A DNA stretch of 64,000 nucleotides, from assembly GCF_037126435.1 (NCBI RefSeq), contig NZ_CP147020.1, positions 829,001 through 893,000 on the forward strand. Reading direction: 5' to 3'. Shown here piece by piece: positions 1 to 64,000 of the stretch. The DNA comes from Bernardetia sp. ABR2-2B. Its GTDB lineage: Bacteria; Bacteroidota; Bacteroidia; Cytophagales; Bernardetiaceae. Within the stretch, counting starts at the first letter, position 1. Every line of letters begins with the position of its first letter. The position numbers were made by a program, and so were the translations under genes. The notes under the pieces are model-generated. The model was not told the origin of the DNA. It searched no databases and saw only the letters and a program-made list of their open reading frames with translations.

Positions 1-1422
1 AATTTCTATCAAACCCATATTGAGAAACTGTAACAAATGCTGTTGCCAAATTCCAGATGAAATATCCGAACCTGCACCATAAGTTTTTATTTTATCATAT
101 CCTTTTTCCAAAACTTCATGACGTTGTGAGCCTCTCAAAACATCAATAAGCATCGTAAAACCTACTTTTTCATCTAAGCGCATCATTGCCGAAAATGCTT
201 TTTGAGCGATAACTGTTCCATCAAAATGCTTAGGAGGATTCTGACAAACATCACAGTTTCCACAGTTTTCTAAAAGTGTTTCTCCAAAATAACTTAATAG
301 AATTTTTCTTCTACAAATTTGAGCATCTGCATATTGTTGCATACGGTCAAGTTTGGCAAGTTGTAGTTCTTTTTGTCCACTTTCTTCTGCAAAACTTTTC
401 AGAATTGCCAAATCTTGGAAGCTATAAAAAAGTAGTGTATCACTTTTGAGTCCATCTCGTCCTGCACGTCCAATTTCTTGATAATATCCTTCAATATTTT
501 TGGGAATATTGTAGTGCATTACCCAACGAACATTTGGTTTATCGATACCCATTCCGAAGGCAACTGTTGCACAAACAATGGGCGTTCGGTCTGCAATAAA
601 ATCATCTTGAACTCGGTTTCGCTCATGCGAAGTCAAACCTGCATGATAATAATCAGCCTTTACACCTGCTTTTTGAAGTCGGGCAGCTACATTTTCTGTA
701 TTTCTTCTACTCAAACAATAAATAATTCCTGATTCATTTGGTCTTCTCAAAATATAATTTACAATGCTATCCATACGCTTATAGGCTGGTAAAACATTGA
801 GCGAAAGATTAGGACGATTAAAAGAAGCTACAAATTCTGTTGGATTTTCTAAGCCCAATTGACTTACAATATCTCGCCTCGTTATTTTGTCTGCCGTTGC
901 TGTAAGGGCAATTATAGGGACAAACGGAAAACGATTTTTTAATGATTTTAGCTGGGTATATTCTGGTCTGAAATCGTGTCCCCATTGCGAAATACAATGT
1001 GCTTCATCAACTGCAAAAAGAGAAACATTCAAAGACTGCAAAAAATAAGTAAATGAATCTGTCAATAATTTTTCTGGAGAAACATAAAGGAGTTTGATAA
1101 GTCCTTGCTTTACTTCTGCTTCAATTTCTCTTTGTTCTCCTGCATCTTGTGAAGAGTTGAGATAAGCTGCCGAAATTCCATTTGTTTGCAGTGCATTTAC
1201 TTGGTCTTTCATTAGGGCAATCAAAGGCGAAATGACAATACAAATTCCATCTAAAGTAACAGCAGGAATTTGATAACAGATAGATTTTCCTCCACCTGTT
1301 GGCATCAAAACAAGCGTATCATTTTTTGCATAGACCGATGAAATAATATCTTCTTGCAAAGGACGAAAAGACGAATAACCAAAATACTGTTGAAGAGCGT
1401 GATGAGCTTTATTGAGATTCAT
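1..1422 (-). CDS. recQ: RecQ-family ATP-dependent DNA helicase (C-terminus cut by window edge)
   Basis: An ATG at 1422 opens a reverse frame that runs off the left edge after 474 codons. Visible in order: Walker A MPTGGGKS (about residues 40-47), the DEAH box (139-142) followed by [11 protein letters not shown], helicase motif VI GRAGRDG (318-324), and the RecQ zinc-binding cysteines (370, 386, 389, 392) leading into the winged-helix RQC region. This order is diagnostic of RecQ, a 3'-5' helicase acting in recombination and fork repair. The rest of RQC and any HRDC domain would lie outside the window. The gene points away from corA, with 236 bp between the two starts. Identification is secure; only the C-terminus is unknown. 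Confidence 0.95.
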
Positions 1423-1586
1423 TTAAAGACAATTACGATTATACTACTGTTTATTTTATAATTTTAAAGATAACTCTTTTTTATAAAACGATGGTATTTT
1501 TTGCAAAAAACTATTTTATTTAGCAGATATAAACCAAACTTTACCATTACTAGTGTCTTCTACTAATGACTTCCAAAATTACTTTA

Positions 1587-1615
1587 TTGAATACAGAGAA
1601 ATATTCTTAAATTTG
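1587..1615 (+). promoter_or_regulatory. Bacteroidota-type promoter of corA
   Basis: TTG at 1587-1589, an 18-nt spacer and TAAATTTG at 1608-1615 match the TTG / TAnnTTTG promoter known from Flavobacterium and Bacteroides. The predicted start is near 1622, giving a leader of about 37 nt. Confidence 0.5.
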
Positions 1616-1658
1616 TAAGACTTATTTCTATTCTATCCTCCCAAACAAAAAAATATTT

Positions 1659-2564
1659 ATGATAAAAACTATTCTAGAAGCCGAATCGGGTTATCAATGG
1701 GTAGATGTAATCAGTCCAAGTGATAAGGATTTAAGAGAACTTATTCGTCAGTACAAAATGCCAGCTTCTGCTGTTAAAGATTGTATGGCTGCTTTTCATA
1801 TGCCAAAAGTAGAGCCGATAAACGATTGGACTTATTTTATCGTACGATATTACGACCTTTATTGTGAAGACGATGCAGATACGATTCAAGAAATTACGAA
1901 TAAAGTAGCTATTTTTGTTAGTGAAAAATATATTCTGACCATACACAGAACAGGTCAGCCTACACTTGCACAACTTGCCAATGAGTGGAGAAACGGTTCG
2001 CATACACGTTATGAAAATAGTGAGCATTTTGCCTACAAACTTTTGGATATGCTGTTGAAGACATATGAGTTAGGAATGAACCAAGCTAGTGAACGTTTAG
2101 ATGCTTATGAAAAAGAGGTTTTTAGAGAAATGAAAGACGGTTCTATCTTCGAAAGGCTCTATCAGCTCAAAAGACGTGGTTCTGTTTTTAAAAGAATGCT
2201 TTATCTTACCAAAGAACTCATTCAAACTTATATGAGGTATTCTAAAGACTATCCATTGGCGCACCATAATATTGAATTTTCAGATTCTTTATATTATAGA
2301 GTAGATGAGCTTCATGAAAATGCGAATAACCTAATTAATCTACGTTTGTCTTTAGCCTCTCATCGCACAAATGAGATTATGGGGATTCTGACTATTTTCT
2401 CTGTGTTTTTTCTTCCCCTTACCTTTATCGTAGGTGTTTACGGAATGAACTTTAAAGATATTCCTGAGCTAGAAGTAGAAAACGGTTATGCTATTGTTTG
2501 GATGGTAATGATTTCGATGGTAATAGGTATTTATTTTTGGTTTAAGAAAAAAGGCTGGATATAA
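1659..2564 (+). CDS. corA: CorA-family magnesium/cobalt transporter
   Basis: A 301-residue protein with a long acidic, helical cytoplasmic domain and two C-terminal membrane helices (about 241-261 and 277-295). The family signature YGMN sits at the end of the first helix (GMN at 262-264), followed by an acidic periplasmic loop (FKDIPELE) as in CorA channels. Predicted role: Mg2+ (and Co2+/Ni2+) uptake as a homopentamer in the inner membrane. The length fits the family. It is a single gene between its own promoter and a terminator. The start is the first ATG, preceded by an A-rich leader. Confidence 0.93.
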   Translation: MIKTILEAESGYQWVDVISPSDKDLRELIRQYKMPASAVKDCMAAFHMPKVEPINDWTYFIVRYYDLYCEDDADTIQEITNKVAIFVSEKYILTIHRTGQPTLAQLANEWRNGSHTRYENSEHFAYKLLDMLLKTYELGMNQASERLDAYEKEVFREMKDGSIFERLYQLKRRGSVFKRMLYLTKELIQTYMRYSKDYPLAHHNIEFSDSLYYRVDELHENANNLINLRLSLASHRTNEIMGILTIFSVFFLPLTFIVGVYGMNFKDIPELEVENGYAIVWMVMISMVIGIYFWFKKKGWI

Positions 2565-2620
2565 AATAACTCTTAGGTTATCCAAACAAACTAAGAATTT
2601 ATCAAGAAATATGACCTCAA

Positions 2621-2650
2621 AACCTACAAATTTACTTGTAGGTTTTTTTA
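2621..2650 (+). terminator. Intrinsic terminator of corA
   Basis: A 9-bp stem (AACCTACAA at 2621-2629 with TTGTAGGTT at 2636-2644), a 6-nt loop and a run of T. Confidence 0.8.
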
Positions 2651-2780
2651 TGCTTTTCATTTAGCAAATCATTTTTTTATCTTTGATATAGTTATTCCCC
2701 TTAAAACAGTTTTTTTATAAAGAATAGCTGATTATTATCTTCACTTTCTGATGCTGAAATAAATCAAGCAAAATAAAATT

Positions 2781-4025
2781 ATGAAAATAAATATATTACT
2801 CTGCATATCATTTCTAAGTGCTTTTATTTTTTCTTCTGTCTCTACTTTTGCCCAAACAAATGAAGCAAGTGGAAATGAAGAAGATACGGTGGGAATAGAA
2901 AAAGCACCTCCCTATGATAAAAAGTGGAGTGTTGATATTACAGGAAGCTTTTTTGAAAATCAGCGAACTGCACCTCTTATAATTATTGATTCAGTAGAAA
3001 ACGTGTATTTAGCAGGTACATTTTCAGACGAACTCAAAATAAATGAACAGACAAGCCTAAAAAGCAAAGGAGGAACTGATACTTTTTTATTAAAATTTGA
3101 TACAAATGGAAAACTAGTTTGGAAAAAACAAGCGGGAGGTATAAAAGATGATTATGTAGGTTCGATGCGAATTGCAAAAGAAGGAGGTGTTATTCTGTCA
3201 GGGCATTTTGAAGATTCTACTTCCTTTGATAGAGTAAAGGCAGACAAAACAGAAGGTGGCTATGTCGTTAATTATGATAAAAACGGAACTGTTCTTTGGG
3301 TCAAAACAGAAAACAAAACAGCTTACTCTCTCCCTCAAACTGACCGTCAGCTCAATCTTTATTTAGCAGAAGCCTATAAAGACAAGGTAAAAATAGACAC
3401 AAATATAATAAATAACCCTACTCGTTATTACAATAGTTATTTATCTAAATATGATAATAATGACAAACTAGAATGGTTTACTATCATCAATAAAATGAAT
3501 AAAAACGGTCGTGGAGAAGTCAAAACTTCAGATATGGCAATTGATGATGATGGGAATATTTTTTTAGGAGGAACATTCAAATACGCTCCTGTTTTTGATA
3601 ATATAGGGATTCGAAGTGGTAAACAAGATGATATTTTTTTGGCAAAATATAATAATGAAGGTAAGCTAGGTTGGGTCTTACAACTAACAAATAGCGACGA
3701 CGAATATAAAGTAGATAGAGTTTTTATACACGATGGTAATATTTGTCTTCGTGCATCAGCTCAAACAATAGAAAATGGAGATACTACCACAACACATCAT
3801 CAATTTGAATACAACGAACAAGCTACTTCGGTAGAATATCACTCCTATTATGGCTGGGAAACAGGCGAGAATATTACAGGCGATTCGCTAAATTATCAAT
3901 ATAGCAACTTTACACAAAATACAGTAAAAAATACAGTTTATAAATTTGGAATAATAGGCGAGAAATTAATGCTTATGAAATTCCGTAGAAAGCCTTTGAC
4001 CAATGCTAGAAAAGAAGATGAGTAG
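2781..4025 (+). CDS. Secreted beta-propeller-like protein (SBBP-type repeats)
   Basis: A 414-residue protein with a Sec signal peptide (KINILLCISF then FSSVSTFAQ, cleaved after about residue 25). The body has repeated units of the type DDGNIFLGGTF, LAKYNNEGKLGWV and FLLKFDTNGKLVWKK, spaced about 50-60 residues apart, as in the bacterial SBBP propeller repeats of Bacteroidota surface proteins. No catalytic motif is seen, and there is no T9SS tail: the C-terminus is basic and ends in a short acidic tail. It stands alone between two terminators. Its repeats resemble the N-terminal halves of the two large proteins at 43-51 kb. Specific function unknown. Confidence 0.7.
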   Translation: MKINILLCISFLSAFIFSSVSTFAQTNEASGNEEDTVGIEKAPPYDKKWSVDITGSFFENQRTAPLIIIDSVENVYLAGTFSDELKINEQTSLKSKGGTDTFLLKFDTNGKLVWKKQAGGIKDDYVGSMRIAKEGGVILSGHFEDSTSFDRVKADKTEGGYVVNYDKNGTVLWVKTENKTAYSLPQTDRQLNLYLAEAYKDKVKIDTNIINNPTRYYNSYLSKYDNNDKLEWFTIINKMNKNGRGEVKTSDMAIDDDGNIFLGGTFKYAPVFDNIGIRSGKQDDIFLAKYNNEGKLGWVLQLTNSDDEYKVDRVFIHDGNICLRASAQTIENGDTTTTHHQFEYNEQATSVEYHSYYGWETGENITGDSLNYQYSNFTQNTVKNTVYKFGIIGEKLMLMKFRRKPLTNARKEDE

Positions 4026-4042
4026 TATTCTTAAAAAAAAAA

Positions 4043-4076
4043 AAACCTTTCAAGTTAAAATTATTTGAAAGGCTTT
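4043..4076. terminator. Bidirectional terminator between convergent genes
   Basis: CCTTTCAA (4046-4053) pairs with TTGAAAGG (4065-4072), with an A-run on the left and T-rich sequence on the right. It can serve both the forward gene ending at 4025 and the reverse gene ending at 4096. Confidence 0.75.
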
Positions 4077-4095
4077 CTTAAAAAAAACAGAGAAA

Positions 4096-4704
4096 TTAAT
4101 TCCTTCTATTCATTTCATCTCTAATTTTGGCAGCTTTTTCATAATCTTCATCTGCCACAGCTTTTTCCATTTCAGCTTCTAATTCTGTTACTGACATTGC
4201 TTCTAAAGAAACAGCTTTTTTCTTTGCTTTCTTTTTCTTAGGTTCTTTTGCGCCTTCTTCTTGCTCTATTGCTTCTCCTTCATCCGTATTTGTGGTCGTA
4301 ATTCCAGCTTCACGCATAACATTATCTGTTGTGAAAATAGGTGCATCAAAGCGCAAACCAATAGCAATAGCATCAGAAGGACGTGCATCTACAATTATTT
4401 TCTTGCCTTCACGCTCATCTACATAAATCATTTCTGCATAAAAAATACCTTCACGAAGGTCAGAAATTATAATTTCATTAAGTTTGAATTGAAATTGAGT
4501 AGCCAAAGACTTGAATAAATCGTGTGTCATCGGACGTGTAGAAGTAACTTTTTCGATTTCAATAGCAATTGCCTGTGCTTCAAATCTACCTATAATGATA
4601 GGCAAACGACGATTGCCTTCTTCTTCCTCCAAAATTAAGGCAAAAGAATCAGATTGAGATTGGCTAGAAGAGAGTCCTAATATTTGTAAGCGAATTTTGT
4701 TCAC
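4096..4704 (-). CDS. Bifunctional nuclease (BFN/DUF151) domain protein with C-terminal UVR motif
   Basis: A 202-residue protein. Residues 1-135 match the BFN/DUF151 family: a start of the type IRLQILGLSSSQ, the segment RLPIIIGRFEAQAIAIE, and the hallmark VDARPSDAIAIGLRF. A basic/acidic linker follows (about 145-165). The last 38 residues (ELEAEMEKAVADEDYEKAAK then IRDEM) form a UVR helical hairpin as in UvrB/UvrC. This two-domain layout is common in Bacteroidota. Family members are proposed nucleases, but the role of this protein is not known. It is cytoplasmic, with no signal peptide. It is a single gene that converges on the preceding propeller gene. Confidence 0.85.
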   Translation of the reverse strand: MNKIRLQILGLSSSQSQSDSFALILEEEEGNRRLPIIIGRFEAQAIAIEIEKVTSTRPMTHDLFKSLATQFQFKLNEIIISDLREGIFYAEMIYVDEREGKKIIVDARPSDAIAIGLRFDAPIFTTDNVMREAGITTTNTDEGEAIEQEEGAKEPKKKKAKKKAVSLEAMSVTELEAEMEKAVADEDYEKAAKIRDEMNRRN

Positions 4705-5070
4705 AAGTTCGAGGTATAGAAGTGATTAAAAAAATATCTAAATTAGAAATATAGTCAATAGTTCTTTGACGTAATGAAAGGTATCTATTGAAATAGAATA
4801 CAATTTTACTCTTTTTTATAAAGAATCTAAATTATCTTTCTTATCTTTTTACTTGAAAATGACGTGCAAAACTACAAAAAAATGTTCTGAAAGCCTAAAG
4901 GTTTTATCAATTCAAAATTAGTAATTTTTAGGCTAGTATAAAATTATCGTTCAAAATTTGCTATATTTCTTATAAACTTCTTCGTAAACTTGAAAGTCTT
5001 TATAAAGTTTGATGTATTTTTGTCAAAACGACAAAGATTCAAAAAAACAACAAAATTTTAAGATACTTAT
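4705..5070. other. 366-bp divergent intergenic region
   Basis: This AT-rich spacer separates the divergent starts of the BFN-UVR gene and purC. It contains the purC promoter near its right end. A reverse-strand TAnnTTTG match at 4867-4874 lacks a -33 partner. No ORF or repeat is seen. Confidence 0.5.
4990..5022 (+). promoter_or_regulatory. Bacteroidota-type promoter of purC
   Basis: TTG at 4990-4992, a 22-nt spacer and TATTTTTG at 5015-5022. Transcription would start near 5029, about 42 nt before the ATG. Confidence 0.45.
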
Positions 5071-6030
5071 ATGACTTCTATATCTTCAAAAAAAGATTCT
5101 GTTTTGAAATTCAAAAACCAAACTGATTTTTATCAAGGAAAAGTAAGAGATGTATATTCTTTTCCAAACTTTGTAGCGATGGTTGCCTCCAACCGTATTT
5201 CTGCTTTTGATGTTGTTTTGCCAAAACCAATTCCATACAAAGGACAAGTTTTGAATCAACTGGCAGCTTATTTCCTTCAAAATGCAAAAGATATTGTTCC
5301 CAACTGGTTCGAAAAAAGTCCACACCCACAAGTCAGTATTGGTAAGAAAGCCAAAACTTTGCCTGTTGAGATGGTTATCCGTGGTTATTTGGCTGGACAC
5401 GCTTGGAGAACGTATAATGATGGTAAACGAGTTCTTTGTGGTGTAAAATTACCAGAAGGAATGAAGGAAAATGATAAGTTTCCAACGCCTATAATTACGC
5501 CATCTACAAAAGCAGAAAACGGAGCGCACGATGAGGATATTTCAGAAGAAGAGATTTTGAAACAAGGCTTAGTTACGCAAGAGCAATGGAAAAAAATGGT
5601 AGAATATACAAATTTGCTTTTTAGAAGAGGAACTGCACTTGCTGCCCAACGTGGTCTTATTTTGGTAGATACAAAATATGAATTTGGTATTTCTATTGAT
5701 GAAAATAATAAAGAAAGTGTTATCTTAATAGATGAAATTCATACGCCTGATTCTTCTCGTTATTTTTATGCAAAAGAATATCAAGAAAAACAAGATAAGG
5801 GAGAACGCCAAAATCAGCTTTCTAAAGAGTTTGTGAGAGAATGGTTGATGGAAAATGGCTTTCAAGGAAAAGAAGGACAACAAATTCCAGAAATGACAGA
5901 AGAAGTCATTGACAGAATCTCTCAACGTTATTGTCATCTTTATTTTTTATTGACAGGAAAAGAACTTGAAAAAAAACCTGACTTAATGAATGAAAAAGCT
6001 ATTTTTGAGGCAATTAATGATAATTTATGA
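5071..6030 (+). CDS. purC: Phosphoribosylaminoimidazole-succinocarboxamide synthase (SAICAR synthetase)
   Basis: A 319-residue protein of purine biosynthesis that joins aspartate to CAIR using ATP. Family signatures include [12 protein letters not shown] near the N-terminus (ATP site), [30 protein letters not shown], the block [20 protein letters not shown] and the [12 protein letters not shown] segment. It belongs to the longer type of about 300-320 residues, similar in size to the yeast Ade1 form and longer than the E. coli enzyme (237). No other pur gene is adjacent. The start is the first ATG after the promoter. Confidence 0.95.
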
Positions 6031-6060
6031 ATTCAGAAATAATAAAGATATTTGGTCAAG

Positions 6061-6123
6061 CTCCTGATTTCCACTCCCTAACGCCTAATTACCTTTTCCT
6101 AGTTTCTAATCTCTAATCCATAA
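6061..6123. repeat. Degenerate heptamer array (about 9 units)
   Basis: Read in 7-nt steps from 6061, units are CTCCTGA, TTTCCAC, TCCCTAA, CGCCTAA, TTACCTT, TTCCTAG, TTTCTAA, TCTCTAA and TCCATAA. They share a NNCCTAA-like core in one register. The array fills most of the purC to next-gene gap and ends 6 nt before the TTG start at 6130. Confidence 0.75.
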
Positions 6124-6129
6124 TTAATT

Positions 6130-7200
6130 TTGAAAAGAATACTATTTCCTATTTTCGCTTTATTGATTAGTTTGTCTGTTTATGCCTACATGCGAACTAC
6201 TATTTATGATTTTTCAGAAAAAGATTTGAAAGTTGTTCATGATGCTGACCGAATTGCTGTCCAGCTTGTAGCAGAAAAACGAGTAAAAAATAATCTTTTC
6301 ATAGAAAAATTTAGAAATTATTTAGATGAAAATGGAAAAGCAAGTATTGGTGTAAATACATTACAAAGAATCAAACAAGTACAAACTCTTTCTTCTGACT
6401 TGTTGCAACAAAGTAATGAAATTAGAGCGCAATGGCTTCAAAACCCTGATGGCAAACCAACTGAACTATTAACTACCTTTGCAAACGCACAAAAAGAATA
6501 TATTTCTAAACTAAGGAGCTTTACAGAAATTTCTTTGTCTAACTCTGAAATACTAACTCCTCTTTTTATAGACCCTACAAAAAACACATTTTCTTCTAAT
6601 TCTGATAAGAAAAAAGAAAGCTCGTCAGAAGAAGCAAGAAAACACGCTTTTAATGCAGAAGAATTTGCAAATTATTTTGACAATCTTCCTGTTTCTGTTC
6701 GCCTTTATGCACTTACTTCGATTGATGCTGCCATTGCCAACCGAGAAGCAGAAGCAATCTATTATATTAGTCAGAAAATTGAATATCCTATTTTTGAGAT
6801 AAATAATTTGGTAAGTATCGTTACTCCTAATGAAATTGTACTTTCAGAAGGAAATATGTATCAAGCCAAAATGAAAGTGGTAGGCATTTCTTCATTTACT
6901 CAACCTAAACTAGAGGTAGAAGATGAAAGTATATATCAAGACCTCAAGACACAAGAAAAAAATGGAATAGTAAATATTTCTTTTCTAGCAAAAGCAGATG
7001 AGTATGATGAGCGTGGACTTGCTTTCAAAACGTGGACGGCTAAAGTAAAAATTCAGCTTCCAAATGGAAAAGATTCTACATTACTTTTACAAGAAAACTA
7101 TATTGTCAGAAAAAATAGAAATGGTAATTCCACAACACCAACTGAAATAAACCCAAATCAAAGCAATGTGATTTATGATGAACCTACAAGTATTGAATAG
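6130..7200 (+). CDS. GldM-like protein (N-terminal/middle part only)
   Basis: A 356-residue protein with a TTG start (no better in-frame ATG nearby) and one N-terminal membrane helix or signal anchor (LFPIFALLISLSVYAYMR). Residues about 178-250 (FDNLPVSVRLYALTSID, then IANREAEAIYYISQKIEYP, then VSIVTPNEIVLSEGNMYQA) resemble the middle of the gliding/T9SS motor protein GldM, where a short-loop motif, N-aEA helix and a vxPN...vLeGd..a segment occur in this order. The usual GldM C-terminal domains (protein over 500 residues) are absent. The similarity is read by eye, so the assignment is tentative. It could be a stand-alone periplasmic paralogue of the GldM motor arm. Confidence 0.45.
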   Translation: MKRILFPIFALLISLSVYAYMRTTIYDFSEKDLKVVHDADRIAVQLVAEKRVKNNLFIEKFRNYLDENGKASIGVNTLQRIKQVQTLSSDLLQQSNEIRAQWLQNPDGKPTELLTTFANAQKEYISKLRSFTEISLSNSEILTPLFIDPTKNTFSSNSDKKKESSSEEARKHAFNAEEFANYFDNLPVSVRLYALTSIDAAIANREAEAIYYISQKIEYPIFEINNLVSIVTPNEIVLSEGNMYQAKMKVVGISSFTQPKLEVEDESIYQDLKTQEKNGIVNISFLAKADEYDERGLAFKTWTAKVKIQLPNGKDSTLLLQENYIVRKNRNGNSTTPTEINPNQSNVIYDEPTSIE

Positions 7201-7228
7201 AAAATGATTTATTTTTATCAAAAAACCC

Positions 7229-7259
7229 TTGTATAACAAATCCCAAAAATGTATTTTTG
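7229..7259 (+). promoter_or_regulatory. Bacteroidota-type promoter of the recombinase gene
   Basis: TTG at 7229-7231, a 20-nt spacer and TATTTTTG at 7252-7259. It overlaps the upstream ATG at 7249, so that ATG would not be transcribed. This favours the GTG at 7300 or a later start. Confidence 0.5.
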
Positions 7260-7299
7260 TATAAACTTCTTTACCTCAATTTATACAGCAAAAAAATAC

Positions 7300-8448
7300 G
7301 TGGAAAATTCAAATCAGTCTTTACGCACCGTTTCAAAAAACACCTTTGGTATCCATCAAACCATAAAGTATTTTGAGCAATCACTTGAAAAACCTCATAA
7401 CTATGTAAGAATAGCAAAGCAATATCTTGTTTTTACGATGGAATTTAATTTTGCTATCGATAAAATGAGTTTAGAGATGTTTGTAGAAAAAAAAGCTGCT
7501 GTTTACAAGACTGCGTGTAGAAAATTTTTGAAATTTGCTCAAAAAAATGATATTCATAGAGTTTATGATGATTCTACACCAAATTATAAAGGGAACAAAT
7601 ATGTTTTGGCTTTTCTTGCCAATGCACAATTGAGCGAAAACAGTAAGGAAACGTATGCAAGAGCTTTACACGAATTTTATTCTTTTGTCAATGAAAAATC
7701 GCTTACACCTAACCGTGAAACAGTTTTGGCTTTTATTCAGCAATGCAAAAATAATGGATTAAGTCCTTATACCACAAACACGTATATTGCAGCTATAAAA
7801 GGATTTGTTCAGTTTTGTATTCTGAAAAGAGATGAGATTAAAATTGAAGCAGAATTAGTAGAACAAATGCGTGATGTTTCGACGGTAAGAAGTTTGAAAG
7901 TAGGGGGTTCTACCCAAAGAAAATATGCGAAAGATTCACTTACAGAAAAAGAAAGAAATCATTTATTAAAATCAATTACAAATCCGAAAGACAAAGCAAT
8001 TATCGGACTTATGGCATATCAAGGTCTGAGAACAGTAGAAGTAGTGCGTTTGTCGTGGAAAGATATAAAAGTAAGGGAAGGAAAAAATTATTTGGCTGTT
8101 TGGGGAAAAGGACGAGAAGAAAAAGAACTCATTCCAATCTTGCCAGAAATGTATAAGATTTTAATTGATTATCAAATGTCTATCACTCGTCCAGAGGGAA
8201 GTATGTTTGATTTTAAAGAGACAAGTAGCATCAGAAAAATTACAAATAAATGGCTAAAAGAAGCAGGGCTAAAACGTGAAAATGTTTCTGCACACAGTTT
8301 GCGCCACACCGTTGCACAACTTATGCTTGATAAAGGAGTTCCAAAACCAATGGTTCAGCGTTTTCTACGCCACAAATCCGAATCTATGACAAGCACCTAC
8401 ACAGCAAAACAAGAAGATAGAGAGTTTTTAAATTATGAATTTAAATAA
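7300..8448 (+). CDS. Tyrosine recombinase/integrase (XerC/D-like fold)
   Basis: The frame is open from an ATG at 7249, but the promoter overlaps it, so GTG 7300 is chosen; an ATG at 7438 is possible but would cut into a helical domain. In the numbering from 7249, the catalytic set is complete: R261 in YQGLRTVE, K288, H349 and R352 in HSLRH, H375 in LRHKS and nucleophile Y384 in STYTAKQ. Before the catalytic domain there seem to be two core-binding-like helical units (about 40-100 and 125-195). No attachment site, xis or phage genes are nearby, so it may be a chromosomal recombinase rather than an active element's integrase. Confidence 0.85.
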   Translation: MENSNQSLRTVSKNTFGIHQTIKYFEQSLEKPHNYVRIAKQYLVFTMEFNFAIDKMSLEMFVEKKAAVYKTACRKFLKFAQKNDIHRVYDDSTPNYKGNKYVLAFLANAQLSENSKETYARALHEFYSFVNEKSLTPNRETVLAFIQQCKNNGLSPYTTNTYIAAIKGFVQFCILKRDEIKIEAELVEQMRDVSTVRSLKVGGSTQRKYAKDSLTEKERNHLLKSITNPKDKAIIGLMAYQGLRTVEVVRLSWKDIKVREGKNYLAVWGKGREEKELIPILPEMYKILIDYQMSITRPEGSMFDFKETSSIRKITNKWLKEAGLKRENVSAHSLRHTVAQLMLDKGVPKPMVQRFLRHKSESMTSTYTAKQEDREFLNYEFK

Positions 8449-8694
8449 ACTTATTTTTCATAAAAATAATACAATTTAATGTCTAATATTTAAGCAATAC
8501 ACCTATTTATTCAATATTTAAGCATCTTAAAGTACAATTTTAACTTTTAGAATGGTAAAGTTTTTGACTATTCTCAAGAAACAATTATAAGTTGACAAAC
8601 AGTTTATGTAACTTATTGTCATATGTGAAATTCCTATCTTATTATATCAGATATTATTAAGGTAAGTTCTTTTTTCGGCATCTAAAAATCATTA

Positions 8695-11600
8695 ATGAAA
8701 AATTCTAATACGCAACGTTATTTAATTGGTGGCTTCTTATTTGGACTTCTATTTCCAATTTTTTCATGGCTCTTAGATGGAATGGTTTTTCATGACCTAA
8801 CATTTGGTTGGGATATGATTCTCAAAATCCATACAGATAACCCTTTACACTTTGTTATTGATTCTGCTCCTTTTGTTTTGTCAATCGCTTTTGGATTAAC
8901 AGGAATGAATTTGGATAGAAATGCAAAGAACAAAGAATTACGTGAGAAAAATTTAGATGAATATAACCAAGAAAACAACGCATTAGTAAGAAAAATGCAA
9001 CTTGCTACTTGGATTGCCCCTAGTTTGTTATTTATTCTAATGACTATTAGTTTTTTTGTTCTTCAAAGTTTTCTTTCCAAACAACAAAATGATGCCTCAG
9101 TCATAAATATTTCGGGTAGGCAGCGTATGCTTAGTCAGCGAATTGCTAAAGGCTCTGTTTATTTGACAATTACTAATGGAGAAGACCAAGTTCGACACAT
9201 CAATGCCCTCAATCAATCTATTAAAGAGTTTAAGGAAGCACATCAAAATCTTATCAAAAAAAGTAATACACTTGGTTTTAGTGAGAGTTATGAACTTTCT
9301 GATAAAGTACAAAACTTATATGATTCCCTAGAACCTTATTATCAAAGACTTCTAATAAATGCGAATGATTTAGTAACTGCTAATGACCTTCCAGATTCTC
9401 CACAACGCACAGAAAAAATAAGAAATCATTTTGAGCAGATAGAACGTAGTGAAAGAGCTTTTTTGCCTATCATGAATTCGATTGTTTTTACTTATACAGA
9501 AGAAGGAGAAGCAAAAATCACTTATTTACGTATCATACAAGGAGCAGTCGCTCTTTTAGTTGCTTTATTTGCATTTAGTTTGGCTGCTTTTGGATTGCAA
9601 CCTATAATTGGTAGAGTAAAACAAGCCTTTTTTGATATAGAAGATGCTAGTAATGAACTAGCTACTCAAAATGAACAAATAAAAGCATCAGAAGAAGAAA
9701 TACGCCAAAACGCAGAAGAACTAACTGCCATAAATGATAACTTAAAGGTCTCAGAACGTACTCTTAAAACCTATATCAACCGAGTAGGAGAAGCAAAAAA
9801 ACTAGCAAAATTAGCAGCATACGATTTTGATGTTGTGACAGGAAAAGTTACACACACCGAACACCTCAATTATGTATTAGGATTAGATAAAGATGTAAAA
9901 ATTACAGATGAGATAATTGCAGAACGTATTAATCCCGAAGATAAAAAAATGGTCTTTGATAAAAGGCAAGAAGCTATTGCACATAGAATAGATACCTTTT
10001 ATCGTTTTAGAATAAAAAGTGGTGATACACTTGAAAATTGGCGTTGGGTTCAGGGAGTAACACATGTTATCTTAGATGAAAATAACAAATTAGACTATGT
10101 TGTAAATGTCGTACAAGATATTACAGAAACAGTAAAAAAAGAGCTAGAAATTCAAGAGCTTTTAAAAGAATCACAAGAAAAACAACAAGAACTAGCAGCT
10201 TCAGAAGAAGAGTTAAGACAAAACTCTGAACAACTTCAACTAATTAATGATAATCTTTTTGTTGCACAACGTGAAATTGAAGAAAAGCAACAATTACTCA
10301 CTCGTGCCGAAGAAATTGCTCTAATGGGTAGTTTTGCTCTTGACTTGGAAACTAATGAGTATAGTTATTCTGAAAATTTGGCAGTTATTTATGGATTAGA
10401 TTCTTCAGAAATGACAAATCCATTTAGGCATATTAAGTATTTTCATGAAGAAGATAAAAAAGCTATAGAGACACAAGCTGCTGAAATGATGCAAGGTAAG
10501 AGAAATGAAATAGCTCTAACTATTCGTTTTAAAGGCATAAAACATACTGAATGGAAGTTTTTGAAATTAGATGGTTACTTATTGCGTAATACTAATGGTA
10601 ATCCTTTCCGTATTTTGGGAGTAGTTCAAGATGTAACAAAAGAAGTCTTAAAAAATAAGAAAGTAGAATTACTTTTAGATGCCGTATCTAAAAATAAAAC
10701 TTATTTAGATGAGGCTCAAACTTTGGCAAAAATAGTAAGTTATGATATGGATATCTATTCCAAAAAAGTAGAATGGTCAGATAGTTTTGTAGAAGTTTTT
10801 GAGATAGAACCAGAGGAAACTCCAAAAACTATAGATGATTTTCAATTATGGATAGCAGAAAAAGACCTAGAAAAAGCAGAGGAAGGGTGGGCAAAAGCAG
10901 TTATTGAGAAAACATCTTTTGATGAAAAATATCCTATTACAACACCAAAAGGAACTCTATTTTATATTCGTGAAAGAGGTTATCCTATATTTGATAAGGA
11001 TGGAAATCTTATTGCAATACGTGGAACACTTCAAGATGTTACAAAAACTCAACTTGCTCAAGAAGAAATAGAATACAAATCAAAAGTAATTGAAAAACAG
11101 AACACCAAATTTGTATCTAGTGTAAATTATGCCCAACGTATTCAGTCAGCTATGCTGGGAGGAACACAGGATATTCAAAATATCTTTAAAGATGCTTTTA
11201 TTTTCTTCGAACCAAAAGATGTAGTTTCAGGTGATTTTTATTGGTATGCCGAGCAAGGAACACGAAAAATAGCTATTGTAGGAGATTGTACTGGACATGG
11301 TGTTCCAGGGGCATTTATGTCTTTGCTTGGAACAACTATCTTAAATGATATAATTAGACAGCGACAAATCACAACTCCTAGTCTAATCTTAGATGAACTT
11401 CAAAAAGAGATAAGAAATATCCTCAATCAAGATAATACAGGAAACCGTGATGGAATGGATATGGCTGTTGTGGTGGTAAATGAAACTGACAGAATCTTAG
11501 AGTTTGCTGGTGCAAAAAATCCTTTGGTTTATATACATAAAAAACGAAAAAAGGGTGGGCTACAAGCTAATTTAACTATAATAAAAGGCGATAACCTTCC

Positions 11601-11886
11601 CATTGGTGGACGAAAAGCCAAGACAACAGAAACAACATATACCAATCATACTATCAGTTTAGAAAATATTGATGCTTTCTATCTTTATTCAGATGGCTAT
11701 CAAGACCAATTTGGAGGAAAAGAAGGAGGCAAATTTATGTCCACTAAATTTCGTCAACTATTGTATGATACACACAGTACATCTATGCGTCATCAACGTG
11801 TTGCACTTAAAAGAGCACTTATGAACTGGATGGGTGTTGAAAATGAGCAAATCGATGATATTTGTGTAATGGGAATCACAATATAA
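8695..11886 (+). CDS. Membrane sensor with PilJ-like domain, three PAS domains and SpoIIE-type phosphatase
   Basis: A 1063-residue protein. Membrane segments lie near 10-30, 53-75, 103-128 and 279-303. Between the last two is a PilJ/type IV-pilus-MCP-like sensor domain (VINISGRQRMLSQRIAKGS). A coiled coil (EEEIRQNAEEL type, repeated) connects PAS domains at about 365-475, 537-650 and 675-785. The C-terminus from about 834 is a SpoIIE/PP2C phosphatase, with PKDVVSGDFYW, GDCTGHGVPGAFMS, NRDGMDMAVVV and YSDGYQDQFGG giving the metal-binding acidic residues. Predicted role: a signal-controlled Ser/Thr phosphatase acting on an anti-sigma or STAS-type partner. No such partner is adjacent. The layout is typical of Cytophagales. 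Confidence 0.88.
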   Translation: MKNSNTQRYLIGGFLFGLLFPIFSWLLDGMVFHDLTFGWDMILKIHTDNPLHFVIDSAPFVLSIAFGLTGMNLDRNAKNKELREKNLDEYNQENNALVRKMQLATWIAPSLLFILMTISFFVLQSFLSKQQNDASVINISGRQRMLSQRIAKGSVYLTITNGEDQVRHINALNQSIKEFKEAHQNLIKKSNTLGFSESYELSDKVQNLYDSLEPYYQRLLINANDLVTANDLPDSPQRTEKIRNHFEQIERSERAFLPIMNSIVFTYTEEGEAKITYLRIIQGAVALLVALFAFSLAAFGLQPIIGRVKQAFFDIEDASNELATQNEQIKASEEEIRQNAEELTAINDNLKVSERTLKTYINRVGEAKKLAKLAAYDFDVVTGKVTHTEHLNYVLGLDKDVKITDEIIAERINPEDKKMVFDKRQEAIAHRIDTFYRFRIKSGDTLENWRWVQGVTHVILDENNKLDYVVNVVQDITETVKKELEIQELLKESQEKQQELAASEEELRQNSEQLQLINDNLFVAQREIEEKQQLLTRAEEIALMGSFALDLETNEYSYSENLAVIYGLDSSEMTNPFRHIKYFHEEDKKAIETQAAEMMQGKRNEIALTIRFKGIKHTEWKFLKLDGYLLRNTNGNPFRILGVVQDVTKEVLKNKKVELLLDAVSKNKTYLDEAQTLAKIVSYDMDIYSKKVEWSDSFVEVFEIEPEETPKTIDDFQLWIAEKDLEKAEEGWAKAVIEKTSFDEKYPITTPKGTLFYIRERGYPIFDKDGNLIAIRGTLQDVTKTQLAQEEIEYKSKVIEKQNTKFVSSVNYAQRIQSAMLGGTQDIQNIFKDAFIFFEPKDVVSGDFYWYAEQGTRKIAIVGDCTGHGVPGAFMSLLGTTILNDIIRQRQITTPSLILDELQKEIRNILNQDNTGNRDGMDMAVVVVNETDRILEFAGAKNPLVYIHKKRKKGGLQANLTIIKGDNLPIGGRKAKTTETTYTNHTISLENIDAFYLYSDGYQDQFGGKEGGKFMSTKFRQLLYDTHSTSMRHQRVALKRALMNWMGVENEQIDDICVMGITI

Positions 11887-11980
11887 AATTAGAGCTCAAA
11901 AGTAAGGCAAATACAAGTAACTCTAAAACACAAATACTCGTTTTTGTACTCATAAATCTATAAACAAATAATTACTACTT

Positions 11981-12403
11981 ATGAAATCAATCTTACTCAT
12001 TTTTATTATTTTCTTTATAGTTTGTTTTTCAACTTTCGCTCAAATACTTGATACAGACAGTACGAAAGCTCTTATTGCCGAAGTTGAAACTCTACAAAAT
12101 GAAACTCCCAAAATAAGAGTTACTAACTGGAAAGGACAAATCGCAGTTACGACAGATGGAGAAGCTTTCTATACAAATTTTGGAGGCCCAGGAATTCGTC
12201 TTGGGATTAAGAAAAGTTTTGGAATAAGTATCAATATGTTTCCTTCTTTGAAATTTAAGGAAGAGGTAGGTAAAACGTTAATTTCTCCTACACTTGGCGC
12301 AGGTTTTCAGCTATATTTCAAGAAGCATTTTGTGATAAGTATTCCTATTTATTATCAAGTAACAAAATGGCAACCTTCATTTGGAATTGGATATGGATTT
12401 TAG
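11981..12403 (+). CDS. Small secreted protein, unknown function
   Basis: A 140-residue protein with a signal peptide (KSILLIFIIFFIVCFSTFAQ). The mature part is short, and its last 80 residues alternate polar and aromatic/hydrophobic residues (FYTNFGGPGIRLGIKKSFG, LISPTLGAGFQLYFKKHF, IPIYYQVTKWQPSFGIGYGF), ending in F. That pattern suits a small outer-membrane beta barrel or fragment of one. No family was recognised. It is a single gene, 94 nt after the sensor gene. Confidence 0.6.
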   Translation: MKSILLIFIIFFIVCFSTFAQILDTDSTKALIAEVETLQNETPKIRVTNWKGQIAVTTDGEAFYTNFGGPGIRLGIKKSFGISINMFPSLKFKEEVGKTLISPTLGAGFQLYFKKHFVISIPIYYQVTKWQPSFGIGYGF

Positions 12404-12554
12404 ATAGAAAAAGTATTTTTTCTTCTGTAGTAAAACTATATTTAGTCTTTTTTGAATTAATAAATCAAGTTTTAAGAAGCAATATTTTTTTCTGTGTCCG
12501 TCATCTTTTTAGAAATGAAATGGATATAAAATATCAAAAATAGACAATGCTATT

Positions 12555-12740
12555 TAACGTGAACTCGGGATTACACCTACTGATTGTCAAGTAGTTAGCC
12601 TATTCTTTTTAATCTTCGGTGCTGCCCTTTCGGGCTGACCTTGATTAAAAGTAGGTCAGTCTCGTTAGAGCAGACCGAAAGTAGCTTTCCTTGTAGATAG
12701 AGAGATATTTCAGACTGTTTTTAATACCGAGTTCACGTTA
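12555..12740. mobile_element. MITE-like element with 19-bp terminal inverted repeats
   Basis: TAACGTGAACTCGGGATTA (12555-12573) and TAATACCGAGTTCACGTTA (12722-12740) are inverted repeats matching at 18 of 19 positions and enclosing 148 bp of non-coding DNA. The interior has its own hairpins (GCCCTTTCGGGC; GGTC with GACC around 12655-12675). The size and layout fit a miniature inverted-repeat element, but no cognate transposase is in the window and no clean target duplication is seen. Confidence 0.55.
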
Positions 12741-12741
12741 T

Positions 12742-12761
12742 TTAACGTGAACTTGGTATTA
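12742..12761. repeat. Additional copy of the MITE terminal repeat
   Basis: TTAACGTGAACTTGGTATTA lies directly after the right terminal repeat in the orientation of the left one, with one mismatch to the rc of the right repeat. The three end copies in a row suggest tandem insertion or a deleted second element. Confidence 0.6.
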
Positions 12762-12780
12762 CATACTCCTTTGTCATCCT

Positions 12781-12806
12781 GTCAGATACCTTAAAGGTGT
12801 ACTGAT
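12781..12806. repeat. Degenerate palindrome
   Basis: GTCAGATACCTTAAAGGTGT followed by ACTGAT has a perfect inner ACCTTAAAGGT dyad and interrupted GTCAG/CTGA outer arms. Confidence 0.4.
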
Positions 12807-12891
12807 AATAATTTTATTTTCCAAAGCTATTTATAAAAGAAGATGGCATAAATAAAAAAGCTATTTTTAATCCCAACTTCATCCATCTGGC

Positions 12892-12965
12892 GCAAGGTTC
12901 TGCCTTGTGTCTATCATTTTGTCAGCATATGCTGACGAAAAAACCAGCACAAGATAGAATCTTGC
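12892..12965. repeat. Three-hairpin REP-like cluster
   Basis: Outer arms GCAAGGTTCTGCCTTGTG (12892-12909) and CACAAGATAGAATCTTGC (12948-12965) are inverted repeats matching at 15 of 18 positions. Each arm is itself a small hairpin (CAAGG/CCTTG; CAAGAT/ATCTTG). A perfect 16-bp palindrome, GTCAGCATATGCTGAC, lies between them at 12921-12936. It sits just past the stop of the reverse hydrolase gene. Confidence 0.6.
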
Positions 12966-12983
12966 ACTAGAAAATTATAGTGT

Positions 12984-13961
12984 CTATATCTCTTCAACAA
13001 ATTCAGCAATTGCTTTTTTCCAAACACTTGGTTCTGCTACAACATAAGATTCGTGTCCTGCATTTATCCAAACTAATTGTTTTTCATCATTTTTGGTAGC
13101 TAAATTTTTATAGATTTTATCTATTTCCCAATTTTTTACTCGTGCATCGTTTTTTCCTCCCATAAGTAACGTTGGAATAGCTACTTTTTTAGAATATGTT
13201 TCAGGATTATGAGCAAATCCCCAAAAACCATGTTGTAGTCCTCCCCAAAACATCAACCACTCTGCCAAACCCTTTGAAGGAATACCCATTACCTCAAAAC
13301 GACCTTTTACAGTTTGTTTCATAGTAGCAAAAGGACATTCCAAAATCAGTTTATCAGCCTTGAGATTATGAACAGCTATTGCTCTCAAAATGGAAGCTGC
13401 TCCCATAGAAGAACCATATAAAATTACAGTTGCTGTTTTTTCCTTCTGTTTTATGAAATCAAAAGTTGCTTTTACGTCATCAGCTTCATGATAACCTAAC
13501 GAGATTTCTTTTCCTTCTGAACCTCCATGTCCTACAAAATCAACTAAGAGAGTAGAATAACCAATTTGCCTAAAATAATCTGCTTCCAGTTCATAGGAAG
13601 ATTTACAACCTCCGTAACCGTGAAAAAGAATTACTGTTCCTTTTGAGTTTTCAACTTTATCATACCAACACTCTAAATTATATTTATTATTGCGTGTAGG
13701 AATTAAAATTGTTTCTCTTTCAAAATCAGCAAAATCAGTAGAATTTGTATAAGGAGAAAGGATATTCTTAGATTTAGGCAAAGAAATACCACCTAAAAGA
13801 ATTTTGATTTTTTCAGAAAAAGATAAACTTTCAGGAGATAAAGAACGCTCACCTTCTGTTACGTGCGTAAAATGATAAGCGTGTTTATAAACCATTACAT
13901 TAGCAGCCACAAAACCACCTAATAATGTCCAAAAAATTGTTTTTTTAGTCTTTTTACTCAT
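12984..13961 (-). CDS. Alpha/beta hydrolase, membrane- or envelope-anchored
   Basis: A 325-residue protein with an N-terminal hydrophobic segment (TIFWTLLGGFVAANVMVY) that anchors or exports it. Hydrolase signatures: oxyanion-hole motif HGYGG, nucleophile elbow YGSSMGAAS, acid in GGKNDARV and catalytic His in NAGHESYV. This fits the serine-aminopeptidase/BEM46-like alpha/beta hydrolases; the substrate cannot be inferred. Its start lies 9 nt after the stop of the upstream CHAT-TPR gene on the same strand, so the two are probably co-transcribed. Confidence 0.85.
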   Translation of the reverse strand: MSKKTKKTIFWTLLGGFVAANVMVYKHAYHFTHVTEGERSLSPESLSFSEKIKILLGGISLPKSKNILSPYTNSTDFADFERETILIPTRNNKYNLECWYDKVENSKGTVILFHGYGGCKSSYELEADYFRQIGYSTLLVDFVGHGGSEGKEISLGYHEADDVKATFDFIKQKEKTATVILYGSSMGAASILRAIAVHNLKADKLILECPFATMKQTVKGRFEVMGIPSKGLAEWLMFWGGLQHGFWGFAHNPETYSKKVAIPTLLMGGKNDARVKNWEIDKIYKNLATKNDEKQLVWINAGHESYVVAEPSVWKKAIAEFVEEI

Positions 13962-13970
13962 TTTTATATT

Positions 13971-16763
13971 CTATTTTCCAATTAAAATAAAAGCAGCCCA
14001 GTAATAAGGCGCAGAAAAATCCTTGCTTTCTAATAAAGATAATTTAGCCTTTTGCAATGAACTTGAATAATCTATTTGCTGAAAAGAGTTTTTTTCTGAA
14101 GCATTCATTTGTATATTTTCTAAGTTATTTTTGTAAAACGTAGTTGATAATTTATTAGTTGCCTCATCACTTACTTGCCAAAGCGATACGGTAAGATTAT
14201 CTGCACCTGCATAAAACCAAGCTCTTGTAAGTCCGACAATTCCCTCTCCCTTTTTAGTTTTTCCTAGTCCTGTTTCACAAGCTGACATCATTACAAGTTC
14301 TGCACCTACTTGCAGCGAATAAATATCAGAGGCAAACAAACTTCCTGTACTTCCATCAGCATTTGTAAGAAAAATTTGAGATAAATCTGGATTGTCTTCG
14401 TTTACTTTTCCATGAGTAGCGAGATGGATAAAACGATAATTCTTTAATGAATCTGAAAATAAAATTGATTTGTCAGCTTTTTTATAGGTATAAAGTGATG
14501 TAGAAACATTTTTTTGATTAAAAAGAGAATTAATTTGTTTGACTTCTTCTGCCGTTCCATTTAGGTTTGGTAAAGCGTTACTTTGAAAATTGATAGGAGC
14601 AAAAAGAAAAATTGAGGAATTTTTAGGTTGTCTAATTTCGTTTTTTTCGATAAATAAAGTTGCCGAATAACTATAACTAACTTTCTGTTTTTTGATAAGA
14701 AAAGGCAATTGAGAATAATCTTCATTTTCTAGGTTTGTGTTTTTATCTGTAACTTGTTCTGTAAACAAAGCTTCAAAAGGAATTTTGCCCATATTTCCGT
14801 CTGGAACAATAACTACTTTTTGAATAGAAGACGGAATATCAAAAAATAAAAGTTGATTACTCAATAAAGAAGAAGCTTCAATAAAATCATCATAACTTTG
14901 AAACTCAATGCTGTTTCTAAGATATATCAAATCACTTTCTAAATCTTTTGCAGCAACTGTATTTATTTCTAACTTATTCTTTGTAATTAGAAAAGTATAA
15001 ATTTGTGAATTATTGTCTTGGTTATACGTTTGAGCATATAACAATAAAGCTGTTTTGTTATCTAGTTTTGCTTGAATTTTGGGAACATCAGCAATTTGAG
15101 TATTATATTTTAAAGCAAAATAATTTGGATATTGATTCTCCAAAATGCTTGTAAATTCTTTCGCTTGGCTTTGATAGTTTATGAGTTCTGAACGCAAATA
15201 AATCAAAACTGAATCTTGGGTAGTTGTCTTGGAGATGGGGTAGCTTTGAATTTGTTGCTCAAAATAGGCAATTTGTGTCTGAATGTTTTTTTCTTTCTCT
15301 AAAAGAGAATCTGGAATCCCTGCAAAATGTTTGGCTTTCGTGTCAGCAATGGCAGCTAACAAAACAGAGGCTTTATTTCGTTCTGCAAAATAAAATGCCT
15401 GTTCTTTATACTTTTGTTTTTGAAGAGGAAACTCACTTATTGTATAAGCAATGCGTAACCCAGTTTCATAAATTTCAGCTGCACGATTTCCTAAAGCAAT
15501 TTTGTCTTGTTTGTTTACTCTAAGGTTTCGAATAGTTGAAATCAGTTTGTCAGCAACTAGTAATGTCTTGATAGCATCTTTCAAATCCTTCAACAATAGC
15601 GTTTTTTCATTGTATTTTCGCTCTAAAGCACGAGCTTTTAGAGAAAGAGAAAGCAATAAAATATCAGCGTTTAGATAATCTGTTGGAAGAGGGTTTTCAT
15701 TTATTTTTTTAGATTCAAAATTTAATGTATTTGTTTGAATAGCTTTTTGGTAAAAATTTAGTGCCTTTGAAAACTTTTCTTTTGCTTCATAAATCGTCCC
15801 TAATTGATTATAAACGGTTGCAATATCTGGATGTTTTTGCCCATAATTATTTTGATAAATTTTTAGAGCCTGTATTTCATATTCTTCTGCTTGTTGAAAA
15901 TAATTTTGAAGGAACGAGTTTTGTCCTAGATTATTGAGTACAAATGCTTTTGCTAGTTCATTGTGAGAAGTTTCAAAAGAATTTAATGCCTTTTTAAAAT
16001 AACCCTCTGCCAAAACATAACTTTCTTGTTCTCTCAAGATAATTCCCAAATTAATCCACGTATAAGCTAATTTATTAGTTAGTTCTGTATTATTTGGATT
16101 TTCTTTTTGAAGCTTATCATAAATATATTGGCTCATTTGATAATACTCTTTTGCATTTTCAGGAAGCTGACTAGTAAGAATTAATCCAAAATTATTATAT
16201 GCGTCTGCTACTTCTTGAGAATCTTCACCAATTTTATTTTGTGCAATCAAAACTGACTGTTCGGCAAAAGAACGTGCTCCAGCCAAATTTCCCGATTGCC
16301 ACAAAGCAATACTCATACTTTTATTGAGTTCTAACTCTTGCTGTGCAGACAAACTCTCACTTTTATCTAATTTTTGAGCATTTTTATACGCTTCTTCAAA
16401 AAACTCTAGAGCCTTACTTATATCTCCTTCATAGAGCGCAAACTCACCTTTTGTATGTTTAGCTTGAATTGATAAAGTAGGTTTCTGTTGATAAACCGAG
16501 GCTGGAATTTCATATAGCTTTGAGAGCAATTTTTTGGCTTTATTAATATTTCCATTTTGAGTGTAAAAACGAACTAATTCGGAATGAACATCTAAAAAAT
16601 CCTCCCAAGAGTTTGACTTTTGATAGTTGATTAAATTATTTTCTAGAGTTGAAACTGTACTTTGGGTAGAGTCTTTGGTAACACTTTGTGCAAAAAGTTG
16701 GTTTGAAGATACTACTCCCATCAAAAGGAGTAATTTAAAAACAAAAAGATAAGCTAGTTTCAT
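13971..16763 (-). CDS. CHAT-domain protein with N-terminal TPR array
   Basis: A 930-residue protein with a signal peptide (LAYLFVFKLLLLMGVVSSN then QLFAQS). TPR repeats cover about residues 60-380 (for example AEEYEIQALKIYQNNYGQKH and YNQLGTIYEAKEKFSKALNF), then a helical linker. The C-terminal third is a CHAT domain, a caspase-like protease fold, with the expected dyad His784 in HLATHG and Cys829 in SACETGLG, followed by GLTRAWFYAGADNLTVSLW. CHAT-TPR proteins are widespread; known relatives include separase-like and CRISPR-linked proteases, but most targets are unknown. With a signal peptide this one acts outside the cytoplasm. It likely forms an operon with the hydrolase 9 nt downstream. 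Confidence 0.92.
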   Translation of the reverse strand: MKLAYLFVFKLLLLMGVVSSNQLFAQSVTKDSTQSTVSTLENNLINYQKSNSWEDFLDVHSELVRFYTQNGNINKAKKLLSKLYEIPASVYQQKPTLSIQAKHTKGEFALYEGDISKALEFFEEAYKNAQKLDKSESLSAQQELELNKSMSIALWQSGNLAGARSFAEQSVLIAQNKIGEDSQEVADAYNNFGLILTSQLPENAKEYYQMSQYIYDKLQKENPNNTELTNKLAYTWINLGIILREQESYVLAEGYFKKALNSFETSHNELAKAFVLNNLGQNSFLQNYFQQAEEYEIQALKIYQNNYGQKHPDIATVYNQLGTIYEAKEKFSKALNFYQKAIQTNTLNFESKKINENPLPTDYLNADILLLSLSLKARALERKYNEKTLLLKDLKDAIKTLLVADKLISTIRNLRVNKQDKIALGNRAAEIYETGLRIAYTISEFPLQKQKYKEQAFYFAERNKASVLLAAIADTKAKHFAGIPDSLLEKEKNIQTQIAYFEQQIQSYPISKTTTQDSVLIYLRSELINYQSQAKEFTSILENQYPNYFALKYNTQIADVPKIQAKLDNKTALLLYAQTYNQDNNSQIYTFLITKNKLEINTVAAKDLESDLIYLRNSIEFQSYDDFIEASSLLSNQLLFFDIPSSIQKVVIVPDGNMGKIPFEALFTEQVTDKNTNLENEDYSQLPFLIKKQKVSYSYSATLFIEKNEIRQPKNSSIFLFAPINFQSNALPNLNGTAEEVKQINSLFNQKNVSTSLYTYKKADKSILFSDSLKNYRFIHLATHGKVNEDNPDLSQIFLTNADGSTGSLFASDIYSLQVGAELVMMSACETGLGKTKKGEGIVGLTRAWFYAGADNLTVSLWQVSDEATNKLSTTFYKNNLENIQMNASEKNSFQQIDYSSSLQKAKLSLLESKDFSAPYYWAAFILIGK

Positions 16764-16890
16764 GAGTTAAGTTTCAATGTATAAGAATCTTGTTCTAAAG
16801 ATAAAAATAGTAAAGTTAAGCTAATTACTTTTACTCTAAAAAAATAGAATAGTTCGGAAAACTCCTAAAATAGTTTGTTATTTTTAAAAA

Positions 16891-16932
16891 AAACAAGAAA
16901 AAAGTCATTCAAACTAAATTGAATGACTTTTT
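16891..16932 (-). terminator. Terminator after the TPR gene ending at 16966
   Basis: An 11-bp stem (AAGTCATTCAA at 16902-16912 with TTGAATGACTT at 16919-16929). Read on the reverse strand, it is followed by a T-rich tract. Confidence 0.8.
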
Positions 16933-16965
16933 GTATCAATGACTTAACAGTTTAGTTAGGTTTTC

Positions 16966-18480
16966 TTATTCTTCTATTGCTTCTCCTAACATTTCATCAC
17001 CGAGTCCTTCTTCTTTTGCTGTATTTGGATCTTCTACTGATATACTAGCAATTTCATATTTAGAAGCAGGACTAAAAGCAGGACTTAGTATGGCAGATTT
17101 TTTCAAGTTTTTGACTGCCAAAGCATATTGCTTACCTCTATGTTGAAATACTCCTAAGGCAAAAGCAGCCATCGCACGAGCATTTCTATTGATTTGAGGT
17201 GCGCTACTAATTGCTAACAGTAATGATTCGGCTTCTACCTCATCCCCTACTTTTTGTAGAGCTAATGCTTGATAGAATAAAATCAAAGGATTTTTAGGAT
17301 TAAAAGCTGAATACTGACGAGAATATTCTAAAGCATCATCATAATTACCAATTTCTAAATATGTTTTGGTAAGTTTGAAATAAACTTCTAATTTTTGAGA
17401 AGTATTAAGCATAAATTTTCTTGGATCTTGGTCACCTTCTAATTTACCTGTACGAGCTTTTTCGTCCATTTCTAAACGAAAATTTAATTTTTGTATTAAT
17501 GTATCTTTTGCAGCTCTATCTTCGATATATACTTTTAGTTCTTGTGCATCTGGAAAAGGGTCTTTCATTGCAATTACTTTTTCCAAAAGTTGTTTTGATT
17601 CATTAAACTCATATACTTTAGAATAGCCATTAGCTACTTTCATCAAAAATTCTGGGCTAAACTCTTTTGCACGAGCAGAAAACTGACTACCTTTTGTAAT
17701 TTTACTAAAAGCTCTTTCTGCTTCTGCATAACTGCCTAACTGAAAGTGAGTATATCCTAATTCGTAGAAATCTTTATCATAACCAATGCCTGTTTCTGCT
17801 CCTGTGATTTCCATAAGTTGAGTCATCAGTTCAAGAGCTTTTTCATGATTGCCTATTGTATTTTCATAACGAGCTTGTAGATAAAATAAGTCAGGCATTC
17901 CAGGGAATAGTTCATTTGCACTTTTGATATACTTTCCAGCTCCCTCTACGTTACCTGTACGAAAAAGGAGATCAATAGTACGGAATTGATAAGCAAATTT
18001 TTCTCCGTCATCTTCTGCAAGGTCTATAATTTTTTCATACATTTTCACAGCATTATCATAATCCTTTTTTTGTTTGTAGGTATTCGCAAGCATTTCATAA
18101 GCAGGAATATAATTTTGTTTTTTCTCCAAAACAGACTGAAAACAAGTTTCAGAAGCTGGATAATTACGTCCCTCATAATAACACATACATTTATTATAGA
18201 GATACTCTAAATTATTAGGCTCTTTAGCAATTGCTTTATCATAGAAAGGAATTGCTTGTGGAAATTTTTGTGTCATACGCAACTGTTCAGCAACAACATA
18301 TTCATCTAAACCCTCTCCTTTATCAGAATGAGGCAAAGTATGAGTTTCATCTACATTAGTAGTGTCTGTTTCGTCTTGTGCTTTAGCAAAATCGATAGAA
18401 ATAAAGAAAAGACTACATAAAATAGCTAAAAATAAAAAGCGTTGTGATAGCTCTTTTGGAGTATGTTTGGATGTTTTCAT
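16966..18480 (-). CDS. Exported TPR-repeat protein
   Basis: A 504-residue protein with a signal peptide (FLFLAILCSLFFISIDFAKA). At least eight TPR units are visible (IPFYDKAIAKEPNNLEYLYN, NAVKMYEKIIDLAEDDGEKF, EKALELMTQLMEITG, AEAERAFSKITKGSQ, DDALEYSRQYSAFNPKNPLI, LAVKNLKKSAILSPAFSP). It has no catalytic domain. It is likely a periplasmic or outer-membrane scaffold, as in many Bacteroidota TPR proteins. It has its own promoter and terminator, so it is a single transcription unit although the next gene upstream points the same way. Confidence 0.75.
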   Translation of the reverse strand: MKTSKHTPKELSQRFLFLAILCSLFFISIDFAKAQDETDTTNVDETHTLPHSDKGEGLDEYVVAEQLRMTQKFPQAIPFYDKAIAKEPNNLEYLYNKCMCYYEGRNYPASETCFQSVLEKKQNYIPAYEMLANTYKQKKDYDNAVKMYEKIIDLAEDDGEKFAYQFRTIDLLFRTGNVEGAGKYIKSANELFPGMPDLFYLQARYENTIGNHEKALELMTQLMEITGAETGIGYDKDFYELGYTHFQLGSYAEAERAFSKITKGSQFSARAKEFSPEFLMKVANGYSKVYEFNESKQLLEKVIAMKDPFPDAQELKVYIEDRAAKDTLIQKLNFRLEMDEKARTGKLEGDQDPRKFMLNTSQKLEVYFKLTKTYLEIGNYDDALEYSRQYSAFNPKNPLILFYQALALQKVGDEVEAESLLLAISSAPQINRNARAMAAFALGVFQHRGKQYALAVKNLKKSAILSPAFSPASKYEIASISVEDPNTAKEEGLGDEMLGEAIEE

Positions 18481-18560
18481 AAAAGTTAAATTTGGTTCTA
18501 TTATACGTTTTATAACTGTATAGACAAAAACTTTACCTAATTATTTTAAGTCGTATCTAG

Positions 18561-18592
18561 CAAAAATATTTTAAAAAAATTAATATACACAA
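18561..18592 (-). promoter_or_regulatory. Bacteroidota-type promoter of the 504-residue TPR gene
   Basis: On the reverse strand: TTG (18592-18590), a 21-nt spacer and TATTTTTG (18568-18561). Transcription would start near 18554, about 75 nt before the ATG. Confidence 0.45.
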
Positions 18593-18600
18593 ATATAAGA

Positions 18601-18631
18601 AAAGGCTTATCGAAAACATCGAAAAGCCTTT
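18601..18631 (-). terminator. Terminator after the gene ending at 18673
   Basis: AAAGGCTT plus TCGA pairs with TCGA plus AAGCCTTT around a 5-nt loop, with one A-A mismatch. The reverse strand has T-rich sequence after it. Confidence 0.7.
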
Positions 18632-18672
18632 ATAAAAGTATTTATTTATTTTTATTTTTTATAGTCTTTTTC

Positions 18673-19839
18673 TTATTCCTGTCCTTCAATTTTGACAGCA
18701 AAAGGAGTAGAAAGTCTATTTTTATTGTCCTTAAAACGAACATATAAAGTTTTTGTCTTTGCATTTAATTTTTCTTCTGTCATAAGTGCTGGTTCATATG
18801 TATTCCATTCACTTCCTTTAAACTCCTCTGTATCTGAAACCATATATTCTGTTGCACCTACTGCATAAATACGCATTTGAGCAGTTCCTTCTTCTATCTT
18901 TGCAGGATTCACAGAAACGCCAACAGCAAGGGGCTGACGATCTAATGTGTCCTTCATACTTGCCCACGAATACATAACTAGATTATTTACCATAGAATAC
19001 GTAGCACTTTTGAGATTTTCTCCTTTTTCCATCGTACGCAAATACTGAATGTAATTATCCACAGCATCTTCGTGCTTTCCTAATACTTGATAAACATCTC
19101 CTAATGTATATAGAATACTAGCTACCTGTGGGTTGTCTAATCCTACTGCTTCGATAGTTTGTAGAGAAAGTTCTTCTGCCTCTACATAATTACCAATATT
19201 TAGATTTAATTGAATCTGACTTCCCAAAGCATCTAAATATTCCTTTGATTGAGTTCCTTCTGCTTTTACTACTTGATCAATATACATATTCAAATATTCT
19301 TGAGCACTTTCGTAGTCGTATTGTTGCTCGTAATGTTTTGCCAAAAACTTTTGATACTTAGAATTCCCTGATTTTGCTTTCTTTGTAGCTTCTTCTAAAC
19401 TAGAAAGTAGTATATTTTCAAAAAACAAATCAGATTCGCTACGGTCGCCTTCTTGAATATTGACTACTTCTGCTGCTTCAGGAAGAGCTTCAAAAACCAA
19501 ATGAAAATATTGTACACTCATCATATTACATTGAATTACTCCAGGTTCTGCTGCTGTAATTCTTAATAATGGATATTTTGTATCATCAATAATCATTTGG
19601 AAGGCGTGAATAGAGCCTATTTCATGTAAAGTATATTCCAACCCTTCATAACAAGTCAATTCCATTTGGAAAACAGTGCTATCTGATGAAGTTTCGATTT
19701 TAGAAATTGTTATGTATTCGCTGTTTGTACCTGCGACAATAGGATTGTCTATTGTTTTTTGGGCAGAAACAAAAGGTACTATTGCAGTAGTGGCAATGAG
19801 AGTGAGACTTAGGGCGAAATAGCGTAAAATATTATTCAT
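18673..19839 (-). CDS. Exported TPR protein, unknown function
   Basis: A 388-residue protein with a signal peptide (ILRYFALSLTLIATTAIVPF then VSAQ). An N-terminal beta-rich domain (about 30-130) precedes TPR units at about 150-275 (ESAQEYLNMYIDQVVKAEGT, GNYVEAEELSLQTIEAVG, GKHEDAVDNYIQYLRTMEKG). The C-terminal 80 residues look like a beta-sandwich (MRIYAVGATEYMVSDTEEF, KTLYVRFKDNKNRLSTPFAV). No family was recognised, and there are no catalytic motifs. It is separated from the next reverse gene by a terminator and a fresh promoter. Confidence 0.65.
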   Translation of the reverse strand: MNNILRYFALSLTLIATTAIVPFVSAQKTIDNPIVAGTNSEYITISKIETSSDSTVFQMELTCYEGLEYTLHEIGSIHAFQMIIDDTKYPLLRITAAEPGVIQCNMMSVQYFHLVFEALPEAAEVVNIQEGDRSESDLFFENILLSSLEEATKKAKSGNSKYQKFLAKHYEQQYDYESAQEYLNMYIDQVVKAEGTQSKEYLDALGSQIQLNLNIGNYVEAEELSLQTIEAVGLDNPQVASILYTLGDVYQVLGKHEDAVDNYIQYLRTMEKGENLKSATYSMVNNLVMYSWASMKDTLDRQPLAVGVSVNPAKIEEGTAQMRIYAVGATEYMVSDTEEFKGSEWNTYEPALMTEEKLNAKTKTLYVRFKDNKNRLSTPFAVKIEGQE

Positions 19840-20251
19840 AAAAAAGAAGTATAAAATACTATAAAAGTGTATTAGTTTTGATAGAGGTAGAATGAGTTAT
19901 AAAACCTTTTACTAAGGTAATAACTACTAAAGTTATTTGAAAATTAATTTGAGCAAATATAAGATACTAAAATTTCAATTAAAAGGAATGATTTGAAAGT
20001 TATTTTTGATAAAAATTAAACTCTTTCTCATTATATATGATTAACAAGTTAATTGTTTACTTCCAAATTGGCAAACATTAAGCCATTATTTATTCACTAA
20101 TTCTCTTTTGTATAAATACTCTATTTTATGATATGGGCAAACTATGGCTGATAGTTTGATTTTTTACTATCTTTGTTTAGATTTTTAGTTTGTATTTTGA
20201 TAAAGAATACTTTACTATCCTAAATAAGAAATAAATACACAAAATACATAT
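19840..20251. other. 412-bp divergent intergenic region
   Basis: AT-rich DNA between the starts of the TPR gene and gldF. TAnnTTTG matches occur at 20168-20175 (forward) and 19954-19961 (reverse), but neither has a TTG at the right spacing. No ORF or repeat is seen. Confidence 0.45.
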
Positions 20252-20980
20252 ATGTTCAATTTATTTTCAAAAGAAATACGCTCTTTTTTCAGCTCTCTAA
20301 TTGGCTATATCGTACTCATCATTTTTTTAGTAGCAATGGGGCTTTTTGTATGGGTTTTTCCTCAAACAAGTGTTTTAGAATATGGTTTTGCCGATTTATA
20401 CCCACTTTTTTCGGTTGCTCCTTATGTATTTTTATTTCTAATTCCTGCCATAACGATGCGCTGTTTTGCAGAAGAAAAACGTGCAGGAACAATGGAACTG
20501 CTCTTTACTCGTCCTATTTCAGATTGGGAGATTATCTTAGGAAAATATTTTGCGTGTTGGGTGTTGGTCTTGTTTGCTCTTCTTCCTACACTAATTTATT
20601 ATTATAGTATTTATCAACTTGGCAACCCTATTGGAAACTTAGATAGTGCAGCTTTTGTGGGCTCGTTTATTGGACTTATTTTATTAGGGGCAGTTTTTAC
20701 GGCAATTGGCGTTTTTGCTTCTTCACTTACCGAAAATCAAATTGTAGCATTTATTATTGCTGTTTTTCTTTGCTTTTTTTTATATGAAGGTTTTACATCA
20801 CTTTCTGGTCTCAATGTATGGTCAGATACGGCTTATTTCATTAGTCAGTTAGGTATAGACTTTCATTATCAATCACTTAGCAAAGGGTTAATAGATTCTC
20901 GTAACTTGTTATATTTCTTTTCGTTGATTATCTTAATGCTGGGTTCTACGCAATTAGTTTTGAGTAGTCGAAAATGGTAG
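20252..20980 (+). CDS. gldF: Gliding-motility ABC transporter permease GldF
   Basis: A 242-residue ABC-2-type permease with six hydrophobic segments. It starts MFNLFSKEIRSFFSSLIGY and carries RCFAEEKRAGTMELLFTRPI after the second helix, the ABC-2 coupling segment seen in GldF and NosY relatives. In Flavobacterium johnsoniae, GldF works with the ATPase GldA and GldG in gliding. Here gldG does not follow; the next two genes are small unknowns. The C-terminus (VLSSRKW) is complete and the length is normal, so gldG must lie elsewhere or be missing. Confidence 0.88.
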   Translation: MFNLFSKEIRSFFSSLIGYIVLIIFLVAMGLFVWVFPQTSVLEYGFADLYPLFSVAPYVFLFLIPAITMRCFAEEKRAGTMELLFTRPISDWEIILGKYFACWVLVLFALLPTLIYYYSIYQLGNPIGNLDSAAFVGSFIGLILLGAVFTAIGVFASSLTENQIVAFIIAVFLCFFLYEGFTSLSGLNVWSDTAYFISQLGIDFHYQSLSKGLIDSRNLLYFFSLIILMLGSTQLVLSSRKW

Positions 20981-20982
20981 TG

Positions 20983-21017
20983 GCAGTTATCAGTAAGTAA
21001 TAATCAGTTACCAGTTT
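20983..21017. repeat. Heptamer array (CAGTTA type), 5 units
   Basis: GCAGTTA, TCAGTAA, GTAATAA, TCAGTTA and CCAGTTT follow each other in a strict 7-nt period, starting 3 nt after the gldF stop codon. Confidence 0.7.
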
Positions 21018-21112
21018 TATGAAAATGAAATAATCAGTGTAGGGAAAATGGCTTGTCTTTTCCTGTATTTGTTATGATTGATGATGAAAAAGTTAAATTA
21101 AAAAACCAAATT

Positions 21113-21502
21113 ATGAGCTACGAAATTATTTTAATAAGTGATGAAGAAAAAATAGATTTCTGTAAATATTATCCTCAATTAAGATTAGATATAGAACAAA
21201 ACTTTTACATTTCAACTAAAAATAAATTTTTGAATGTTTTTGCTGCTGATGCTAAAATAGAAGATTTTTATTCAAAAGAAGAATTGACTGCTGTAAAAAG
21301 TATTTTAAATAAAACGTATTATTATTTAATTGATAGCAACTCATTTGAATTAGTAAAAGATTTTTTTGGAAGCATTCCTGAAAAATTAAACTTTATTATA
21401 GACAATGACCATGGAGGATTAATGAGAAGGGAAAGAATATTAAAATTAAAAAGTTTTCATGAGTTTATAGCAATAGAAGAAAATGAAATATCTTCCAAAT
21501 AA
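21113..21502 (+). CDS. Small protein of unknown function
   Basis: A 129-residue protein from the ATG at 21113, chosen because an A-rich leader precedes it. In-frame alternatives are TTG 21053 and ATG 21074. It is acidic, soluble and without signal peptide or membrane helix (starts SYEIILISDEEKIDFCKYY; ends FHEFIAIEENEISSK). The mix of predicted helices and strands and the genomic setting (a short gene between repeat arrays after gldF) would suit an accessory or immunity-type protein, but no family is recognised. Confidence 0.55.
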   Translation: MSYEIILISDEEKIDFCKYYPQLRLDIEQNFYISTKNKFLNVFAADAKIEDFYSKEELTAVKSILNKTYYYLIDSNSFELVKDFFGSIPEKLNFIIDNDHGGLMRRERILKLKSFHEFIAIEENEISSK

Positions 21503-21580
21503 CTCACTAAATTTCTCTGACTTGGCTGTAGAGGTTAATTAAAAGAAGTTTATAGAAACTAAACTCTAAAAGCCTTTTTA

Positions 21581-21615
21581 ATTTTCCATTTCCTAATTCC
21601 CAATATCCAATTTCT
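21581..21615. repeat. Heptamer array (AATTCCC type), 5 units
   Basis: ATTTTCC, ATTTCCT, AATTCCC, AATATCC and AATTTCT run in a 7-nt period and end 5 nt before the ATG at 21621. Confidence 0.7.
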
Positions 21616-21620
21616 ATTTT

Positions 21621-21908
21621 ATGCTCCGTTTTATCGATTACGTATTTTTTCTTACCACTTACAAAGAGGCAGGTTCTATCAACCGAGTAGAAGATGCAAG
21701 TTATGTTATTCAAGGCTATTTGATGGCAATGCAAGATGAAGAACTAAACGAATTTATGTTCAATTTTAGTTCTTTTATGTGTGCGAAACTAGGAATTGGA
21801 GATAGAATAGAATGGAGCAAAGTTATTCGTTTTAATGCTCACTCTGATAGTCATTCTTTAGAACTTTTCGAAACTTTCTTTAGAGATTACGTAAATAGCA
21901 TTAGTTAA
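21621..21908 (+). CDS. Small protein of unknown function
   Basis: A 95-residue soluble protein (LRFIDYVFFLTTYKEAGSIN at the start; LELFETFFRDYVNSIS at the end). It is acidic and probably mostly helical, with no signal peptide or recognisable family. It lies between two heptamer arrays, the upstream one ending 5 nt before its ATG. Small stand-alone genes of this kind are often accessory, but nothing in the sequence gives a function. Confidence 0.5.
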   Translation: MLRFIDYVFFLTTYKEAGSINRVEDASYVIQGYLMAMQDEELNEFMFNFSSFMCAKLGIGDRIEWSKVIRFNAHSDSHSLELFETFFRDYVNSIS

Positions 21909-21985
21909 AAGCCAAATAGAAAAAAATAAAACCTTTATAAATCATTACTTTTCAAATCACGATGAATTAATAATAATCAAATTAC

Positions 21986-22013
21986 AAGCGTAATTCATAA
22001 TTTTTAATTTGTA
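21986..22013. repeat. Heptamer array (GTAATT type), 4 units
   Basis: AAGCGTA, ATTCATA, ATTTTTA and ATTTGTA in a 7-nt period, ending 16 nt before the ATG of the 1311-residue gene. Confidence 0.6.
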
Positions 22014-22029
22014 ACTGTCTCATATCTTT

Positions 22030-25000
22030 ATGCAAAATAAATCCACAAAAAAAATAATTTTCTTACTCTTAATAGTAAGTTTTATTTTCCCCAACTATTC
22101 TAAAGCTCAAAACAAAACAGGCTGGGAGTTTATTGGGCAAAATGACCATCAAAAAGCACGTCAAGCATTCAAACAAACACTAGATAAAGATAGCACTGAT
22201 GCAGAAGCTAATAAAGGAATGATTTTTCTTTCCGAAGTAGAAGGCGATACACAAGGCTATTATTTGCACCTCAATAGACTAATGCGTCATCATTGGGACG
22301 AAAATTATTATGATGTTTTTAAAAGACAAATCAATATTTCTTATACCGACTTAAAAAAAAGAATGTTTGATAAAAATGGAAATCAAAAAATGTCTTCTCG
22401 TTTTTATGTAAGTCCTGCTCTTTTCGAAGCCTATAAAGACTTTAGAAGAAGAGAGTTTGAGAAAAGCAAAACCTCTTTTTCAAAGGTGCATAATAATTTA
22501 TATTGGGCAACAATAAACGGTTTTCCAAACATAAATGGCTATGGTTATACGGTAGAATATCCTGTGGAAAAGGAAGCATTCAATCCAAATGGAAATTATA
22601 AAATCCTTACAGACGAAATACTTACTTGGGAAACATTGCCTTATTTTCAATATGATGGAGATATTTATCTTGATAATACAGAAGGTGTTCATTACGCAAA
22701 TACATTTTTCAAAATAGATAAAGAACAAGATATTGACTTTCGTATTACTCGCTCTTATCCTATCAAAATTTGGTTGGATGGTAAAGAAATCTTTGCTTCT
22801 CCAAAAACAATTTCAGCACATTACGATGCAGAGCGCATTTCATTAAAATTACCTGCTGGAAATCATAGAATTTTGATTAAATATGCAGTAGGAAGATATT
22901 TTAAGGGTGGTTCGGGTTCTTCTGAACTAGACTTTGATGGAATGAAAAGTATCAATTACAATTATGAGGAAGAAGAGGAAAGCGATAAAAAGAAAAAAAG
23001 CACTATCGAAAGAATAGAAGAAAATGAAGATAACTATTCTCCTTATTATCAAAGAAACCTTTTGATTCGCCTGACAGACAAAAATGGTGTTGCAATTCCG
23101 TTACAAGCCTATAAAGACCCTGTTACCTATTCACTGGCTTCAAACTTTGAAAACTCTCAAACAACACGTTTAGAGACCTTAGAGTATTTCAAAAATTTGG
23201 TAGAAAAAAATAATGATAAAAATATAAATTCTTTTTTTAATTATTATATGCTCGTTCAATCTCATCTGTACTATTCAAGAGGAGAAGAATTAGAAGAGTT
23301 TTTTGCTAAAAAAGTAGAACGAAATCCGAACTCTGTTTATTTCAAATATTTAGCTGCCAAAGTGTATAATGAAAACAATAAAACAGAAAAGAGTTTTGAT
23401 TTAATAGGAACATTTGACCAACAAAAAACACCTATTTTTACGCTTCTTTATAAAGACTTAAAGGAAATTGATGCAGAGAATCAGAGTGAAGAATACGAAG
23501 AAAAATTAGACCAACTAGACAAAATTAGCCGTTCGAATTTTGATGTAATTCAAAGAAAATTGCGTTTTTATGATAAAAAAGGACGTAAGGATGAGCGAAT
23601 TGCATACGCTAAAAAGATGGCAAAAGAATACCCTTTTTATTCTCAAAGCCTGAAAAAATATATTGATGATAAAGATAATCGTCCAGAAGATTATTATCAA
23701 AATCAGCAAAAAGACAAAAAAGACGACGACAAAGCTAAAGAGAAAGACTACAAAAAAGCTCTCAAAAAATACTTTGATGTAGGAACTTACAAAAAGCTGA
23801 TTGCGCTCTACAAAAAGGATAAGGAAGTAGAAAAAGTATTAGAGCTTTATGATGAAATGATTGTTGTTAAGCCAAATGAAAGTTGGATTTTATATCAAAA
23901 AGCAAATTACTTGTACTCAAAAGAACGTTATAACGAAGCGATGGCAACTATCAAACAAGCCATTCCGATTGACCCAAACTCAAGTGGGATTTATGAAATG
24001 ATAGGTGATATTCATAGCGATAAAGGCGACAAAACAACTGCTCTTTCATATTATAAAAAAGCTAAAAAATTATCTTCTAGCCAAAAATCATACGAATTAG
24101 ATAATAAAATTGAGAAGATTGAAGGAGAAAAACAGTATAAAAACAAATTCGAAACGCCTTCCTTTGATGAGTACAAAACAAATTATGAAAAACTATCAAA
24201 AACTGATGCTTTCAAAAAAGAATATAAAGATGCCGAATCAATTATTTTAGGTTACAATCGTGATGTAATTTGGAATGATACAGCGCAATCAACCTATTTT
24301 TATAGTATGGTTATGATAAAAATACTGACAGAGTCTGGGGCAAAACTTTGGACACAATCTAATTTTGACCTTTTAGGAAGAGTAACTAGTGCAAAAGTAA
24401 TTCGTGAAAATGGTACAGAAACACGTCCAGACGTACAGGGTTCATTCATTATCTTCAAAAACTTAAAAGTAGGGGATATTATTCAAGTAGAGGGAATGGC
24501 AAGTTGGAATACTGTTTCAGAACTTGGAAATAATTTTGGAATTAGTAATTATATTCCTTTTCCTGCTCCTATTTTATCAGCTAAATTAGAATTTTTGATT
24601 CCCAAAAACAGAAAGCTTTTTTATACAAGTCATAAACTAAACGGAAAGCCAAAAATAAATAATCGTGAAGATGGTTTGGTTTCTTATCGTTGGGATTATG
24701 AAAATATTCCGATTCCGATTGTAGAGAATGCAATGGTCGATGATTTGGAATATTATCCTGTTTTGAGAGTTTCGACGACAGAAGACTGGGGAATTATTGT
24801 AGATTGGTACAAAGCCAAGACCTATCAAAAGCTAGAATCTAATTATATTATTGATGATATTTTGAAAGACATTATTAAGGATGGAATGACTAAAAAACAG
24901 CAAGTAGAAACTATCTTTAATTATATTTCTCAAAACATAAATTACTCTTACGCAAACCTTTTGCAATCGGGTTATATCCCAAAAGATAGCGACCTTACAT

Positions 25001-25965
25001 GTTCTTCCAAAATTGGAGACTGCAAAGATGTAGCTACAATTATGATTGCGATGCTTAGAAAAGTTGGTATCGAATCGTATTATGTTTTGGTCAAAGTCAA
25101 TGAAAATACACAGCCATTTATGCCTCTTGAAATGGAATTTAATCACGCTATTGTGGCATATTATTTAGACGGTAAAATCAACTATTCTGACCCAACAACT
25201 GATTTTTATCCCTATTATTCACTCAACGAAGGCGATACAGAGGCGTGGGCATTGCTCATAAAAGATGGAGAGAATAAAGCTTTTCGTCTGCCAGCCAATC
25301 AAACAGATTCCACAAAAACATTCACTCAATATGATGTAAATGCAGTTTTAGATGAATTTAATACGTTAGATTTGGAAATCAAGACAACCTATACAGGTCT
25401 TGTAGCTGGTAGATGGCGTTCGACGATGGAATTAGAATCAAAGGATAATTTACCAAATACAATTATAGGAAGTTTGGGAAGTAGTGCCTTCAGAAATCTT
25501 GAACTAGATGATTATAATTTTGATAAAGTAGAAAATATTTCCACTTCTCTTGAAGCGAATTATAAACTTCATGCTAGAGAATTTACTGATGATGTAACAG
25601 GAATTTATTTTATGCGTTTGCCCTTTGTCAAGACGACTAAAGCTGACGCTGCGATTTATGGAAGTGAGCGAACTAATGCAATGGATATAAAAACTTTTAC
25701 ATTTGCACAACCTCATATTCAGCGCATTAATGTAAAAATGAATGAAAACTTTGCTATTAAAAAATTACCAAAAAACGTAAATTATGATACAAAATTTGGA
25801 ACATATACGCTAAAATTAAAACAAACAGCAGAAGGATTATATATTGAGCGTTTTGTTCATTTCAAACAAACTCGTATTGAGCCATCTGAATTTATAGCTT
25901 TTAAAGAGTTTTATCTTCAACTTTTGAAATATGATAATTTGAAAGTGCTTTTGCAACAGAAATAA
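22030..25965 (+). CDS. Exported TPR / DUF3857 / transglutaminase-like protein
   Basis: A 1311-residue protein with a signal peptide (KKIIFLLLIVSFIFPNYSKA). It has an N-terminal region with a beta-rich segment (about 170-300), TPR repeats at about 575-690, a DUF3857-type domain (about 740-900) and a transglutaminase-like domain with a plausible triad: Cys998 in KIGDCKDVATIM, His1039 in EFNHAIVAYY and Asp1054 in YSDPTTD. The last 120 residues resemble the DUF3858-type C-terminal beta domain. These large periplasmic proteins are common in Bacteroidota, with unknown substrate. The gene starts 16 nt after a heptamer array and ends before a strong hairpin. Confidence 0.85.
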   Translation: MQNKSTKKIIFLLLIVSFIFPNYSKAQNKTGWEFIGQNDHQKARQAFKQTLDKDSTDAEANKGMIFLSEVEGDTQGYYLHLNRLMRHHWDENYYDVFKRQINISYTDLKKRMFDKNGNQKMSSRFYVSPALFEAYKDFRRREFEKSKTSFSKVHNNLYWATINGFPNINGYGYTVEYPVEKEAFNPNGNYKILTDEILTWETLPYFQYDGDIYLDNTEGVHYANTFFKIDKEQDIDFRITRSYPIKIWLDGKEIFASPKTISAHYDAERISLKLPAGNHRILIKYAVGRYFKGGSGSSELDFDGMKSINYNYEEEEESDKKKKSTIERIEENEDNYSPYYQRNLLIRLTDKNGVAIPLQAYKDPVTYSLASNFENSQTTRLETLEYFKNLVEKNNDKNINSFFNYYMLVQSHLYYSRGEELEEFFAKKVERNPNSVYFKYLAAKVYNENNKTEKSFDLIGTFDQQKTPIFTLLYKDLKEIDAENQSEEYEEKLDQLDKISRSNFDVIQRKLRFYDKKGRKDERIAYAKKMAKEYPFYSQSLKKYIDDKDNRPEDYYQNQQKDKKDDDKAKEKDYKKALKKYFDVGTYKKLIALYKKDKEVEKVLELYDEMIVVKPNESWILYQKANYLYSKERYNEAMATIKQAIPIDPNSSGIYEMIGDIHSDKGDKTTALSYYKKAKKLSSSQKSYELDNKIEKIEGEKQYKNKFETPSFDEYKTNYEKLSKTDAFKKEYKDAESIILGYNRDVIWNDTAQSTYFYSMVMIKILTESGAKLWTQSNFDLLGRVTSAKVIRENGTETRPDVQGSFIIFKNLKVGDIIQVEGMASWNTVSELGNNFGISNYIPFPAPILSAKLEFLIPKNRKLFYTSHKLNGKPKINNREDGLVSYRWDYENIPIPIVENAMVDDLEYYPVLRVSTTEDWGIIVDWYKAKTYQKLESNYIIDDILKDIIKDGMTKKQQVETIFNYISQNINYSYANLLQSGYIPKDSDLTCSSKIGDCKDVATIMIAMLRKVGIESYYVLVKVNENTQPFMPLEMEFNHAIVAYYLDGKINYSDPTTDFYPYYSLNEGDTEAWALLIKDGENKAFRLPANQTDSTKTFTQYDVNAVLDEFNTLDLEIKTTYTGLVAGRWRSTMELESKDNLPNTIIGSLGSSAFRNLELDDYNFDKVENISTSLEANYKLHAREFTDDVTGIYFMRLPFVKTTKADAAIYGSERTNAMDIKTFTFAQPHIQRINVKMNENFAIKKLPKNVNYDTKFGTYTLKLKQTAEGLYIERFVHFKQTRIEPSEFIAFKEFYLQLLKYDNLKVLLQQK

Positions 25966-25986
25966 ATACTTTTAATGTATTACTTT

Positions 25987-26026
25987 TTTAAACCCTAAAT
26001 CTCTTACAAGAGACTTAGGGTTTAAA
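25987..26026. terminator. Perfect-arm hairpin after the transglutaminase-like gene
   Basis: TTTAAACCCTAA (25987-25998) pairs with TTAGGGTTTAAA (26015-26026), with an inner TCTCT/AGAGA stem. It is likely a terminator. Its CCTAA/TTAGG arms recur at 58099-58134 and 61656-61688. Confidence 0.6.
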
Positions 26027-26097
26027 TATGTTTATTTTATAAGAAAATCAATACACAAAAATATCTCTATTTAATAAAAATAATTGTATTTTTGAGA

Positions 26098-28770
26098 ATG
26101 CAAAAAAATATTTCTTCTACCTATTCTTCGCAAATTATTGAATCTATTATTTCTTCTTTTTCGCCTTATCAAAAGCGTTTTTTTCAAGATATTCTAACGC
26201 TTCATTATGGAGATACAGAAATAACAAATAACTCTACAAACAGCACATTAAGTAACTACAAAAAAACTAACTTTGGTAGAGAAAAATGGGTTTATTTTAC
26301 TTCTTATATTTCGCCTTATTCAATGCGAGATGTTTTATTATATTCAAAAATCAAGGGCTTTGATACTATTACATTGAGAATAATTGCGATGATAGCCTAT
26401 TTTCAGAAGAATGAAGAAGGGCAAAAAGATTTTTTTATAGAAATAATAAATACTATTCAAGATTCAGTTTTTTTCTTTGAATTTTATGTAGAATCTTTTG
26501 AAAAGCCATTTCCAAATTCTCTCAAAAAAGCAATTCGATTCACTTTAGAAAATAATACAAAAAAAGACTTTGATACTTTTTTTAAAGACTTTCCCCATAA
26601 GAAAATACTTTTAGCTGATTGCCTTAATATTTGTCGCCCAAGATTAAATAATGAAATTGATACAGCGTTTTTAAAAGAAAATTTTAAGGCAAAAATCCCT
26701 ATAAAAAAGTGGAAACAAGAGATTACACAGGCTCACTTAAAAAAAGGTTCATATCAAGAAAAGCGCAATAGGCAAAGTCAGCTTTGGAAAGATTTCATCG
26801 AAACAGACAGACTTTCTAGCCAAGAAATGCTAGAAGAATTGCCTTTGATTTTCAAAAACTCACCAAAAACTGTCAAACTTGCCTTAGAAAAATTAAAACA
26901 TAAATTAAGTAAAAGTATAGAATTGGCTAATAAACTTTCGCCTTTTCAGATTCTTGAAAGCTATAATCAAATCCATAAAGCATACGTAAAGCGAGTTCAT
27001 AGAATTTTGCATACACAAGAGTTTGTAGAAAGTATTGTTGCAGAGCAAGAAGAAGAACTACACCGTTTGCAGGTAGCTTCAAAACGTATTTTCAAGAAAT
27101 GGGAAGGTGAACTCTTTTTTGGTGGTTATCATCGTCTGATGCTTATTTTTCACGAATTAGACGAACAACAACGTCTTTTTTTTACGCAAATAAATAAGCC
27201 TAATCTACAACAAGCTCCGAAGCAGATGGCGCAGATTATGCAAAGAAGCGTACAAATTGAGAATCTACTTTCTACTTTTGAGGAAAATTATTTGAGCGAA
27301 CTTCCTCCTTCTTTGGTTCAGCAAGAGGGTTGGAGAAAAATAGAACGTCAGGCACTTAAAAATCTACGCCGTAAAGTTGGCTTTTTTGGAGAGTTGGCAG
27401 ATGTTTTTTACTCTGAAAAAATAGAACAAATCAAGCGTCTTTATTTTTATTCGCCAGAAGAAATACAAGATGTTCTGAAAGATATTGCTATTCATTTAGA
27501 AGAACTAGAAGATACAATTTTACACAGGATTAGGGGCAGAATTGCAGCTTTCAAAGATATTCAAGAGCTTTATTTAGAACAGGCACGCCCACCGATGCAA
27601 GCTGCCTTACAAGAAATGTTTGAGGTGGCAAAAGGCGTAAGTAAACATCTGACAGAGCAATTAGAAGAAACTCAAAAACAGCAAAAAGAGCATTTAGAAA
27701 GTAATTCAGATTCAGATAATGATAATTCTTCTAATCTGTTAGGAGAAGTTATTGAAAAGAATTTGAGTAAAAAACAAAAGCAAAAAGTAAAAAAAGGAGT
27801 TAGTTTAGAAGATTTTCAATCTATCTATGAAGATAAAGTTCGTCAAACGTATTGGGACAAAACAAAGGAAAATCAGAAGGAAGAATTATCAGTTTTGAGA
27901 AATGAGCTAAGAAATCAGTTAGAAGATGCCCGAAAAACTATTCAGAATATTATTCAAGTAACTAAAGAAGATATTGAAAATACGCTTTCGAAAGCACGAA
28001 AACAATTAGCTTCTATTTATCAACAAACAGCACAAGAAGAGCGAGAAATGATTCCTTTTTTCAGAGAAATTAGAGGGAAAGTAGAACGTATTTTTGAACG
28101 TAAACCTTTTGAAGAAGATTTTTTGACGCTATATCCAGATCTTACAAAAGCAAATGATATTCAGAAAGGATTATTAAAAGAAATTTTACCTCATACTATT
28201 CAGAATATTTCAACACTCAATAGCAAAAAAGATAATAAACGATTTTCCAAAACACTTATAATTTTAGATGAAGCTCTCACAACAGAAGCACAATCATTAG
28301 AAAAAGCAAGTTGGTTGAGTGCCTTTATTTTTCAAGGTTCTAAAAAGAATCTAACTACTTCACAAGACTTAATTAACCTAAAAATATTGAGTGAAGATGC
28401 TTTAAATACATATTATACACAAAACCAAAAAGATACAGCAGCATTTCAACACCGTTTGCAAGATGCTATGATGAATTATGCTACTTCTGAAAAGGGCAAT
28501 TTATCGGTGGCTCTTCGTCGTCTTATTCAGGAAAAAGAATCATATTCAAGAATTATTGTCTTGAGTAAATGGACAGAAAACCAACCTCCTTTTCCCTTCA
28601 AATTATTGAAAGAATATCGCCAAAAACATCGCATTTCGCCTTGTGTATTTTTAATAAACCTTCAACCTAACCTTTCGCCACAGCTTCGAATGCGTAGAAA
28701 TGGTGTTTTTGCTGTGCAAGGAGTTTATGAAAACTTGGTAGATTGGATTTTAGAAATGGAATGTTTGTAG
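26098..28770 (+). CDS. Ro60/TROVE-like protein with coiled-coil insertion and degenerate vWA-like C-terminus
   Basis: An 890-residue cytoplasmic protein. ATG 26098 is preferred to TTG 26092. Residues about 60-295 follow the TROVE (Ro60/Rsr) order: a helical repeat segment (RDVLLYSKIKGFDTITLRII), an LKKAIRFTLENN helix, the segment KILLADCLNICRPR, then KKWKQEITQAHLKKGS with an LWKDFIE element, and LSPFQILESYNQI before the domain end. Residues about 300-710 are long charged helices, probably coiled coil. The C-terminal part (about 715-890) resembles the vWA domain of Ro60: SYSRIIVLSKW, then LKEYRQKHRISPCVFLINLQ and NGVFAVQGVYENLVDWI. The MIDAS DxSxS motif is not evident (KTLIILDEALT stands there). 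Bacterial Ro60 binds Y RNAs and helps RNA decay. The match is by eye. Confidence 0.55.
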   Translation: MQKNISSTYSSQIIESIISSFSPYQKRFFQDILTLHYGDTEITNNSTNSTLSNYKKTNFGREKWVYFTSYISPYSMRDVLLYSKIKGFDTITLRIIAMIAYFQKNEEGQKDFFIEIINTIQDSVFFFEFYVESFEKPFPNSLKKAIRFTLENNTKKDFDTFFKDFPHKKILLADCLNICRPRLNNEIDTAFLKENFKAKIPIKKWKQEITQAHLKKGSYQEKRNRQSQLWKDFIETDRLSSQEMLEELPLIFKNSPKTVKLALEKLKHKLSKSIELANKLSPFQILESYNQIHKAYVKRVHRILHTQEFVESIVAEQEEELHRLQVASKRIFKKWEGELFFGGYHRLMLIFHELDEQQRLFFTQINKPNLQQAPKQMAQIMQRSVQIENLLSTFEENYLSELPPSLVQQEGWRKIERQALKNLRRKVGFFGELADVFYSEKIEQIKRLYFYSPEEIQDVLKDIAIHLEELEDTILHRIRGRIAAFKDIQELYLEQARPPMQAALQEMFEVAKGVSKHLTEQLEETQKQQKEHLESNSDSDNDNSSNLLGEVIEKNLSKKQKQKVKKGVSLEDFQSIYEDKVRQTYWDKTKENQKEELSVLRNELRNQLEDARKTIQNIIQVTKEDIENTLSKARKQLASIYQQTAQEEREMIPFFREIRGKVERIFERKPFEEDFLTLYPDLTKANDIQKGLLKEILPHTIQNISTLNSKKDNKRFSKTLIILDEALTTEAQSLEKASWLSAFIFQGSKKNLTTSQDLINLKILSEDALNTYYTQNQKDTAAFQHRLQDAMMNYATSEKGNLSVALRRLIQEKESYSRIIVLSKWTENQPPFPFKLLKEYRQKHRISPCVFLINLQPNLSPQLRMRRNGVFAVQGVYENLVDWILEMECL

Positions 28771-28798
28771 AGTAAAATATCTATAAAATAAGATAGCA

Positions 28799-28832
28799 TT
28801 TGTCAGTGTTTTAGCATAGCGACACCAACAAA
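28799..28832. repeat. Palindrome related to the TCCCCA-core family
   Basis: The arms TTTGTCAGTGT and ACACCAACAAA are inverted with 2 mismatches over 11. The reverse strand begins TTTGTTGGTGTC, matching the left arm of the copies at 39503 and 39636. The loop is longer (12 nt) than in those copies. Confidence 0.45.
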
Positions 28833-28849
28833 CATATTTCATAAAAAAA

Positions 28850-28895
28850 GACTTTCAAATAAGATAAATCGTAAAATTTATTTTATTTGAAAGTC
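28850..28895 (-). terminator. Terminator of rpmH
   Basis: A 17-bp stem (GACTTTCAAATAAGATA against TATTTTATTTGAAAGTC, one mismatch) with a 12-nt loop. On the reverse strand it is followed by a T-run. Confidence 0.8.
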
Positions 28896-28954
28896 CTAAT
28901 TTATAGTTACTTTGGTTTTTCAAAGTAGCAGAAACAATAGAGTCGAAGTAATTC

Positions 28955-29110
28955 TTATTTGTGTGTACGTTCGTCAGAAACAGTAAGTTTATGGCGACCT
29001 TTTGCACGTCTAGCACGAATTACATTACGTCCTCCTACAGTTTCTGTACGTGAACGAAAACCGTGTTTGTTTTTACGCTTACGCTGTGAAGGTTGAAAAG
29101 TACGTTTCAT
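28955..29110 (-). CDS. rpmH: 50S ribosomal protein L34
   Basis: A 51-codon reverse frame from the ATG at 29110 to TAA at 28955. The protein begins [18 protein letters not shown], followed by [33 protein letters not shown], which is the complete L34 signature with the expected high Arg/Lys content and length (44-53 residues). It forms part of the 50S subunit near the 23S rRNA. It has its own promoter (29273-29303) and terminator. The usual partner rnpA is not next to it; the downstream neighbour is a convergent gene. Confidence 0.97.
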
Positions 29111-29272
29111 AATGGTATAGAGTTAAATAGTTTAAGAATATTAGAAATTAGAATCAGAATTTAAAATCAGTAGAGCTAATTATAAATTTTGACAAATTTC
29201 AAAAATTATATTTTTATGCTATGAGCATTTAATTCTTAAATCGCTTTACAAATATTTTAAAATAATGAAGGG

Positions 29273-29303
29273 CAAAATTACAAAAAGACTAGCGTATCTA
29301 CAA
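29273..29303 (-). promoter_or_regulatory. Bacteroidota-type promoter of rpmH
   Basis: Reverse strand: TTG (29303-29301), a 20-nt spacer and TAATTTTG (29280-29273). Predicted leader of about 155 nt, long for so small a gene. Confidence 0.5.
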
Positions 29304-29337
29304 GAAATATTCAAAATTATAATCAATTAAATTGGTT

Positions 29338-29979
29338 TTATCTCTTTACGAGCATTTTATTTACTTCTGTACGCTGTGCCGAACGAAAATGAACAAAATA
29401 TTCTCCATTCTGCCAACCATTTATATCGATAATCAGAGGCGACTTATCAGCTTCTACCGAAAAATACAACACACCATCAGCATCATAAATCTGAACAGTT
29501 GCGTGCATGTCCGTACTTGGCAAATGAATTTTGATATATGAAGTTTCTACTGTTGAAGGCACAAACTGATTAGAAGCAAGTGTAAGAATGACATCCACAG
29601 GCATAATATCTGAATAAGTAGTCTTGCCAGTTGTATTTAATATTTTTAAACGATAATGCAGACGAGAAGCAAATGCCTTTTTATCTACAAAAGAATAATA
29701 TTCTATGTCATTGCTTTGAATCGTTTCGATAGTCGTAAAGTTGCGTCCATCAATACTTCTTTCTACCTCAAAATAAGAAACTGGAACAGTCTCGGCAGCC
29801 GATTTGAGTTGCCAACGTAAAATAACTGTCTGTGGAGAAGTAGCCTGTGCCTGAATGCTCACTTCTTGTGCATAACAACTGTCAGCGTGTGTATGAAAGG
29901 CACAAAAAAGCAAAACCAAGAAACAACCTATACTGTGTATAAGAGGATTAAAAGAAGAATATATAGTTTTTGTTCGCAT
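29338..29979 (-). CDS. T9SS-type cargo protein with fibronectin-III-like domain
   Basis: The frame extends upstream to 30063, but the ATG at 29979 is chosen because it starts a proper signal peptide (RTKTIYSSFN, IHSIGCFLVLLFCAFHTHA). That gives 213 residues. A FnIII-like domain follows (about 45-130: ILRWQLKSAAETVPVSYFEV, FTTIETI, YSFVDKKAFASRLHYRLKIL). The C-terminal 70 residues have the form of a type A T9SS sorting domain (VQIYDADGVLYF, IDINGWQNGEYFVHFRS, VNKMLVKR). It is predicted to be secreted across the outer membrane and perhaps attached to the surface. It is short for such a protein. Function unknown. Confidence 0.75.
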   Translation of the reverse strand: MRTKTIYSSFNPLIHSIGCFLVLLFCAFHTHADSCYAQEVSIQAQATSPQTVILRWQLKSAAETVPVSYFEVERSIDGRNFTTIETIQSNDIEYYSFVDKKAFASRLHYRLKILNTTGKTTYSDIMPVDVILTLASNQFVPSTVETSYIKIHLPSTDMHATVQIYDADGVLYFSVEADKSPLIIDINGWQNGEYFVHFRSAQRTEVNKMLVKR

Positions 29980-30200
29980 AGCCGTTTGATAGAATTGAGA
30001 AACTAATTGATGTATCAAATTCAGAATAGCTTCTAAGATAAATAGTGTTGAGCAAGATAGCATTTTTTGAAGAATTAGAAGTTCTTCTTTCTATACTAGA
30101 ATAGTCAGAATTTATACCAATAACCCTATAAATCAGATTATAGTATAGTAAAATATCTATTTTTCGATAAAACTATCTTACTCAGCTACAAAGCAATCTT

Positions 30201-31322
30201 TTATTTCTGTAAAAAAGGAAACTTTTTAACCTCTGCTCTCATTCGTTTTCCTTCTCTTACTTCTACAAAAATTTCACTTCCTGCTTTTATAAAATCCTTT
30301 TTGACATATGCCATTCCGATAGATTTGCCAAGTGATGGCGATTTCGTTCCAGAAGTAACTTCTCCAATTTGGTTTCCTTCTGTCGGCGCATCAAAGACTT
30401 TATGAAACTGACGAGCAATGCCTTTATCCAAGACTTCAAAACCAATCAATTTTTTAGTGATTCCTTCTTTCTTTTGACGCTCTAAGGCTTCACTATTGAT
30501 GAATTTTTTATTGAATTTGGTTATCCAACCCAGTCCAGCCTCTAAAGGCGAAGTAGTGTCATTTATATCATTTCCATACAAACAAAAACCCATTTCTAAG
30601 CGAAGTGTATCTCGTGCAGCCAGTCCAACAGGAATAATTCCGTGCTGCTTTCCACTTTCCAAAATTGCTTCCCAAACGGCAACAGCATTTTCATTATTTA
30701 CATAAATCTCAAAACCTCCTGCACCTGTATAACCTGTATTCGAAATAATCACATTAGGAACACCTGCAAACTTATCTTTTACAAAATGATAATAAGGTAT
30801 TTCTTTTAAATCTGTTTTTGTAAGAGATTGCAACGCATCAATAGCTACTGCACCCTGAACAGCAAAAAGACTAATGTCATCTGAAATATTTGTCATTTCT
30901 ACATTTTCTGGTTTGTGTTGCATCATCCAGTTCCAATCTTTTTCAATATTAGACGCATTGACTACCAAAAAATAATCGTTTTCTGCCATTTTATAGACCA
31001 ATAAATCATCTACAATTCCTCCTTTATCATTTGGAAGACAAGAATATTGAACACGCCCATCATAAAGCGTTGCTACATCATTTGATGTTACATATTGTAA
31101 AAAATCTTCAGCACCTTCGCCTTTTACAGAAAATTCGCCCATATGAGAGACATCAAACATTCCAACTTTTTCACGAACAGCGTGGTGTTCAGCAGTTTGA
31201 GAAGCATACCAAACAGGCATTTGATAACCAGCAAAAGGAATCAGTTTTGCACCCAAAGCTGTATGTACATCGTGCAGAGCAACACGTTTTAAGTCAGTTG
31301 AAGTAGAGGAATCTTGAGCCAT
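30201..31322 (-). CDS. gcvT: Aminomethyltransferase, glycine cleavage system T protein
   Basis: A 373-residue enzyme that transfers the aminomethyl carbon from the H protein to tetrahydrofolate, releasing ammonia. Characteristic segments: KLIPFAGYQMPVWYASQTAE, HHAVREKVGMFDVSHMGEF, a folate-binding core (FFLVVNASN, GYTGAGGFEIYV), LAARDTLRLEMGFCLYGNDI and GEVTSGTKSPSLGKSIGMAY. The length is normal. gcvH and gcvP are not in the window. A TAnnTTTG element on the reverse strand (TACTTTTG, 31379-31372) lies 50 nt upstream of the start but has no clear TTG partner. Confidence 0.95.
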   Translation of the reverse strand: MAQDSSTSTDLKRVALHDVHTALGAKLIPFAGYQMPVWYASQTAEHHAVREKVGMFDVSHMGEFSVKGEGAEDFLQYVTSNDVATLYDGRVQYSCLPNDKGGIVDDLLVYKMAENDYFLVVNASNIEKDWNWMMQHKPENVEMTNISDDISLFAVQGAVAIDALQSLTKTDLKEIPYYHFVKDKFAGVPNVIISNTGYTGAGGFEIYVNNENAVAVWEAILESGKQHGIIPVGLAARDTLRLEMGFCLYGNDINDTTSPLEAGLGWITKFNKKFINSEALERQKKEGITKKLIGFEVLDKGIARQFHKVFDAPTEGNQIGEVTSGTKSPSLGKSIGMAYVKKDFIKAGSEIFVEVREGKRMRAEVKKFPFLQK

Positions 31323-31537
31323 TTTTATTAGTGTGTTTATTGGGTTAAAATCAAAATCTTTTTTTATGGTACAAAAGTAGGGATTTTTTTGAAACGAATT
31401 GTTTTGAAGGGCTTAAATTATCACAAGTTATTTATAGAAAAATGTTGTATTATAAACTCTCAAATTAGGTAATCTTTGCTTTTATTCGTTTTTTTGCATT
31501 CCATTTAGACCAAAAGCAATTCAAAAAAAGCAAAACT

Positions 31538-32356
31538 ATGCAAACTCCAAACGACGATAATAATAGAAATTATAAAGAAAAAAGAGACTATAATAATTCA
31601 CGTAATAATAGAAATCGTAGGCAAACTACCTCTAATTTTATTTTTGGTTGGCATCCTGTTTTGGAAGCACTTAGAAGTGATAAGACAATTGATAAAATAT
31701 TAGTAGAAAAAGACTTCAAAAGTGAAGAAATGACAGAACTTATGCAGCTTGTAAAAAAGCAAAGCATTTATGTTCAGCGAGTTCCTACTGAAAAATTGAA
31801 TCGTATTACACGTAAAGCGCATCAAGGCGTTGTTGCTTTTGTTTCAGAAATTGATTTTGTTCCCTTAGAAAACATTGTTGCAGGAGCTTTTGAAGCAGGG
31901 AAAAATCCATTGATTTTGGTTTTGGATAGAATAACTGATGTTAGAAATTTTGGAGCAATTGTTCGTTCAGCAGAATGTACGGGTGTTGATGGAATTGTTG
32001 TTCCGACACGACTAACAGCGCAAATGGGTGCAGATGCAGTCAAAACTTCGGCAGGCGCACTAATGCACATGCCAATTTGTAGATATAGAAGTTTGGTAGG
32101 AGCAGTTAATTTTTTGAAAGAATCTGGATTGAAAGTAGTAGCATGTACTGAAAAAACAGACAAACAGATTTATGATTTAGAACTAGATATGCCTTTAGCT
32201 ATTGTGATGGGGTCAGAAGAAGTAGGAATTTCGGAAGAAGTGCTAGAGGTAGTTGATGAAAGAGCTAGTCTTCCGATGGTTGGAAAAGTAGGTTCGCTTA
32301 ATGTTTCTGTTGCAACAGGAGTTGCGCTTTATGAAGTTGTGCGACAAAGAGGTTAA
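31538..32356 (+). CDS. rlmB: 23S rRNA (guanosine-2'-O)-methyltransferase RlmB-like, SPOUT family
   Basis: A 272-residue TrmH/SpoU-type methyltransferase. A low-complexity Asn/Arg-rich tail (about 1-30) precedes the L30e-like substrate-binding domain (FGWHPVLEAL to RKAHQGVVAF). The SPOUT knot motifs follow: DVRNFGAIVRSAECTGVDG, IVMGSEEVGI and PMVGKVGSLNVSVATGVALY. The usual role is 2'-O-methylation of G2251 in 23S rRNA, using SAM. The basic tail is probably an RNA-binding addition. The gene ends 3 nt before a GATTACG heptamer array. Confidence 0.88.
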   Translation: MQTPNDDNNRNYKEKRDYNNSRNNRNRRQTTSNFIFGWHPVLEALRSDKTIDKILVEKDFKSEEMTELMQLVKKQSIYVQRVPTEKLNRITRKAHQGVVAFVSEIDFVPLENIVAGAFEAGKNPLILVLDRITDVRNFGAIVRSAECTGVDGIVVPTRLTAQMGADAVKTSAGALMHMPICRYRSLVGAVNFLKESGLKVVACTEKTDKQIYDLELDMPLAIVMGSEEVGISEEVLEVVDERASLPMVGKVGSLNVSVATGVALYEVVRQRG

Positions 32357-32359
32357 ATC

Positions 32360-32387
32360 GATTACGGATTACGGATTACGGATTACG
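32360..32387. repeat. Perfect GATTACG heptamer array (4 units)
   Basis: Four exact GATTACG units in tandem, starting 3 nt after the rlmB stop codon. It is the most regular heptamer array in the window and the left boundary of the four-helix-bundle gene unit. Confidence 0.9.
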
Positions 32388-32422
32388 GAAAAAAATAATA
32401 TCAATGGGTAATAAAAACTATT

Positions 32423-32776
32423 ATGAAGGAAGATAATCTTATTCAGAAAAAAAGTTTTGATTTTGCAATACGAATAGTAAATGCTTACAAATTTTTAAAG
32501 AAAAATCAAGAATATGATTTGTCAAAACAAATGCTTCGTAGTGGAACTTCAGTAGGTGCAAATGTAGAAGAAGCAATAGGAGCATATTCAAAAATAGACT
32601 TTGGCTTCAAATTATCTATTGCCTATAAAGAAGCTAGAGAGACACTTTACTGGATAAAACTCTTGAAAGCAACAAACTATTTATCAGAAGAAATGAGTAA
32701 AAGCCTTATTAATGATGCAGAGTCAATTTGCAGGATAATAGGAAAAATACAAGTATCATTAAAGAAAAATCAATAA
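32423..32776 (+). CDS. Four-helix bundle protein (S23 / 23S rRNA intervening-sequence family)
   Basis: A 117-residue protein with the family's conserved pattern: FDFAIRIVNAYKFLKKN, then DLSKQMLRSGTSVGANVEEA, then the DFGFKLSIAYKEARETLYWI helix and the C-terminal helix (ESICRIIGKIQVSLKK). Relatives are encoded in spirochaete 23S rRNA intervening sequences and are common in Bacteroidota; their function is not settled, though the fold is a pentameric helical bundle. The gene is bracketed by inverted heptamer arrays (32360-32387 and 32791-32818), and the whole unit fills the gap between rlmB and the FAD oxidoreductase exactly, which suggests a mobile cassette. Confidence 0.9.
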   Translation: MKEDNLIQKKSFDFAIRIVNAYKFLKKNQEYDLSKQMLRSGTSVGANVEEAIGAYSKIDFGFKLSIAYKEARETLYWIKLLKATNYLSEEMSKSLINDAESICRIIGKIQVSLKKNQ

Positions 32777-32790
32777 TTTAATACAGTTCA

Positions 32791-32818
32791 TTCGTAATTT
32801 TTAATTCGTAATCCGTAA
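32791..32818. repeat. Heptamer array (TTCGTAA type), inverted relative to 32360
   Basis: TTCGTAA, TTTTTAA, TTCGTAA and TCCGTAA in a 7-nt period. The reverse complement begins CGATTACGGATTACG, 15 bases shared with the left array. It ends 7 nt before the next ATG. Confidence 0.8.
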
Positions 32819-32825
32819 TCGAAAT

Positions 32826-33992
32826 ATGTGGAGTTTTTGGGAAAATAAATCATTCAAAAAGTACGATTATATTATTGTCGGTGCTGGTATTACAGGACTT
32901 TCGACGGCTGCTAGTCTTATCGAAAAAAATCCAAAGGCTAAAATTGCTGTCTTGGAAAGAGGTTTTTTACCGACAGGCGCAAGTACGAAAAATGCAGGTT
33001 TTGCTTGTTTTGGTAGTCTTTCAGAAATTGCTTCTGACCTTGAGACAATGAATGAAACTGAACTACAAAATCTTGTAACAAATCGTTTGCAAGGACTTGA
33101 AAAGCTACGTAATCGTTTGGGAGATAAGAAAATAGGCTATAAAAACTATGGAGGATATGAGCTGATTTTAGACAAACAAATTCCCTATTTAGATAAATTA
33201 GATGAAGTAAATCATCTTTTACAACCTATTTTTGGAGGTCAAAATGTATTCAAAACAAAAGATGGTTTGATAGAAGGTTTTGGATTTAATGCTCGTTATG
33301 TTCGTCGAATTGTATATAATCGATTTGAAGGACAAATCCATACAGGAAAGATGATGAAATCTCTTCTAAAATATGTTCAAAAACGAGGAGTTACTGTTCT
33401 GACAGGCTGTGAAGTGATAAGTTTTGAAGATACAGAAGTAGAAGGAACAGAACAGAAAAATAATGTTTCTATAAAAATCAATAACCCTTTACAAGAAAAT
33501 AATGCTATCGAACTTCTTGCTTCAAAAGTAGCCATTTGCACGAATGCTTTTTCTAAAAAACTTATTCCAGACCTAGATTTACAAGCAGGACGAGGACAAG
33601 TTTTGGTTACCAAACCTCTCAATCATTTACGCTTTAAAGGTACTTTTCACTTAGATGAAGGTTTTTATTATTTCCGAAACTTTGGAAGAAGAATTATTTT
33701 AGGAGGGGGACGAAATATGGATTTTGAAGGAGAAACTACTACAAAACTAGAAACTACAGAACTGATTCTTGAAGACTTAAAATCAAAACTAAGTGAGATT
33801 ATTATTCCAAAACAAAAATTTGAAATAGAAACCTCTTGGGCAGGAATTATGGCTTTTACAGAAAGCTCAAAAACAAAAACCCCACTCCTCCAAAATTACT
33901 CTAAAAACATCGTTTTAGGAATCCGTTTGGGTGGAATGGGAGTTGCTTTGGGAAGCAAATTAGGCGAAGAAATTGCTGAAATTATGAAATAA
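32826..33992 (+). CDS. FAD-dependent oxidoreductase (DAO family)
   Basis: A 388-residue protein with an N-terminal Rossmann FAD-binding motif (YIIVGAGITGLSTAASL, about 16-32), followed by an acidic end of the second strand (IAVLERGFLPTGASTKNAGF), which is the DAO-family pattern. The C-terminal part carries LGGGRNMDFEGETT and TSWAGIMAFTESSKTKTPL with LGIRLGGMGVALGSKLGEE, the FAD-contacting end. Likely an amine or amino-acid oxidase/dehydrogenase of the glycine oxidase/DadA type; the substrate cannot be read. No signal peptide. It has no partner genes. It starts 7 nt after a heptamer array. Confidence 0.85.
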   Translation: MWSFWENKSFKKYDYIIVGAGITGLSTAASLIEKNPKAKIAVLERGFLPTGASTKNAGFACFGSLSEIASDLETMNETELQNLVTNRLQGLEKLRNRLGDKKIGYKNYGGYELILDKQIPYLDKLDEVNHLLQPIFGGQNVFKTKDGLIEGFGFNARYVRRIVYNRFEGQIHTGKMMKSLLKYVQKRGVTVLTGCEVISFEDTEVEGTEQKNNVSIKINNPLQENNAIELLASKVAICTNAFSKKLIPDLDLQAGRGQVLVTKPLNHLRFKGTFHLDEGFYYFRNFGRRIILGGGRNMDFEGETTTKLETTELILEDLKSKLSEIIIPKQKFEIETSWAGIMAFTESSKTKTPLLQNYSKNIVLGIRLGGMGVALGSKLGEEIAEIMK

Positions 33993-34131
33993 TTAGGACA
34001 TGGAAATTAGGAATTGGGAATTAGAAACAAATAGAAATTGAATTTCTGTATTTCCCAGTTCCCATATTCTATCTCCCATTTTTCATCCTCATTCGCTATT
34101 TCCTAATCTCCAATTCCCACTTCCTAATTCC
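33993..34131. repeat. Two opposed heptamer arrays forming a long imperfect dyad
   Basis: The left part has units AATTAGG, ACATGGA, AATTAGG, AATTGGG and AATTAGA. The right part has ATTTCCC, AGTTCCC, ATCTCCC, TTTCCTA, ATCTCCA, ATTCCCA, CTTCCTA and ATTCCTT. They are reverse complements in composition and lie between the convergent oxidoreductase and CAP-domain genes, running up to the stop codon of the latter. Confidence 0.7.
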
Positions 34132-34638
34132 TTACTTTGCTCCAAACACCTGTGTCCAATAATTACTTTCTCTACCTACTCCCATTTCCTCAAAATTAGC
34201 GTTCATCATATTTCTACAATGTCCTTCGCTATTTTTCCAGCCTTCAATAACTGCCTCTTCACTAGTATATCCTTCTGCAATATTTTCTCCGTAGGTTCTC
34301 CAGTCATAACCTTGTCTTTTTATTCTGTCTCCAGCCGAAGAACCATCTTTTCCCGTATGTGAAAAGTAATTTTTATCGTTCATATCTTTGCTATGCAGAT
34401 AAGCAGCTTGTTCAAGAGCTTCGTCCCATGTAATCGCTCCTACTGGTAGCATTTGCTCATTTCCACACTGACAGCCTTCTGTTCTGTACTCGTTTACTAA
34501 TCGTATTAATTCTTGCTTATTTACGTTGTTTGGATTGTTCTCATTTGGTGCTATTTCTTCATCTACTTCTGCACAAGCAAAAATTCCAAATAAAAGAAAT
34601 ACAGAAAGAAAATGCAGTCTAGCGTTTTGATAATTCAT
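34132..34638 (-). CDS. CAP/SCP-domain lipoprotein
   Basis: A 168-residue protein. The signal peptide ends in a lipobox-like LFGIFACAEV (Cys22), so it is probably a lipoprotein. The CAP (cysteine-rich secretory/PR-1-like) domain covers about 40-168: VNEYRTEGCQCGNEQMLPVG, HSKDMNDKNYFSHTGKDGS, YGENIAEGYTSEEAVIEGW and SEGHCRNMMNANFEEMGVG contain the conserved His and Glu residues. Bacterial CAP proteins occur widely, mostly with unknown activity. The Cys-x-Cys in EGCQCGN and the Cys before RNMM may form a disulfide. Convergent with the FAD oxidoreductase gene. Confidence 0.88.
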   Translation of the reverse strand: MNYQNARLHFLSVFLLFGIFACAEVDEEIAPNENNPNNVNKQELIRLVNEYRTEGCQCGNEQMLPVGAITWDEALEQAAYLHSKDMNDKNYFSHTGKDGSSAGDRIKRQGYDWRTYGENIAEGYTSEEAVIEGWKNSEGHCRNMMNANFEEMGVGRESNYWTQVFGAK

Positions 34639-34848
34639 AATAAGAGATAGTTTTGTGATAATTATTTTTGTCTATAAAAAACAAATAGTTTGCCTAAAAT
34701 TTCATTTAAAAAAAAATAGTCAAGTTAAAAGTAGTTCTCAAAATTCTTAGGGTTTAAATACTATAAAAAACCAACAAAACGTACAACTTCAAACCTTTTG
34801 CAAGTCTTCAATGTTATTTTTAAATATTTACTTTTACCCCACTCCCTT

Positions 34849-35298
34849 ATGCTCTACCAAAACACACGCAAAACATTCTTAATAGAAGAAGTTACTCTAA
34901 CTGATAAAAATCCTACTCCAAATAAAGAAATAAAACTGAAAAAAGCTCTCAAATTATACTTAATTGGACGATTGACAGCCGAAGAACACAGAGAAGGCTT
35001 CGAAACCTATTTTGAAATGTTTAGAGATGGAAATTATACCCACGCTATTTTTGATTATTTGAAACTAGAATACGACCCTCCACAATCAAGAGCTTGGTTT
35101 GTAACCAGTTATGTTCCTCGTTATGGCAAAGAACTAAAAGGTAGAGAATGTTATTTGGCATTGATAGAATCTAGTAATTTATTTCAAAAAATGGCTGTTT
35201 CTCTTATCGCAAGTAGCGTAAAGAAGATATATTCAAACCTTCATATTTCTTTTTTTAATGATTTAGAAAAAGCTCAAGAGTGGCTTATTAAGCAGTAA
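34849..35298 (+). CDS. Conserved-looking protein of unknown function
   Basis: A 149-residue soluble protein from ATG 34849; an in-frame TTG at 34798 would add 17 residues of hydrophobic, non-signal-like sequence. It starts LYQNTRKTFLIEEVTL and has an aromatic, mixed alpha/beta body (LKLEYDPPQSRAWFVTSYVP, ESSNLFQKMAVSLIASSVKK, FNDLEKAQEWL). This layout recalls small SpoIIAA/STAS-like proteins, but the similarity is too weak to name it. It lies 80 nt upstream of ligA on the same strand. Confidence 0.55.
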   Translation: MLYQNTRKTFLIEEVTLTDKNPTPNKEIKLKKALKLYLIGRLTAEEHREGFETYFEMFRDGNYTHAIFDYLKLEYDPPQSRAWFVTSYVPRYGKELKGRECYLALIESSNLFQKMAVSLIASSVKKIYSNLHISFFNDLEKAQEWLIKQ

Positions 35299-35330
35299 AA
35301 ACCAATAAAAAATCGTACTTTTGAACTTAA

Positions 35331-37400
<2,070 letters not shown>

Positions 37401-37556
37401 AAACTATATTATACGTATTTTTATTATTGGTAGAAACGCCAAAAATGGCTATTTTCCTTATTCAAATATATCCTTTTATTTCTCAAATTAAGAAAATGAA
37501 AATGCGTTTCCTCTTTTTCTGTTTATTTCTACAAAATCTATAAAAGTATAACATAT

Positions 37557-37594
37557 AAAAAAGAGACTGCCTAGAAAGGTCAGTCTCTTTTTTT
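37557..37594. terminator. Bidirectional terminator (ligA / lipoprotein gene)
   Basis: AAGAGACTG (37561-37569) pairs with CAGTCTCTT (37581-37589), flanked by an A-run on the left and a T-run on the right. It lies between two convergent genes. Confidence 0.8.
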
Positions 37595-37631
37595 AAACTT
37601 GTCGATATAAGAATATCTTTTTTCTTGTATA

Positions 37632-38597
37632 TTACCACATTGGATATCCCTCGTGAAACCATCTGTTACTTGCAACATCTCCTACAACACTATGGTCTAT
37701 AAAACCATTAACTTCAACTGTCCATACAGGACTCTTTGTTTCAAACCCTGTGCTAAAGCCTCCAAGAGAAAGTTGTCTATCACCTGATCTAGTTAAATCT
37801 TCACTAAAATTAAATGAATTGGTAGGTTGTGATAAACCATCAAAGCTAATAGTAGAAGAACCAGATAAGCTATAGAATACTCTTCTAGATTCACCAGCAG
37901 GTTTCCATCTACTTCTTCTTCTATTACCTTTATACTCAAGTTTGATATTTAAGTATAAATATGAAATAATTGTATATCCATTGCCAAATATAGGATGATA
38001 AGCTCCCAAGTACTCTGTGTAAGTTACAAGTTCATGAACATATTTTCGTTTGCTACCAGAGTTATTATTTTGAAAAAATTCTCTTTGATGACGAGCATCA
38101 ATAGTATTTGCTCCTAAAACTACTCTCTGTAGTGAAGGCATTTTTCCAACTATCTTAGACTCCACTTTTGCTTTTTTTGTACTCAAAGAAGGGTTCTCTT
38201 TAATGCTCTTCAACTCTTCTTCATTGTTCACAAAATATTTGAATCCGTCATTATACCAAACAATAGAATTGCCTATTTGATACTCGCCATTTTCATTAAT
38301 TATTGCTTTGAAGGCAGTAGGGAAATTAAACTGTTCGAATTCTTCTGACACTCCTGTAATCAATAACGATTTAACAGTATTTGATTTACTCCAGTTTTCC
38401 AATTCTTGCTCACTTTTATTTGTAAAAGATTGCATAAAAGATTGAAAATGTTCTTGATTATCAAAAACAAAACGTTTGTCTTTAATAGTAAGGTTGTCTG
38501 TTTTTTTAGTAGCTATTTCTAAGCTAGTTAATTCTTCTTGTTGCTCACAAGAGCTAAAAAGAAAGAACAATAGAAAAACAATTGATAACTTTTTCAT
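37632..38597 (-). CDS. Lipoprotein of unknown function
   Basis: The ATG at 38597 gives 321 residues; a TTG four codons upstream is less likely. The lipoprotein signal peptide is KKLSIVFLLFFLFSSC with the lipidated Cys after FLFSS. The N-terminal half is helical and rich in Lys/Glu (LTIKDKRFVFDNQEHFQSFM, SEQELENWSKS). The C-terminal half is beta-rich and contains RRKRRS-like basic stretches (KYVHELVTYTEYLG, GNRRRSRWKPAGESRRVFYS) and a final HSVVGDVASNRWFHEGYPMW. No family is recognised. It has its own promoter and shares a terminator with ligA. Confidence 0.7.
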   Translation of the reverse strand: MKKLSIVFLLFFLFSSCEQQEELTSLEIATKKTDNLTIKDKRFVFDNQEHFQSFMQSFTNKSEQELENWSKSNTVKSLLITGVSEEFEQFNFPTAFKAIINENGEYQIGNSIVWYNDGFKYFVNNEEELKSIKENPSLSTKKAKVESKIVGKMPSLQRVVLGANTIDARHQREFFQNNNSGSKRKYVHELVTYTEYLGAYHPIFGNGYTIISYLYLNIKLEYKGNRRRSRWKPAGESRRVFYSLSGSSTISFDGLSQPTNSFNFSEDLTRSGDRQLSLGGFSTGFETKSPVWTVEVNGFIDHSVVGDVASNRWFHEGYPMW

Positions 38598-39326
38598 TTT
38601 TTTTAACAATTTTAAATTATTTGTAAATAGGTAAATTAAATCATTTTTTGACTTTATATTTTATCAATTTCACTCGTTATATTAATATATCATTTAATGA
38701 TGATTATTTTAAATGATATTTGCTTCACTAAGCATCAATTTAATTCTAACTGCTTCGTAAAAGAGTAAAACTACAAACTAAAAAGGCTTGTTAAAATGAC
38801 TCTGCAAAAGTATATAAAAATATTTTTTCCATCAAGTCTAATTTTCTTTTTTAGAAAAAAAATAATTGACAATATAAACTATAAAGGCTATTTTTAATAC
38901 TTAATAAACATAATTCATTGACTATTAAGGTTTAAAAAGTAAAATATCGCAAATGTTAATTTTTTGATTAATATAGCCAAGTAGTTATGCAATTTAATTT
39001 GACTTTGTTTTATAAAAGACACTTAAAATACTATGAGATAAAATTATCATTATATTTATTTGTGTGATAGAGTTTTATTTGTTTAAGTAATATAAATTAG
39101 AGCTATAAGGAATTTATCTTTTCATTTTTCACTAAAAAATCATATAATTATGACTTAGGAAATGAAACATAATCAGTTGAAAAATAACAGTAAGTGAGAG
39201 CGACCACAAAAAATATAAATACACTCAAGAAGAGGAAATAAAACTTTTTAGTAAATAATAATCGTAATTTTGGTAAGATTTAAGCTAAATATAAATTATG
39301 ATTTATAATCAAAATCATATAGACTC
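38598..39326. other. About 730-bp AT-rich divergent spacer
   Basis: The longest gap in the window. It holds the promoter of the reverse lipoprotein gene (38805-38835) and a forward TAATTTTG (39265-39272) 54 nt before the next ATG that has no -33 partner. No ORF, RNA or repeat is recognised; the base composition is very AT-rich. Confidence 0.5.
38805..38835 (-). promoter_or_regulatory. Bacteroidota-type promoter of the lipoprotein gene
   Basis: Reverse strand: TTG (38835-38833), a 20-nt spacer and TACTTTTG (38812-38805). It implies a leader of about 200 nt. Confidence 0.45.
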
Positions 39327-42300
39327 ATGATTAACCTATCGATGCGATTTACGCTCTTATTTTTCTTCCTAATTGTTTGCTCCAAAACTGTTTTTGCCCA
39401 AACTCAAAAAAACAATATCCCAACCGACTCACTAAATTCTGTAAACTCTAATTCATTTTCTCAAAAAACAAAATGGTTAGCCGTTCAAAAAAATAATAAT
39501 TCCGTTGTTGGTGTCCCCACCGACGACCATTACACAATTTACACAGCCTTTTGGCTCAAAGAAATTGATTCTTTCCCTCCAATTTCCATTCAAGTTTTAG
39601 ATACAAAACAAAAACTTTCAGAAAAGCAACTAGCCGTTGTTGGTGTCTCCACCAACGACCCAAACATAATAAAAGCAACTTACAACTTTGAAAAACAGAT
39701 TATTTTGTTTGCTTTAGATTCAAACCTGAAAAATATTCAATTAGACTCTATCAAAATATCATATCAAACCATTCCTTTCAAGATAAAAAACTGGACATTT
39801 AAGCGTTCACAAGAAGAATACGAACAGGCAGCAATGCAAAATTTCATTGATACCGTTGATAGAAAAAAAGAAAAACAGAATTTAATCATAGAAGAACGTC
39901 AAGAACTCTTTAGCTCTAACCTTCAAAAAGCAGGAAGTATTACTCGTGGTGTTTCGGTGGGAAATAGGCAAGATGTTTTTGTAAACTCTAATCTAAATCT
40001 ACAATTAGAGGGGAAATTAACAGATGAAATAGAACTGACAGCCATTATTTCTGACCAAAATGTTCCCTTTCAACCCGAAGGAAATACCCAACAGTTACAA
40101 CAATTTGATAGGATTCAGATACAATTACGACACAAAAATGCTTCACTTACAGCAGGAGATGTAGTATTGAAACAAGGAATCGGAAATAGTACGCCCCATT
40201 TTATGCGATTCTACAAGAATGTTTTGGGTGGAATGCTACAAACTAATTTCGCTATTGATTCTACTTTTTCTACACAACAAAAAATAGGATTAGCAGCAGC
40301 AAAAGGACAGTTTCAAAGTTATCAACTTCCTGTTCAAGAAGGCGTACAGGGTGCTTATCGTTTAGTTGGAGCAAATAATGAGCGTTTTATTATCATTCAA
40401 GCAGGTTCGGAAAAGGTATTTTTAGATGGACAGCTTTTACAGCGTGGTTTCAATTATGACTACATTATTAATTACAATACAGCCGAAATTACCTTTAATC
40501 CTCATGTTGTGATTACGCAATTTTCTAGGGTGCGTGTAGAATTTGAATATACAAATCAGTTTTATAATCGGACGATTTCAAATTTGGGGGCAAGTGTAAA
40601 TTTTACAAGCAAAAATAAAAGTCTAAATCCCAAAAAGCTAAAAAAATCCTCTTGGAATGTTTTTATAGAAAATTATTCAGAAAGCGATAATGAAAAACAG
40701 CCTATCAATTTTGATATTTCAGAGGAACGCCGAACGCTTTTAGAAAATATTGGCGACAGTCTGGAGTTAGCCGTTGTAGAAAGTGCAGAAGAAGTAGAAA
40801 ACTTTTCTGTCAATCAAATTCTATATATCAAAAAAAACACATTGATTGATAATTTCTTTTATCAGATTTTCCAAAGAGCTACCCAAAACGATGAAAATCA
40901 GACTTTTTATACAGTTTCTTTTACAGAAGTGGGACAAAATAACGGAGATTATAATTTAGGAGAAGCCGTTGCCAACGGAAAAGAATATGTTTTTGCAGGA
41001 ATTAATCAAGGAAATTTTGCGCCTATTCGTCAGCTTCCTGCACCAAATTCTAAAAGGCTCACTAATACAGGAATTCGTTTTTCTCCAAATAGTCATACCA
41101 GCATTTTTGCAGAAGCAGCTTTTTCAGACCGAGATAAAAATATTTTTTCAGAAATTGACAGTCAAGACGACAAAGGAAATGCTTTTTTTGTAGGGATTCA
41201 TACGAAAGACAAAAAGTTTCAAAATCGTTTATTCCCTTCAAAAAATAATCAAAATTATAAACTAAGTTATGGTATCGATTATGAATTGGATAACGAGAAT
41301 TTTGAACCCATTGACCGTTTTAGAAATATTGAGTTTGATAGAGATTGGACACTTCCTACTTTTTTTGGAGCAGTACCACGAGGACAAGACCAAATCTTAC
41401 AAGCCTTTACCATCATTGAACAGAATGCAAACAACAAACTTGAATATAATTTTACTTACCGAGATAGAGAAAACGCCATTAAAGGACAGCAGCACAAAGT
41501 TATTTTCAATAAAAAAGTAGGTAAATTTCAGCTTTCTACAAATGGTTTTTACTTGGGAGGAGAAAACCAGTTACAGTTTTCGAATAGTAATGCTAGTTCT
41601 TTTTCTGAACTCGGTAATAATTCCGTTTCTCAAAACTCTATTATTTCAGCCATTCCAAACAATCAAGTAAGTATTTTACAAACTCCTCAAAATGTTTCTT
41701 GGATGCGTTATGATGCCGACTTGCAGTATCAAAATAATTATGTTGTTCCTGCTTACACGTATTCTGTTGATAAACAGACTTTCAAAACGCAAGATTCTGT
41801 TACTTCGTCTTTGATGAATTATGAGCAACACAAATTTTATCTTTTTCAAGGAGATAGTAGCAAAAAAGCAAATTACAGAATTGAATATGCTTTGAGGAAA
41901 GATTTTTTACCAAAAAATGGAGTTATTCAGTCTTATACCAACTCACAAACGGCACGAGCAGAAGCGACACTAGATTTTGAGAGAGAAAAATCAAATCAAA
42001 AACTGACGTGGAATGCTACTTACAGAAAGCTAGAATATGACAAAGATTTTTTGGATACATTAAAGTTAGAAGATACAGAAACGCTAATGGGTCGCATAGA
42101 TTGGCGAAGTGATTTTTTTGAACGTGCTGTCCGTCAAGAGCTTACTTATTCGACGGTTACAGGGCGAGAACCTGCACGAGAATTTACTTTTATTGGTGTA
42201 GATGGAACACAGGGAACACATACGTGGCGAGATGATAACGATGATGGTGTGCAGCAGTTGGGAGAATTTTATGAAGCAATTAATCCAGACGAACGCAATT

Positions 42301-43175
42301 TTATTAAAGTTTTTACGCCTACCAGTACCTATTTAACAGCATTTTCTACTGATTTTATTTATAAAATAACGCTTACTCCTCCTAGAAAATGGAAAAAAGC
42401 GAAATTTATTAAAAAATCCTTACAACTCTTTTCTGTTGTTTTTTCAGTTCAAAATTCTGTCAAAACTACTGAAAGTGATTTTACAAAACGTTTTATTCCT
42501 TTTGTAGAGCGCAACCAAGAAAACATCTTGAGTGAACAGAGTTCGCTTCGGAATGTCTTGTTTTTGAACAGAACCAATCCACGTTGGGGAGGAGAATTTC
42601 GCTACACTAACACACGACAGAAAAACCTTTTGGCAGGAGGATTTGAGAGTAGAAATATAGAAGAATACGAAAGTATTTTTAGACTAAGTCTTTCCAAAAC
42701 GATTGCCTCAAAGTCTAGCTTTTTGATTGGAACTAGAAGTAATGCCTCTGATTTCCTAGAAAACAGAACCTACAACCTTACTCTTTTACGCCCACAAACC
42801 GAACTCGCTTGGCAACCTACCACTTCTTTCAGACTAACGACAGCCTACCGTTTTGAACAAAAACAAAACACGCTAGGAGAAGAAAATGCACAAATAAATG
42901 AGTTTAGAAGTGAGCTACGTTATTCGAAAGTAGGCGATAGAGTTTTCAATGTTCGTTTTCGTTATCTAAATATTGATTTTGAAGGGGAGAATAACACGCC
43001 TGTCAGTTACGAACTTTTGGAAGCCTTACGAGCAGGTCAAAACATAACGTGGGATTTGAACTTGCAACAAAAACTTTTCAATGGTTTGCAGCTAAGTGTC
43101 GTTTATGAAGGTAGAAAGTCGGAAGAAACACCAGCTATTCATATCGGTAGAATACAGGTTACTGCGCTTTTTTGA
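39327..43175 (+). CDS. Large outer-membrane barrel-like protein carrying two palindrome-encoded insertions
   Basis: A 1282-residue protein with a signal peptide (RFTLLFFFLIVCSKTVFA). An N-terminal region of about 200 residues is followed by GSITRGVSVGNRQDVFVNSN and long runs of alternating polar/hydrophobic strands to the end (RIEYALRKDF, FRLTTAYRFEQK, VFNVRFRYLNIDF, LQLSVVYEGRKS), closing with IGRIQVTALF. The C-terminal Phe and strand density fit a large beta barrel. GGVSVGN-type segments occur in conserved Bacteroidota surface proteins of unknown role. Residues 59-67 (VVGVPTDD) and 103-111 (VVGVSTND) are encoded by near-identical palindromes and look like insertions. A single gene upstream of the paralogue pair. 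Confidence 0.65.
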   Translation: MINLSMRFTLLFFFLIVCSKTVFAQTQKNNIPTDSLNSVNSNSFSQKTKWLAVQKNNNSVVGVPTDDHYTIYTAFWLKEIDSFPPISIQVLDTKQKLSEKQLAVVGVSTNDPNIIKATYNFEKQIILFALDSNLKNIQLDSIKISYQTIPFKIKNWTFKRSQEEYEQAAMQNFIDTVDRKKEKQNLIIEERQELFSSNLQKAGSITRGVSVGNRQDVFVNSNLNLQLEGKLTDEIELTAIISDQNVPFQPEGNTQQLQQFDRIQIQLRHKNASLTAGDVVLKQGIGNSTPHFMRFYKNVLGGMLQTNFAIDSTFSTQQKIGLAAAKGQFQSYQLPVQEGVQGAYRLVGANNERFIIIQAGSEKVFLDGQLLQRGFNYDYIINYNTAEITFNPHVVITQFSRVRVEFEYTNQFYNRTISNLGASVNFTSKNKSLNPKKLKKSSWNVFIENYSESDNEKQPINFDISEERRTLLENIGDSLELAVVESAEEVENFSVNQILYIKKNTLIDNFFYQIFQRATQNDENQTFYTVSFTEVGQNNGDYNLGEAVANGKEYVFAGINQGNFAPIRQLPAPNSKRLTNTGIRFSPNSHTSIFAEAAFSDRDKNIFSEIDSQDDKGNAFFVGIHTKDKKFQNRLFPSKNNQNYKLSYGIDYELDNENFEPIDRFRNIEFDRDWTLPTFFGAVPRGQDQILQAFTIIEQNANNKLEYNFTYRDRENAIKGQQHKVIFNKKVGKFQLSTNGFYLGGENQLQFSNSNASSFSELGNNSVSQNSIISAIPNNQVSILQTPQNVSWMRYDADLQYQNNYVVPAYTYSVDKQTFKTQDSVTSSLMNYEQHKFYLFQGDSSKKANYRIEYALRKDFLPKNGVIQSYTNSQTARAEATLDFEREKSNQKLTWNATYRKLEYDKDFLDTLKLEDTETLMGRIDWRSDFFERAVRQELTYSTVTGREPAREFTFIGVDGTQGTHTWRDDNDDGVQQLGEFYEAINPDERNFIKVFTPTSTYLTAFSTDFIYKITLTPPRKWKKAKFIKKSLQLFSVVFSVQNSVKTTESDFTKRFIPFVERNQENILSEQSSLRNVLFLNRTNPRWGGEFRYTNTRQKNLLAGGFESRNIEEYESIFRLSLSKTIASKSSFLIGTRSNASDFLENRTYNLTLLRPQTELAWQPTTSFRLTTAYRFEQKQNTLGEENAQINEFRSELRYSKVGDRVFNVRFRYLNIDFEGENNTPVSYELLEALRAGQNITWDLNLQQKLFNGLQLSVVYEGRKSEETPAIHIGRIQVTALF
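39503..39528. repeat. TCCCCA-core palindrome inside a coding sequence (copy 1)
   Basis: Arms GTTGTTGGTG (39504-39513) and CACCGACGAC (39518-39527) around TCCC, in frame, encoding VVGVPTDD. It matches the copy at 39636 in 22 of 24 positions. Confidence 0.75.
39636..39659. repeat. TCCCCA-core palindrome inside a coding sequence (copy 2)
   Basis: Arms GTTGTTGGTG and CACCAACGAC around TCTC, in the same reading frame as copy 1 and encoding VVGVSTND. It begins 132 nt after the first copy. Confidence 0.75.
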
Positions 43176-43188
43176 TTTATTATTTCCG

Positions 43189-43214
43189 TTTATCAATAGC
43201 AAACCTTACCTTTG
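43189..43214 (+). promoter_or_regulatory. Upstream box shared by both paralogues (copy 1)
   Basis: TTTATCAATAGCAAACC followed by TTACCTTTG is identical to 47111-47136. It holds a TAnnTTTG element (TACCTTTG, 43207-43214) 33 nt before the ATG, but no TTG at 17-23 nt. Conservation with the second copy supports a regulatory role or a recent duplication. Confidence 0.45.
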
Positions 43215-43247
43215 TATTTTATTTCATTTACTTATTTACGATTTTAT

Positions 43248-46200
43248 ATGAAACAGATTTTTACGGTTTTTTGGGTGCTTGTTTTTTGTTGTTGTTTTTC
43301 TGCTTCTTCTTTTGGGCAAGTTTTTACAGATGTTTTAGCGATTTCAGATTCGGAATATTCTGACTTAGAAGGTATAACAGATATAAAAATAGATAAGGAC
43401 AATAATACAATTATTTCTGGTTATGCTTTTAAAGATACTTTATACATAGGTGGAAATGCCACTCCTCTAGAAAAGATAGGAAATAATGCTTCATCTTCTT
43501 TAGAAAAAGCCTTTTTTTATGTAACTAAACTATCTCCTACGAATGAAGTAATTTGGGTCAAAAACGGAGAAATATATACGGAAAGCCTTTATAATTCCAG
43601 ATCAGATTTAAAAATTGATAATAATGGAAATATCTATGTGTCTTTCAGTACAAGTCCAAGTAGTACAAATCAAAATCAAGCAGTGCTTCTTAATTGGGCA
43701 AATGATCAATACGATTCAGTAGATAATTTTATCTTAAAATTATCTACTAATGGAGATGAGATTTGGCATAAAGGTTTATTATTAGGTAATTACCATATAA
43801 TAGGTTTTTCTACTACAGAAATAGAGGTTGATAATGATGAAAATTTATTTTTGGCTCTTAACACTTATAGAAGAACTCATAATATAGATGAAAATGCTTT
43901 TATTTTTGGTAATGATAGTTCACAAACTGGAGTGTTAATCTTAAAGTTTGATAGCAACGCAAATTATCTTTGGAATAGACAAATAGTTGGCACTTCTAAC
44001 AGTAGAAATTCAAATTCAGATGTATATCTGAGTGATTTTATTATTGATGACGAAGGAAGACCCATCTTATCAGTTACTGGCTATACAACACTGAAAGAAA
44101 TTGTATATGTAGGTACATCAGAAAGTGATAACGCATATGACGGTGACTTTTTAGTAAAATATGATAACAACGGAAATCTTCTTTATCGTAATTCTGTAAG
44201 TAAAGATTGTCCTTTCCGTGGAACTGTATTTATAGGAGGTTTGTCAAAAAAATCAATTGTTCAAGCAGGTTCAAACACATACGTTTCAGGAGCAAAGTGT
44301 GTTAATCAATTCACACAAGAAGGTGTTACTTATGTAGTTAAGATGGATGAAAACCTAAATACTACTTGGGAATATAGTTTTCCTGTTGATTGTAAAGTAA
44401 ACGGAATTTTAGTAGATAAGAATAAAAATATTTATCTCAATGTAGAACTTACTGATAGAACCCTAACATCAGTACAATTTGGAACAACATTTCATGAACT
44501 AGAGGGCGAAAATTTAAAGTTTTTTTTAGTAAAACTTAATGAGGAATATGGAGTAGATTGGGGATTAAATTTAGAAAACTCTTCCCTGCTTGGAGAACAA
44601 AATATCAAAGTTCAACCTTTTGATATTGATAATGAAGGATATATATATATAAATGGAGATTATTCTGCTAATAGTATTATAGGAACGACTCAGATGCCAA
44701 ACTACGGAGGCGAATATATAGCAAAAATAAAAGATTATGGATTTACTCTTCCTGACCTTAGGTTCAGGGGAAAAGGAAAAGCATTTTCTGATACAAACAA
44801 TGATTGTGAGTTCAATAATTCAGAACAAGGTATCCCAAACATTTTAATAAAAAGAAATGATGGATATTATGCTATTTCAAATGACAATGGAGATTATTTA
44901 ATGCCTTTCCCAAATGGAAATTACACACTACAAAGTTCAATAGTAAAAATAGATACCAGTCTACCACAATATTTTATCGCAAGTTGTGATACAATAAAAC
45001 AAGTGATAATAGAAGATAGAGAAATACAAGACTCTACCTCTCTTAACTTCGGTTACAAAGTAAAACCTTGTGCTTATCTATCTATTGACATAACAAACCA
45101 GCGTCGCCGTAGATGTTTTATGAGCAGTACAACCGTAGAATATCAAAACAAAGGCTTTGCGACTGCTCAAAATGTAGAAGTAAAAGTAGAATATCCTGAT
45201 TATATCTTTCCTGTTTCTAGCTCTCCTGCTTGGACTAGAAAAGAAGGAAATAATTACTTCTTCAATGTAGGGCGTTTAGCTGCTGGAAACATAGAAAAAA
45301 TTGTCTTTCAAGATTCTGTGATTTGTGGAATTGAGGAAATTCGTGGACTTACGCAATGCGTAAAAGCTACTATCTCTCCTGCCAACTCTTGTGAAGAGTG
45401 GACAGATAACGAAAATAAATATGAAATTTCTGGACGTTGTGTAGGTGGTGGAGTTGCTCGTTATACAATTCAAAATCTAACAAATATTTCTACAGATTCT
45501 ATTCCGTATCGTTTGTATGCCAACTCACAAGTTTTCAAAGAAGCAAATACATTACTTCCTGCCAATGGAGAAGTAGAAATTGAAGTTTTTACAAATGGAG
45601 CAACGATGAGAATGGAATTATTTCCTCAAAATCACGACCCTATTTCTGCTTTTGCAGAAGGTTGTCAAGTTGCTATTCCTTACAAGACAAAAGCTGAAAA
45701 TCCAAATCCTGTTTTAAGTGTTGCTCCTGTTCAAGAGTCTGGAGTTGCGCTTCCTCAAAATGATGGTGGAGAGCGTTCAGAAACGTCTTGTTCTGAAATT
45801 TTGGATAGTTATGACCCTAATGATAAGCAAGTTGTGCCTTTTGGCTTGACAAATCAAAATCTAATTGAAAAAACTACAGAATTAGATTATACCATTCGTT
45901 TTCAAAATACAGGAACAATTGAAGCTGTGAATATTGTAGTTTTGGATACACTTTCTGAGTTTTTGGATATTGAAACAATTCGTTTGGGAATGGTTTCTCA
46001 CGGTTATAATTTTATAATTGATGGCGATGCTGACACTCGTGTTTTGCGTTTTCAGTTTGATAACATAAATCTTCCAGATAGTAATTCTAACGAACCAGAA
46101 TCTCACGGATTTATCAAATTCAAAATCAAACAGAAAGAAAATAACCGTATCGGCACAGTTATAAAAAATAGAGCTGCTATTTATTTTGATTTTAATTCGC

Positions 46201-47030
46201 CAATTATCACAAATACTATTTCTAATAAAGTAGCTATTCTTCCTCTTACAAATTCTAATTTGAATTTACCTGTTTTCAACTGTTCAGATTCAAACTTTGA
46301 ACTTGTTGCTGACGCAGGTGCAGATATAGAAACTCCAAATTCGACGGCAAATCTTGCAGCTCAAAATATTGGAATAACTGGAAACTGGACATTGCTTTCA
46401 GGTTTTGGAGAGCTAACAGATGCCTCTAAAAATAATAGTAAAGTTACTGAGCTTTTGCCTTTTCCTACCAAGTTGGTTTGGAGGGTTGCTGCTTGTGGAG
46501 AAGCAAAACAAGATACAGTTACGGTTTTATCAACAAACTCAGATTACAAATTTGAGATTGATTTCAATCAAGAAGAAGGAAAACTATCTGTTCCGACTGG
46601 AAAAGTAACCTATCAATGGTACAGAGATGGTGTTTTGATAACTGGACAAACCGACCCAACATTAGACTTAACTGCTTTAGATAATAGAATGGGAGTTTAT
46701 ACAGTTGTTATTTCTAGTGGAGATACATCGGTTACTTCTGAGCCATTTACAATAGATAGAATTTTATCTAATGATGATTTTATCAAAAAAAATTACATCA
46801 AAGTATATCCAAATCCTACTACTTCTTTGTTGAATGTAGAACTAAATACCATTTTGAATACAAGCGAAGTAACTTTAGTAAACGCATTGGGAATGGAATT
46901 ACAAAAAACAAAAATTACTAATTCTAATAAAATTACGCTTGATTTAAATAAATTGAGCAACGGAATTTATTTTGTGAAAATCGTTTCTCAAAAAGGAATA
47001 TTCTATAAAAAAGTAGTCCTAAAGAAATAA
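43248..47030 (+). CDS. T9SS-secreted propeller/repeat protein, paralogue A
   Basis: A 1260-residue protein. The ATG at 43248 is chosen over an upstream TTG because it begins a signal peptide (KQIFTVFWVLVFCCCFSASS then FGQ) shared with paralogue B. Residues about 20-530 are SBBP-like propeller repeats (IKIDKDNNTIISGYAF, DNNGNIYVSFS, GDFLVKYDNNGNLLYRN). An SdrD-B-like segment follows (GKGKAFSDTNNDCEFNNSEQ), then a conserved block from NQRRRRCFMSSTTVEYQNKG to a DPNDK-type DUF7619-like domain, an Ig-like segment (YQWYRDGVLITGQTDPTL) and a type A T9SS sorting domain (YIKVYPNPTTSLLNVELN, NGIYFVKIVSQKG, FYKKVVLKK). Surface or secreted adhesin-like protein. Tandem with paralogue B. Confidence 0.85.
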   Translation: MKQIFTVFWVLVFCCCFSASSFGQVFTDVLAISDSEYSDLEGITDIKIDKDNNTIISGYAFKDTLYIGGNATPLEKIGNNASSSLEKAFFYVTKLSPTNEVIWVKNGEIYTESLYNSRSDLKIDNNGNIYVSFSTSPSSTNQNQAVLLNWANDQYDSVDNFILKLSTNGDEIWHKGLLLGNYHIIGFSTTEIEVDNDENLFLALNTYRRTHNIDENAFIFGNDSSQTGVLILKFDSNANYLWNRQIVGTSNSRNSNSDVYLSDFIIDDEGRPILSVTGYTTLKEIVYVGTSESDNAYDGDFLVKYDNNGNLLYRNSVSKDCPFRGTVFIGGLSKKSIVQAGSNTYVSGAKCVNQFTQEGVTYVVKMDENLNTTWEYSFPVDCKVNGILVDKNKNIYLNVELTDRTLTSVQFGTTFHELEGENLKFFLVKLNEEYGVDWGLNLENSSLLGEQNIKVQPFDIDNEGYIYINGDYSANSIIGTTQMPNYGGEYIAKIKDYGFTLPDLRFRGKGKAFSDTNNDCEFNNSEQGIPNILIKRNDGYYAISNDNGDYLMPFPNGNYTLQSSIVKIDTSLPQYFIASCDTIKQVIIEDREIQDSTSLNFGYKVKPCAYLSIDITNQRRRRCFMSSTTVEYQNKGFATAQNVEVKVEYPDYIFPVSSSPAWTRKEGNNYFFNVGRLAAGNIEKIVFQDSVICGIEEIRGLTQCVKATISPANSCEEWTDNENKYEISGRCVGGGVARYTIQNLTNISTDSIPYRLYANSQVFKEANTLLPANGEVEIEVFTNGATMRMELFPQNHDPISAFAEGCQVAIPYKTKAENPNPVLSVAPVQESGVALPQNDGGERSETSCSEILDSYDPNDKQVVPFGLTNQNLIEKTTELDYTIRFQNTGTIEAVNIVVLDTLSEFLDIETIRLGMVSHGYNFIIDGDADTRVLRFQFDNINLPDSNSNEPESHGFIKFKIKQKENNRIGTVIKNRAAIYFDFNSPIITNTISNKVAILPLTNSNLNLPVFNCSDSNFELVADAGADIETPNSTANLAAQNIGITGNWTLLSGFGELTDASKNNSKVTELLPFPTKLVWRVAACGEAKQDTVTVLSTNSDYKFEIDFNQEEGKLSVPTGKVTYQWYRDGVLITGQTDPTLDLTALDNRMGVYTVVISSGDTSVTSEPFTIDRILSNDDFIKKNYIKVYPNPTTSLLNVELNTILNTSEVTLVNALGMELQKTKITNSNKITLDLNKLSNGIYFVKIVSQKGIFYKKVVLKK

Positions 47031-47051
47031 CCTTTAGCACTTATTAAACAC

Positions 47052-47093
47052 AAAAAAGTCGTCAGCAAGTTTGTTTTGTTGATGACTTTTTTG
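47052..47093 (+). terminator. Terminator of paralogue A
   Basis: A 15-bp stem with two G-T pairs (AAAAGTCGTCAGCAA at 47054-47068 against TTGTTGATGACTTTT at 47076-47090), then T-rich sequence. It is nearly the same as the terminator after paralogue B, so the duplicated unit runs from promoter box to terminator. Confidence 0.8.
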
Positions 47094-47110
47094 CTTTGTA
47101 ATAATTTTCT

Positions 47111-47136
47111 TTTATCAATAGCAAACCTTACCTTTG
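47111..47136 (+). promoter_or_regulatory. Upstream box shared by both paralogues (copy 2)
   Basis: Identical to 43189-43214 over 26 nt, including TACCTTTG (47129-47136), 33 nt before the ATG at 47170. No TTG partner. Confidence 0.45.
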
Positions 47137-47169
47137 CATTTTATTTATTCCACTTATTTACGATTTTAT

Positions 47170-50100
47170 ATGAAACAGATTTTTACGGCAATATGTATAA
47201 TTATCTTTGCTTTCTTTTCAATTACAGGAAAAATATTTGCACAAGAATTAGAAAGTGCAATAGAAGTGTACATAGGAGCTGAAAATGGCGAGATAATACA
47301 GAATAGCAAGTTGAATATCGCTAAAGCAATACCCTTATCAGATGATAGCAAAGTAATAACAGGTACTTATATTGTTCCAAATGACCAAACAGGAAAAATA
47401 TATGGTAGCACCTTTATTTATGAAGAAGAGTTAGGCGCAGGAGGTTTTTTTGTAGCAAGAATCAGTAAAGATAACAACCTACTTTGGATAAAAACAGTAG
47501 TTACTGACACACTAAACCCTACTAACTATAAAGAGAGATATGTAGATATAGATATTTCTAAGCAAAATGAAATTTATTTGAATTGGGTGGCTGGAATAGG
47601 AAAACCTCTTACTATTGAAGGAACAGTATATGAAAGTGTAGATAATTTATTTATAAAATATGATATTGATGGAAGAATTATATGGCAAAGGGGATATGAT
47701 TTTAAATCAACAGATATTGTAAAGGTATCTTCTTCACCTAATAATATGATTAAAGTAGATGAGGAAGGAAATTTTTATACAGCTATTACGGTAGTCTCCC
47801 ACGATAGCGAAGCCATAAAGATAGGAAATACTACCATTACACTGCCTATTAACTGGAATAGCATTTATCGAATTACAGGAATGTTATTTCTCAAATTTAA
47901 TAGCAACGGTAATTTGATGTGGCACAGAACGATGATGCCTGATAGGGGAGATAGTCAGAAAAGTGCTCATAAGGCTGTCAATACGAACAATATTATAATA
48001 GATAGCAATGGAAACGTAGTTTTTGCAGTCGCTGCTCATGGTAGTTTTGAGTTTACAGATGGAGACATTATTACCACTAAAGTTTTGCGAGATATTGTAA
48101 GTCCTATACTTTATGATGCTAATATTATTGTTGTCAAATTTGATAAACAAGGAAGAAAGATATTTGCCAAAGATACGCCTGACTTATTAAAAGCCTATGC
48201 AGGTAATAGAGGTTTTGTTGGAGTCAATGGACATTTATATACTAAAGTATATGCACACGCTTCTGTAGATTTAGACCAAGACGATAATATTTATATTTAT
48301 GGAGAGGTAGATGTTACTTCAGAACTGAATAATTCAAATGTATCAGGAGAAACTGTTCTATTAAAACTAGATAAAGAAGCAAATTTTTTAGAGTCTGAAA
48401 TAGATTTGAGAAATACAGTAGATAATAATTCTACTAGAAGAATGGCTATCAACAAACAGTATGACTATTTTTATACGTATGCTAATCGTTATCTAGCAAA
48501 AATAGAAAATGGTGTAATTACTCCGTTTTTTTATTTTAAAAATTCAAATGGTTTCGAACGTTATGCTACTGGACAAGGAGAAATAACCATAGGAAATAAA
48601 GGGAAAATATATGCAATAGTTAATATGCAAAAAGATACAACTATCAATGGCATATTCATTCCAAGAAGAAACTCCAACTCTAATGCCAGCACACTTCTAA
48701 CTTTTGGAGATAAAGCACCTTATGCAAAAATAAAAGGAAATACTTTTGTAGAAAATGCTACCAATTGTAATTACGATGGTAATGAAGCTGCATTTCCTAG
48801 AGTGCTTATTAAATCCAATCAAGAAAAATATACTGTATCAGATAGAAATGGATTATATAGACTAACACTACAAGATAGCACCGAATTAGTATTAGAAGCA
48901 AAACCTCTTGATTCAGAATATTATAGAATTTTTAGCCCAAACAAATGTGATTCTGTAAAAGAGATAGAAATAGAAAACGGAAGAGTATTAAACCCTCAAG
49001 ATTTAAACTTCGGATTTAAAGTCCTTCCATGTTCTTATCTTACTGTTGATATTACAAATCAGCGTCGTCGTAGATGTTTTATGAGTAGTACAACGGTAGA
49101 ATATAAAAATCAAGGCTTTGCGACTGCTCAAAATGTAGAAGTAAAAGTAGATTATCCAGACTATATTTTTCCTGTTTCAAGTGTTCCATCTTGGACAAGA
49201 AAAGAAGGAAATAGTTATTTCTTTGATATTGGTAGTTTGGATGCTGGAAATATTGAAAAAATTATACTTCAAGATTCTGTCGTTTGTGGAATTGAGCAAA
49301 TTCGTGGACTTACACAATGTGTAAAAGCAACTATTTCTCCTGCAAATTCTTGTCAAGATTGGACAGATAACGAAAACAAATACGAAATTACTGGGCGTTG
49401 TGTCGGTGGTGGAATTGCTCGTTATGTTGTCAAAAATTTAACAAATACAGCTACTGATTCTATTCCGTACCGTTTGTATGCCAACTCACAAGTTTTCAGA
49501 GAAGCAAATACATTGCTTCCTGCCAATGGAGAAGTAGAAATTGAAGTATTTACTAATGGAATGACAATGAGAATGGAATTATTTCCACAAAATCACGACC
49601 CTATTTCTGCTTTTGTAGAAGGGTGTCAGACTACTATTCCTTACAAGACAAAAGCAGAAAACCCAAATCCTGTTGTTAGTGTTGCACCCGTTCAAGAATC
49701 TGGAGTTGCACTTCCTCAAAATGATGGTGGAGTACGTTCAGAAACTTCATGTTCTGAAATTTTGGATAGTTATGACCCTAATGACAAACAAGTTGTTCCT
49801 TTTGGTCTGACAAATCAAAATCTAATTGAAAAAACTACTGAATTAGATTATACCATTCGTTTTCAAAATACAGGAACAATTGAAGCTGTTAATATCGTAG
49901 TTTTGGATACACTTTCAGATTTTTTGGATATAGAAACAATTCGCTTGGGAATGGTGTCTCATGATTATAAATTCTTTATCGATGGAGATGAAAATACTCG
50001 TGTATTGCGTTTTCAGTTTGATAACATAAATCTTCCAGATAGTAATTCTAACGAACCAGAATCTCACGGATTTATCAAATTCAAAATCAAACAGAAAGCT

Positions 50101-50991
50101 AACAACGCTATTGGAACGGTCATAAAAAACAGAGCAGCTATTTATTTTGATTTCAATTCTCCAATTATCACAAATACAATTTCTAATAAAGTAGCCATTC
50201 TCCCTCTCACAAACCCTAACCTAAACTTATCTGTTTTCAATTGTTCAGATGCTAACTCTGAAATCGTTGCTAATGCAGGAACAGATATACAAACATCAAG
50301 CTCTACTATAACTCTTGCTGCACAAAATATGGGTATAAATGGAATTTGGACATTAGTTTCAGGTTTTGGAGAACTAGAAGATGCTTCTAAAAGTAATAGT
50401 AAAGTTACAGGTGTTTTACCTTTTCCTACAACATTAGTTTGGAGAGTTGCCGTTTGTGGAGAAGCAAAACAAGATACAATTGTTGTTCAATCTATAAATA
50501 CAGATTACAACTTCGATATTAATTTTGATGATAATGAAAATACTTTATCCGTTCCGACAGGAAAAGTTACTTACCAATGGTACAGAGATGGAGTTTTGAT
50601 AACTGGACAAACAGACCCAACATTAGACTTAACTACTTTAGATAATAGAATGGGAGTTTATACGGTCGTAATTTCTAGTGGAGATACATCTATAACTTCT
50701 GAACCTTTTACAATAGATAGAATTCTTTCCAATAATGATTTTATCAAAAATAATTACATCAAAGTATATCCAAATCCTACAACTTCTTTATTGAATGTAG
50801 AATTAAATACCATTTTGAATACAAGCGAAGTAACTTTAGTAAACGCATTGGGAATGGAATTACAAAAAGCAAAAATCACTAATTCTAATAAAATTACGCT
50901 TGATTTGAATAACTTGAGTAATGGAATTTATTTTGTGAAAATAATTTCTCAAAAAGGAATATTTTATAAAAAAGTAGTTTTGAAAAAGTAG
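47170..50991 (+). CDS. T9SS-secreted propeller/repeat protein, paralogue B
   Basis: A 1273-residue protein with the same layout as its upstream neighbour: signal peptide (KQIFTAICIIIFAFFSITGK then IFAQ), propeller-like N-terminal half (YDIDGRIIWQRGY, DEEGNFYTAITVVS, LFLKFNSNGNLMWHR), an SdrD-B-like segment, the NQRRRRCFMSSTTVEYKNQG block, the DUF7619-like domain, an Ig-like segment and the T9SS tail ending FYKKVVLKK. The two N-terminal halves are quite different, while the C-terminal 600 residues are almost identical, also at nucleotide level (compare 46060-46130 with 50020-50090). It has its own upstream box and terminator. Confidence 0.85.
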   Translation: MKQIFTAICIIIFAFFSITGKIFAQELESAIEVYIGAENGEIIQNSKLNIAKAIPLSDDSKVITGTYIVPNDQTGKIYGSTFIYEEELGAGGFFVARISKDNNLLWIKTVVTDTLNPTNYKERYVDIDISKQNEIYLNWVAGIGKPLTIEGTVYESVDNLFIKYDIDGRIIWQRGYDFKSTDIVKVSSSPNNMIKVDEEGNFYTAITVVSHDSEAIKIGNTTITLPINWNSIYRITGMLFLKFNSNGNLMWHRTMMPDRGDSQKSAHKAVNTNNIIIDSNGNVVFAVAAHGSFEFTDGDIITTKVLRDIVSPILYDANIIVVKFDKQGRKIFAKDTPDLLKAYAGNRGFVGVNGHLYTKVYAHASVDLDQDDNIYIYGEVDVTSELNNSNVSGETVLLKLDKEANFLESEIDLRNTVDNNSTRRMAINKQYDYFYTYANRYLAKIENGVITPFFYFKNSNGFERYATGQGEITIGNKGKIYAIVNMQKDTTINGIFIPRRNSNSNASTLLTFGDKAPYAKIKGNTFVENATNCNYDGNEAAFPRVLIKSNQEKYTVSDRNGLYRLTLQDSTELVLEAKPLDSEYYRIFSPNKCDSVKEIEIENGRVLNPQDLNFGFKVLPCSYLTVDITNQRRRRCFMSSTTVEYKNQGFATAQNVEVKVDYPDYIFPVSSVPSWTRKEGNSYFFDIGSLDAGNIEKIILQDSVVCGIEQIRGLTQCVKATISPANSCQDWTDNENKYEITGRCVGGGIARYVVKNLTNTATDSIPYRLYANSQVFREANTLLPANGEVEIEVFTNGMTMRMELFPQNHDPISAFVEGCQTTIPYKTKAENPNPVVSVAPVQESGVALPQNDGGVRSETSCSEILDSYDPNDKQVVPFGLTNQNLIEKTTELDYTIRFQNTGTIEAVNIVVLDTLSDFLDIETIRLGMVSHDYKFFIDGDENTRVLRFQFDNINLPDSNSNEPESHGFIKFKIKQKANNAIGTVIKNRAAIYFDFNSPIITNTISNKVAILPLTNPNLNLSVFNCSDANSEIVANAGTDIQTSSSTITLAAQNMGINGIWTLVSGFGELEDASKSNSKVTGVLPFPTTLVWRVAVCGEAKQDTIVVQSINTDYNFDINFDDNENTLSVPTGKVTYQWYRDGVLITGQTDPTLDLTTLDNRMGVYTVVISSGDTSITSEPFTIDRILSNNDFIKNNYIKVYPNPTTSLLNVELNTILNTSEVTLVNALGMELQKAKITNSNKITLDLNNLSNGIYFVKIISQKGIFYKKVVLKK

Positions 50992-51012
50992 TTTTTATAG
51001 ATTCTTAAACGC

Positions 51013-51054
51013 AAAAAAGTCATCAGCAAAATTAGTTTTGTTGATGACTTTTTT
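51013..51054. terminator. Strong bidirectional terminator after paralogue B
   Basis: A 19-bp stem (51013-51031 with 51036-51054, one G-T pair) and a 4-nt loop, with A-rich left and T-rich right ends. It lies between convergent genes. Confidence 0.85.
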
Positions 51055-51069
51055 TATTTCTATAACTAT

Positions 51070-51852
51070 TCAAAACTCAACTGGAGTTTTCTTTTTTCTA
51101 GTATAAAAATTATAACTAAGTCCAAAAGAAACTAGAATATTTACTTGCCTATCATGTCCCTTATCTAAAATACTATTATCTCTATACCTAAACATCAAAT
51201 TCCCACTATATGTCGTTTGTAGTATAAATTTAAACCTCTTAAATCCTATTTTTTCAGTAAGTGTAGGCTCTATAATAAATGCTGTATCATTATTTCTTAA
51301 ATATTCCACCTCATTTACACTATTGTAATCTAAATTACCTCTTATGTTGCTATATTCCAGTAAAAAAGATTTCATAGAAAAAGATAATGAGTGGTATTCT
51401 GTTACTATACTGATCGTGGGGTCAATTCCATAAAGACGTAAATCAGTAGATAATCTCTCATTTTGTCTTAGAAGTATTGTATTCATATTTCCTCCTCCAA
51501 TAATCCCCCAAATAGCTAAATTAAACCTTTTATCTTCAAAGTTGGTAATATAACCAAGTCCAAACTCATGAATCTGTCCAGAGTTTCTTGTTCTATTTCT
51601 AGTAAAATCTTCATTAAAACGATAAATTACGCTATTTGTCTGTAAAGCAAAATGATTAGTTAGCAAATAAGCTGTTTGTAAACTATACTGACTTGCAGAA
51701 TCTCTCCCTGCTGTACTTATACCAACAGAAACAGAAGCCTCTCCTTTTTCTTGCAAAATTGGAACATTACTCATATTTGGGATATAATGAGTAGGCTGAC
51801 AAGCACTAAAAGTGATAATAATAAAAATTAAAGAGAGTAAAACAGATTTCAT
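51070..51852 (-). CDS. Outer-membrane lipoprotein-like protein, unknown function
   Basis: A 260-residue protein with a lipoprotein signal peptide (KSVLLSLIFIIITFSAC, lipidated Cys18 in FSACQPTHY). The body alternates polar and hydrophobic residues in barrel-like strands (EASVSVGISTAGRDSASQY, YITNFEDKRFNLAIWGIIGG, VNILVSFGLSYNFYTRKK). A lipidated protein with a porin-like body is unusual but occurs in Cytophagales. No family named. Convergent with the T9SS paralogue. Confidence 0.6.
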   Translation of the reverse strand: MKSVLLSLIFIIITFSACQPTHYIPNMSNVPILQEKGEASVSVGISTAGRDSASQYSLQTAYLLTNHFALQTNSVIYRFNEDFTRNRTRNSGQIHEFGLGYITNFEDKRFNLAIWGIIGGGNMNTILLRQNERLSTDLRLYGIDPTISIVTEYHSLSFSMKSFLLEYSNIRGNLDYNSVNEVEYLRNNDTAFIIEPTLTEKIGFKRFKFILQTTYSGNLMFRYRDNSILDKGHDRQVNILVSFGLSYNFYTRKKKTPVEF

Positions 51853-52015
51853 AACATAAGATGATTTAGTATAATTTTTTACTTTTCTTTCCTTACGTTT
51901 TTATAGTAATCAGTGCTGCATATTCTTCAACTAATTTTGTATCTTGAGTATCAATATATTATTATTTTACAATTCAGTTTAATTCAAAGTTAATTCAATC
52001 CTGAAAAAAATATTT

Positions 52016-52540
52016 ATGCTCCAAAAAGCATTTTTTATAACTCTCTTGACTCTAATTTCACTTTCTGCATTTTCTCAAAATGACTCTACAACTACTGAAA
52101 AACCTTGTGCTTGTTGTACTGAAAATCATAAACAATTCGACTTTTGGGTAGGCGATTGGACAGTTTATGATACAACAGGGACAGAAGTAGGAAAAAATAC
52201 AATCGTAAAATTAGAAAATGATTGCATTCTGAATGAGCATTGGAGAGGAGCATCAGGCTCAACAGGAAGAAGCTACAATTATTTCAATAAAAAAGACTCT
52301 ACTTGGAATCAAGTCTGGCTAGATAATTCTGGTGGAAATTTGATTCTGAAAGGAAATCTCAAAAAAGAAGGCATAATGGTTCTCAGAAGTGAGCTTTTAC
52401 AAGGACAAAAAAGAATGTATTATCATCAAATTACATGGACAAAAAATGATGATAATACCGTTACTCAACGTTGGGACATACTAAATGAAGAATATGAAAC
52501 TATAAATACTGTTTTTATGGGAATTTATAAAAAAGAATAA
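52016..52540 (+). CDS. Exported DUF1579-like protein
   Basis: A 174-residue protein with a signal peptide (FFITLLTLISLSAFSQN). The mature part starts with a CACCTEN cysteine cluster, followed by HKQFDFWVGDWTVYDTTGTE, and has a beta-rich lipocalin-like layout (ILNEHWRGASGSTGRSYNYF, TWNQVWLDNSGGNLILKGNL, QRWDILNEEYETINTVFMG). The FDFWVGDW start is typical of the DUF1579/THAP4-like group of small barrels. No specific function is known. The CACC motif could bind metal or form a disulfide. A TAATTTTG element lies at 51932-51939 without a clear -33 partner. Confidence 0.65.
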   Translation: MLQKAFFITLLTLISLSAFSQNDSTTTEKPCACCTENHKQFDFWVGDWTVYDTTGTEVGKNTIVKLENDCILNEHWRGASGSTGRSYNYFNKKDSTWNQVWLDNSGGNLILKGNLKKEGIMVLRSELLQGQKRMYYHQITWTKNDDNTVTQRWDILNEEYETINTVFMGIYKKE

Positions 52541-52558
52541 ACAAAAAATGAAAATGAA

Positions 52559-53680
52559 TTATCTCACTTTCAAAAACTGTTTGGCTACCTTCAATCCATT
52601 TATTTGTCCTTCTGTATAGGCTTGTAGCTCTTCATAGCTTCCTCTAGCGTGTTTCAAAAATCCTGATGCTTGTCCATAAATTGCATCAAAATTTATTTTC
52701 TCAGTCAAATAATATCCATCAAGAAATGTTTTAACTCCTCCAGAAATAATGATTTGATTACACTTTACAGTTTTATTAGTATAATTTACTTTGCTTTTCA
52801 GATTGTTATAATAATCAGATTTTATTTCATTACAAAACTCTACCATTTCTTCTGCACTATGTCCGATATGTGCAAGTGATTCGAAAAGACTTTGGGAAAG
52901 CTGACTACTTCTTTTTAGTTCTAAAAGAGCAAAATTTGTTCCTCCACTCGCTGCAAAATCTACGGCTGCAAGAGGTAAATTTAATAATTCTTCTAGGCTT
53001 TGTTTGCCAAATCCTTGTCCTACTTCTTTGACAATAATTGGATATGTAGCCGTTTGTAAAAGCTCTTTTATTGTTTCCAAAGGAGATTTTTCGAACCTAT
53101 CGCCTTCTGGTTGTAGCCATTCTTGCAGAGGATTTATATGAATGATAAGTCCGTCGGCTTGTAACTTTTTTAATAACTCATCTATTTTTTTTGTCTGTTT
53201 GGTTTCAATGAGTTTTTCAAGTTGAGCAATCCCAAGATTTGCATAAAGAGGTTGGTCGCCTATAAACTTTCTAACATCAAAATCAGGCAAACAATCATCA
53301 TCAGTAAGTAATGCTCTACACGAACCCAAACCCATTCCAAGTTTATATTCTCCACATACTTTAGCTAAGTTTTGATTAATAATTTTTGCCCATTCTGTCC
53401 CTCCTGTCATACTAGAAACCCACAAAGGTGCATTCATTTGCTTTCCCAAAAATTCAAAAGATTCTGTTTCTTTTTTTGGATGTGCTGCCAAAACAGGTTC
53501 ATAATAAAAACGACTATCTAATTGGTTTTTGAAAACCTGTGCATCAAAGGCAAGTTCGATATGGTCTTGTTTGCGTGAAGCTGCCGTTGCATCAGAGTCT
53601 GTGTAATTTATTGATTGGTTAGCTGAGTTTTTCAATTCGTTTTTTTCTTTTTTTGAAATTACTTGTGGGGACACAAGCAA
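52559..53680 (-). CDS. fni: Type 2 isopentenyl-diphosphate delta-isomerase
   Basis: A 373-residue FMN-dependent enzyme that interconverts IPP and DMAPP. Family features: RKQDHIELAFDAQVF near the start, LGKQMNAPLWVSSMTGGT, LGMGLGSCRALLTDD, YANLGIAQLEKLIE, LIIHINPLQEWLQPEGDR, PIIVKEVGQGFGKQ, FAASGGTNF and ISGGVKTFLDGYY. The frame begins at TTG 53680; no ATG precedes the conserved region, and the alternative TTG is 15 codons in. The chosen TTG lies at the edge of a TCCCCA-core palindrome (53659-53680), with a second hairpin in the leader (53732-53766). So the first 8 codons of this gene are palindrome-derived. Confidence 0.9.
   Translation of the reverse strand: MLVSPQVISKKEKNELKNSANQSINYTDSDATAASRKQDHIELAFDAQVFKNQLDSRFYYEPVLAAHPKKETESFEFLGKQMNAPLWVSSMTGGTEWAKIINQNLAKVCGEYKLGMGLGSCRALLTDDDCLPDFDVRKFIGDQPLYANLGIAQLEKLIETKQTKKIDELLKKLQADGLIIHINPLQEWLQPEGDRFEKSPLETIKELLQTATYPIIVKEVGQGFGKQSLEELLNLPLAAVDFAASGGTNFALLELKRSSQLSQSLFESLAHIGHSAEEMVEFCNEIKSDYYNNLKSKVNYTNKTVKCNQIIISGGVKTFLDGYYLTEKINFDAIYGQASGFLKHARGSYEELQAYTEGQINGLKVAKQFLKVR
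53659..53680. repeat. TCCCCA-core palindrome at the fni start codon
   Basis: On the reverse strand: TTGCTTGTG, TCCC, CACAAGTAA, with arms pairing at 8 of 9 positions. The TTG start of fni is its first codon. Confidence 0.6.
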
Positions 53681-53731
53681 TGATAAGGTTTGGTTTGTGT
53701 AGATAAAGTAATTTAGTAAAAATACTCTACC

Positions 53732-53766
53732 GTTGCTCGTATCCCCACGAGCTACCCACGAGCAAC
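53732..53766. repeat. Hairpin in the fni leader (TCCCCA-core family)
   Basis: GTTGCTCGT (53732-53740) pairs perfectly with ACGAGCAAC (53758-53766). An additional internal ACGAGC gives an alternative, smaller hairpin with ATCCCC in the loop. It lies about 7 nt downstream of the predicted fni transcription start. Confidence 0.6.
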
Positions 53767-53778
53767 TTGGATTAAAAA

Positions 53779-53807
53779 CAAAAATACTAATTCTTAGTCT
53801 CTGACAA
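53779..53807 (-). promoter_or_regulatory. Bacteroidota-type promoter of fni
   Basis: Reverse strand: TTG (53807-53805), an 18-nt spacer and TATTTTTG (53786-53779). It gives a leader of about 90 nt carrying the hairpin. Confidence 0.5.
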
Positions 53808-53997
53808 ACTCTATGTTTTGAAAATTGTTAGAAATGATTTGTATAAGAAATATCTTTTTATTGTTTTTATCGAAAAATCAGTTTAATTCATTTTGAAGAA
53901 CAATAAAAAACCACGTTATTTACTGTATTAGAGTAAGTATTATTTTTTTCTTAATTTATTCTATTTTTTTCTTGTTTTCGTACTAAAATAAATTAAT

Positions 53998-55020
53998 TTG
54001 GCAGCTTTTGGTTTTTCAGATAGTGGTGCGCCTGTTCGTATTGGCGTATTGGGTGGAGGCAGTTGGGCAACTGCAATAGTAAAAATGCTTTCCGAAAATA
54101 ATGTTCGTATAAACTGGTGGATGCGTTCGAAAGACGATATTGATTTTATTCGAAAAAATCACAGAAACCCACGTTATTTGAGTTCGGCTTTGCTCAATAT
54201 CGACAAAATTACTCCTCTAAATGATGTAAAAGCTGTTATTTCAGATTCAAAATATATTGTTTTGGCTGTTCCTTCTGCCTTTATTACCGATGTATTCGAA
54301 AAGCTAGACCCAGCTATTTTTAAAGATAAAGTCATTATTTCGGCTATCAAAGGGATGATTTTGGAAAAAAATGTTTTAGTAACTGAATATGTAGAGGATA
54401 TATTTAATGTTCCTACTGACAAACTTCTCTCTATTGCAGGTCCTTGTCATGCTGAAGAAGTTGCACAAGAAAGACAAGCCTATCTTACTATCGGAGGAGA
54501 TGAAAACGAAGGCGACAGATTTGCTCGGCTTATGCGAGGACATTATATAAAATGTAAAACCAATCCAGATTTGAACGGAATCCAGTATTGTGCCGTAATT
54601 AAAAATGTTGTTGCTGTGGCGTGTGGAATGGCTCGTGGACTGAATTATGGAGATAATTTTCAAGCTGTTTTGGTTTCTAATGCTGTGCAGGAAGCCAAAC
54701 GCTTTTTGGATAAAGCCTATCCACTAAAAGAAAGAGACATTAATGCCTCTGCTTATTTGGGCGATTTGCTCGTAACTTCTTATTCTCAATTTAGTAGAAA
54801 TCGTACGTTTGGAAATATGGTAGGGCGTGGTTATACTGTCAAATCAGCACAAATAGAAATGGGAATGGTAGCAGAAGGTTATTATGCTGTAAAAGGTTTG
54901 TATGATGTTACAAAAAGACACAAAGTAGATATGCCTATTATTAAAGCTGTTTATAATACACTTTATGAAAAAATTTCTCCAGCCATTGAATTTAGAATTT
55001 TGAAAGACAGTCTTCAGTAA
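53998..55020 (+). CDS. gpsA: Glycerol-3-phosphate dehydrogenase, NAD(P)+-dependent
   Basis: A 340-residue enzyme of phospholipid synthesis that reduces dihydroxyacetone phosphate. The TTG start is used; no ATG precedes the Rossmann motif GVLGGGSWATAIVKML (residues about 17-32). Other signatures: VISAIKGMILEKNVLVTEYV, IAGPCHAEEVAQERQAYLTI, the catalytic-lysine region CAVIKNVVAVACGMARGL and DLLVTSYSQFSRNRTFG. The length is normal. Cytoplasmic, acting as a dimer. It is followed by a composite heptamer array. Confidence 0.93.
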   Translation: MAAFGFSDSGAPVRIGVLGGGSWATAIVKMLSENNVRINWWMRSKDDIDFIRKNHRNPRYLSSALLNIDKITPLNDVKAVISDSKYIVLAVPSAFITDVFEKLDPAIFKDKVIISAIKGMILEKNVLVTEYVEDIFNVPTDKLLSIAGPCHAEEVAQERQAYLTIGGDENEGDRFARLMRGHYIKCKTNPDLNGIQYCAVIKNVVAVACGMARGLNYGDNFQAVLVSNAVQEAKRFLDKAYPLKERDINASAYLGDLLVTSYSQFSRNRTFGNMVGRGYTVKSAQIEMGMVAEGYYAVKGLYDVTKRHKVDMPIIKAVYNTLYEKISPAIEFRILKDSLQ

Positions 55021-55076
55021 ACAGTTATCAGTAAGTAGTTACCAGTTAATTTCCCAAAACCTAGTTCCTAATTCCT
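55021..55076. repeat. Composite heptamer array (CAGTTA then AATTCCT type), 8 units
   Basis: ACAGTTA, TCAGTAA, GTAGTTA, CCAGTTA, ATTTCCC, AAAACCT, AGTTCCT and AATTCCT follow in one unbroken 7-nt register although the motif changes halfway. It fills the gap between gpsA and the DUF2911 gene, ending 4 nt before its ATG. Confidence 0.75.
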
Positions 55077-55080
55077 ACAA

Positions 55081-55986
55081 ATGAAATTCTTTAAATATTC
55101 TATTTTCACTCTTTTATTTTTTATTTCTTTTTCTGTATTAGCTCAAGAGAAAGGTCAAGCCAACGATATGTCAGAAGAAGAAGAGAAATTAGAACTTCCT
55201 CGGAAGAGTTCGATTTCTACTTTGATGCAAGAAATTGGTCTTACAGAATTTTTTGTTCGTTATGGTCGTCCGAGTGTAAAAGGTAGAAAAAAGCATATTT
55301 GGGGAGAACTCGTTCCTTATGGAAAAGTATGGAGAGCTGGAGCAAATGAAGCTACAACAATAGAGTTTTCTAGTGATGTGAAAATAAATGGAAAGCCTCT
55401 CAAGAAGGGAAAATATGCTGTTTTTATTATCCCTCAAAAAAAAGGAGACTGGACTTTTATTTTTAATACTGCCGTTGATTCGTGGGGGAAGGAAGCCTAT
55501 GACCCAAAAAATGACGTGTTGAGAGTAGATGCAACTGTTGAAAAATCAAAATTTCAAGAAACACTAGCCTATGATTTTGATAAAATATTGGAAAATGAAG
55601 CTACTTTTATTTTGCGTTGGGAATGTAAATTAGCAAGAATCACAATTCAAGTAAATACAGTAGAAGAAGCAAAGAAAAATATTGCAGAAGCTATTTCGAA
55701 ATATCCCAACGACTGGCAAGTATTAGTCCGTAGCGCAGCCTATTACAAAAGCGAAAACATAGAACTTCGTCAGGCTTTGGATTGGGTAAATGAATCTATC
55801 AAACTCAAAAATGATCATTATTTGCCTCATTGGGTAAAATCTGAAATTTTGGCTCTACAAAACGATTATAAGGGAGCAGTAGAAAGTGCACAAAAGGCCT
55901 TAGAAGTAGGAAAAGATGATACTAATTTTATTTATGCTCAAACTATTCAATATCAAATTGATAACTGGCTTTTGAAAATAAACTAA
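55081..55986 (+). CDS. Exported DUF2911 protein with TPR-like C-terminus
   Basis: A 301-residue protein with a signal peptide (FKYSIFTLLFFISFSVLA). Residues about 40-180 match the DUF2911 layout: STLMQEIGLTEFFVRYGRPS, HIWGELVPYGKVWRAGANEA and TTIEFSSDVKINGKPLKKGK, followed by the YAVFIIPQKKGDWTFIFN strand pair. The C-terminal 100 residues are TPR-like helices (ALDWVNESIKLKNDHYLPHW, GAVESAQKALEVGKDD). Found widely in Bacteroidota; function unknown. The gene starts 5 nt after a heptamer array. Confidence 0.85.
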   Translation: MKFFKYSIFTLLFFISFSVLAQEKGQANDMSEEEEKLELPRKSSISTLMQEIGLTEFFVRYGRPSVKGRKKHIWGELVPYGKVWRAGANEATTIEFSSDVKINGKPLKKGKYAVFIIPQKKGDWTFIFNTAVDSWGKEAYDPKNDVLRVDATVEKSKFQETLAYDFDKILENEATFILRWECKLARITIQVNTVEEAKKNIAEAISKYPNDWQVLVRSAAYYKSENIELRQALDWVNESIKLKNDHYLPHWVKSEILALQNDYKGAVESAQKALEVGKDDTNFIYAQTIQYQIDNWLLKIN

Positions 55987-56053
55987 CATTTATGATGTTA
56001 AAACAGTTATATAATATATGATTTTATTTTAATCTATTAAAAATTGAGAGAAT

Positions 56054-56611
56054 ATGGAGAATAGTTTGTCTAATATGATGTGTTTAGATATTTACCTTTT
56101 GAGTTTGGATAGTAAAGAATCTAATAAAATTAAGAAGCAGGTAAAGGCACTAGATGTAGAATCAAAGCCTCTTTTAAGTTGGAATATATCTCATACAAAC
56201 TCTTTTGTTATGAGCAGAAAAGAGCTAGATATCCAAAAGATAAAAGCTTTTGCTGAAAAATATAAGTGGAAAAATGACATTCAAAAAATACTCTCAAACA
56301 ATCCTTTCGAAGCTCTTGTACTTACCGATTCATTAGAAAAAATTATTTGGGTAAATAAGGGTTTTACAGAAATGACAGGTTATTCAAAGACATTTGCTAC
56401 CAATAAATATCCTTCCTTCTTACAAGGTGAAATGACTTCCAAAGAATCTAAAAAAGAAATCAGAACGAACCTTCAAAAAGAAAAACCTTTTGAGTTATCA
56501 GTAATCAATTATAAGAAAGATAAAACTCCCTACACCTGTCAAGTTCAGATATTTCCTCTTTATTCTAATAAAATTACTCATTACATTGCATTAGAAACTC
56601 AAATACAATAA
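56054..56611 (+). CDS. PAS/LOV-like sensor protein without a photoactive cysteine
   Basis: A 185-residue soluble protein. Residues 1-80 have no known domain. Residues about 85-183 form a PAS domain with LOV-like features: NPFEALVLTDSLEKIIWVNK, GFTEMTGYSKTFA, then KYPSFLQGEMTSKESKKEIR and ELSVINYKKDKTPYTCQVQI. In LOV domains the flavin-binding motif is NCRFLQ; here Pro stands in the place of its reactive Cys, so no classical photoadduct is expected. Without an output domain it would have to act through protein contacts. A single gene. Confidence 0.75.
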   Translation: MENSLSNMMCLDIYLLSLDSKESNKIKKQVKALDVESKPLLSWNISHTNSFVMSRKELDIQKIKAFAEKYKWKNDIQKILSNNPFEALVLTDSLEKIIWVNKGFTEMTGYSKTFATNKYPSFLQGEMTSKESKKEIRTNLQKEKPFELSVINYKKDKTPYTCQVQIFPLYSNKITHYIALETQIQ

Positions 56612-56623
56612 GATGAAAAATAA

Positions 56624-56656
56624 TTGAAAATCATTCCATAGAAAACACTACCTTTG
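56624..56656 (+). promoter_or_regulatory. Promoter of the cobalamin-riboswitch transcript
   Basis: TTG at 56624-56626, a 22-nt spacer and TACCTTTG at 56649-56656. The start of transcription would be near 56663, just before the aptamer. Confidence 0.55.
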
Positions 56657-56659
56657 CAA

Positions 56660-56918
56660 CTTGAAAAGGTGGTGTTTTTTCATTTAAAGAAAAAATACTG
56701 AAAAGGGAATACGGTCGCTTATTTAGCTTATTCCGTAACTGTACCCGCAACTGTGAATTTGGTTTTTTACATAATCGTAAAAAATAATAGCCTACTATCT
56801 CTACACTTAATAACTACAAGTAGGCATTGCTGCGTTTTTTATTAGAAATCTGATACTTCTAACTTCTTATTTCTAACTTCTTACTTAGTTCAATCAGTCA
56901 GGAGACCTGCCTTTTCTG
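56660..56918 (+). promoter_or_regulatory. Cobalamin (B12) riboswitch
   Basis: Core motifs in order: GGGAATACGGT (56705) paired to ATTCCG, then ACTGTACCCGCAACTGTGA (56738-56756), the conserved B12-box-like core, and CAGTCAGGAGACCTGCC (56895-56911), the 3' L5/J-P region. AAAAGG near 56664 can pair with CCTTTT at 56910-56915 as the closing P1 helix. Peripheral stems contain TAGCCTACT pairing with AGTAGGC. It is 65 nt upstream of the BtuG-like gene. B12 binding should repress expression, as in other Bacteroidota. A heptamer array lies in its variable region. Confidence 0.88.
56857..56884. repeat. Heptamer array (TTCTAAC type) inside the riboswitch
   Basis: TTCTAAC, TTCTTAT, TTCTAAC and TTCTTAC in strict 7-nt period, in a peripheral, variable part of the aptamer between the stem ending near 56825 and the conserved CAGGAGACC core. 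Confidence 0.7.
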
Positions 56919-56982
56919 TTATTGTACTTTTGGTTCGGGAAAAAACTGGGGTCATTATTTTATTTTATTCTTTTTAATTTTT

Positions 56983-58089
56983 ATGTCTATTCGTAATTCT
57001 AATTTACGTCCAAACTTTTGGACAATGTTTTTCTATATCCTTATTTCTGTTTTTTCTATTTCCTTACTTTCCTCTTGTAGTGATAACGGAGAAGACACAC
57101 CTGATATTCTTGCAGGAGAATATGCACAAGGATATTTAGTCGTTAATGAAGGGGTTTTTGGAATGAATAATTCTTCCGTTGGGCATATTTCTACGACTGG
57201 TGTTGTTACACAACAAATTTTTCAGACAGTTACTGGCGATAGTTTGGGAGACCAACTTCAATCTATTTCTATTTTGGGAGATAAGGCGTATTTAATGGTT
57301 AGTGCTAGTAATAAAATTGAGGTGGTTAATCGTGGTACTTTTGAAAGAAAAGAGACTATTTTTGATACTACTAACTTCAAGTTTGCAAACCCTCGTTATA
57401 TGGCTGATGTTGGAAACAATAAAGCATATGTTAGCACTTGGGGAAATTTTGGAGATACTTCTCCAAAAATTTTGGTTATAGATACTCAAACAGAACAAAT
57501 TACAAGCACAATAGAAGCTAGTTCGGGTGCTGAAAATATAATTTTTGATAATAATACAAATAAGGCATTTGTAGCAAATGGATTTGGTACTACGATTTCT
57601 GTCTATAATACATCTAATAATACATTAGAAAATACTATTGATGTTTCGCCAAACACTCCAGAAGAAATGGTCGTAGATAAAGATGGTAAACTTTGGGTAG
57701 TGGCTTCTCCTTTTGGTTCTTCAACAGGGGCGTTATATAAAATAAATATGAGTACAAATGCTATCGAAACTACTATTGCTCTGAATGCAGGAAGCGAAAA
57801 TATAGGAGAACATTTGGCAATAAATGCGACGAGAGATATTTTATATTACAGCTTTAGTAGTGGGGTTTATGAATTAGACATCACAGCCACAACTCAAACT
57901 ACAAATCCAATTATTCAGAATGGAGCTTATGGAGTGAGTATAAATCCTAAAAATAACGATATTTGGATTGGTATTGCTAACTTCCAAGCCCCAACAGGAA
58001 ATGATGTAATACAGTATGACAATCAAGGGAATTTAATAAATACTTTTTCTGCAGGTGCAGGTTCTAATGAAGTTATTTTTCTTCCATAG
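56983..58089 (+). CDS. BtuG-like DUF5074 beta-propeller lipoprotein (B12 binding)
   Basis: A 368-residue protein with a lipoprotein signal peptide; the lipobox is SLLSSC with Cys32. A second in-frame ATG at residue 15 (MFFYIL) may be the true start. The mature protein is a propeller of DUF5074 type: GYLVVNEGVFGMNNSSVGHI at the start, then repeated vVdt.t..v...i blades (KILVIDTQTEQITSTIEASS, FVANGFGTTISVYNTSNNTL, LWVVASPFGSSTGALYKINM, IWIGIANFQAPTGNDVI). BtuG proteins of Bacteroides are DUF5074 propellers that capture cobalamin at the cell surface with BtuB. The riboswitch directly upstream supports this role strongly. No btuB is adjacent. Confidence 0.82.
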   Translation: MSIRNSNLRPNFWTMFFYILISVFSISLLSSCSDNGEDTPDILAGEYAQGYLVVNEGVFGMNNSSVGHISTTGVVTQQIFQTVTGDSLGDQLQSISILGDKAYLMVSASNKIEVVNRGTFERKETIFDTTNFKFANPRYMADVGNNKAYVSTWGNFGDTSPKILVIDTQTEQITSTIEASSGAENIIFDNNTNKAFVANGFGTTISVYNTSNNTLENTIDVSPNTPEEMVVDKDGKLWVVASPFGSSTGALYKINMSTNAIETTIALNAGSENIGEHLAINATRDILYYSFSSGVYELDITATTQTTNPIIQNGAYGVSINPKNNDIWIGIANFQAPTGNDVIQYDNQGNLINTFSAGAGSNEVIFLP

Positions 58090-58098
58090 GCAAAACAA

Positions 58099-58134
58099 AA
58101 AATCCTTAGGGTCTTTAATGACTCTAAGGATTTT
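58099..58134 (+). terminator. Terminator of the BtuG-like gene
   Basis: AAAATCCTTAG (58099-58109) pairs with CTAAGGATTTT (58124-58134), plus an inner GTC/GAC. It lies between convergent genes. Its arms share CCTTAG with the hairpin at 61656. Confidence 0.75.
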
Positions 58135-58141
58135 AAATAGT

Positions 58142-58615
58142 TTAAAGCCACTTACTTTTCATCTTAATTTTATGCTTTTTCTTTGATAATGGCTTATCAT
58201 AATCTAATAAAGCAATCATCTTTGCTATATTTTCCTCTGAATTAGTAACAGCTTTGTTGGCAATCAATTTTTCATTTTTGTAAAAAAGAACAAACGTAGT
58301 GCCTCTACTTGCGTATAAATTCATTTTATAATTATCCTCTTGATAAGAAAAAGATAGAAGATTAGCATCAACTAAATAAGCCTCAATTTGCTTTTCTGCT
58401 AGTTTTTCTACTATATTTTTTATTACTACATAACGGGTAAAGTAAATTCCTGCTATTGTTAGTAATGTCAAGCCTCCAAAAACAGAAGCCATTAGCAATA
58501 TTTCTTGCCTCATTAAATTTTGGGACATTCCTACACCAACTGATATAACACCTGCAATAAAACAAAACAAAGGATATTTATTAATTATAGCATAGTTTAA
58601 TAATTTAGTTTTCAT
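58142..58615 (-). CDS. Small two-helix membrane protein, unknown function
   Basis: The ATG at 58615 gives 157 residues; an upstream TTG would add three. Two membrane helices (about 13-33 LFCFIAGVISVGVGMSQNLM and 40-62 ILLMASVFGGLTLLTIAGIY) are followed by a cytoplasmic domain with basic residues at the end (KKKHKIKMKSKWL). No family recognised. It starts next to the repeat-rich region of the transposase gene and ends just after the BtuG-like gene's terminator. Confidence 0.6.
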   Translation of the reverse strand: MKTKLLNYAIINKYPLFCFIAGVISVGVGMSQNLMRQEILLMASVFGGLTLLTIAGIYFTRYVVIKNIVEKLAEKQIEAYLVDANLLSFSYQEDNYKMNLYASRGTTFVLFYKNEKLIANKAVTNSEENIAKMIALLDYDKPLSKKKHKIKMKSKWL

Positions 58616-58624
58616 AAAATTCAA

Positions 58625-58934
58625 AGTTTAAAATAAATACATTCACAGTTAATTCAACTCAATGTAACATTAAATTAACATTAAGTGTCTTATAATACAA
58701 ATTTTATTCCGAATTGTTTAGAATAATCCTATAATTATTTTTTAATTATAGTTAATTTGAGGTAGTTGTGAATTCAGTCCTCCAAAACTGAATAGCCGTA
58801 TTTGGTAGTTTTAAAGCACTTCAACTATTTGCTTCTAGGAAAGCGAATGTACATGTCAAAAAGTAATTTATGAATTTCTTTGCTAAAAAATTTTATTCAC
58901 AGAACTTCATTGCAATTTTTAAGGAGCAAATACA
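58625..58934. other. 310-bp spacer holding left-flank REP-like hairpins
   Basis: AT-rich, no ORF. Positions 58772-58793 and 58831-58844 hold sequences related to the hairpins upstream of the transposase gene; the rest shows nothing. Confidence 0.5.
58772..58793. repeat. REP-like hairpin downstream of the RAYT gene
   Basis: ATTCAGT (58772-58778) pairs with ACTGAAT (58787-58793). It matches the hairpin at 59561-59580 in most positions. A shortened relative of the GCTTCTGAGGAAGC hairpin, GCTTCTAGGAAAGC, lies at 58831-58844. Confidence 0.6.
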
Positions 58935-59486
58935 CTAAAAATACTTTCTATAATCTACTAGATTAGACTTCAGTATTTTATCAGAAAGGTAGAACTTAGC
59001 ACTTGAATATTTGTACTCTTCTGGAAATTTTACTATTCCTGCCTTTACAGGGTTATTATGAATATAATTGATTTTCTCTTCACATACTTTTTTGGTGTAT
59101 AAATGTACACTATCAAAATTTTCTTCCCAAATTTGATATTTTTGCCCTTTTTCAATACTTATAAATTTATGTAATAATGCAGTCTTATTTTCATTTAGAT
59201 AGTTAATAATTTGTGTGGCAATATATTTCTTAAAATCTCTCATATAATCAGAAAGAGGACTTTCTTTATGCTCATCTTTATTAAACCAAATTACAAAGTG
59301 AATATGATTACTCATTAAAACATAAGCTAGTAATTTAGCATTGTACTTTTTGTTATAAAAAGTAAAATTGTTAAGCAAGGTTTTACAGGTTTCTTCGTCT
59401 AACAGTAAGTGTTCTTTTTTAAAAATATTGGTCGTGATGAAAAAACAATTGAAACTTAAAAATTGGGAATGGCGATAAAGTGGCAT
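58935..59486 (-). CDS. REP-associated tyrosine transposase (RAYT, Y1/HUH family)
   Basis: A 183-residue single-stranded-DNA transposase of the IS200-like Y1 superfamily. The HUH metal-binding motif is NHIHF (H61, H63) in AYVLMSNHIHFVIW. The RAYT hallmark NYIHNNPVKAGIVKFPEEYK lies at 140-159, with Tyr141 as a candidate nucleophile. The start (PLYRHSQFLSFNCFFITTNI) fits the family. RAYTs are usually single-copy domesticated genes that spread short REP palindromes. Here hairpins lie 17 nt upstream of the start and about 140-160 nt downstream of the stop, the expected REPtron layout. The gene is intact, with no frameshift. Confidence 0.9.
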   Translation of the reverse strand: MPLYRHSQFLSFNCFFITTNIFKKEHLLLDEETCKTLLNNFTFYNKKYNAKLLAYVLMSNHIHFVIWFNKDEHKESPLSDYMRDFKKYIATQIINYLNENKTALLHKFISIEKGQKYQIWEENFDSVHLYTKKVCEEKINYIHNNPVKAGIVKFPEEYKYSSAKFYLSDKILKSNLVDYRKYF

Positions 59487-59502
59487 AAAGTAAGTTCATT
59501 AT

Positions 59503-59600
59503 GCTTCTGAGGAAGCATTTCGTTCGTCTTTGAGAAGACAAACGCACGTTGTATTGTGCGTTCAGTTCCTCAGAACTGAATGAAATGCTTCCTCAGAAGC
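59503..59600. repeat. REP/BIME-like hairpin cluster upstream of the RAYT gene
   Basis: A 23-bp inverted repeat (59503-59525 and 59578-59600, one mismatch) encloses smaller hairpins: GTCTT/AAGAC with loop TGAG (59526-59539), CGCAC/GTGCG and TTCAGTT/AACTGAA with loop CCTCAG (59561-59580). The outer arms are themselves hairpins of the form GCTTC-TGAG-GAAGC. Stems differ but the loops TGAG or CTCA recur. Confidence 0.8.
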
Positions 59601-59731
59601 GTGATTTTAAAATAAAGAGTAAAGTTTTCCTTCGCTTTTTTGCTGCAAATTGTGCAACTTTGTAAATTAATCAAAAACTAGCCGAATAAATACAAAAAAG
59701 TAAAGACAAAAAACAACTTTTATTTACAGTT

Positions 59732-61519
59732 ATGATACTTCAACAACTCCAAAAAGAAATTCAAAACGCTTTTCAAACGCTTTTCAATCATACTTTACCA
59801 ATAGAAAAAATTGATTTCCAACAAACTCGTAAAGAATTTGAGGGAAGTTATACTTTTGTTACTTTTCCTTATGGAAAGATTACAGGAAAGCGACCAGACG
59901 AAACGGCTACTCTTTTAGGAGAATTTTTGAAAGAAAATGTAGCTATCATAAAGGATTTTAATGTCGTAAAAGGATTTTTAAATCTTGTTTTGGAGCAGTC
60001 TGTTTGGGTCAAGACGCTTGTTAATCTCAATGACAAACCTGTTTGGGAAGCAATAGAAAAGAAAGACGAAAAAGTAATGGTAGAATATTCGTCGCCAAAC
60101 ACAAACAAACCTTTACACTTAGGACACCTTAGAAATAATTTTTTGGGTTATTCTGTTTCTGAAATTATGGCTGCTAATGGTAGCGAAGTGATGAAAGTAA
60201 ACCTCGTAAATGATAGAGGAATTCATATTTGTAAGTCAATGTTGGCTTATCAAAAACATGGAGAAGGCAAAACGCCAAAAGATTTGGGCGTAAAAGGCGA
60301 TAAAATGGTTGGAGATTATTATGTGAAATTTAACGATTTATTCAAGGCTGAAGTAAAAGAATTAGTAGAAGCAGGAACAGAACAAAAAATAGCCGAAAAA
60401 GAAGCTCCTAGTTTGAAGGAAGCACAACAAATGCTTTTAAAATGGGAACAAGGCGACACAGCAACTACCGACCTTTGGAAAAAAATGAATGGCTGGGTAT
60501 ATGAAGGATTTGATGAAACCTATAAAAGCATTGGAGTAGAATTTGATAAATTTTATTACGAATCAAATACTTATTTGTCTGGAAAAGATGTCGTAGAAGA
60601 AGGACTAAAAAAAGGTGTTTTCTTCAAAAAAGAAGATGGCTCGGTTTGGATAGATTTGACAGAAGATGGCTTAGATGAAAAACTCGTTTTACGTGCAGAC
60701 GGAACTTCTGTTTATATGACACAAGACATCGGAACGGCAGACTTAAAGTATAATGATTTTCCAATGCAAAAATCAGTTTATGTTGTTGGAAATGAGCAAG
60801 ATTATCATTTCAAAGTTTTATTTTTGATTCTCAAAAAACTTGGCAGACCGTATGCAGAAGGAATGTTTCATCTTTCATATGGAATGGTAGAACTCCCTGA
60901 TGGCAAAATGAAATCAAGAGAAGGAACTGTTGTTGATGCTGACGAACTTGTAGCTGATATGGTAGCAATGGCGAGAGAAAGAACGCAGGAAGTAGGAAAA
61001 ATTGATGATTTTACAGAAGAAGAGGCTGAAAATTTATATAAAATGTTGGCTTTAGGAGCATTAAAATATTATCTTTTGAGAGTAGAACCAAAAAAGAAAA
61101 TGCTTTTTAATCCTGCTGATTCTATTGATTTTCAAGGAAATAGTGGTGTTTATTTGCAATTCACACACGCTAAAAGTTCGGCTATTTTACGAAAGGCAAA
61201 CGAAACGAATATTTCGTACACATCTGATTCTTTTAAAGATGTAACAGAATTAGAAAATATGGAAGAAGAATTAATCCGTTTGCTGGCTGACTATCCTTCT
61301 TATTTGAATGAAGCTGCTCAAAATTATGCACCTTCTTCGATTGCAAATTATATGTACGATTTGGCAAAACAGTATAGTAAACTCTACGCTGAACTTTTTA
61401 TTCTTGGAGAAGAAAATGAAGCTAAAAAATCACTTCGTGTTGCACTTTCTGATGCAACTGCCAAAACATTGAAACACGCAGGAAAACTTTTAGGAATTGA
61501 TATGCCAGAGCGTATGTAA
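59732..61519 (+). CDS. argS: Arginyl-tRNA synthetase
   Basis: A 595-residue class I aminoacyl-tRNA synthetase, of normal length. The N-terminal Add1-type domain (about 1-100) is followed by the HIGH motif as HLGH in SSPNTNKPLHLGHLRNN (about residues 121-137) and the KMSKS motif as KMKSR in LPDGKMKSREGTVVDADE (about 390). The C-terminal anticodon-binding DALR domain ends in MYDLAKQYSKLYAELFILG and KHAGKLLGIDMPERM. It charges tRNA-Arg with ATP. It is followed after 178 nt by lysS, which has its own promoter. Confidence 0.96.
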   Translation: MILQQLQKEIQNAFQTLFNHTLPIEKIDFQQTRKEFEGSYTFVTFPYGKITGKRPDETATLLGEFLKENVAIIKDFNVVKGFLNLVLEQSVWVKTLVNLNDKPVWEAIEKKDEKVMVEYSSPNTNKPLHLGHLRNNFLGYSVSEIMAANGSEVMKVNLVNDRGIHICKSMLAYQKHGEGKTPKDLGVKGDKMVGDYYVKFNDLFKAEVKELVEAGTEQKIAEKEAPSLKEAQQMLLKWEQGDTATTDLWKKMNGWVYEGFDETYKSIGVEFDKFYYESNTYLSGKDVVEEGLKKGVFFKKEDGSVWIDLTEDGLDEKLVLRADGTSVYMTQDIGTADLKYNDFPMQKSVYVVGNEQDYHFKVLFLILKKLGRPYAEGMFHLSYGMVELPDGKMKSREGTVVDADELVADMVAMARERTQEVGKIDDFTEEEAENLYKMLALGALKYYLLRVEPKKKMLFNPADSIDFQGNSGVYLQFTHAKSSAILRKANETNISYTSDSFKDVTELENMEEELIRLLADYPSYLNEAAQNYAPSSIANYMYDLAKQYSKLYAELFILGEENEAKKSLRVALSDATAKTLKHAGKLLGIDMPERM

Positions 61520-61585
61520 ATCCTTAAATTTGAATATCAAATTAATAAGAACATCTTTATTTTTTATAAATAAAGTCTATTTTTT

Positions 61586-61614
61586 TTGTTCTATTCAAAT
61601 AATCCGTATTTTTG
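61586..61614 (+). promoter_or_regulatory. Bacteroidota-type promoter of lysS
   Basis: TTG at 61586-61588, an 18-nt spacer and TATTTTTG at 61607-61614. Transcription would start near 61621, so the strong hairpin at 61656-61688 is in the lysS leader and not only an argS terminator. Confidence 0.55.
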
Positions 61615-61655
61615 AAATATATCTGATAAAAAGACTTTTTAAACTATAAATCATA

Positions 61656-61688
61656 AAACCCTAAGGGTCTCGAAGATCCTTAGGGTTT
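61656..61688 (+). promoter_or_regulatory. Leader hairpin just upstream of lysS
   Basis: AAACCCTAAGG (61656-61666) pairs perfectly with CCTTAGGGTTT (61678-61688), with an 11-nt loop. It ends 9 nt before the lysS ATG and lacks a T-run, so it is not a typical terminator. Predicted location in the leader suggests translational control, but this is inference. Confidence 0.5.
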
Positions 61689-61697
61689 GGACAAAAT

Positions 61698-63461
61698 ATG
61701 CAACCATTACTTAGCGAACAAGAAATTCTGCGCCGTCAGAAAAGAGAACAACTGATACAACTAGGGATAAACCCTTACCCTGCTGACCTTTATAACTACA
61801 CACATACAGCCAAACAGATTGAGGAGAGTTTTCCAGAAGAAAAACCAGAGGGAGAAACAGAAGAAAATTTCGATAATTTTAAAGATATTTCACTTGCAGG
61901 TCGCCTGATGAATATCCGTATTCAAGGTTCGGCAGCTTTTGCAGAAATTGAAGACTCTACTGGGCGTATGCAGCTTTATCTTCGCAGAGATGATATTTGT
62001 CCAGATGAAGATAAGACCATGTATAATACTGTCTTCAAAAAGCTTTTAGATATTGGAGATATTATTGGTGTACGAGGATACATTTTTCGCACAAACGTAG
62101 GCGAGATTACGCTTCGTGTTACTGAGTTTACAGTTCTTACAAAGTCTTTGCATCCTCTGCCTGTCGTAAAGCGAGTAGAAAATGAAGATGGAACGGTTAC
62201 ATCTTATGATGCTTTTACAGATTCAGAACAGCGTTATCGTCAGCGTTATGTAGATATGATTGTAAATCCTAAGGTAAGAGATGTTTTCAAAAAACGTTCT
62301 CAACTTATGACTACAATGCGTGAATATTTAAACGATAAAGGTTATTTGGAAGTAGAAACTCCAATTTTACAGCCTTTATATGGAGGTGCAGCAGCTCGTC
62401 CTTTCAAAACGCATCACAACACATTAGATATGACACTTTATTTGCGTATTGCAAATGAGCTTTATCTAAAAAGGTTAATTGTGGGTGGATATGATGGGGT
62501 TTATGAGTTTGCTAAAGACTTTAGAAATGAAGGAATGAGCCGTTTTCATAATCCAGAATTTACTCAAATTGAACTCTATGTAGCTTACAAAGATTACGAA
62601 TGGATGATGAATTTGGTAGAAGAAATGGTAGAAAAAGTAGCCCTAAAACTTCACAACTCAACAGAAGTACAGGTAGGAGAAAATAAAATTAATTTTGCTC
62701 GTCCTTGGAAACGCTATACGATGTATGAAGCTATTGAGCATTTTACAGGTGTTGATATTTCTGAAATGAGTGAAGAAGAAATGCGTAAGGCTGCTTTGCA
62801 GTTAGGCGTTCCAATTGATGATACAATGGGAAGAGGAAAACTGATTGATGAGATTTTTGGAGAGCATTGTGAGCCAAAACTGATTCAACCTACATTTATT
62901 ACAGATTATCCTGTTGAAATGTCGCCACTTGCCAAAAAACATAGAACAAAAGAAGGTTTGGTAGAGCGTTTTGAAGCCGTTTGTAATGGAAAAGAAATTT
63001 GTAATGCCTTTTCTGAGCTTAATGACCCAATAGACCAAAGAAAACGTTTTGAAGAACAGTTAGAACTTGGAAAACGAGGCGATGACGAAGCAATGGTATT
63101 GGATGAAGATTTCTTAAATGCGCTTGAATACGGAATGCCACCAACAGCAGGTTTAGGAATTGGAATTGACCGTCTTTCTATGATTATGACGAATCAAGAT
63201 TCTATTCAAGATGTTTTGTTCTTTCCTCAAATGCGTCCTAAAAAGCAACCGAAATACGCATCTGAAAGTGATTATGAAGAGTTAGGAATCCGTTCTGAAC
63301 TTATTCCAATTATTCAAAAATTAGGTTTCCTTACGATTGAAGACTTAAAAGAAGCAATTCCTTCAAAACTTTTCAATGATATGTGTGGAATGCGTAAGAA
63401 AATGAAACTCAAAGAAGTAAAAAATCCAACGAAAGAAGAAGTAGAAGGTTGGTTGAAATAA
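61698..63461 (+). CDS. lysS: Lysyl-tRNA synthetase, class II, with C-terminal extension
   Basis: A 587-residue class II enzyme. The OB-fold anticodon-binding domain (about 70-170: [38 protein letters not shown]) is followed by the catalytic domain with motif 2 ([18 protein letters not shown]) and motif 3 ([15 protein letters not shown]). The bacterial enzyme usually ends soon after motif 3, near residue 505 in E. coli; here about 60 more residues ([20 protein letters not shown] to EEVEGWLK) form a helical extension common in Bacteroidota. It attaches lysine to tRNA-Lys using ATP. It has its own promoter, leader hairpin and terminator. Confidence 0.95.
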
Positions 63462-63469
63462 GTTATCCT

Positions 63470-63494
63470 GTCATTGTTGGGGATACCAATAACG
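63470..63494. repeat. TCCCCA-core palindrome after lysS
   Basis: On the reverse strand: GTTATTGGTA, TCCC, CAACAATGAC, matching the arms of the copies at 39503/39636 (GTTGTTGGTG, CACCAACGAC) with several substitutions, some of which preserve pairing. Confidence 0.5.
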
Positions 63495-63545
63495 GCAAGT
63501 TTATATTATGTAGTTTACGCTTTATGTGAGAGCGTATTTTTAATA

Positions 63546-63583
63546 AAAACTCTTATCTGATTTTCTCAGATAGGAGTTTTTTT
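63546..63583 (+). terminator. Terminator of lysS
   Basis: A 15-bp stem (AAAACTCTTATCTGA at 63546-63560 with TCAGATAGGAGTTTT at 63566-63580, one G-T pair) followed by T residues. Confidence 0.8.
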
Positions 63584-63596
63584 ATGCATAAATCCT

Positions 63597-63624
63597 CGTT
63601 GACGGCTGTATTTGAGTCTCAACG
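63597..63624. repeat. Small dyad between lysS and amt
   Basis: CGTTGA (63597-63602) pairs with TCAACG (63619-63624) around a 16-nt loop. It may be another dispersed palindrome; weak on its own. Confidence 0.35.
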
Positions 63625-63655
63625 ACGGTTTATATTTACCAACGATAAAAAACAA

Positions 63656-64000
63656 TTATTGAATATTAAATCCTTTTTCTCCGTGATAAGCTTCATCTAG
63701 TCCTGTTTTTTCCATAATCTCATCTACTCGTGCGCCCTTTGTAACAAATGCACTCACAAAATAAACGATTGTTGTAGCAATAGCCGAATAAGCAATTACT
63801 GTTAGGATAGCTAATAACTGTACTCCTATCTGTCCGATATTTCCATACAAAACACCAATCGCATCAGGGTTAATAGCAGGATTTGCAAAAATACCAGCAG
63901 CAAGAGAACCCCAAATACCCACCAAACCATGTATTCCAAAAGCATCTAATGTATCATCATAATCTAATACTTTTTTGAGTTTGATAACTCCATAATAACC
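63656..64000 (-). CDS. amt: Ammonium transporter, C-terminal part (start outside window)
   Basis: The frame ends at TAA 63656 and is open to the right edge (115 codons). It begins GYYGVIKLKKVLDYDDTLDA and continues FGIHGLVGIWGSLAAGIF, the D-D-x-LD-x-FG-x-HG-x-x-G-x-WG signature of Amt/MEP ammonium channels, with the conserved pore His. A final membrane helix (LLAILTVIAYSAIATTIVYF) and a cytoplasmic tail (VDEIMEKTGLDEAYHGEKGF) follow. It moves NH3/NH4+ across the inner membrane as a trimer. No glnK is visible on the downstream side. Confidence 0.95.
   Translation of the reverse strand, partial: GYYGVIKLKKVLDYDDTLDAFGIHGLVGIWGSLAAGIFANPAINPDAIGVLYGNIGQIGVQLLAILTVIAYSAIATTIVYFVSAFVTKGARVDEIMEKTGLDEAYHGEKGFNIQ

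What the first reader, a model, noticed from the sequence alone, without database searches (positions are those of the whole stretch)
26098..28770. Ro60/TROVE-like protein with a 400-residue coiled-coil insert and a degenerate vWA-like end
The sequence shows TROVE-type segments in order up to about residue 295, a long charged helical region, and then a C-terminal segment with the pattern ALRRLIQ ... RIIVLSKW ... LKEYRQKHRI ... VFLINLQ ... VQGVYENLVDWI, which resembles the Ro60 vWA domain. Known Ro60 proteins are about 540 residues, with the vWA directly after TROVE and an intact MIDAS (DxSxS). Here the MIDAS position reads KTLIILDEALT and the two parts are far apart. If right, this is a divergent Ro60 branch, perhaps an RNA-binding ring with a coiled-coil arm. 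The similarity is by eye only.
Basis: partly seen in the sequence, partly recalled or inferred. Interest (0 to 1): 0.7.

Follow-up and report, generated by a model that had tools for sequence, protein, structure and literature searches.

The report
Divergent Ro60-like protein with helical insert
A marine bacterium carries a strongly diverged relative of Ro60, the ring-shaped RNA-binding protein known from lupus, in which about 390 residues of long helices sit between the ring and its partner domain; it survives in genomes without the usual Ro60 helper RNAs (Y RNAs), so it probably does a different job.

Summary
The by-eye call was right. Window 26098-28770 (+) encodes an intact 890-aa protein, conserved in all seven sampled Bernardetia species and in one other genus of the family, and found nowhere else searched. 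HMMER sees no TROVE or vWA domain, but profile-profile alignment to Bacteroidota TROVE proteins is collinear and far above controls: fused N+C score 59.9 (P 6e-7), against at most 21.6 in 60 column shuffles. In a blind ranking of 93 proteins against TROVE, the five family members came directly after two classical TROVE proteins. An AlphaFold model of the C-terminal part, built from orthologues only, retrieves Ro60/Rsr as its top eight PDB hits (probability 0.93-1.00). The MIDAS is degenerate (DxSxS to DEALT; loop-2 Thr kept; loop-3 Asp lost) and the TROVE 'LLRNLRNI' signature is gone. About 390 residues are inserted at the ring/vWA junction, including two ~85-residue helices with 11/3 periodicity, not a heptad coiled coil. 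This insert is the best-conserved part (dN/dS 0.02-0.065). The gene has no linked Y RNA or RNA-repair gene. It persists in four genomes that lack classical TROVE and Y RNAs, and coexists with classical TROVE in four others. Best read as a Ro60-derived paralogue with a Y-RNA-independent role.

The parts
26098..28770 (+). Gene for the 890-aa divergent TROVE/vWA protein (stop included)
   Evidence: Open frame; orthologues at 79-91% identity in six other Bernardetia genomes and 32-33% in another genus of the family; purifying selection
26087..26094 (+). TATTTTTG, matches the Bacteroidota -7 promoter element TAnnTTTG, 3 nt before the ATG; lies in the only upstream stretch conserved in all seven species
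   Evidence: Alignment of upstream regions; promoter assignment is inference
26278..26997 (+). TROVE-like part, residues 61-300; includes LADCLNICRPR (172-182, equivalent of the TROVE LRDALFLVHPKA motif) and SPFQILESY (281-289, equivalent of LPFRFLAAY)
   Evidence: hhalign to TROVE: score 50.0, P 5.7e-6, residues 79-302; shuffles at most 22.7, reversed 13.6
26998..28167 (+). Helical insert, residues about 301-690, at the TROVE/vWA junction; most conserved part of the protein
   Evidence: No match to TROVE (score 17.4); 392 residues longer between the Pro of PF..L and the MIDAS Asp than in L068; dN/dS 0.017-0.065
27454..27702 (+). Long helix A, residues 453-535, hydrophobic period 3.66
   Evidence: Secondary structure of a low-confidence model; periodicity p=0.0005 against shuffles
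27703..27831 (+). Connector, residues 536-578: variable acidic stretch followed by conserved basic KKQKQKVKKGVSLEDFQ
   Evidence: Alignment A2/A3
27832..28095 (+). Long helix B, residues 579-666, hydrophobic period 3.66
   Evidence: low confidence; periodicity beyond all 2000 shuffles, also in L008
28168..28767 (+). Ro60-type vWA domain, residues about 691-890
   Evidence: AlphaFold model from 8 orthologues only; Foldseek PDB top 8 all Ro60/Rsr; hhalign P 0.0014 alone, raising N-only score 50.0 to 59.9 when fused; single-sequence P 9.2e-5
28267..28281 (+). Degenerate MIDAS motif 1: D724-E-A726-L-T728 in place of D-x-S-x-S
   Evidence: hhalign column match; D724 invariant in the family
28477..28485 (+). 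Y794-A-T796, equivalent of TROVE Y-S-T (loop-2 MIDAS Thr kept)
   Evidence: Y794=Y398, T796=T400 of L068; invariant in all eight
28564..28569 (+). S823-K824 in place of the loop-3 T-D of the MIDAS (Asp lost)
   Evidence: alignment
28850..28895 (+). Terminator-like hairpin after the gene (20 pairs)

Best explanation
The protein is a fast-diverged paralogue of bacterial Ro60. Supported here: a TROVE-derived N-terminal part, a Ro60-type vWA C-terminal domain with a broken metal site, and a ~390-residue helical insertion exactly at the junction between the two. Inferred: the N-terminal part still folds as a HEAT-type ring closed by the vWA domain; the metal site no longer binds a metal-dependent ligand, so the vWA is mainly structural; the ring binds some RNA; and the strongly conserved insert is a rigid projection that docks a partner protein. 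In Deinococcus, Y RNA tethers Rsr to PNPase; here the protein insert would do the tethering, making the system independent of Y RNA.
For: Collinear profile-profile match to TROVE with strong controls. C-terminal model made without TROVE sequences finds Ro60/Rsr first. MIDAS degenerate but its D724 and T796 kept. Insert is the most constrained part: dN/dS 0.017-0.065 against 0.10-0.15 for the ring part and 0.07-0.23 for the vWA, and 35-43% identity to the distant L008 against 25-26% for the ring and vWA parts. Ring part is net basic (48 K+R, 34 D+E), like classical TROVE rings. Retained in G000, G002, G005 and G006, which lack classical TROVE; none of these four has the Y-RNA pattern, which is found beside TROVE in G001, G003, G004 and G013. 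Y RNA tethering of Rsr to PNPase: PMC7790460.
Against: No experiment. The full-length model is poor (mean pLDDT 46.7) and does not show a ring. The TROVE signature LLRNLRNI is replaced by LEELPLIFK, so RNA contacts may be lost. The gene has no linked RNA-repair gene or Y RNA. The partner of the insert is unknown, so the tether role is conjecture. The Y-RNA absence rests on one pattern and on Rfam YrlA, which is weak outside its seed.
Confidence: 0.6

Rival explanations
1. The TROVE and vWA parts are a decayed scaffold that no longer binds RNA; the conserved helical insert is the working part (for example an amphipathic membrane-associating or scaffolding helix bundle) and the Ro60 remnants only display it.
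For: In five of six species pairs the insert has 2.4-8 times lower dN/dS than the ring part (1.6 times in the most distant pair); TROVE RNL signature and MIDAS lost; 11/3 periodicity, with the best Pfam resemblance of the insert being weak and sub-threshold, to apolipoprotein A1/A4/E, a family of 11-residue amphipathic repeats (known biology).
Against: The ring part is still under purifying selection (dN/dS 0.10-0.15) and still net basic; Pro, Asp and Trp landmarks of TROVE are kept across eight orthologues; the vWA model still looks like Ro60.
Confidence: 0.25
2. The N-terminal part is an unrelated HEAT/ARM-like helical array and the TROVE match is convergence of helical patterns.
For: No HMMER hit to TROVE in any member; no ring in the full model; Neff of the query alignment is low (1.8).
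Against: Score 50.0 against at most 22.7 in 60 shuffles and 13.6 reversed; the five family members rank directly after two classical TROVE proteins in 93 tested, above all 86 others; the diverged L008 N-terminus matches on its own (33.9, P 8.4e-4); the C-terminus independently resembles Ro60 more than any other vWA protein.
Confidence: 0.05
3. It works like ordinary bacterial Ro60 (Rsr), as a Y-RNA-bound RNA quality-control protein, with an unrecognised Y RNA encoded elsewhere.
For: Homology to Ro60 at both ends; RtcB is present in the genome, though far from the gene (C1:5.15 Mb against 0.855 Mb).
Against: No Y RNA found near the gene in the species examined; the Y-RNA pattern is absent from the window's genome and present only in genomes with classical TROVE; the best YrlA hit in the own genome overlaps a tRNA-Leu.
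Confidence: 0.1

Closest known systems
Ro60 / TROVE2 (PDB 1YVR, 1YVP, 2I91, 9NEN)
   Same: TROVE-type segments in order followed by a Ro60-type vWA domain; the C-terminal model is closest to these entries
   Different: About 392 extra residues between ring and vWA, MIDAS broken, LLRNLRNI signature absent, 14-17% identity to classical TROVE proteins in the same phylum
Bacterial Rsr (Deinococcus, PDB 2NVO) with Y RNA and RtcB/PNPase
   Same: Fold family (2NVO is rank 6); bacterial origin
   Different: No linked Y RNA, RtcB, RtcA or RNA ligase found; gene neighbourhood varies between species
Classical TROVE proteins of Bernardetia and other Cytophagales (L064, L068, L082, L084)
   Same: Same lineage, same two-domain order
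   Different: Those are 505-506 aa, have DVSGSM, and sit beside Y RNAs and in two genomes an Rnl2-type RNA ligase; the window genome has none
TEP1 (vault protein; from my own knowledge)
   Same: TROVE module in a larger multi-domain protein that also has a vWA-like domain
   Different: TEP1 carries NACHT and WD40 repeats; no such domains were detected here

Membership tests
TROVE domain family (PF05731) | Match to the Pfam profile above the curated cut-off | tested here: not met
   No TROVE hit even at E 10 for any of eight members
TROVE domain family (PF05731) | Profile-profile homology, collinear over the module | tested here: met
   N part score 50.0, P 5.7e-6; N+C fused 59.9, P 5.8e-7; controls at most 25.3
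TROVE domain family (PF05731) | HEAT-repeat ring fold | tested here: inconclusive
   Full model pLDDT 46.7, no usable Foldseek match; all-helical pattern only
TROVE domain family (PF05731) | Conserved LLRN(L)xNI signature | tested here: not met
   Replaced by LEELPLIFK
Ro60 / Rsr | vWA domain of Ro60 type at the C-terminus | tested here: met
   Foldseek PDB ranks 1-8 are Ro60/Rsr, probability 0.93-1.00, E 2.4e-3 to 2.1e-2, TM-score to query 0.38-0.47, from a 217-residue model with mean pLDDT 53 built without TROVE rows
Ro60 / Rsr | Intact MIDAS D-x-S-x-S ... T ... D | tested here: not met
   D724 and T796 kept; S to A726, S to T728, loop-3 D to K824
Ro60 / Rsr | vWA follows TROVE directly | tested here: not met
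   Insert of about 392 residues
Ro60 / Rsr | Associated Y RNA gene | tested here: not met
   None found near the gene; none in the window's genome by pattern; the best Rfam YrlA hit there overlaps a tRNA
Ro60 / Rsr | Binds misfolded or Y RNA in the ring cavity | not testable with these tools
   Needs a binding experiment
Heptad coiled-coil proteins | Hydrophobic period near 3.5 | tested here: not met
   Power 0.3 and 0.9 at 3.5 against 11.5 and 10.8 at 3.667

The most novel reading that the evidence does not exclude
A Ro60-type RNP in which the tethering job of Y RNA has been taken over by a built-in protein arm: the ring still holds RNA, the conserved helical insert recruits a nuclease or other effector directly, and the lineage could therefore lose Y RNAs.
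Probability: 0.15. Interest if true: 0.85.

Novelty: new variant of a known kind. Interest (0 to 1): 0.55.

Why it matters
Bacterial Ro60 proteins are thought to work through Y RNAs, which tether the ring to partners. A Ro60 derivative that is kept in genomes without detectable Y RNAs, and whose most conserved part is an inserted helical region, gives a natural test of which Ro60 functions need Y RNA at all. It also shows that TROVE/vWA proteins exist beyond what Pfam-style searches detect, so the family is under-counted.

Tried and rejected
Pfam, NCBIfam, PDB sequence search, phage and plasmid tblastn, and viral contigs: no informative match to the protein. Full-length AlphaFold from eight orthologues: too poor to interpret, and its Foldseek hits were noise. 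A joint MAFFT alignment of the family with classical TROVE misplaced the vWA of TROVE onto the insert, so I did not use it for folding, which would also have been circular. Weak order-level hits to the family profile (E 0.01-0.06): the frames I printed showed no TROVE-like protein, and I dropped them. A Y RNA in the ~570-bp gap after the gene: the gap holds rpmH on the minus strand and a terminator. Rfam matches at lax threshold near the gene were far below their gathering scores, mostly plant or animal microRNA models on A+T-rich DNA, rejected. The best YrlA hit in the own genome overlaps a tRNA-Leu, rejected. Conserved operon partner: none, neighbours differ between species.

Full report
What is there. 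The frame from ATG 26098 to the stop at 28770 (+) encodes 890 residues without interruption. The genome belongs to Bernardetia or a very near relative: loci holding the closest homologues are titled Bernardetia sp., Flexibacter sp. and uncultured Cytophagales. All seven genomes of the genus that were searched, the window's included, carry the gene. Its six relatives there are 79-91% identical, and one genome of another genus in the family (G008) carries a homologue at 32-33%. Three other genomes of the family, and the rest of 391 genomes of the order, have no convincing homologue, and phages, plasmids and viral contigs gave none.

Is it TROVE? HMMER finds no TROVE or vWA in any member, even at E 10. 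Because such families can lie below HMMER's reach, I collected 17 classical TROVE proteins of the same phylum and compared profiles with hhalign. Residues 79-302 align collinearly with TROVE 77-309 (score 50.0, P 5.7e-6). Residues 1-310 joined in silico to 680-890 give 59.9 (P 5.8e-7). The C-terminal part alone gives 32.0 (P 0.0014). Controls: 60 column shuffles reach at most 22.7 (N), 25.0 (C) and 21.6 (N+C); reversed profiles give 13.6-15.1; the middle of the same protein gives 17.4. As a blind test, 93 proteins from the window and other loci were scored against TROVE. The two classical TROVE proteins came first (1230, 1173), then exactly the five members of this family (42.2 to 27.7), then everything else (25.3 or less). 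The N-terminus of the diverged homologue L008 matches on its own (33.9, P 8.4e-4). Landmarks kept include LADCLNICRPR for LRDALFLVHPKA, the Trp at 230, and SPFQILESY for LPFRFLAAY. The TROVE signature LLRNLRNI is not kept.

Is the end a Ro60 vWA? I folded residues 674-890 with an alignment of the eight orthologues only, so no TROVE sequence could bias the model. The model is modest (mean pLDDT 53, with five ten-residue blocks at 71-85 between positions 131 and 180 of the fragment) but has the alternating helix/strand order of a vWA domain. Its best PDB matches are Ro60/Rsr in ranks 1-8 (probability 0.93-1.00, E 2.4e-3 to 2.1e-2, TM-score to query 0.38-0.47), followed mainly by integrin I domains. 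None passes E 0.001, so this is supporting rather than conclusive alone, but the agreement with the sequence comparison is what one would expect from true homology. The MIDAS reads D724-E-A-L-T728 for DxSxS. The loop-2 Thr is kept as T796 in an invariant YAT. The loop-3 Asp is replaced by K824. Metal binding in the usual way is therefore unlikely (inference).

The insert. Between the Pro of SPFQIL and the MIDAS Asp there are 442 residues, against 50 in L068, so about 392 are inserted at the ring/vWA junction. Two predicted helices of 83 and 88 residues (453-535, 579-666; low-confidence model) have hydrophobic period 3.66 (p 0.0005 and below 1 in 2000) and almost no power at 3.5; the more diverged L008 shows the same, strongly for helix B and weakly for helix A. 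This is the 11/3 pattern of hendecad or long amphipathic helices, not a heptad coiled coil. It is the most constrained part of the protein: dN/dS 0.017-0.065, against 0.10-0.15 for the ring part and 0.07-0.23 for the vWA. It keeps 35-43% identity to L008 against 25-26% for the ring and vWA parts. Whatever the protein does, the insert is central to it.

Genomic context. Neighbours differ between species: only G006 is syntenic on both sides, G002 on one. A 16-bp stretch directly before the ATG, containing TATTTTTG (the Bacteroidota -7 element TAnnTTTG, known biology), is the only upstream sequence well conserved in all seven, and a terminator follows the gene. The gene therefore looks monocistronic, with its own promoter (inference). 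The ~570-bp gap downstream holds rpmH on the other strand, not an RNA partner.

Relation to Y RNAs. Classical TROVE genes occur in G001, G003, G004 and G008 but not in G000 (window), G002, G005 or G006. Beside those of G001, G003 and G008 lie one to three unannotated RNAs with the permuted tRNA-mimic layout of bacterial Y RNAs (T-arm before D-arm); they score below Rfam's cut-off for YrlA but sit immediately next to TROVE. A pattern made from them hits G001, G003, G004 and the more distant G013, each near its TROVE gene, and no genome without TROVE among the eleven searched (G008 was not in that set). In G001 and G003 an Rnl2-type RNA ligase is also adjacent. The divergent protein has none of these neighbours and persists where classical TROVE and Y RNAs are gone. 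It is thus a paralogue with its own role, not a part of the Y-RNA system. RtcB exists in the window genome but far away (C1:5.15 Mb against 0.855 Mb).

How it most likely works. Shown: TROVE-derived N-part, Ro60-type vWA with broken MIDAS, junction insert under the strongest constraint, no Y-RNA linkage. Inferred: the N-part is a ring closed by the vWA; the ring, still net basic, holds RNA; the insert recruits a partner. In Deinococcus, Y RNA tethers Rsr to PNPase (PMC7790460), so a protein arm that does the tethering would explain why Y RNAs are dispensable here. This last step is conjecture. The main rival is that the Ro60 remnants are a scaffold for the insert and no longer bind RNA.

Verdict. 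Two of the tested hallmarks of Ro60 proper (intact MIDAS, Y-RNA association) and the direct TROVE-vWA order are not met, so it should be filed as a diverged TROVE/vWA paralogue, not as an Rsr orthologue.

Noticed in passing
L085:9225-9898, L082:6173-6590, L084:6426-6536, L086:10349-10462, L090: Unannotated bacterial Y RNAs (permuted tRNA mimics, below the Rfam YrlA cut-off), often in tandem, beside classical TROVE genes of Bernardetiaceae relatives and of G013; pattern TACTTCG..TTCGANTC..TAGNNCA finds them with no hit in TROVE-free genomes.
   Followed up: partly
L082:3527-4561 and L085:10410-11444: An RNA ligase of the T4 Rnl2 kind next to the classical TROVE gene and its Y RNAs in two Bernardetia species, a Ro60-Y RNA-ligase cluster with Rnl2 where RtcB is the usual partner. 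Pfam confirmed the L082 ligase; the L085 one was recognised by similar sequence only.
   Followed up: partly
Bernardetia genomes G000-G006 and G008: Patchy presence of classical TROVE (present in G001, G003, G004, G008), with Y RNAs tracking it, against universal presence of the 890-aa paralogue.
   Followed up: yes
L062:4866-4964 (G005 contig C82): A second, 33-residue copy of the C-terminal end of the protein (82% identical) at a contig end in G005: gene fragment or assembly artefact.
   Followed up: no
window 26083-26097: Nearly invariant AATTGTAYTTTTGARA directly before the ATG in seven species; the -7-like element is so close that the transcript may be leaderless.
   Followed up: no
window 56650-56928 (+): Cobalamin riboswitch, 53.9 bits; downstream gene not examined.
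   Followed up: no
window 22030-25965 (+): 1311-aa TPR and transglutaminase-core protein with DUF3858-like end just upstream; found next to the gene only in G006 among the relatives compared.
   Followed up: no
window 28955-29110 (-): rpmH (ribosomal protein L34) gene in the gap after the finding, absent from the first ORF list (80-aa minimum) because of its size.
   Followed up: yes
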